A stretch of DNA of 23,909 nucleotides from Actinomycetes bacterium (GTDB taxonomy: Bacteria > Actinomycetota > Acidimicrobiia > Acidimicrobiales > JAKAOS01), in contig JAJYGW010000363.1 in assembly GCA_021790615.1 (NCBI GenBank), positions 1-23,909 on the forward strand, written 5' to 3'. Shown here piece after piece: positions 1 to 23,909 of the stretch (its first letter is position 1; every line of letters begins with the position of its first letter). The notes under the pieces are model-generated. The model searched no databases and was not told where the DNA came from. It saw nothing but the letters and a program-made list of their open reading frames with translations. A program made the translations under genes and the position numbers.

Positions 1-2381
1 TGCGTGGCGTCGCGGCTGTCGCGAGCGCCAACCCGATCCGAGTGGCATGCCGGCGGCGGCCGCGGCGGCGAAGCGGCGCACCGGAGCCGGCGCCAACGCG
101 GCCGCTGCGACCGCCACCGCCACCGCCACCGCTTTGCGTCGACGTGGCAGCGGTCCACACCGGGAGGACGGTGCCCGCTGTTGCGATCACAGGTCCACAT
201 GCTGCGACGAGCAGCAGCTGAAGCGCGGCGACGTGGAGGCTCAGCTGCAGGGCGGCGAGGGTTGCCACTCCGGCGCCGGCCACCGACGCGATGGCCGCGA
301 GCACCGCCACTTCGGCGATCGTCGCCCGTGCGAGGTCGAGCGGCCGCCACCCGGCGGCAGCGAGGACCGCGAAGTCGCGCCGGCGCGCTGCGACGAGGGC
401 GGACACCGTGGTTGCTCCGAACAGCAGCCCTGCCAGCGCCGACAGGCAGAGGAGTGCCGACGTCGCCGCGTCGACGGACGATCCGAGCGCCTCGTTCACG
501 CCGAGCTTCGTCCAGTCGTCCCGGACGGTGATGCCGGAGCGCTTCGTGGACCTTGCAGGGGGCAATAGCGTCACATCGACCGGTGTCGGCGACGATCCGT
601 CTGTCACGTCCACCGCCAGCCCGGTGGTGCGCCGGATGGCCGCTGCCACTCCGGCGAGGCGCGCCCGGGCCTGCGCGCCGGTCCCGACCCGGCCGTCGAG
701 GCGGACGAGCACGGCGCCGATCGGCGCGGCACGGCTCGTGCCGCGATAGCGGTCCGGCCCGAGGAGGGCCTCTGCCGCCGGCAGGGTGGTGAGCAACTCC
801 GGCGGTGCTGTGAGGTATGCGCCGAGGTCGGTCGTGGGTCGCATCGTCCCGCCACCCAACGCGGCGGCGCCGGAGGCGCCGACCGCCGACGGGACCGGTG
901 CGGCGAAGGTGCCGAGCGGCACCCGCGAGAGCGCTGCGAAGCGGGTCAGGCGGCGCTCGTCGAACTGCCCCACGACGTGAAGCACCACGACCGGCGACGA
1001 GCGACCGGCCCAGTCATGCACGGAGAGTGCGCGGTAGCCAGTCACGCCGTTCGCCGGCGGGGCGCTCACGTACTGCACCTCGGACCCGGTCGAGAAGCTC
1101 TGCCCGGACCCCCATCCGAGCGGTGCCCTCCACACGGCCGCCGGCTCACTCACGGACGGCACCCGGACGGCGTCCCTGCCCGAAGCCGAGAACGTGGGCG
1201 CCCGCGGAACCCAGTACTGCGCCACCGGTATCAACGTCGAGTGCTCTCCTGTGGCTTGAGCCGCACGGAGCAAGGACTGGTAGAGGGACTGTGCACGCTC
1301 CACCACGACCGTGTCAGGCCCGGTGGACCTTGCCGCGAGGCGCGCGACGAGTCTCGTGGCGTCGGGCTCGGCGAGCACCCGGGCGATCCCGCTTCGACCG
1401 CCGCCGTCCCCAGAGCTCGCCACCCGCTCCGTCACGAGCGAGAGACGTTCGTCGAGCTGAGTCGTCGAGCTGGCGAGCACAGGCACGCTCTCGACCGTGC
1501 CGAGGCTCGTGCCGGAGACCGTGCGCGAAGCGGCCCCCTCGCTCAGGTACCGCCCGGACACGATCGCCCGGCGCAGGCCGAACCAGTCACTCTCGAGCTT
1601 CGGATCGATCGCCGTCAGGAGGAGCGGGAAGTCGAAGGACACGGCAACCACGACGGACCCTCCCGGGAAGGAGCCGCTCGCCGGGCTGACCTCGGAGTAG
1701 CAGGCGATGTGTCCGTCGAGATGGCCCGCGGTGAAGGGCGAGGCGAGCAGGGACGCCTGGTTGGGCGCCTGAGACTGCGGACCGCAGACCTCGAGCATCC
1801 GGCGCCGACGAGATCGGTCTCTGCCGACGTGGCCTCTCGGTGCCACTTTGTTCGGAATCGGCTGCTCGACGTCGGCGGGCGTCGGCGCCAGGAACGGCAC
1901 TCTGCGCTCGACGTAGACGTACACCGCGCCCCACCCTTCGCTGCCGCCAGGCCAGGAGAAACGAGCCGACAACCGGAACAACTGCTCCGCCGGCCCGCTC
2001 GTCGGTGGGCGGAACGGGAACCGCACAGTCTCGCTTGCGAGCACGTAGCCGAGGTTCTCCACGGGCGCCGCCCGGATGCCCGGGATGGAGCGGATCGCTG
2101 CCAGCTGGCGGTCAGAGATGCCCCCGAACAAGTCGTCCAGGTACGTGTCCCGCACGAGGCGGCGGCGGCGCTCGAACGGGGTGACGCTTGCCTCGGGCCG
2201 GACCACGAGGTCGTAGGCCGGACGGAAGTCACGCGAGAGCGAGCCGTCAAGACGCAGCTGGCTCGTCCTCAGCGTCGCGAACAGGAGGGGTCGTGGCGGC
2301 TACGAGAGCGGCGATCCCGAGGACGAGCAGCACGGCTCGCGCTCGCTCCCGCCACACGCACCGGAGGACGAACCAGGTCAC
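1..2381 (-). CDS. FtsX-like ABC transporter permease, 3' end cut by the window, with apparent frame slips
   Basis: Likely permease subunit of a MacB/FtsX-type ABC exporter in the cytoplasmic membrane. The GTG at 2381 begins a short basic N-terminus (FVLRCVWRERARA) and a transmembrane helix (VLLVLGIAALVAATT), the usual FtsX entry. A large extracytoplasmic domain follows, then hydrophobic helices with the typical loop between them (AARRRDFAVLAAAGW, about positions 240-420). The coding frame is not continuous. The start frame stops at 2247-2249, while the main frame begins just after a GGGG run at 2287-2290, so one base seems extra. Codon third-position bias also moves frame near 1800-1845 and near 40-145. 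The gene is therefore either decaying or carries sequence errors. The 3' end lies outside the window. The lipoprotein and secreted protein upstream point the same way and are probably co-transcribed. The family is fairly sure; the transported substrate is unknown. Confidence 0.7.
110..131. repeat. Short tandem repeat, ACCGCC x about 3.7
   Basis: A six-base unit (ACCGCC) repeats nearly four times within the 3' part of the permease gene. In the codon-biased minus frame it encodes alternating Ala-Val of a predicted membrane helix; in the neighbouring frame it encodes polyglycine. Unit gain or loss would keep the frame, but the tract sits beside an apparent frame slip. Confidence 0.6.
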
Positions 2382-2420
2382 GCCGCTTCCGCTGCGAGAT
2401 CGCGGGACGCCGAACGCCAA

Positions 2421-2888
2421 TCAGCCGGGCTGGCTCACGTAGATCGCCCACTTGGTAGCCGGATGGGCTCGGACGACGAAGGTGACCTTCCCGTTGCTCG
2501 GTGCCGCGAAGGACGTGACACCAGGCTGGTTGTCGCACGGCCCTTGGGCGAACAGCTTGACCAGCGCGAGCGACCCGGGGCCCTCGCACACCGTCTGCAC
2601 GAACACCCGGGAGCGACTCACCGTCACGGTGCCGAGGCTCTTGTCGCCCGAGCCGGAACCGACGAGCAGGCGTGGGTACGTCGAGCTTGCCTGGCCCTTG
2701 ACGGGAAGTGAGGCCAGGCCGTGCGCCGACGGCAGTGTCGTCGGCGCGCTCGACGATGTCGAAGCCCTCGATCCTCCGCTCGACGAAGAGGTGCTCGAGC
2801 ATGCGCCGAGCGCCACTCCCGTCACCAGGGCCGCGCAGGCCGCGGCGACGAGAGGACCGCCTGGTGCTCGCCGGTTCCGGCTGGTCAT
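2421..2888 (-). CDS. Small secreted lipoprotein, function unknown
   Basis: 155-residue protein. The N-terminus is basic (MTSRNRRAPGG), followed by a hydrophobic stretch and a lipobox L27-G28-A29-C30, so it should be lipidated at Cys30 and anchored outside the cytoplasmic membrane. A Ser/Thr/Ala-rich linker (about residues 31-55) leads into a small domain rich in predicted beta strands with two further cysteines (VCEGPGS and GPCDNQPG) that could form a disulfide. A purine-rich ribosome-binding site (GAGGGAGA) lies 7 nt before the ATG. It ends 39 bp before the start of the permease gene and begins 18 bp after the secreted protein, so the three look like an operon. I do not recognise the family; a role as an extracytoplasmic partner of the permease is inferred only from position. 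Confidence 0.75.
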   Translation of the reverse strand: MTSRNRRAPGGPLVAAACAALVTGVALGACSSTSSSSGGSRASTSSSAPTTLPSAHGLASLPVKGQASSTYPRLLVGSGSGDKSLGTVTVSRSRVFVQTVCEGPGSLALVKLFAQGPCDNQPGVTSFAAPSNGKVTFVVRAHPATKWAIYVSQPG

Positions 2889-2906
2889 CGTGTCGTCTCC
2901 CTCGCG

Positions 2907-3530
2907 TCAGGACGACACGACGCGGGACTGCGGCCAAGGTGGGCTGCTCGTCGTGTTGTAACCGCCCGCCGTGCCCGAAGGCTGGCTCAGGGGAAAGATG
3001 CCGGTGACGTAGGTCTCCTGCCTGATCTGGCAGTACGAGTTGATGACCTCGTACGTGCCCTTCACGATCCCCATCTGGTTGCCGATCTGGATGATCCCGT
3101 ACTCGCCGATCGGGATGTTGTAGACGGTCGTGCTCTGAGTGGAGGTGTCGTCATGCTCGTAGGAGACGCCTTCGCTGAACGAAGCGTCGGCCGAGGCGAA
3201 GATGACCCCGGCGTCGACACTCTGGGTCGCCTGGAGCGAGAAGCCGATCGTGTTGGAGGTGCTTGTCGTGAGCGTCTTCGACAGGCCGCTCGTGTTGTAG
3301 TTGTATACCCAGGCGATCTGGCCGGTGCCGTAGAAGCGCTGGCTCTGGCTGGACTTCAAGAACTGCTCGGACGGGGGGCAGCTCTTCACGTGCGGCTCGA
3401 CGCCACCGCCTGTCGAAGCTCCTGCCGGCGTTGCCCCGACCAGTGCTACAAGAGCAGGAGCGAGCAGGACCGCCACGATCCCGCACCGCAACGCGGAGCG
3501 ATGCCGCTGAACATCAGGTGTTTCCGCCAT
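2907..3530 (-). CDS. Secreted beta-rich protein, possible aerolysin/ETX-MTX2-like fold
   Basis: 207 residues from the ATG at 3530. A GTG nine bases upstream (3539) is in frame, but GGAGG would sit only 3 nt from it, whereas AAGG lies 8 nt before the ATG. A signal peptide is clear: Arg11/Arg15, a hydrophobic core at about 17-33, and a likely cleavage after Ala-Gly-Ala38. The mature part has two cysteines (C51, C167). The central part (about 84-150) is rich in Ser/Thr with alternating polar and apolar residues and ends in a VYNIPIGEYGIIQIG segment. That pattern resembles the amphipathic insertion hairpins and following Pro-containing strand of aerolysin/ETX-MTX2 pore-forming proteins; this is pattern resemblance, not proof. 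It is the first gene of the minus-strand envelope cluster. The function is unknown. Confidence 0.75.
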   Translation of the reverse strand: MAETPDVQRHRSALRCGIVAVLLAPALVALVGATPAGASTGGGVEPHVKSCPPSEQFLKSSQSQRFYGTGQIAWVYNYNTSGLSKTLTTSTSNTIGFSLQATQSVDAGVIFASADASFSEGVSYEHDDTSTQSTTVYNIPIGEYGIIQIGNQMGIVKGTYEVINSYCQIRQETYVTGIFPLSQPSGTAGGYNTTSSPPWPQSRVVSS

Positions 3531-3576
3531 TCTTCCCACCTTCCTCCGCCCGTGAGCGGATCGCCGGAGATCCTGA

Positions 3577-3594
3577 TGCTACCGATAAGTAGCA
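3577..3594. promoter_or_regulatory. Perfect 6-bp inverted repeat between the secreted-protein gene and acyl-CoA dehydrogenase
   Basis: TGCTAC and GTAGCA arms flank the six-base spacer CGATAA. On the minus strand the downstream arm contains TAGCAT (3576-3581), a plausible -10 hexamer about 45 bp before the secreted-protein start. The site could be an operator over that promoter or a short terminator hairpin for acyl-CoA dehydrogenase. No T-run follows. Confidence 0.35.
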
Positions 3595-3623
3595 CAGTGC
3601 GCAAGTCCTCGCGCCTCTTCGGC

Positions 3624-4754
3624 TCAGCGGGTGTGAGCCTCCGGCTCGTGGGGCAGGCCGAGCACGCGCTCGGCGATGATGTTGCGCTGGACCTCCGCCG
3701 TCCCGCCTCCGATCGTGAGGGCGGGTGAGAACAGGTAGCCGAAGGCCCAGGTGGGATTCGGGTCGTCGAAGGGGGTGGCATCGGCCAACATGCCGGCAGC
3801 GCCGCAGAGATCCTTCGCCAGGCCCATGATGTGTTTGCCGTGCTCGTCGGCGAGAGCCTTGCGCACCGAGGCCTCCGGGCCGGGAGGCTTGCCCGCGACG
3901 GCCGCGGCCACCGTGCGCAACCGGATGAGCCGGAGCACCTCGGACTCTGTGTACATCCGGGCGACCCGCTGGCGGAGGAGAGGATCGCTGCTCCCCCCAT
4001 TCTGTCTGAGGAGTGACACGAGATCTCCGGCCGACGGCCCACGTCCCCACAGCGCGCCCTCGTTCGACAGCGAGACCCGCTCGTTGCCGAGGGTCACCTT
4101 GGCGAGCGCCCACCCGCGGTTCTCCTCTCCCACGCGGTTCTCGACGGGGATGCGAACGTCGTCGAAGAACACCTCGTTGAAGCTGTGCATGCCGGTCATG
4201 TCGACAATCGGGCGGATCGTGACCCCGGGCGTGCCCATGGGGCAGATGAGATAGGTGATGCCCTGATGCTTCGGAGCGTCCGGGTCGGTGCGGGCGATGA
4301 GTATCCCGAACTGCGAGACGTGTGCGCCGGACGTCCAGACCTTCTGGCCGGACACGACGTAGGTGTCGCCATCTCGCACAGCGCGGGTGGAGAGCCCGGC
4401 CAGATCCGAGCCGGCGCCCGGCTCGGAGAAGAGCTGGCACCAGACCTCCTCGCCCGCGAGCAGAGGCAGCAGGTACCGAGCCTTCTGCTCGTCCGTCCCG
4501 GCGTGGATGATCGTCGGGCCGGCCCACCCGATGCCGATGATGTTGTCCGGCCGGCGGACGCCGGCGCGGCGCAACTCGTCGTCGATCACGAGCTGGTGGA
4601 TCGGGTCGGCACCGAGCCCCCACGGGACGGGCCAGTGCGGAGCGACGTAGCCCGCCTCGGCGAGCTGCCGCCCGGTCGGGGCGGGATGAGTCTCGAGCCA
4701 GGCCCGGATCGCGCGGCGGCGGTCGTCGTCCTCCCCGGGCAACGTCAGGTCCAC
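3624..4754 (-). CDS. Acyl-CoA dehydrogenase (FadE-type)
   Basis: 376-residue flavoprotein expected to oxidise an acyl-CoA to the 2,3-enoyl-CoA with FAD, passing electrons to an ETF. Features seen in order: an N-terminal helical part (RRRAIRAWLETHP), the FAD/substrate motif CQLFSEPGAGSDLAG, the central beta domain with VSGQKVWTSGAH, and the C-terminal signature GGGTAEVQRNIIAERVLGLP. This matches actinobacterial FadE enzymes and the usual length of about 380. An upstream ATG at 4916 stays open but would place 54 unconserved residues over the ferredoxin gene, so GTG 4754 is chosen; no good Shine-Dalgarno precedes it. It is divergent from the ferredoxin with a 48-bp shared promoter space. The substrate (fatty acid, steroid side chain or other) cannot be told from the sequence. 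Confidence 0.9.
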   Translation of the reverse strand: MDLTLPGEDDDRRRAIRAWLETHPAPTGRQLAEAGYVAPHWPVPWGLGADPIHQLVIDDELRRAGVRRPDNIIGIGWAGPTIIHAGTDEQKARYLLPLLAGEEVWCQLFSEPGAGSDLAGLSTRAVRDGDTYVVSGQKVWTSGAHVSQFGILIARTDPDAPKHQGITYLICPMGTPGVTIRPIVDMTGMHSFNEVFFDDVRIPVENRVGEENRGWALAKVTLGNERVSLSNEGALWGRGPSAGDLVSLLRQNGGSSDPLLRQRVARMYTESEVLRLIRLRTVAAAVAGKPPGPEASVRKALADEHGKHIMGLAKDLCGAAGMLADATPFDDPNPTWAFGYLFSPALTIGGGTAEVQRNIIAERVLGLPHEPEAHTR

Positions 4755-4802
4755 GCCGGGACGGTAGCGTACGGCGGTAGCCCAGTGAGGAGGGGAAGTC
4801 GG

Positions 4803-4997
4803 ATGCGCGTCGTGGTCGATTACGACCTGTGCGAGTCGAATGCCGTGTGCATGGGGCTCCTGCCCGAGGTCTTCGAGGTGCGCGACGACGACTTCCTGTA
4901 CGTGCTCAACGACCATCCACCCGAGGAGTACCGGGAGCGCCTGATGGAGTGCGTTCGGGCCTGCCCCAAACAGGCGATCTCCGTCGTCGAGGAGTGA
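4803..4997 (+). CDS. [3Fe-4S]-type ferredoxin, 64 residues
   Basis: Small soluble electron carrier of the kind that serves actinobacterial cytochromes P450 and related oxygenases. Cysteines lie at 10, 16, 50 and 54, the last followed by Pro. In a [4Fe-4S] ferredoxin the first motif would be C-x2-C-x2-C; here the middle position is Asn13, leaving three usual ligands (C10, C16, C54), so a [3Fe-4S] cluster is expected. C50 is an extra cysteine. The protein is acidic, as expected for a ferredoxin. A strong ribosome-binding site (GAGGAGGGG) precedes the ATG. The TGA overlaps the GTG of gltX by four bases (GTGA), indicating translational coupling. No P450 lies in the window; the divergent acyl-CoA dehydrogenase is the nearest redox gene. 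Confidence 0.92.
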   Translation: MRVVVDYDLCESNAVCMGLLPEVFEVRDDDFLYVLNDHPPEEYRERLMECVRACPKQAISVVEE

Positions 4998-6451
4998 CCG
5001 CTCCCGCCATCACCGATCAGGCCGGGCCGTCCCCCCGCCCGGTCCGGGTTCGAATCGCGCCTTCGCCGACCGGATACTTCCACGTCGGCGGCGCCCGCAC
5101 CGCGCTGTACAACTGGGCGTTCGCCCGCCAGCACGGAGGTGTCTTCGTGCTGCGGATCGAGGACACCGACACCGAGCGCAACAAGGAGGAGTGGGTCCAG
5201 GGCATCCTCGACGCCCTCAGGTGGATCGGCGCCGAGTGGGACGAAGGCCCGTATCGCCAGTCCGAGCGCCGGGCGCTCTACGACGAGTCCGTCGACCGTC
5301 TCTGGGCGGCAGGGGCGCTCTACGCGTGCGACTGCACGCGCGAGGCGGTGCTCGCGCGCACGAAGGACAACCCGACGCCGGGCTACGACGGGCACTGCCG
5401 TGAGCGGGGGTTGGAGCGGGGGCCGGGCAGAGCGTTGCGTTTCGCCGTGCCGGACGACGGTGTCACGGTCGTTCACGACCTCGTGCGCGGCGACGTCGAA
5501 TTCTCCAACTCCACCATCGAGGACTTCGTCATCGTGAAGTCCAACGGCGACCCGCTCTTCGTGCTGGCCGTCGTGATCGACGATCGGGACATGGCGATCA
5601 GCCACGTCATCCGGGCCGAGGAGCACCTTCCGACGACGCCGAAAGCGGTGCTGCTCTGGGGGGCACTCAACGAGACCGGGCCGGCGGTCGACCTGCCTGC
5701 CTTCGCACACCTGCCCGTCCTCGTGAACGAGAAGCGCCAGAAGATCTCGAAGCGTCGCGATCGTGTCGCCCTCGAGGACTACGAAGCCGACGGGTACCTG
5801 CCCGAGGCGATGGCGAACTACCTGTCGCTCCTCGGCTGGAGCCCGCCCGGTGGCGAGGAGCTCTTCAGCCTCGACGATCTCGTGCGGGAGTTCCGCCTCG
5901 AGAACGTCAACCACTCGCCCGCCTTCTTCGACAACCAGAAACTGCTCCACTTCAACGGCCTCTACATCCGCTCGCTCACGCCGGAGGAGTTCACGCGGCG
6001 GGCGCGGGCGTGGGCCGCGGCGGTGCACCACCCGCTCGGGATCGAGCTCTACTCGTCTCCTCAGTGGCGGGAGCTCGCACCGCTCGTGGCCGAGCGGGTC
6101 GCCACGCTCGCCGACGTGCCGGCGTACGTCGAGTTCCTCTTCGGTGACTCCTTCGAGATCGAGCCGGCGTCGTACGAGAAAGCCATCGCAAAGGATGCCG
6201 AAGCGGGTGCGATCCTCTCGGAGATGCGGTCCCGTCTCGGCGCCGTCAGTGCCTGGGCGGCCGAAGTCCTCAAGTCGGAGCTCGAGGCGATCGCCGAAGC
6301 GCACGGACGCAAGCTCGGCAAGACGCAGGCACCCGTCCGCGTGGCCACGCTCGGTCGGACTGTTGGGCTGCCCCTGTTCGAGTCGCTCGAGGTGCTGGGC
6401 CGGGACGAGACGCTCCGCCGGCTCGACGCCGTCCTCGCGGCCGTCTCCTGA
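4994..6451 (+). CDS. gltX: Glutamyl-tRNA synthetase
   Basis: 485-residue class I aminoacyl-tRNA synthetase that charges tRNA-Glu; in most Actinomycetota it also mischarges tRNA-Gln, which GatCAB then amidates. Seen: RIAPSPTGYFHVGGARTALYNW with the HIGH-type motif at H30-V-G-G33, and the KMSKS-type loop K250-I-S-K-R254. The catalytic fold is followed by a helical anticodon-binding region with SLLGWSPPGGEE and a C-terminal ATLGRTVGLPLFESLEVLG segment typical of GltX. The frame stays open to 4829, but that part only shadows the ferredoxin; GTG 4994, in a GTGA overlap with the ferredoxin stop, gives the family N-terminus. It is followed by a YdcF-like gene and tRNA-Gln. Confidence 0.97.
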   Translation: MTAPAITDQAGPSPRPVRVRIAPSPTGYFHVGGARTALYNWAFARQHGGVFVLRIEDTDTERNKEEWVQGILDALRWIGAEWDEGPYRQSERRALYDESVDRLWAAGALYACDCTREAVLARTKDNPTPGYDGHCRERGLERGPGRALRFAVPDDGVTVVHDLVRGDVEFSNSTIEDFVIVKSNGDPLFVLAVVIDDRDMAISHVIRAEEHLPTTPKAVLLWGALNETGPAVDLPAFAHLPVLVNEKRQKISKRRDRVALEDYEADGYLPEAMANYLSLLGWSPPGGEELFSLDDLVREFRLENVNHSPAFFDNQKLLHFNGLYIRSLTPEEFTRRARAWAAAVHHPLGIELYSSPQWRELAPLVAERVATLADVPAYVEFLFGDSFEIEPASYEKAIAKDAEAGAILSEMRSRLGAVSAWAAEVLKSELEAIAEAHGRKLGKTQAPVRVATLGRTVGLPLFESLEVLGRDETLRRLDAVLAAVS

Positions 6452-6463
6452 TCGGCCGCTCCC

Positions 6464-7075
6464 GTGCTGCTGCACCCTCTCCGCTGGATGCGCCGGATCA
6501 TCACGTTGCTCGTTCTCGCGGCGGTCGTCTATTTCGCTGTCTGCGCCGTGCAGGTGCTCACGGCGTCCCGAGCGCCGGGGGCCGTGGCGGCCGCTCCCCG
6601 GCGTCCTGCCGTGATCGTCGTGAGCGCGGGTGCCGAGAGCCCGCACGGCATCGGCGCGGATCTGCACGAGCGCCTCACCCACGCACGCGAGCTGTGGCTG
6701 GCGCACCGGGCACCGAGGATCGTCGTGTGCGCCTCGACCCGCGCCAAGGCCGAGGCGGACAAGGCGTGGCTCGTGCGGCGCAAGGTGCCGGCCGGTGACG
6801 TCTCGCTCGTGTTCGCCGCCGAGCTGCCCGGCCAGCTGCACCTGGTCGCAGCGGATCTGCCGTACGCCCGCCATGCGCTCGTCGTCGCCGATGGCTGGCA
6901 GACCCTCTGGGTGACGAAGGTGGCCGGATGGGCGGGGTTGACCGTCGTGCCGTCACCGGTGACGCCGCCGGACGTCTCGGCGCTCGGAAAGGCCGCGGAC
7001 GTCCTGCTGCAGGCATCCGCGGTGGCATGGGGGCGGATCGCCGGCTTCGGCCAGACAGGGTTCATCGCCGGCTGA
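6464..7075 (+). CDS. DUF218/YdcF-like membrane-anchored protein
   Basis: 203 residues from GTG 6464; an in-frame ATG at 6488 is a possible alternative. One N-terminal transmembrane helix (about 11-33, IITLLVLAAVVYFAVCAVQVL) anchors an alpha/beta domain. That domain resembles DUF218 (YdcF/SanA/ElyC): a strand PAVIVVSAGAE, then a helix ADLHERLTHARELW, a second strand APRIVVCAS and a third HALVVADGWQT. The conserved acidic/Asn positions of classical YdcF are only partly visible, so the family call is moderate. The gene starts 12 bp after gltX and is probably co-transcribed with it. Its role is unknown; family members are linked to envelope processes. Confidence 0.7.
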   Translation: MLLHPLRWMRRIITLLVLAAVVYFAVCAVQVLTASRAPGAVAAAPRRPAVIVVSAGAESPHGIGADLHERLTHARELWLAHRAPRIVVCASTRAKAEADKAWLVRRKVPAGDVSLVFAAELPGQLHLVAADLPYARHALVVADGWQTLWVTKVAGWAGLTVVPSPVTPPDVSALGKAADVLLQASAVAWGRIAGFGQTGFIAG

Positions 7076-7078
7076 CGA

Positions 7079-7135
7079 GCCCGCCGCCATCTTCGCGGTG
7101 GCTCCGCACGGTCCGATGCTGCGGAGTCGGCGGGC
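7079..7135 (+). terminator. Nested inverted repeats before tRNA-Gln, possible terminator
   Basis: Outer arms GCCCGCCG (7079-7086) and CGGCGGGC (7128-7135) pair over 8 bp. Inside, CTCCGCA (7102-7108) and TGCGGAG (7120-7126) form a second perfect 7-bp stem. The element starts 3 bp after the stop codon of the DUF218-like gene and ends just before the tRNA promoter. No T-run follows, so it may be a GC-rich actinobacterial terminator or insulator. Confidence 0.45.
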
Positions 7136-7144
7136 ATCCCCTGT

Positions 7145-7150
7145 TACGAT
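7145..7150 (+). promoter_or_regulatory. Putative -10 box for tRNA-Gln
   Basis: TACGAT fits the actinobacterial TAnnnT -10 consensus and lies 13 nt before the first tRNA base. The -35 region is poorly conserved. Confidence 0.4.
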
Positions 7151-7163
7151 GTCGCTCGCCCTT

Positions 7164-7235
7164 TCGGGGGTGGTGTAATCGGCAACACGACAGGTTCTGG
7201 CCCTGTTATTGGGGGTTCGAGTCCTCCCCCCCGAG
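7164..7235 (+). tRNA. tRNA-Gln (anticodon CUG)
   Basis: A full cloverleaf can be folded by eye. The acceptor TCGGGGG pairs perfectly with CCCCCGA; the D stem is GTGT/ACAC; the anticodon stem ACAGG/CCTGT holds the loop TTCTGGC with anticodon CTG; the T stem GGGGG/CCTCC holds TTCGAGT. Discriminator base is G. Length is 72 nt and no CCA is encoded. It reads the frequent CAG codons of this GC-rich genome. Confidence 0.95.
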
Positions 7236-7244
7236 CTGTTCGAG

Positions 7245-7272
7245 CGACGGAGCCGCGGCAGTGGCTCCGTCG
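7245..7272 (+). terminator. Hairpin terminator after tRNA-Gln
   Basis: CGACGGAGCC and GGCTCCGTCG form a perfect 10-bp GC-rich stem with an 8-nt loop (GCGGCAGT), followed by TTT. It begins 9 nt after the tRNA 3' end and is a convincing intrinsic terminator. Confidence 0.8.
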
Positions 7273-7321
7273 TTTGACGTCGAGGGGGGTCGGTTCCGAG
7301 CCTCGTGACGTCGCCAACGTC

Positions 7322-7350
7322 TGGACATGCGCGCTGCCAATAGTTACGGT
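7322..7350 (+). promoter_or_regulatory. Putative promoter of the SRPBCC-sulfatase pair
   Basis: TGGACA (7322-7327) and TACGGT (7345-7350) are separated by 17 nt, the canonical spacing. The GTG start at 7359 is only 8 nt after the -10 box, so transcription would begin at or next to the start codon and the mRNA may be leaderless, as is common in Actinomycetota. Confidence 0.4.
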
Positions 7351-7358
7351 CGGGCACC

Positions 7359-7835
7359 GTGGCTCCGCGACGTGCCAGCGTGCGCCGCCAGGTTCGATTG
7401 CACCGACCTGCGGCCGAGGTGTGGGGTCTCGTCGGCGACCCTGCTCGCATCCCCGAGTGGTGGCCTGGCATCGACCGGGCGACGGTGGAGGGAGCGACCC
7501 GTGTCGTGACGACCGGAGCCGGGCTCGAGATCCACGAGGACATCGTGACTCTGGACGACATCGAGCGACGGTTCCAGTACCGCATCGCCGGGCCGATGGT
7601 CCGCGAGCACCTGTCCACTCTCGATGTGCTCGACCTCGGGGACGGGACGTGCCTCGTCGTGTACTCCGCCGATGCGGAGCCGGCGACCATGGCACTCGTG
7701 ATCGCCGGCGCCGCCGGGAACGCCCTCGACCATCTGCCCGACGTGCTCGCCAGAAAGGCGACGGAGGACGCGAGAGAGGGACCGGCGGCGGGCGCGGCGA
7801 CGGAGGGCGCGACGACGGAGAAGGAGACAAGCTGA
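7359..7835 (+). CDS. SRPBCC-family (START/polyketide cyclase-like) protein
   Basis: 158-residue cytoplasmic protein. The pattern of an N-terminal strand, then PAAEVWGLVGDPARIPEWWPGI (about residues 17-38), is the classic SRPBCC/polyketide cyclase helix-turn with the conserved Trp-Trp. Repeated strands (FQYRIAGPMVREHLSTLDVLD, CLVVYSADAEP) and a long final helix then close the helix-grip fold that holds a hydrophobic ligand. The last 25 or so residues are a low-complexity Ala/Glu/Thr tail. The TGA overlaps the sulfatase ATG by one base, so the two are translationally coupled and may act on the same compound. The ligand is unknown. Confidence 0.8.
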   Translation: MAPRRASVRRQVRLHRPAAEVWGLVGDPARIPEWWPGIDRATVEGATRVVTTGAGLEIHEDIVTLDDIERRFQYRIAGPMVREHLSTLDVLDLGDGTCLVVYSADAEPATMALVIAGAAGNALDHLPDVLARKATEDAREGPAAGAATEGATTEKETS

Positions 7836-9397
7836 TGGGCCGCAAGATCCTGTTCGTGACGACGGACCAGCAGCGCTACGACACGCTCGGCTGCAACGGC
7901 GGCGAGCTCGCGCGGACACCGGTGGTCGACGGGCTTGCCGCGCACGGCATCCGGTACGAGCGAGCCGTCCCGCAGTCCGTCGTGTGCATGCCCTCCCGCT
8001 CGACCATGGTCACGGGGCAGCACCCGACGACCCATGGCGTCTACATGAACGGTGTGCCCCTGCCGGTCGACGCACCCTCGGTTGCCGCTGTGCTCCACGA
8101 AGCCGGGTACCGCACGGCGCTCGTGGGGAAGGCTCACTTCGAGCCGTATCTGGACCCGTTTCTGCGGTTCGCGGAGAACGCGCTGAGCCGGAGCGGCACG
8201 AGACCGCCCGGCGGGACGCACCGCGGCTTCGAGCACATGGAGCTGGCAACGCACGGGCCGCTGGGTCCCCTGCACTACGCACGGTGGCTGCAGGCAGAGC
8301 ATCCCGAGGCGGCCGCCGGCTACTACGCCGTCGTCGACCGGGACCTCGAGGTGAACGCCGGGGGCGGGGGAGACACGGGCGCGCCACAGGTCAAGGTGAA
8401 CCCGATCCCGCGGGAGTGGTACCACACCGACTGGGTGGCCGAGCGCACGATCCGCTGGCTCGAAGGCCTCGATCAGGGCGACGACTGGTTCTGCTGGATG
8501 AGCTTCCCCGACCCGCACCATCCATGGGACCCGCCGCAGTCCGAGGTCGGCCGGATCGACTGGCACGACGTCCCGCTCCCAGCCGGCTATCCGGAGCGAC
8601 GCGAGGAGCGGGAGGCCATCCTCGACGCGAAGCCCCGCCATTGGCGGCTCTGGTACGACGGCACGCTCGTCTCGAACTACGAGGCCCCGGCAGCCTGGGT
8701 ACCGGCGACGCTGACCACCGACCAGGTTCGCGAGGTCAACGCACGCAACGCCGTCGAGGTCGAGCTGATCGACGAAGCTCTCGGCCGTGTCCTCGCCGCC
8801 ATCGAGGCCCGCGGCTGGGGCGACGAGACCGATGTCATCTTCACGACCGACCACGGGGAGCTGCAGGGAGACTTCGGCCTCCTGTTCAAGGGTCCCTATC
8901 ACGTCGACGCACTGATGCGGCTGCCGCTCGTCTGGCGGCCGGCTCCGGCCGCTCGTGCTGCTGCCGGCGATGTCGGTGGCCCGGGCGTCGTCACCGAGCC
9001 GGTCGGTCTCGTCGACCTGGCGCCGACGTTCTGTCACATCGCGGGGCTACCAGTGCCTGGCTTCATGCAGGGTCGACCGCTACTGGTCCGCGACGGGGAA
9101 CGCGGATCCGGGGGCGCCGGCGGGGTCCTCACCGAGTGGGATTCAGAGCTCTTCGGAGTCGGCGTGCATCTGCGGACGATCACGAAGGCCGGCTACGTCT
9201 TGACGGCGTACCTGCCGGGAACGGTCCACGACGGCAGTGAGGGCGAGCTCTACGACCTCGAGGCGGATCCGCTGCAGCGTGTCAATCGCTGGTCCGATGC
9301 TGCGATGCGCGGGTTGCGGGCCGACCTGCTCGCCGAGCTCTCCGATCGGCAGCCGCCGCCGCACGAACCGAGGCTGCAGCTGCAAGCGCCCGTCTGA
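7835..9397 (+). CDS. Cys-type sulfatase (formylglycine-dependent)
   Basis: 520-residue hydrolase of sulfate esters (or, in some relatives, phosphonate or phosphate esters). The start VTTDQQRYDTLGCNG carries metal-binding Asp11 and the TDQQR pattern seen in choline-sulfatase-like and bacterial aryl/sugar sulfatases. The sulfatase signature C51-M-P-S-R55 fits C-x-P-S-R, so Cys51 should become formylglycine, needing a formylglycine-generating enzyme outside this window. The metal site continues at D339-H340-G341 (TTDHGELQGD) with a Lys near FKGPYH. A C-terminal ELYDLEADPLQ motif is typical of family S1. No signal peptide is visible, suggesting a cytoplasmic enzyme. The open frame extends back to 7274, but ATG 7835 gives the true N-terminus. 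The glycosidase and debranching genes downstream suggest carbohydrate use, but the substrate is unproven. Confidence 0.93.
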   Translation: MGRKILFVTTDQQRYDTLGCNGGELARTPVVDGLAAHGIRYERAVPQSVVCMPSRSTMVTGQHPTTHGVYMNGVPLPVDAPSVAAVLHEAGYRTALVGKAHFEPYLDPFLRFAENALSRSGTRPPGGTHRGFEHMELATHGPLGPLHYARWLQAEHPEAAAGYYAVVDRDLEVNAGGGGDTGAPQVKVNPIPREWYHTDWVAERTIRWLEGLDQGDDWFCWMSFPDPHHPWDPPQSEVGRIDWHDVPLPAGYPERREEREAILDAKPRHWRLWYDGTLVSNYEAPAAWVPATLTTDQVREVNARNAVEVELIDEALGRVLAAIEARGWGDETDVIFTTDHGELQGDFGLLFKGPYHVDALMRLPLVWRPAPAARAAAGDVGGPGVVTEPVGLVDLAPTFCHIAGLPVPGFMQGRPLLVRDGERGSGGAGGVLTEWDSELFGVGVHLRTITKAGYVLTAYLPGTVHDGSEGELYDLEADPLQRVNRWSDAAMRGLRADLLAELSDRQPPPHEPRLQLQAPV

Positions 9398-9469
9398 GCG
9401 CGGGACGTCCGACGCGCCGCGCCGGCCCCCTGAACCGGCTCCCGGGGAGAAACGGGTAAACGGTTCCCA

Positions 9470-9588
9470 ATGCACCTCACTCTCTGGGCACCGTTCGCGC
9501 GCCGGGTCGAGGTTGTGATGACGAGTCCCTCGTCCTCCTCGCGGCCGAGTCGGTGGCCGTGCTGACGCTCGATCGGGAGGTTGCGTGA
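9470..9588 (+). pseudogene. Remnant of an alpha-amylase-family N-terminal domain, frameshifted
   Basis: ATG 9470 opens MHLTLWAPFARRVEVV, which resembles the first strands of the beta-sandwich that precedes the catalytic barrel in GH13 proteins such as malto-oligosyltrehalose trehalohydrolase and branching enzyme. The frame then becomes poor and stops at 9563-9565. A single missing base near 9517 would move reading into [23 protein letters not shown], which has strong G/C third positions and ends in a TGA overlapping the glgX GTG by four bases. Only about 38 residues result, far below any enzyme length. It could be a remnant of a treZ-like gene or a short real leader gene carrying a frame error. 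Confidence 0.35.
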
Positions 9589-11777
9589 CGAGCTCCGGAC
9601 CGGGAACCGGAACCGGCGCCGGCGCCCGGCCGGCCCGCGACGCGTGGCCGGGCCGGCCCTTCCCGCTCGGTGCCACCTATGACGGTGCCGGCACCAACTT
9701 CTCCATCTTCTCCGAGGTGGCCGAGCGCGTGGAGCTGTGCCTGTTCGACGCAGACGACAGCACGGGCGAGCTCGTCGAGGAGCGCATCGTGCTCGAGGAG
9801 ATGGACGGCTTCTGCTGGCACCTCTACCTGCCGAACGTCGTTCCGGGCCAGCGCTACGGCTACCGCGTGCACGGGCCGTGGGACCCCGCGCAGGGTAAGC
9901 GGTGCAACCCCTCCAAGCTGCTCGTCGACCCGTACGCACGCGCCATCGAGGGTGAGGTCCGCTGGGCGCAGGCGTGCTACTCCTACGATCTCGGCGATCC
10001 CGAGCGGCGCAACGACGAGGACTCTGCCGCCTGCAACATGAAGTCCGTCGTGCACCACCCCTACTTCGACTGGGGGAACGACCGGCCGCTCGGCATCCCG
10101 CTCCACGACTCGGTGATCTACGAGACGCACGTGCGCGGGCTGACGATGACCCATCCGGACATCCCCGAGAACCTGCGAGGGACCTACGCCGGGCTCGGCC
10201 ATCCCATCGCCACTGCCTACCTCCGCTCTCTCGGCGTCACCGCAGTCGAGCTGCTGCCGGTCCACCAGTTCGTGCACGACGCGCACCTCGTTGGGCAGGG
10301 TCTTCGCAACTACTGGGGCTACAACTCGATCGGCTTCTTCGCCCCGCACAACGGGTACTCGAGCGCCGGGCATGCCGGCCAGCAGGTGCAGGAGTTCAAG
10401 CAGATGGTGAAGACCCTGCACGAAGAGGGCATCGAGGTCATCCTCGACGTCGTCTACAACCACACCGCCGAGGGGAACCACCTCGGGCCGACCCTTTCGT
10501 TCAAGGGGATCGACAACGCCGCCTACTACCGGCTCGTCGCCGAGGACCCGACGTACTACTTCGACACGACCGGCACCGGCAACAGCCTCAACGTGCGCCA
10601 CCCGCACACGCTGCAGCTCATCATGGACTCCCTCCGGTACTGGGTGACGGAGATGCACGTGGACGGCTTCCGCTTCGATCTGGCGGCGACGCTGGCGCGG
10701 CAGTTCCACGAGGTCGATCGCCTCTCGGTCTTCTTCGACCTCATCCAGCAGGACCCGATCGTGAGCCAGGTCAAGCTCATCGCCGAGCCGTGGGACGTCG
10801 GCGAGGGCGGTTACCAGGTCGGGAACTTCCCGCCTCTCTGGTCCGAGTGGAACGGCCGCTACCGCGACACCGTGCGTGACTTCTGGCGTGGCGAGGACAA
10901 GACCATCGGCGAGCTCGCTTCCCGCCTCACGGGCAGCTCCGACCTCTACCAGGACGACGCCCGCCACCCGACCGCCAGCGTCAACTTCGTCACGGCGCAC
11001 GACGGCTTCACGCTCGCCGACCTCGTCTCCTACGACGACCGCCACAACGAGGCCAACGGGGAGGACAACCGCGACGGAGGGACCGACAACCGCTCGTGGA
11101 ACTGCGGTGTCGAGGGTCCGACCGACGACCCGGAGGTTCGGGCTCTCCGGGCGCGCCAGCAACGCAACTTCCTCTTGACGCTGCTCTTGTCGCAGGGGGT
11201 CCCGATGATCCTCGGCGGGGACGAGATCGGTCGCACGCAGGGTGGGAACAACAACGCCTACTGCCAGGACAACGAGATCTCCTGGTACGACTGGGCGAAG
11301 CTCGACGAGGACCTGCTCGACTTCACGCGACAGCTCATCGCCTTCCGGAGGGAGCATCCGGTGTTCCACCGGCGGCGGTTCTTCCAGGGGCGCGCGATCC
11401 GGGGGACGATCGACCTCGCCTGGTTCCGGCCCGACGGCGAGGAGATGACAGACGACGACTGGGAGTCCGGCCAGGCGAAGGCCGTCGGCGTCTTCCTCAA
11501 CGGTGGGGCCATCGACTACCGGGACCAGAGGGGTCAGCCGCTGCGGGACGACAGCTTCGCGATGCTCTTCAACGCCCATGACGACACCATCGAGTGGAAG
11601 CTGGCGGAGGCCGTCGGATCGAGGTGGTCCGGGTGGTCGGGCTGGGAGGTCGTGCACGACTCCGCCGCGAGGAGCGACGTGCTCGCGGCTGACGGACACA
11701 CCGCCGTGACCGCCGCCCGCTCGCTCGTCGTCCTGCGAGCGACCGAGGCGGCGGACCGCAGCACCCCGGGCAGATGA
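9585..11777 (+). CDS. glgX: Glycogen debranching enzyme, GH13_11 isoamylase type
   Basis: 730-residue enzyme that hydrolyses alpha-1,6 branch points of glycogen limit dextrins in the cytoplasm. Order: N-terminal beta-sandwich ([20 protein letters not shown], about 24-45), the GH13 (beta/alpha)8 barrel with VELLPVHQF, the region [14 protein letters not shown], catalytic nucleophile D365 in DGFRFDLA, acid/base E401 in [18 protein letters not shown], and D473 in [16 protein letters not shown]. The GlgX-specific stretch [18 protein letters not shown] and [29 protein letters not shown] are both present. The C-terminal beta domain is complete. The GTG start has a GGGAGG site 6 nt upstream. The first 20 residues are a Gly/Thr/Ala-rich extension. 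Length is close to the usual 690-720. Confidence 0.96.
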
Positions 11778-11848
11778 GCATCTCCGGACAACGTTGAGCG
11801 ACAGCGAGCATCCCCACTTCGGCGCACCGCGAGAGGGAGGATGCTGGG

Positions 11849-12817
11849 GTGCTGCTGTGGCTGGTGCGCGTCATCCGGGGAGGGGTGAACACCGGGCGCC
11901 GGTCGCTCGTGCTCCTCGGCGTGGTCGCGTTCGTCACCCTGGCAGGAGGCGTCGCATTCTCGTTGGCCGAGCACATCTCGGTCTGGGACGGATGGTACTG
12001 GGCCATCGTCACGGCGACGACCGTCGGTTACGGGGACATCACGCCGAAAACGAGTGCCGGCCATGTCATCGCTGTCGTCGTCATGCTCACGACGATCCCA
12101 TTGCTCGGAGCTGTGTTCGCGCTCTGGTCCGGCGCGGCCGCGGCAGCACGACTGAGGAGGTTGTTGCACATGGGACGAGCGTTCCCGCAGGGTCAATTCC
12201 GCCTCGTCGTCGGCATGCACGCCGTCGTGCCGCCGATGCTCGACGAGCTCGTCGCCACCGGGCACGACGTCGTGCTCGTGGCCGACGTGGACTCAGCGAG
12301 TGTCCCGCCCGAGGTTCACCACGTGAAGGGCGATCCGACGAGCATGCACACGCTCCGCTCGGCACATCCGGAGAAGGCGGAGCACGCGCTCGTCACCGGC
12401 GCCTCCGACGGGGACGTCCTCGTCGAGGTCGTCCTGCTGCGCGAGTGCGCTCGCGAGCTGCCGATGACGGCGCTCGTGCACGCCAAGGCTGCAGCCGAGG
12501 CGGTGAAGGATCTCGGTGTCGAGGTGACCATCTCTGCCGACGACCTGCTGGCGCACACGCTGGCGAAGGTCATCGAGGCACCCCATGCCGGGGAGTTGCT
12601 CGTCGCGCTGCTCGGATCGGAAAGCCACCGATTGGACGAGCTGGCGGTGACCCCCGAGATGGCCGGACGGCACCTGTCGGAGCTGCGGGCGCAGCGCGAC
12701 GACCTCGTGCTCGGGCTGGTCCACGGAAAGGAGGTCAGCCTCGGCATCGGTGTCGACCCCGAAGTGGCGGAGGGCGACCGGCTCCTCGTCGCCCGGCCCA
12801 GCTCCGACCGCAGCTGA
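11849..12817 (+). CDS. Two-transmembrane potassium channel with RCK (TrkA-N/TrkA-C) domain
   Basis: 322 residues. TM1 (about 19-40), a pore helix with selectivity filter T58-V-G-Y-G-D63, and TM2 (about 72-96) make an MthK/Kch-like tetrameric K+ channel in the cytoplasmic membrane. A cytoplasmic TrkA-N-like Rossmann domain (about 117-230) and a TrkA-C-like domain (about 245-320, with DELAVTPEMAGRHLSEL and GDRLLVARP) follow. The nucleotide-binding GxGxxG motif is not intact: the first loop reads VVGMHAVVPPM, so gating by NAD or ATP is uncertain. GTG 11849 is preceded by GGGAGG at 11835-11840. The gene is convergent with the alpha-mannosidase, with a 6-bp gap. Confidence 0.92.
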   Translation: MLLWLVRVIRGGVNTGRRSLVLLGVVAFVTLAGGVAFSLAEHISVWDGWYWAIVTATTVGYGDITPKTSAGHVIAVVVMLTTIPLLGAVFALWSGAAAAARLRRLLHMGRAFPQGQFRLVVGMHAVVPPMLDELVATGHDVVLVADVDSASVPPEVHHVKGDPTSMHTLRSAHPEKAEHALVTGASDGDVLVEVVLLRECARELPMTALVHAKAAAEAVKDLGVEVTISADDLLAHTLAKVIEAPHAGELLVALLGSESHRLDELAVTPEMAGRHLSELRAQRDDLVLGLVHGKEVSLGIGVDPEVAEGDRLLVARPSSDRS

Positions 12818-12823
12818 GCCGAT

Positions 12824-15800
12824 TCAGCCGCGGTCGATCCGAAGGGTGACGAGCTCGAACGGCCGAGCCTGGAGCTCCAGTTCGCCGTAGGCATCGACGG
12901 CGAGCGCGTCCGCGATGCCGCCGGACGACCGTTCGAGCAGATCGACCTTCGTGGCCCGGGCGCCGGGCGGCAGGCCCGTGAGCTTCACCGTCGCGAAGGT
13001 GCCGGCGTGCTCGTAGCAGCGCACGACGAGGTCGCCGCTCCCGTCGTCCGCCCGCTTCACGGCCGAGAGGCAGGCATGCTCGACTCCGAGGACGGATCCC
13101 CTCGGCGCCCTGTTGCCGCTCCGATCCCTCGAGGAGCTCGGAGCTGCCACCGCCCGGAGCGGGATGTTGAATGCCTCGGCCTCGGCGACGAAGCCGGCGG
13201 CTCCGCGTGCGTCCCCGGGCACGACCGCGTACGAGAAACGATGCAGCCCCGCGTCAGCCTCCGGGTCCGGCCAGCCTGGGCCGCGCAGCAGCGAGAGCCG
13301 CATCACGTTCGCCCGCACGTCGTACCCGTACTTGCAGTCGTTGAGGAGTCCGACCGACGTCGTCCCATCTCCGAGAGAGGCCCAGCGTTGTGCCGGCACC
13401 TCGAAACGTGCCACGTCCCAGGAGGTGTTGGCGTGCGTCGGCCGCTCCAGGTGCCCGAACTGCACCTCGTAGGTGGCGTGCGGGGAGCGAACGGCAACCG
13501 GGAACGCCACCTTCAGCATCTGGTGGCGCTCCTCCCAGGCCACCTCGGTGGCGAATTCGACCCGCCTGCTCCCGGCGCGCAGGCGTACCTCCTGGGTGAG
13601 CGTGGACGACCGGCCGATTCGGCGCGACACCCGGATGGAGGCACGTACCGGACCCTGCTCGACGACCTCGACCGACTCAGCCTCGATTTGATCGACCGCA
13701 CGGTCGAAGGTCCCGAGCTCGACGTCCCAGGCGTCGAAGTCGTTCGGGAGGTCGTAGTGCAGCTGGAAGAGGTTGGCGCGCTCACCCGGGGCGATCGCCT
13801 CGCGACCGCTCGCCAGGTCGACGAGCGAGGTGACGAGCCCGTTCTCGTCGAGCGCCACCGACACGAGGCCGTTCGTGAGCGTGAGCCCGTCCGCGGCCGC
13901 CGGGTGTTCGAGCACGGCCGCGCCCGCCGACTCGGACGCCTCGTCCACGAGTGTCACGACCGACCATCCGGAGCCGTCGACGTCCACGGGCACCAATGCC
14001 AATCCGTCCTCGAGCAGCTGCACGGGACGGGCGATCCCGGCGGAGTCGATCGCCGCGACCGGGACGCCTGGGAGGCCGAGCTCACCGAGATCGACCACCA
14101 CCGGTTCGAAGCGGCGCCCGGAGGCGGCGTTCAGCACGAGCACCGATCCGAGCGAATGCGGGGGTGCGATGCCGGCGTCGATGCTCGCGGCGATCGACTC
14201 GGCTGCCTCGCCGATGACATCGCCCGCCAGCTCGGCCACCTCCCCGTAGGCGACGAGGGCGTCGTCGTGGACCCAGTGGATGCTCGAACCGGGCAGGATG
14301 TCGTGGAATTGCAGCAGGAGCACCGCTTTCCAGGCGCGATCGAGTGCTGCGGCCGCCCGGGTCCACGCCTCCCCGTCGAGCGCGAGCGCCGCCCAGAGCT
14401 CGGCTTCCCGAAGGAGGATCTCCGAGCGCCTGTTGCCGAGCTTGCCGCGCGCTTGGCTCGTCTGGACCCCCCGATGGCGCTCGAAGTACATCTCGCCGGA
14501 CCAGACCGGCAGTCCGCCCGAGCCGGGGCCGTGTGCCGTCCGGCTCGTGCCGGGTGCGGCCGCGTCCGCCGCCTCGTCCCACCGGCGAGCCTCGGCCTCT
14601 ACGGCGTCGAAGAAGCCTCGCTGCGTCCCGAGCCGGACCTCCGGCACGGGCTCGCAGTGCTGGAGCCGGGCCGCGCGCTCGAGCATCTCCTCGGTCGGGC
14701 CGCCGCCGCCATCGCCGTAGCCGTACACGTAGAGCGATCGATCCGAGGTCGCATGCTGGGCGAAACGTCGCTCCCCTCCGACCAGCTGGCCGACCTGGAA
14801 CTCACCGTTGTACGTGTCGGTCGGCGGGCAGTGGGCGAGCACGCGTGAGCCGTCGATGCCTTCCCACCAGAACGTGTGGTGGGGGAAGGCGTCGAGATCG
14901 TTCCAGCTGAGCTTCTGGGTGAAGAAGCGGCGGACGCCGGCGGCCTGCAGGATCTGGGGCAGGTTGCCCGAGTAGCCGAAGGCGTCAGGTAGCCAGCAGT
15001 CGACCGTTTCGACGCCGTAGTGGTCGAGGAACCAGCGCTTTCCGAAGATCAATTGGCGGGCGAGCGACTCGCCGGACGGGAGGTTCGTGTCGGGTTCGAC
15101 CCACATGCTCCCGACGGGCTCGAAGCGACCACCGGCCACTGCCTCTCTCATCTCGGCGAACAGCGCCGGATAGTGCTCTTCCATCCAGGCGTGCTGCTGG
15201 GCCTGCGAGCACACGAAGACGAAGTCCGGGTGGCGCTCGAGGAGCCGCAGGACGGTCGAGAACGTGCGGGCGCACTTGCGGCGGGTCTCCCGCACGGGCC
15301 AGAGCCACGCCGAGTCGATGTGGGCGTGGCCGACGGCCGTCACGTGATGCGCGTGTTCCGGCGCGGGGCGGTCCAGCAGCGGCGCCCAGCGGTGACGCTG
15401 CGCCGCGATCGTGCCACCAGGGTCGTGCAGGTCGACGCCGAGCGACACCGAGTCGAGCACACCGAGGATCTCCATCGAGCGGCGGTGACCGGCGCCGAGG
15501 GCGCCCACGAGCTCCATGAGGACGGTCCAGTCGTAGAGGACCTGCATCATGGCGTCGTCCTCGACCGCGAGGTCGAACCGCCGGAGCCGGTAGAGCGGCG
15601 TCCCTTCGTAGTCGGGCATCAACATCGGCCACTCGAGCGGGCCCTGGCGCTGCCCTGGGTTCGCGGCGGCCTCGAGCAGGATCTCGACGGGGTCGCCCGC
15701 CTGCGCCGACGCAGCGATCTCGACGGTGTCGTGCCTGGGGTTGATGCCCTGGCGGGGCACGAGGTGCACACGGTCCGGCGCCGGATCAAAGACCAACCCC

Positions 15801-16108
15801 TCGCCGCCGAACCCCACTTGTGCCCGGTAGCCGAGGTCCACCCGCGCGACGACGTGCTTTCCATCGAAGCGTTCCGGGATCTCCCCTGACGCCCGGAACC
15901 AGGACGTCGACCAACCACCACCCCAGTAGTCGCCGACCTGAAAGGGCACGTAGGTGAGCGAGAGCGCGTCGTCCGGGGGGATCGGCTCGCCTGCCAGGCG
16001 GCTGATCGACACCGAGAGCGGTGCCGACATGGGATGCGTGGCGGGCCAGATGACCTGCTCGAGCAGCCGCTTGATTCGGTCGCGTTGGATGTCGGTGGGG
16101 GAGCCCAT
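12824..16108 (-). CDS. Alpha-mannosidase, glycoside hydrolase family 38
   Basis: 1094-residue enzyme expected to release alpha-mannose by a retaining, zinc-dependent mechanism. An N-terminal beta-rich part (1-250) includes QVGDYWGGGWSTSWFRASGEIP, typical of the long microbial GH38 subgroup. The catalytic domain starts at VTAVGHAHIDSAWLWPVRET; H261 and D265 are the expected zinc ligands. WLPDAFGYSGNLPQIL carries the nucleophile D375, also a zinc ligand. The helical middle domain contains ILLREAELWAAL and LLLQFHDILPGSSIHWVHDDA. The C-terminal beta-sandwich carries GLVSVALDENGLVTSLVDLASGREA. No signal peptide is seen, so it is cytoplasmic. Slightly longer than the usual 1000-1050. The stop faces the K+ channel stop. 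No sugar transporter or mannose regulator is visible next to it. Confidence 0.95.
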   Translation of the reverse strand: MGSPTDIQRDRIKRLLEQVIWPATHPMSAPLSVSISRLAGEPIPPDDALSLTYVPFQVGDYWGGGWSTSWFRASGEIPERFDGKHVVARVDLGYRAQVGFGGEGLVFDPAPDRVHLVPRQGINPRHDTVEIAASAQAGDPVEILLEAAANPGQRQGPLEWPMLMPDYEGTPLYRLRRFDLAVEDDAMMQVLYDWTVLMELVGALGAGHRRSMEILGVLDSVSLGVDLHDPGGTIAAQRHRWAPLLDRPAPEHAHHVTAVGHAHIDSAWLWPVRETRRKCARTFSTVLRLLERHPDFVFVCSQAQQHAWMEEHYPALFAEMREAVAGGRFEPVGSMWVEPDTNLPSGESLARQLIFGKRWFLDHYGVETVDCWLPDAFGYSGNLPQILQAAGVRRFFTQKLSWNDLDAFPHHTFWWEGIDGSRVLAHCPPTDTYNGEFQVGQLVGGERRFAQHATSDRSLYVYGYGDGGGGPTEEMLERAARLQHCEPVPEVRLGTQRGFFDAVEAEARRWDEAADAAAPGTSRTAHGPGSGGLPVWSGEMYFERHRGVQTSQARGKLGNRRSEILLREAELWAALALDGEAWTRAAAALDRAWKAVLLLQFHDILPGSSIHWVHDDALVAYGEVAELAGDVIGEAAESIAASIDAGIAPPHSLGSVLVLNAASGRRFEPVVVDLGELGLPGVPVAAIDSAGIARPVQLLEDGLALVPVDVDGSGWSVVTLVDEASESAGAAVLEHPAAADGLTLTNGLVSVALDENGLVTSLVDLASGREAIAPGERANLFQLHYDLPNDFDAWDVELGTFDRAVDQIEAESVEVVEQGPVRASIRVSRRIGRSSTLTQEVRLRAGSRRVEFATEVAWEERHQMLKVAFPVAVRSPHATYEVQFGHLERPTHANTSWDVARFEVPAQRWASLGDGTTSVGLLNDCKYGYDVRANVMRLSLLRGPGWPDPEADAGLHRFSYAVVPGDARGAAGFVAEAEAFNIPLRAVAAPSSSRDRSGNRAPRGSVLGVEHACLSAVKRADDGSGDLVVRCYEHAGTFATVKLTGLPPGARATKVDLLERSSGGIADALAVDAYGELELQARPFELVTLRIDRG

Positions 16109-16176
16109 GTCGCGTTTCTAGTGGGTGCGTGGGCGGGTCGAAGACGACGACACCGCCGTCGTCTCTTGTGCTCTCG

Positions 16177-16953
16177 TTACAGAGTCGGCCGCCACGCCTC
16201 GGCTGCCGCGACGTCACCAAAGGTCTCGAGGTCGAGGCCCGGCATTCCGGTGTCGCTCGTGGAGCCGGCAGAACCACGCCGCCACAGCCACAGGTCGAGT
16301 GCCCAGGCCGGACCACGCACGGCAACGTCCGCCTTCAGGTGAGCGGTCGCGTACACGCGATTGCCGGTGTCGATCGTCCACTCGGCGTCGGATGTGTCCG
16401 TGGCGTGCAGATGGACGCTCAAGTCGTCGCCGAGCTGAAGGTCCTCCCAGCTCACCTGCTTGTGGCCGCTGATGAGGAGGAAGTCGCCGATGCCGTCGGC
16501 GGCGAAGGCCGGGTCGACCGGCTCCACTTCCGCACCTGCAGCGAGCTCGGCGTCGACGCGGTGGATGAGCGTCTCGTGTGCCTGCCGCCTCCACCAGAAC
16601 CCGACCGGTGCTCCCGTCCCCTCGGCGAAGTTCCAGGCCCGGTCATCCTCGGTCCTCGCCCGGAGTAGCCCGAGAAGGACGTCGAGTCGGTCGTGGAGCC
16701 AGTCTGCCGGTGACTGTTCTGCGGGGCGCTCCGGGATCGTGCGGCGATCGAGAACCTCATCGGGGTCACCCTGCAGAGCGACTGTGACCATGGCGTAGAC
16801 GCGACCCAGGTGGTTGGCGAGGTCGGCGAGGGTCCAGTCGGGGCAGCTCGGGATGCGCTGCTCGTGTGCGGGCAGGGTCGCCATCTTGGTCGCGAGCTCG
16901 AGGATGCGTGTCGCATCCCGCTCGATGTGCTCCAGCGCCAGGTCTCGTTCCAT
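16177..16953 (-). CDS. Maleylpyruvate isomerase family, mycothiol-dependent enzyme (MDMPI/DinB fold)
   Basis: 258 residues from ATG 16953 (MERDLALEHIERD). In-frame upstream ATGs would give a poorly conserved extension towards the tRNA. The N-terminal four-helix DinB-like domain carries the metal-site pattern of the family: H48 in CPDWTLADLANHLG, then E127 and H131 in AHETLIHRVDAE. The C-terminal MDMPI-C domain follows from about residue 150. Family members use mycothiol or act as thiol transferases, which agrees with an actinomycete. The exact reaction is unknown because most paralogues are not true maleylpyruvate isomerases. The gene is divergent from tRNA-Glu and has no strong ribosome-binding site. 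Confidence 0.88.
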   Translation of the reverse strand: MERDLALEHIERDATRILELATKMATLPAHEQRIPSCPDWTLADLANHLGRVYAMVTVALQGDPDEVLDRRTIPERPAEQSPADWLHDRLDVLLGLLRARTEDDRAWNFAEGTGAPVGFWWRRQAHETLIHRVDAELAAGAEVEPVDPAFAADGIGDFLLISGHKQVSWEDLQLGDDLSVHLHATDTSDAEWTIDTGNRVYATAHLKADVAVRGPAWALDLWLWRRGSAGSTSDTGMPGLDLETFGDVAAAEAWRPTL

Positions 16954-17037
16954 GGTGAGAGTCTGGCGCGACGAGGCCAACCGTGAATCGCCCGGCCGTT
17001 GCCTCATGTCAAGACCTCCGGGAGCGGGTGCCACTGG

Positions 17038-17043
17038 TAGCAT
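17038..17043 (+). promoter_or_regulatory. Possible -10 box for tRNA-Glu
   Basis: TAGCAT fits TAnnnT and lies 33 nt before the mature tRNA 5' end. A convincing -35 is not visible, so confidence is low. Confidence 0.25.
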
Positions 17044-17076
17044 GGTCGGGCCTTGCGCGCCGGTCCGGTGCGTCTC

Positions 17077-17152
17077 GGCCCCATCGTCTAGAGGCCTAGG
17101 ACACGACCCTCTCAAGGTCGAGACACGGGTTCGAATCCCGTTGGGGCTGCCA
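17077..17152 (+). tRNA. tRNA-Glu (anticodon CUC)
   Basis: Cloverleaf by eye: acceptor GGCCCCA/TGGGGCT (first pair G-U), D stem GTCT/GGAC, anticodon stem CGACC/GGTCG with loop CTCTCAA and anticodon CTC, T stem ACGGG/CCCGT with TTCGAAT. Discriminator G is followed by an encoded CCA, unlike the tRNA-Gln in this window. Length is 76 nt including CCA. Confidence 0.95.
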
Positions 17153-17259
17153 GCGGTCGAGCCGCGGGATGGTGGGTGCTGCTCGGGCGTCGCTCATCGA
17201 GCCCGGCCTTGACGCCCAGAGCTCAGCTCTGCGCTGCCCGCGTCACGTGTGCTGCTCGG

Positions 17260-17691
17260 TCACGGCGCTTCTGAAGACGCGCAGAGACGCTTGGCAAGCT
17301 CGTCGGCGCCCCGGTCGGGGTGTGAGCGGTGGCTCGCGTTCTCGGCCACGACGTTTGCTCCCTTGGCTTCGAGCGATCGGCGCAAGGTGGCGAGCGTGGC
17401 GCGAGGATTGGCCGCGTAGGTGCAGAACACCGCAGCCGGCTTGCCTCCCATCGCAGGCAGTCGTCCGATCGCGTTGAGCGCGGCCTTGGCAGGCCCGACC
17501 TTCACGACGATGAAGCCCTCTACCCACGATCCGACGGCGACCGCGTCGGCGTGCTCGATGTCGTCCGCTGTCGTCTCGGCCAGTGCTTTCAGCGTGGCAT
17601 CCGAGCCACAAGCCCGTACCGCCGCGGCTACCGCCTCAGCAGCGCGGCGGGTTCGACCACTGCGGCTTTCGTAGGCAATGAGTACGTTCAT
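17260..17691 (-). CDS. Flavodoxin-domain protein
   Basis: 143-residue FMN-binding protein of the flavodoxin/protoporphyrinogen-oxidase-like class. The start MNVLIAYESRSGRTRRAAEAVAAAV contains the phosphate-binding loop S9-R-S-G-R-T14 after the first beta strand. A further strand and loop AVAVGSWVEGFIVVKVGPAKAALNAIGRLP matches the flavodoxin region that stacks on the flavin. KPAAVFCTYAANP is the fourth strand. ATG 17691 is preceded by AGGAGG at 8 nt, which decides this start over the longer open frame reaching 17817. It probably transfers electrons or acts as a small oxidoreductase; the partner is unknown. Confidence 0.85.
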   Translation of the reverse strand: MNVLIAYESRSGRTRRAAEAVAAAVRACGSDATLKALAETTADDIEHADAVAVGSWVEGFIVVKVGPAKAALNAIGRLPAMGGKPAAVFCTYAANPRATLATLRRSLEAKGANVVAENASHRSHPDRGADELAKRLCASSEAP

Positions 17692-18139
17692 GTGCTTCCT
17701 CCTGTGTCCGGGTCGGCGCGTCCCCTGATAGGACGGCAGCCAGCCACACGTAGTCCAGCTTGTCACCATCGAAGTGCGATGATCTTCCGGGCGTTGGCTG
17801 GCGGGCAACGATCCCACGACCCGGCGCGGGACCCGTGGCCGGACCTGGCTGCGTCGTCTTCCCTTCGGCCACGACTGAGCACCGGCCGGTCGACTGCGCG
17901 GGCGGGCGGTCCGGCGACTAGCCTGACTGCCTCAGGCGCGGCTGTTAGTGCCCGCTGATGAGCGGGAACAGTGGCGCTTGGTGACGCTCGCTGTTCCGTG
18001 GTTGTCGCGTGCTCGTACGCGATCGCCACCGTCACACGTCGGTCAGGCACGTAGCTAGGCACATATCGAACAGGTCTGTCGGTTCGGAGCAAGCCGCGGA
18101 TGAACATTTGCGGCGGACCTGAGGAAGGACTCGGAAGCC
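17692..18139. other. 448-bp intergenic region upstream of two divergent genes
   Basis: Separates the flavodoxin-domain gene (minus) from the YVTN-thioredoxin selenoprotein gene (plus). It should hold both promoters. An open frame at 17763-18107 (minus) has weak third-position bias and no recognisable motif. Two adjacent hairpins lie at 17951-17996. I found no tRNA-like T-arm that could belong to a tRNA-Sec. Confidence 0.6.
17951..17996 (+). promoter_or_regulatory. Adjacent inverted repeats upstream of the selenoprotein gene
   Basis: CCCGCT/AGCGGG forms a perfect 6-bp stem with loop GATG (17951-17966). Immediately next, GAACAGTGG pairs with CGCTGTTC-type sequence (17966-17996, GAACAG/CTGTTC core plus wobble pairs). 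No T-run follows. These may be protein-binding sites or a structured leader; their role is unknown. Confidence 0.3.
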
Positions 18140-19702
18140 ATGATCCGCGACCAGGGCAGGCGACCGGCAGATGGCGGCTCTGCTCCCGAAGGCTTCAGCC
18201 TGAGTGGCACCGTCGAGCTCGGTGGCCCGGCCGCGGCGGCCTGCCAGGTGCCCGGCGACCCAGCCGGCTCCTTCACGGTCCTCGGCGAGGTGGAAGTAGG
18301 CCTCGATCCGGAAGGAGTCGTGGTCGACCGGAACACGAACCGCGCTTATGTTGCATGCTCCCGCTCGAACAGCGTGACGGTGGTGGACATCGCGAGCATG
18401 TCGGTCGTCGATCGGATCGAGGTCGGGCGCGAGCCGATCGACGTCGAGTTCGACGATGAGTCCGGTCTGCTCTTCACTGCCGACGCTCGGTCGAACCAGA
18501 TATCGGTGATCGACGTCCGAAAAGGGCGGCTCGTCGGGGCGGTCCCGGTCGGCACGATCCCGGCAGGCCTCGCGTTAGACCGTGCCGGGCGCCGGTTGTA
18601 CAGCGGGGACACCATGAGCGCGTCCGTGAGCGTCGTCGACGTCGATCGTCTCGAGCGGATCGCCTCGGTGCCCGCCGAGCTTGGCGCGGGAGCCGTCGCC
18701 GTGGAACCGAGAACTCGGCGCCTCTATTGCGTCAACTTCGTCACCGCCACCGTCACGGTCGTCGATACCGAGAGCCTCGAGGTCGTGGCGACGATCCCGG
18801 TGGGAGAGGGTCCCTGTGCCGTGGCCATCCGCCCCGGCACGTCAGATGTCTTCGTCGTCAACTCGCTCGCATCGACGGTCGTCCGAATCGATGGGACCAC
18901 GAATGTGGCGGTGGAGGAATTCCCCGTGCCGAACGCTCCGGTTGGTCTGTTCGCGGGCCCGGCGGGGGACCGCCTCTATACGGCGAACAGGGGCGATGGC
19001 ACCGTGAGCGTGCTCGGCCTCGACGGCACCGAGTGGGGTCGCGCGCGCGTCGGCACGGCACCCGGCGGCGTGATCGTCCACCCCGAAGAGCCCGGCCTCG
19101 TCCTCGTTGCGAATGCAGGGACCGGCTCGCTCAGCCTGCTCGAAGACACGCTCTCCGGGCCGTCTGCCACCGAAGCGCGAGACAGCGTCCACCCCCTCGT
19201 TGGAGAGCGTGTGCCCGGCTTTGCATTGCCCGACCTCCGCACGGGCAAGGTGCGGCACCAGAGCGAATGGGCGGAGAAGAAGTACATCCTCAACTTCTTC
19301 GCCAGTTGGTGAGGCCCGTGCAACGCGGAGGCGCCGGTCATCGAGGACCTGCGTCGCCGTACAAGCCGGTCGGGCTTGGAGATCATCTTGGTGAACGTGT
19401 GGGAAGGCGTGAACGCTGTGGCCGAGGCCACGAGCTTCTGCGACCTCTGGGGAATTGGGGGAACCGTGCTCCTCGACGAGTCAGGGGAGCTCGCCGAGCG
19501 CCTCGGCATCAGGGGTGTGCCGACGAACGTCTTCGTCGATGCCGATGGGGTGGTCTCGGCCGTAGGGGCTGTGAGGCCGGAGGAGCTCGAACGAGAGACC
19601 CGCCGGTTGCTCGGCCCGGACGTCGAGATCGAAGCCCCGGGACGCGCGCAGATGGGCGCCGATCTCGGCAACGTCGAGCACCATGTCAGCTCGCGCGCCT
19701 GA
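18140..19702 (+). CDS. Selenocysteine-containing YVTN beta-propeller/thioredoxin (TlpA-redoxin) fusion protein
   Basis: Read through one in-frame TGA (19310-19312), this is a 520-residue protein. Residues about 40-345 are YVTN-type beta-propeller repeats (for example AYVACSRSNSVTVVDI, RLYTANRGDGTVSVLGLDG). Residues about 353-505 are a redoxin/TlpA thioredoxin domain: VGERVPGFALPDL, YILNFFASW, then TGA-G-P-C, APVIEDLRRR, and cis-Pro P461 in GVPTNVFVDADG. The TGA falls exactly where the nucleophilic Cys of W-C-x-P-C belongs (position 391); C394 is kept. Frame and G/C third-position bias continue for 129 codons after the TGA. A stable hairpin follows at SECIS distance. I therefore infer Sec391 (U-G-P-C). 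No signal peptide is visible, so it is probably cytoplasmic. The ATG is preceded by a purine-rich tract (GAGGAAGG, with GGAAG nearer). The alternative is a nonsense mutation of a TGC or TGT codon. Convergent with, and overlapping by 17 bp, the DUF429 gene. Confidence 0.8.
19325..19360 (+). promoter_or_regulatory. Candidate bacterial SECIS element
   Basis: An imperfect hairpin starts 12 nt after the TGA. Pairs: 19325-19328 with 19357-19360, 19330-19334 with 19351-19355, and 19336-19339 with 19346-19349: 13 pairs in all, two of them G-U, separated by two 1x1 mismatches. The apical loop is ATCGAG (19340-19345), 27 nt after the TGA, within the 16-37 nt range accepted for bacterial SECIS. A G in the first two loop positions, a common bacterial rule, is not met in this fold, so SelB recognition is unproven. 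Confidence 0.55.
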
Positions 19703-20507
19703 GGCCGGGCCGAGGCTCGACGGGTAGCCGCCGAGGAACCCAGATCTCGCCCTCGGGGAGCACCTGCGGATCGGTCGCCCGCTTCAGGTGGGCGAACTCC
19801 TCCCAGCGCTGTGACATGACGAGGGCGGACACCGCCGCGTCGAACGAGTCCTCGCTCCTCGCCGCCTGCGCCGCCAAAGCTTCGGGGATGCCATGCGTGC
19901 GCGCCAGCGCGGCGAGATAGTCGCGCCGCCGTTCGGCACTGCTCTTCACCACCGGCCCCGTCAACAGACGCGGCCAGATCTCGACGACGAGGGGCAGTGC
20001 GGGCTCGTCGAAGGGCCAGATCGAAAGTCCGGCCCTCCTCAACTCCGAGAGCCAAGGCATGCCGCGGATCGACCCGGTCCCGACGGAACCGGCACCTCCG
20101 ATTTGGAAGACGGACTTGGGCCTGAGGCCCCCGACAGGCGCGAGTCGCTGCTCAGTGGACCTGAAGTGGCGGTAGAGGTCGGGCTTCTGCTTGCCCGGCC
20201 GGCCCCAGAACGGCGGCTCGCAGCCCGTGAGCCAGCTCTCTCCCTCGGCGGCGACGAGCTCCCAGACCTCGTGAACCGACCGGAGCCCTCGCTCCCGCAG
20301 GAACCACGCCGGCAGCGAGAACGCGAAGTCCAGACCGACGACCACGTCGCTGTCCCTGCGGGCGACGTCGATGACGTGGCCCATCGCCTGTTCCCGTGAG
20401 ATGCCGGCGAGGAGCTCTTGCAGCTCGCCGTCACGAGCACGCGCGAAGGAGATGGCCCGACCCGATCCGGCCGCCCCCGACCAGTCGACGGCGATCACAT
20501 CCCTCAA
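19686..20507 (-). CDS. DUF429-like (RNase H-fold) protein
   Basis: 273 residues if begun at TTG 20507; GTG 20498 (VIAVDWSG) is an alternative, and the open frame reaches 20621 with unconserved sequence. The N-terminal strand IAVDWSGAAGSGRAISFA and the later VVVGLDFAFSLPAWFLRE carry the two Asp residues expected at the active site of the RNase H-like fold of DUF429. PFDEPALPLVVEIWPRLLTG and DSFDAAVSALVMSQRW continue this pattern with further acidic residues. Function in the family is not established; a nuclease is suggested by fold only. The C-terminus overlaps the end of the convergent selenoprotein gene. Confidence 0.75.
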   Translation of the reverse strand: MRDVIAVDWSGAAGSGRAISFARARDGELQELLAGISREQAMGHVIDVARRDSDVVVGLDFAFSLPAWFLRERGLRSVHEVWELVAAEGESWLTGCEPPFWGRPGKQKPDLYRHFRSTEQRLAPVGGLRPKSVFQIGGAGSVGTGSIRGMPWLSELRRAGLSIWPFDEPALPLVVEIWPRLLTGPVVKSSAERRRDYLAALARTHGIPEALAAQAARSEDSFDAAVSALVMSQRWEEFAHLKRATDPQVLPEGEIWVPRRLPVEPRPGLRRAS

Positions 20508-20683
20508 AGCGATGGGCGGACGATACCGTGCGGTCCGGCAGGAGTCCGTGTCTCCCGCGCCCGCCGCGGCCGGCGGCGAGGTCGGCCACTGAGAGCGGGC
20601 GGAGTGTGCCGAGGCGGGCAAGCCCGACTACCATTCGGCCGCGTGGACCATCGAGGGGGTCCGCCCCTGCAGGGGAAGTTGCC

Positions 20684-22258
20684 GTGACGCGGGCAGAGTG
20701 GTTGGACGCCGTGTCGGAGGCCGAACGAGGTACCTACGACGAGAGCCGGCGCGCGTTCGAGTCCGATCTGCCGGGGACGTTCGAAGCCTTCGCCGGCCTC
20801 CTCGAAAAGGCAGAGCTGCGTGGCTCCTACAAGACCGCGAGCGCGGCTCTGTACGGCATGATCCGGCACACCGACGAGACGGGTGGCGACCCGCTCCAGC
20901 TGGTCGAGCGCCTTCGGCAGCTGGCCGAAGAGGAAGGCGACGAGGCGACGGTGGCGCTTGCCCTCGCCTGGCGGGCCTGGGCATGGATCACGAGACACGA
21001 CGCCGCCCACCTCGCGAGTGCCTCGCTCGACCTGGCCCGCGCCACGGTCATGCTCGAGACGACCATCGGCGACGAGGTCGTCCGGGCGAGCGCGCACCTC
21101 CGCCTCGCTTTTTCGCATCTCCACCGGCGACTGTGGGAGCTCGCAGACGAGCAGTTCACCGCCGCCGCCATGATGGTCGACACCGTCGACCCGTTCGGTA
21201 AGGATCCGCTCCTTCACCGCGCTGCCCTCGCCTACAACCGCATCATGGTGCTGCTCCACTGGGCCTCCGGGCTTCGGCTGATCGGGGACGCCGCGGGTGT
21301 CGCCGACCGGCGGGAGCAATTCCGCGTCGAGAGCGCGCAAGCAGCACTCATCGACATGCCCGAGGAGTGGCGCCGCGAGCTCGGCCTCGCGTGGTTGTTC
21401 ATACGCGCCATCGCCGGTGACGACGTGGCGGACGATGCCATGAGAGCGCTCGAAGATCCGAACCTGCCGGAGGGTTGGAGCGGGCTTTTGCACTTGGCTG
21501 TGGCTCTCTGCCCCGAGTCGGTCGGCGTGGAGCAGGCGATGTCTGCGTGCGAGTCCGCCGTGGCCGAGCTCGAGGCTGCAGACGAACCGTCCGAGTACGA
21601 CATAGCGCTCTATCAGGCAGCCGAGCTCGAGGCTCTCGCGCTGGGGAGGACGACGGCCGGCCAGCGGGCATTGCGGCGTTTCTCCGTGCAGCGCGACAGC
21701 GACCGCTCGGGCGTGCTCCTGTCCATGCGCTTCCTCATCGCCTCCGAGCGGCTGCGCGCCGAACATGACCTGCTCAGCCAGCACGCTTACCTCGATCACC
21801 TGACTGGTATGGCGAACCGCAGGGCCCTCGACCGCTACCTGGACGACCTGCGCGCGCGGGGCATCGAGGACGCCGCGATGCTCGCCATCGACGTGGATCA
21901 CTTCAAGGCAGTGAACGATCGCTTCGGGCATGGGGTGGGCGACGAGGTGCTGCGGCGACTCGGGACGATCTTCGCGGCGAGCGTGCGATCGGAGGACTTC
22001 GCCGCTCGCATCGGCGGCGACGAATTCGTCGTCGTCATGGCCCGCTCGACCTCGACAGCCGCAAAGGAGCGAGCTGAGGCGATCGTCCGTTCGGTGGCCG
22101 AGACGCCCTGGGGCCAGATCGCGCCTGCTCTCGGGGTGTCCGTCAGCATCGGCGTCGCCGCCGACCGGCTCGAGCACGTCGATGCCCTCGCGGCTCGGGC
22201 GGATGCGGCGCTCTACCGCGCCAAGGAGGCGATGGGGACCGTATCGGAAGCCCTCTGA
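20684..22258 (+). CDS. Diguanylate cyclase (GGDEF) with N-terminal helical-repeat sensor half
   Basis: 524-residue enzyme expected to make c-di-GMP from two GTP. GTG 20684 follows AGGGGAAG by a few bases and decides the start; the frame runs open to 20396 but only over the DUF429 gene. Residues 1-350 are helical, Ala/Leu/Glu-rich and arranged like TPR repeats (ATVALALAWRAWAWI, VRASAHLRLAFSHLHRRL). The GGDEF domain (about 365-520) has DHLTGMANRRALDRYL, DVDHFKAVNDRFGHGVGDEVLR and the intact active site G444-G-D-E-F448. R435-S-E-D438, five residues before it, is a complete RxxD inhibitory site, so product feedback is likely. No transmembrane segment or EAL domain. The signal sensed is unknown; protein partners are plausible for TPR-like repeats. 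Confidence 0.93.
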   Translation: MTRAEWLDAVSEAERGTYDESRRAFESDLPGTFEAFAGLLEKAELRGSYKTASAALYGMIRHTDETGGDPLQLVERLRQLAEEEGDEATVALALAWRAWAWITRHDAAHLASASLDLARATVMLETTIGDEVVRASAHLRLAFSHLHRRLWELADEQFTAAAMMVDTVDPFGKDPLLHRAALAYNRIMVLLHWASGLRLIGDAAGVADRREQFRVESAQAALIDMPEEWRRELGLAWLFIRAIAGDDVADDAMRALEDPNLPEGWSGLLHLAVALCPESVGVEQAMSACESAVAELEAADEPSEYDIALYQAAELEALALGRTTAGQRALRRFSVQRDSDRSGVLLSMRFLIASERLRAEHDLLSQHAYLDHLTGMANRRALDRYLDDLRARGIEDAAMLAIDVDHFKAVNDRFGHGVGDEVLRRLGTIFAASVRSEDFAARIGGDEFVVVMARSTSTAAKERAEAIVRSVAETPWGQIAPALGVSVSIGVAADRLEHVDALAARADAALYRAKEAMGTVSEAL

Positions 22259-22329
22259 CCCGTCGAGGGACATTTCCCTGCATCTTCGGGAAGAGTGTCA
22301 CCTCTCGGGTGGCAAGCTGGGGTTGAACG

Positions 22330-23193
22330 TCACCGTCGCACCGGTCCGTGACCGGCCGCCGTACCCGCACCCCGCCCGGGCCACCACATCGTCACTGTCT
22401 CCATCGGTGCCGGTTCACCCAGTTCCGCCACTGCCTCGCGCAGCTCGTCGTCGCGTTCGGGCGGCAGGCAGAGACGCTGGCGCAACCACTCGATGTCGGT
22501 CTCGGGATGGGTGTGCCCGGCGGAGGCACTCGAGTCGGGAGTCCAATGTTCCACGGATGGCACCTCGCCGAGCGCCTCGGTGACCACAGCGGCAGCGTCG
22601 TCGGCAGTCGGTCTCGTCGGCCGAGTCAGGCCCCACATGCGCTTCCACAGCGGCGACACCCAAGACTGGGGGTGGGCCGCCGTCAGCTCCATCACGACCC
22701 TGACGCTCGCGTGCATGGTCAGCGCCTGGACGAAGGGGCAGAGGTCCGGAGCGTTGTAGGCTACGTGGGCGCAGACGACGACGTCGGCGACAGGGATCTC
22801 GTCTGCAACGTCGGGCCAGCGGCCCTGGACCAGCTCCACCTCGACGGTCCCGGCGGCGAGTGCTGCCACGATGTCCAGCATGTCCCTGCCCTGGTCGACG
22901 GCGATGAGGCGCGACGCATGACTTGCGAGTGGCAGGCTCGCCGCCCCACCGCCGCAGCCCACGTCGAGGAGCGTGCCCCCACCGTCCTCGGGCAGGGCCG
23001 CCGCGATGCGTCGATGGGTGGGTGTGAGCTTTGAGGCCACCGCGTGCCGAGCAGCGTCGCCGAACACCGCCGAGGGGAAGCACCACGGTGAAGTGGGCGC
23101 GTTCGACAGGATCTCGTCGGGGATCGCCCACTCGGCGAGTGACTCGGACCAGTAGGTGGCGGCGGACGTGGCGGCGCCGTCACCACCGCTCAT
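22330..23193 (-). CDS. Class I SAM-dependent methyltransferase
   Basis: 287-residue protein. The SAM-binding motif I LLDVGCGGGAAS lies at about 75-86 (D77-V-G-C-G-G-G83), followed by LIAVDQGRDML (motif II acidic residue) and a motif around IPVADVVVCAHVAYNAPD. The C-terminal part (about 190-287) is Trp/Pro-rich and may bind the substrate. The start overlaps the nitroreductase 3' end by 14 bp, so the two are translated from one message. No clear Shine-Dalgarno is seen, in line with coupling. The methyl acceptor is unknown. Confidence 0.88.
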   Translation of the reverse strand: MSGGDGAATSAATYWSESLAEWAIPDEILSNAPTSPWCFPSAVFGDAARHAVASKLTPTHRRIAAALPEDGGGTLLDVGCGGGAASLPLASHASRLIAVDQGRDMLDIVAALAAGTVEVELVQGRWPDVADEIPVADVVVCAHVAYNAPDLCPFVQALTMHASVRVVMELTAAHPQSWVSPLWKRMWGLTRPTRPTADDAAAVVTEALGEVPSVEHWTPDSSASAGHTHPETDIEWLRQRLCLPPERDDELREAVAELGEPAPMETVTMWWPGRGAGTAAGHGPVRR

Positions 23194-23782
23194 GGTGCAC
23201 CGCCTGCTCGGGGGTCCTCCGCCCGCGTTTCAGCGAGGGCGAAGGGGCGTCCGGCGCTCGGTGCCCGACGGCGATGGCGCCAATGGGCGTCAGCGCGCCG
23301 GGCACACCGAACGCCTCGCGGAAGGAAGGGATGCGCGCGGGCGGGATACCGAAGAAACACGCCCCCAGACCCTCGTCCACCACTGTCAACAGCACGAGGA
23401 GGGACGCGAAACCCGTGTCGATGTGCCAGTAAGGCACTGGCCACCTGCTCTCGTCCCTGTCCGTCCATCCCTTGTCGGCCTCGGCGTAGCGGTCGAGGTA
23501 GGCGTCGCGGTTCGACAGCGGGACGATGAGGAGAGGAGCCCGGCGCATCCCTTCCAGGAACGGGGTGTCCTGCGGCGAGTCCTCCGGCGTGGTCGCCTCC
23601 CAGAAGCGCTTGTTCGAGTCGAAGGACTCGCACACGAGGAACTCGAACCCCTGCGAGAAGCCGGCACTCGGCGCCCGGAGCGCGTTCGAGAGCAGGCGGT
23701 CGCGCACCGCCTGATCGACCGGGCGGTCCGGGTCGAAGTTCCTGACCATGCGCCGGCGCAACACCACGTCCTGGAATTCCAT
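23180..23782 (-). CDS. Nitroreductase family protein
   Basis: 200-residue FMN-dependent oxidoreductase. MEFQDVVLRRRMVRNFDPDRPV is the family start with the Arg cluster that binds the FMN phosphate; LLSNALRAPSAGFSQGFEFLV supplies the second FMN contact. DTGFASLLVLLTVVDEGLGACFFGIPP is the dimer-interface helix and glycine turn, and IGAIAVGHRAPDAP the final strand. Length is typical. Substrates in the family range from nitro compounds to quinones and flavins and cannot be chosen here. The gene lies 18 bp after an incomplete upstream gene and overlaps the methyltransferase gene, forming a three-gene minus-strand operon. Confidence 0.9.
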   Translation of the reverse strand: MEFQDVVLRRRMVRNFDPDRPVDQAVRDRLLSNALRAPSAGFSQGFEFLVCESFDSNKRFWEATTPEDSPQDTPFLEGMRRAPLLIVPLSNRDAYLDRYAEADKGWTDRDESRWPVPYWHIDTGFASLLVLLTVVDEGLGACFFGIPPARIPSFREAFGVPGALTPIGAIAVGHRAPDAPSPSLKRGRRTPEQAVHHERW

Positions 23783-23800
23783 CGTGCCATATTGCCCGGC

Positions 23801-23909
23801 TCACGCCTCGGGCATCACCGGTTCTCTCTGGTCGAACCACGCGCTCCCTGCGTTTGCGACCACCACCAGGACGAGGGCGCTCACCTCGATCGCCGTCAAG
23901 TGCTGCCCG
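23801..23909 (-). CDS. C-terminal end of a gene cut by the window edge, hydrophobic tail
   Basis: Reading from the right edge, the frame GQHLTAIEVSALVLVVVANAG then SAWFDQREPVMPEA ends at TGA 23803-23801. Third positions are mostly G or C, as in neighbouring genes. The segment SALVLVVVANAG looks like part of a membrane helix or a buried strand. Only about 35 residues are present, so the product cannot be named. Confidence 0.5.
   Translation of the reverse strand, partial: GQHLTAIEVSALVLVVVANAGSAWFDQREPVMPEA

What the first reader, a model, noticed from the sequence alone, without database searches (positions are those of the whole stretch)
19298..19325. In-frame TGA at the catalytic cysteine of a thioredoxin domain: likely new selenoprotein
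The ORF ending ...FFASW and the ORF resuming GPCNAEAP are in one frame, separated only by TGA. Together they rebuild W-[TGA]-G-P-C, the thioredoxin active site, with the TGA exactly at the nucleophilic position where Sec replaces Cys in known selenoproteins. Coding bias and fold (cis-Pro P461-T462) continue for 129 codons. Ordinary annotation would report a truncated propeller and a separate headless thioredoxin.
Basis: partly seen in the sequence, partly recalled or inferred. Interest (0 to 1): 0.95.

Follow-up and report, generated by a model that had tools for sequence, protein, structure and literature searches.

The report
Hidden propeller-thioredoxin selenoprotein family
In an uncultured actinobacterium, and in the 15 related copies whose DNA was read, one gene carries a stop codon exactly where the key sulfur amino acid of a thioredoxin enzyme should be; the cell likely reads it as selenocysteine, so this would be a selenium enzyme that protein databases list only as truncated pieces.

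Summary
TGA 19310-19312 joins a 390-codon seven-bladed propeller to a 129-codon ResA/TlpA-like thioredoxin part in one frame, as W-TGA-G-P-C. All 16 full-length copies read as DNA have TGA there. Of 59 database orthologues, 58 end exactly at ...FASW, i.e. at the TGA. The 10 carriers tested have SelA and SelD (10 of 10), SelB (9 above cut-off, one just under) and tRNA-Sec (9 of 10); 0 of 22 same-family genomes without SelA has the gene. In two genomes it directly follows selA-selB-selD-selC. All 18 Sec-formate dehydrogenase genes found in 12 of the 14 carrier genomes have a SECIS loop GGUCU or AGUUU 18 nt after UGA. The new gene has a matching GGUC-type hairpin 55-58 nt after UGA, outside the published 16-37 nt range, behind another predicted hairpin; subtracting that 37-nt insert leaves 18 nt. 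I conclude, from sequence only, that this is a new selenoprotein family with an unusually spaced SECIS. Sec insertion, SECIS function and substrate are unproven, and RNA covariation support is modest.

The parts
18140..19309 (+). N-terminal part: about 42 low-confidence residues, then a YVTN/YncE-type seven-bladed beta-propeller (28 predicted strands, residues 45-336) and the start of the thioredoxin domain up to ...NFFASW
19310..19312 (+). In-frame TGA, predicted Sec codon (residue 391), nucleophile position of the W-U-G-P-C motif
   Evidence: TGA in 16 of 16 copies; 58 of 59 database orthologues end immediately before it
19313..19702 (+). Rest of the ResA/TlpA-like thioredoxin domain: Cys394, Pro461 (cis-Pro place), C-terminal helix, terminal TGA
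   Evidence: Redoxin PF08534 62.3 bits on the joined protein; codon-level selection continues
19325..19360 (+). Predicted RNA hairpin 1 (36 nt), starting 12 nt after the UGA, between UGA and the candidate SECIS hairpin
   Evidence: folds; more stable than synonymous-codon shuffles, mean z -2.45 over 12 sequences (weakest in L080, z -0.44)
19362..19378 (+). Predicted RNA hairpin 2, the candidate SelB-binding SECIS: 6-bp stem, loop GGUCG at 19368-19372, 55 nt after the UGA
   Evidence: GGU at or next to the apex in 16 of 16; GGU fully unpaired in the loop in 11 of 16, against 9% of synonymous variants on average; same loop motif as Sec-FdhA genes of these genomes; loop Arg codon CGG in 12 of 12

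Best explanation
The in-frame TGA at 19310-19312 is likely decoded as selenocysteine, so the 520-codon frame would encode one propeller-thioredoxin selenoprotein. Shown: one frame, TGA in 16 of 16 copies, Sec machinery in the carriers tested, and a predicted hairpin with the loop motif of the FdhA SECIS elements of the same genomes. Inferred: SelB carrying Sec-tRNA-Sec binds the GGUC loop of hairpin 2. Hairpin 1 starts 12 nt after the UGA, as the FdhA SECIS stem does, and folds away 36 nt, so that hairpin 2 is presented to the ribosome as if it were 18 nt from the UGA. Inferred: the product is a cytosolic thiol-disulfide oxidoreductase (no export signal noticed by eye; no predictor was run). 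Sec391 attacks a disulfide and Cys394 resolves the mixed selenide. The propeller, with four nearly invariant cysteines (C35, C73, C197, C226), binds the partner or acts as its redox relay.
For: TGA at the same codon in 16 of 16 full-length copies (10 including the window's own, L082 and L087, L162, L165-L167; tally). 58 of 59 database orthologues end at ...FASW; P0055 is a partial record ending earlier. In the C-terminal search, of 120 hits 49 end at W, 53 are headless and start after the TGA, one has Trp at the position, and 17 are ordinary WCxxC thioredoxins at 30-37% identity. tRNA-Sec at 60-70 bits (cut-off 47) in 13 of 14 carrier genomes (9 of 10, G376, G470/G583/G751); in the exception, G005, the selD match ends 118 bases from the contig start, where selC would follow. 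SelA above cut-off in 10 of 10 carriers tested, SelD in 10 of 10, SelB in 9 of 10 with G001 at 233.7 against 242.25 bits. Gene in 10 of 13 SelA-positive and 0 of 22 SelA-negative genomes of the family, Fisher p 1.6e-6. The gene follows selC in G018 and G029, and lies on the contig of the sel operon and fdhA in G004 and G022. G018 and G029 have no PF00384 match with a TGA, so this gene may be the main user of the Sec machinery there. SECIS comparison: 18 of 18 Sec-FdhA genes have loop GGUCU (12) or AGUUU (6) 18 nt after UGA. Synonymous codons kept at codons -8 to +15, 0.81-0.83 against 0.60-0.66 expected. Synonymous-shuffle folding tests.
Against: No experiment. Loop spacing of 55-58 nt breaks the published 16-37 nt bSECIS rule. 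Hairpin 2 is part of the global minimum-energy fold of the 96-nt stretch in only 4 of 10 sequences. Folding of the whole 72-nt region is only weakly beyond shuffles, mean z -1.17 against -0.35 (sd 1.11) for 96 control windows; the hairpin windows were chosen after seeing the fold and have no size-matched control. Synonymous conservation is not unique to the region: codons -164 to -153 show 0.73 against 0.56. Covariation in the plain MAFFT alignment is modest: 3 pairs with both sides changed against 1.6 in shuffles, 66 of 500 shuffles reach it. In 5 of 16 sequences the first G of GGU pairs in the predicted fold. Copies are related, so the tests are not independent. The tRNA-Sec family also passes its cut-off at 47-50 bits in four SelA-less genomes and in 5 of 14 control genomes, so scores near the cut-off mean little. 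SelA, SelB and SelD were not searched in G376, G470, G583, G751. Three SelA-positive genomes of the family lack the gene (G008, G019, G031; 86, 92 and 68% complete). SelB of G001 scores just below the curated cut-off.
Confidence: 0.9

Rival explanations
1. The TGA is an ordinary stop: the propeller is a complete protein, and the thioredoxin part is a separate, re-initiated downstream gene.
For: Annotation pipelines call it that way. A TTG start at 19376 gives a 108-aa ORF.
Against: The first part ends inside the predicted thioredoxin domain, after strand 382-387 and Trp390. The second part would lack that strand and the first half of the redox motif. A chance stop would not stay TGA (0 TAA, 0 TAG of 16), nor sit exactly at the nucleophile position, nor co-occur with SelA.
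Confidence: 0.04
2. UGA is read as tryptophan or another amino acid by a changed code or plain readthrough, without selenium.
Against: The same gene terminates in TGA in 10 of the 12 copies checked, the window among them. A Trp in place of the catalytic Cys or Sec would abolish the redox motif. Carriers hold Sec machinery, and 12 of 14 hold FdhA genes with a TGA at the known Sec site.
Confidence: 0.03
3. Sec is inserted, but hairpin 1 (whose stem starts 12 nt after UGA, at the FdhA position) is the SelB-binding element, and hairpin 2 is incidental.
For: Position and stability of hairpin 1: mean z -2.45. Its loop lies within 16-37 nt.
Against: Its predicted loops (AUCGAG, UUGA, UCGA; [quoted passage not shown]
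Confidence: 0.17

Closest known systems
Redoxin family selenoprotein, PF08534, UxxC (PMC13188914 Table 1), which I take, by inference, to be Prx-like 3 of PMC2398784 Table 2
   Same: Same Pfam domain and UxxC motif with Sec at the first position
   Different: Prx-like 3 was reported with 68 Sec and 2,608 Cys forms in the GOS set; the passages seen mention no propeller. Here the domain is fused behind a seven-bladed propeller and no Cys form was found. The representative HEU0032618.1 could not be compared.
ResA/TlpA thiol-disulfide oxidoreductases (4nmu, 1st9)
   Same: Sequence similarity and motif of the C-terminal domain
   Different: Cys instead of Sec; the hits seen are 162-269 aa proteins without a propeller
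Sec formate dehydrogenase (FdhA) SECIS of the same genomes
   Same: CC-GGUC-x-GG or similar hairpin top in 12 of 18, and 12 nt between UGA and the first stem
   Different: FdhA loop 18 nt after UGA in 18 of 18; here 55-58 nt, with a 36-nt hairpin in between
NCBIfam NF041054 WAxxUGC_long, ResA-like selenoprotein
   Same: ResA-like, with a Sec motif by its name
   Different: 50.8 bits against a cut-off of 300; motif UGC instead of UGPC
YncE / archaeal S-layer YVTN propellers
   Same: Propeller fold
   Different: Matched in the propeller part only; no Sec known for them (recalled)

Membership tests
bacterial selenoprotein gene | in-frame UGA at a conserved redox position, conserved across orthologues | tested here: met
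   16 of 16
bacterial selenoprotein gene | SelA, SelB, SelD and tRNA-Sec in the genome | tested here: met
   for 10 carriers; (tRNA-Sec only) for four more; SelB of G001 just under cut-off but inside the selA-selB-selD-selC run; tRNA-Sec missing in G005 at a contig end
bacterial selenoprotein gene | selenium in the protein | not testable with these tools
   needs 75Se labelling or mass spectrometry
consensus bSECIS model (PMC13188914 Fig. 2 legend) | 4-16 bp upper stem, 3-9 nt apical loop, G in the first two loop positions | tested here: met
   hairpin 2: 6-7 bp stem with GGU at or next to the apex in 16 of 16; in 5 of 16 the first G is paired and the loop is GUC or GUU
consensus bSECIS model (PMC13188914 Fig. 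2 legend) | 16-37 nt between UGA and the apical loop | tested here: not met
   55 nt in 14 of 16 and 58 nt in L087 and L162
Redoxin family UxxC selenoprotein | PF08534 domain with UxxC | tested here: met
   62.3 bits, cut-off 26.6; W-U-G-P-C if TGA is Sec
Redoxin family UxxC selenoprotein | similarity to the representative sequence HEU0032618.1 | not tested
NF041054 WAxxUGC_long | curated score cut-off 300 bits | tested here: not met
   50.8 bits
YncE-type beta-propeller | PF21783 score and seven-bladed fold | tested here: met

The most novel reading that the evidence does not exclude
A Sec-obligate enzyme family, with no Cys form, that uses a new class of bacterial SECIS: a structured spacer hairpin at the ribosome entry folds away 36 nt so that a standard SelB-binding GGUC hairpin can act from 55-58 nt. 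In the protein, Sec391 exchanges electrons with a four-cysteine site of the propeller.
Probability: 0.4. Interest if true: 0.85.

Novelty: new variant of a known kind. Interest (0 to 1): 0.75.

Why it matters
It would add a selenoprotein family spread over several Actinomycetota families and, judging by the truncated proteins, Streptomyces. More than a hundred database entries would be fragments of it. No cysteine counterpart was found, so a Sec/Cys-pair search would miss it, and its SECIS spacing lies outside the distance window of the published bSECIS model. The spacer hairpin makes a concrete question testable: how far from UGA a bacterial SECIS can act if the RNA between is folded.

Tried and rejected
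Ordinary stop, changed code and sequencing error were considered and set aside (see rivals). Rfam gave no SECIS family at this place; the only match up to E 10, WT1-AS_4 at 14.1 bits against a cut-off of 60, is noise. A covariance model of the two hairpins, built from 12 sequences, was searched in 14 genomes: it found this gene at E 1.8e-13 or better in the 11 carriers among them (10 of these by construction; only G376 was new to the model), nothing strong in G008, G019 and G031, and all other matches were E 0.004 or worse. So no further selenoprotein with this SECIS was found there. PLSDB plasmids: 0 of 458 matching records cover 80% of the query, and the 15 rows shown are matches at 27-37% identity. 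The rows listed hold 16 further matches with a TGA; I fetched 14 of them (all but G040:C23 and G006:C34): nine show an ordinary WCxxC motif, two look like selenoproteins (L247, L251), three (L249, L253, L254) gave no convincing motif. The Foldseek and VIA-align rows shown are propellers; the thioredoxin fold was not searched alone. Distances between Sec391 and the four propeller cysteines were not measured, as no coordinates were in the script box. The third homologue search and the second structure job were not used.

Literature: the searches (listings) and the table of PMC13188914 show no propeller-thioredoxin selenoprotein. Seen: PMC13188914 abstract, section 5, section 7 parts 1-2 of 3, and passages; PMC9312934, PMC5029168 and PMC2398784 passages only; PMC12013277 abstract start, with none of six terms found in its text; PMC4498112 abstract start in a listing only; PMC12013261 not held. 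The collection holds open-licence papers only.

Full report

CONSERVATION OF THE TGA. Of 60 relatives searched, 10 (G001, whose copy equals the window's, among them) hold a full-length orthologue at 55-100% identity, all with W-TGA-GPC. A scan of named genomes gives eight of these again under public names, such as Acidimicrobiaceae (L081) and Actinomycetes, and adds L082 (Acidimicrobiaceae) and L087 (Actinomycetota). Samples of 396 genomes of the phylum (2 carriers, one new) and 397 of the order (10 carriers, three new) add G376, G470, G583 and G751. In all, 16 of 16 copies have TGA. In the 5.8-billion protein set, 58 of 59 orthologous entries (P0002-P0060) end exactly at ...FASW; P0055 is a partial record. 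Where named, they are called YVTN, YncE family or hypothetical protein, from Acidimicrobiales and Streptomyces. The C-terminal search gives the mirror image: of 120 hits, 49 end at W, 53 are headless thioredoxins (one, P0122, the window's own), 17 are ordinary WCxxC proteins at 30-37% identity, and P0123 has Trp at the position. No family member with Cys at 391 was seen. The limit is that only 8,000 candidates were scored and 120 listed, but a Cys form would share more words than the truncated forms and so should be among them.

SELENIUM MACHINERY. G001, which shares all sampled words with the window, carries selA, selB, selD and selC in a row on contig C47 (9633-13792). Of the 10 carriers among the 60 relatives, SelA and SelD are above cut-off in 10, SelB in 9 (G001 233.7 against 242.25 bits), and tRNA-Sec in 9. 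In the tenth, G005, selD ends 118 bases from the contig start, where selC would follow. Four further carriers have tRNA-Sec at 60-67 bits; SelA, SelB and SelD were not searched in them. The tRNA-Sec family also passes its cut-off, at 47-50 bits, in four SelA-less relatives and in 5 of 14 control genomes, so I rely on the scores of 60 bits and more. Within the family of 35 genomes the gene is in 10 of 13 SelA-positive and 0 of 22 SelA-negative genomes (Fisher p 1.6e-6; relatedness not corrected). In G018 and G029 the order is selA-selB-selD-selC-gene, with 119 and 108 bp between selC and the matched part of the gene. In G004 and G022 the gene, a Sec-FdhA gene and the sel operon lie within about 13 kb. 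G018 and G029 have no PF00384 match with a TGA, so there this gene may be the main reason to keep the Sec machinery.

THE SECIS. All 18 PF00384 matches with an internal TGA in the 14 carrier genomes (they fall in 12 of them) read as Sec-FdhA: NQAR[IV]-U-HS in 12 and CNRT-U-HAPSV in 6. All have a 12-nt spacer, a 6-bp stem and loop GGUCU (12) or AGUUU (6), 18 nt after UGA. The new gene has a hairpin with CC-GGUC-x-GG or a near variant at its top (UC-GGUC in L085 and L086, GGUU in L166), 55 nt after UGA in 14 of 16 and 58 nt in two. Its stem differs between sequences while pairing is kept: CAAG/CUUG, CAGG/CCUG, CAGA/UCUG, and with a bulged U CCAG/CUGG and CGAG/CUCG. Between UGA and this hairpin lies a predicted 36-nt hairpin that starts 12 nt after UGA. 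55 minus 37 (hairpin 1 plus one A) is 18, the FdhA spacing. By a strict test (GGU unpaired in the loop of a hairpin of 5 bp or more) 11 of 16 native sequences pass, against 9% of synonymous variants on average; in the other five the first G pairs. Hairpin 1 and hairpin 2 are more stable than synonymous shuffles, mean z -2.45 and -1.74 over 12 sequences. Synonymous codons are kept more than expected at codons -8 to +15, and the Arg codon of the loop is CGG in 12 of 12.

AGAINST. The spacing breaks the published 16-37 nt rule, although that review also says that some bSECIS elements do not fit the model. Hairpin 2 is in the global fold of 96 nt in only 4 of 10 sequences. Whole-region energy is weakly special: mean z -1.17 against -0.35 (sd 1.11) for 96 control windows of the same size; the two hairpin windows were chosen after seeing the fold and had no size-matched control. 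One upstream window, codons -164 to -153, shows a similar excess of kept codons (0.73 against 0.56). The covariation measures on the plain alignment are modest. Rfam has no SECIS match. The model of both hairpins finds no second gene of this kind.

MECHANISM. Shown: one frame, TGA in 16 of 16, machinery in the carriers tested, shared loop motif. Inferred: SelB binds the GGUC loop of hairpin 2, and hairpin 1 acts as a folded spacer. Inferred: Sec391/Cys394 form the redox pair. C35 (70 of 72), C73 (73 of 74), C197 (72 of 74) and C226 (74 of 74) are nearly invariant in the propeller, so a redox or binding partnership between the propeller and Sec is my preferred reading, untested.

NOVELTY. The table of 119 families and subfamilies in a 2026 review (PMC13188914) has no propeller-thioredoxin selenoprotein, and no NCBIfam selenoprotein model of June 2026 reaches its cut-off. 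The nearest entry is the Redoxin UxxC family, which I take to be the Prx-like 3 family of the GOS paper with 68 Sec and 2,608 Cys forms; its representative could not be compared. I rate this a new family (new variant of a known kind) with an unusually spaced SECIS.

Noticed in passing
L223 (G001:C162) and L222 (G001:C47); 18 loci in all, L222-L239: Sec-formate dehydrogenase genes with an in-frame TGA in 12 of 14 carrier genomes, two types (NQAR[IV]-U-HS and CNRT-U-HAPSV), all with the same short SECIS.
   Followed up: yes
L247 (G052:C1:40300-41100) and L251 (G044:C60:14900-15600): Stand-alone TlpA-like proteins with W-TGA-PAC and W-TGA-GPC, likely further Sec thioredoxins, each with a predicted AGUUA or AGGUG loop at about 25-34 nt.
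   Followed up: partly
   Followed up: no
P0123: A 173-aa JGI protein with Trp at the Sec position; either TGA translated by table 4 or a real TGG.
   Followed up: no
window 18140-19309, residues 35, 73, 197, 226 of the joined protein: Four nearly invariant cysteines in the propeller part.
   Followed up: partly
G053: A relative with tRNA-Sec at 67.6 bits and SelD above cut-off but no SelA match: incomplete assembly or a partly lost Sec system.
   Followed up: no
window 17260-17817 (-) and 16177-17115 (-): Neighbours upstream: a flavodoxin-like protein and a mycothiol-dependent maleylpyruvate isomerase-like protein; I did not notice them next to the gene in the relatives listed.
   Followed up: partly
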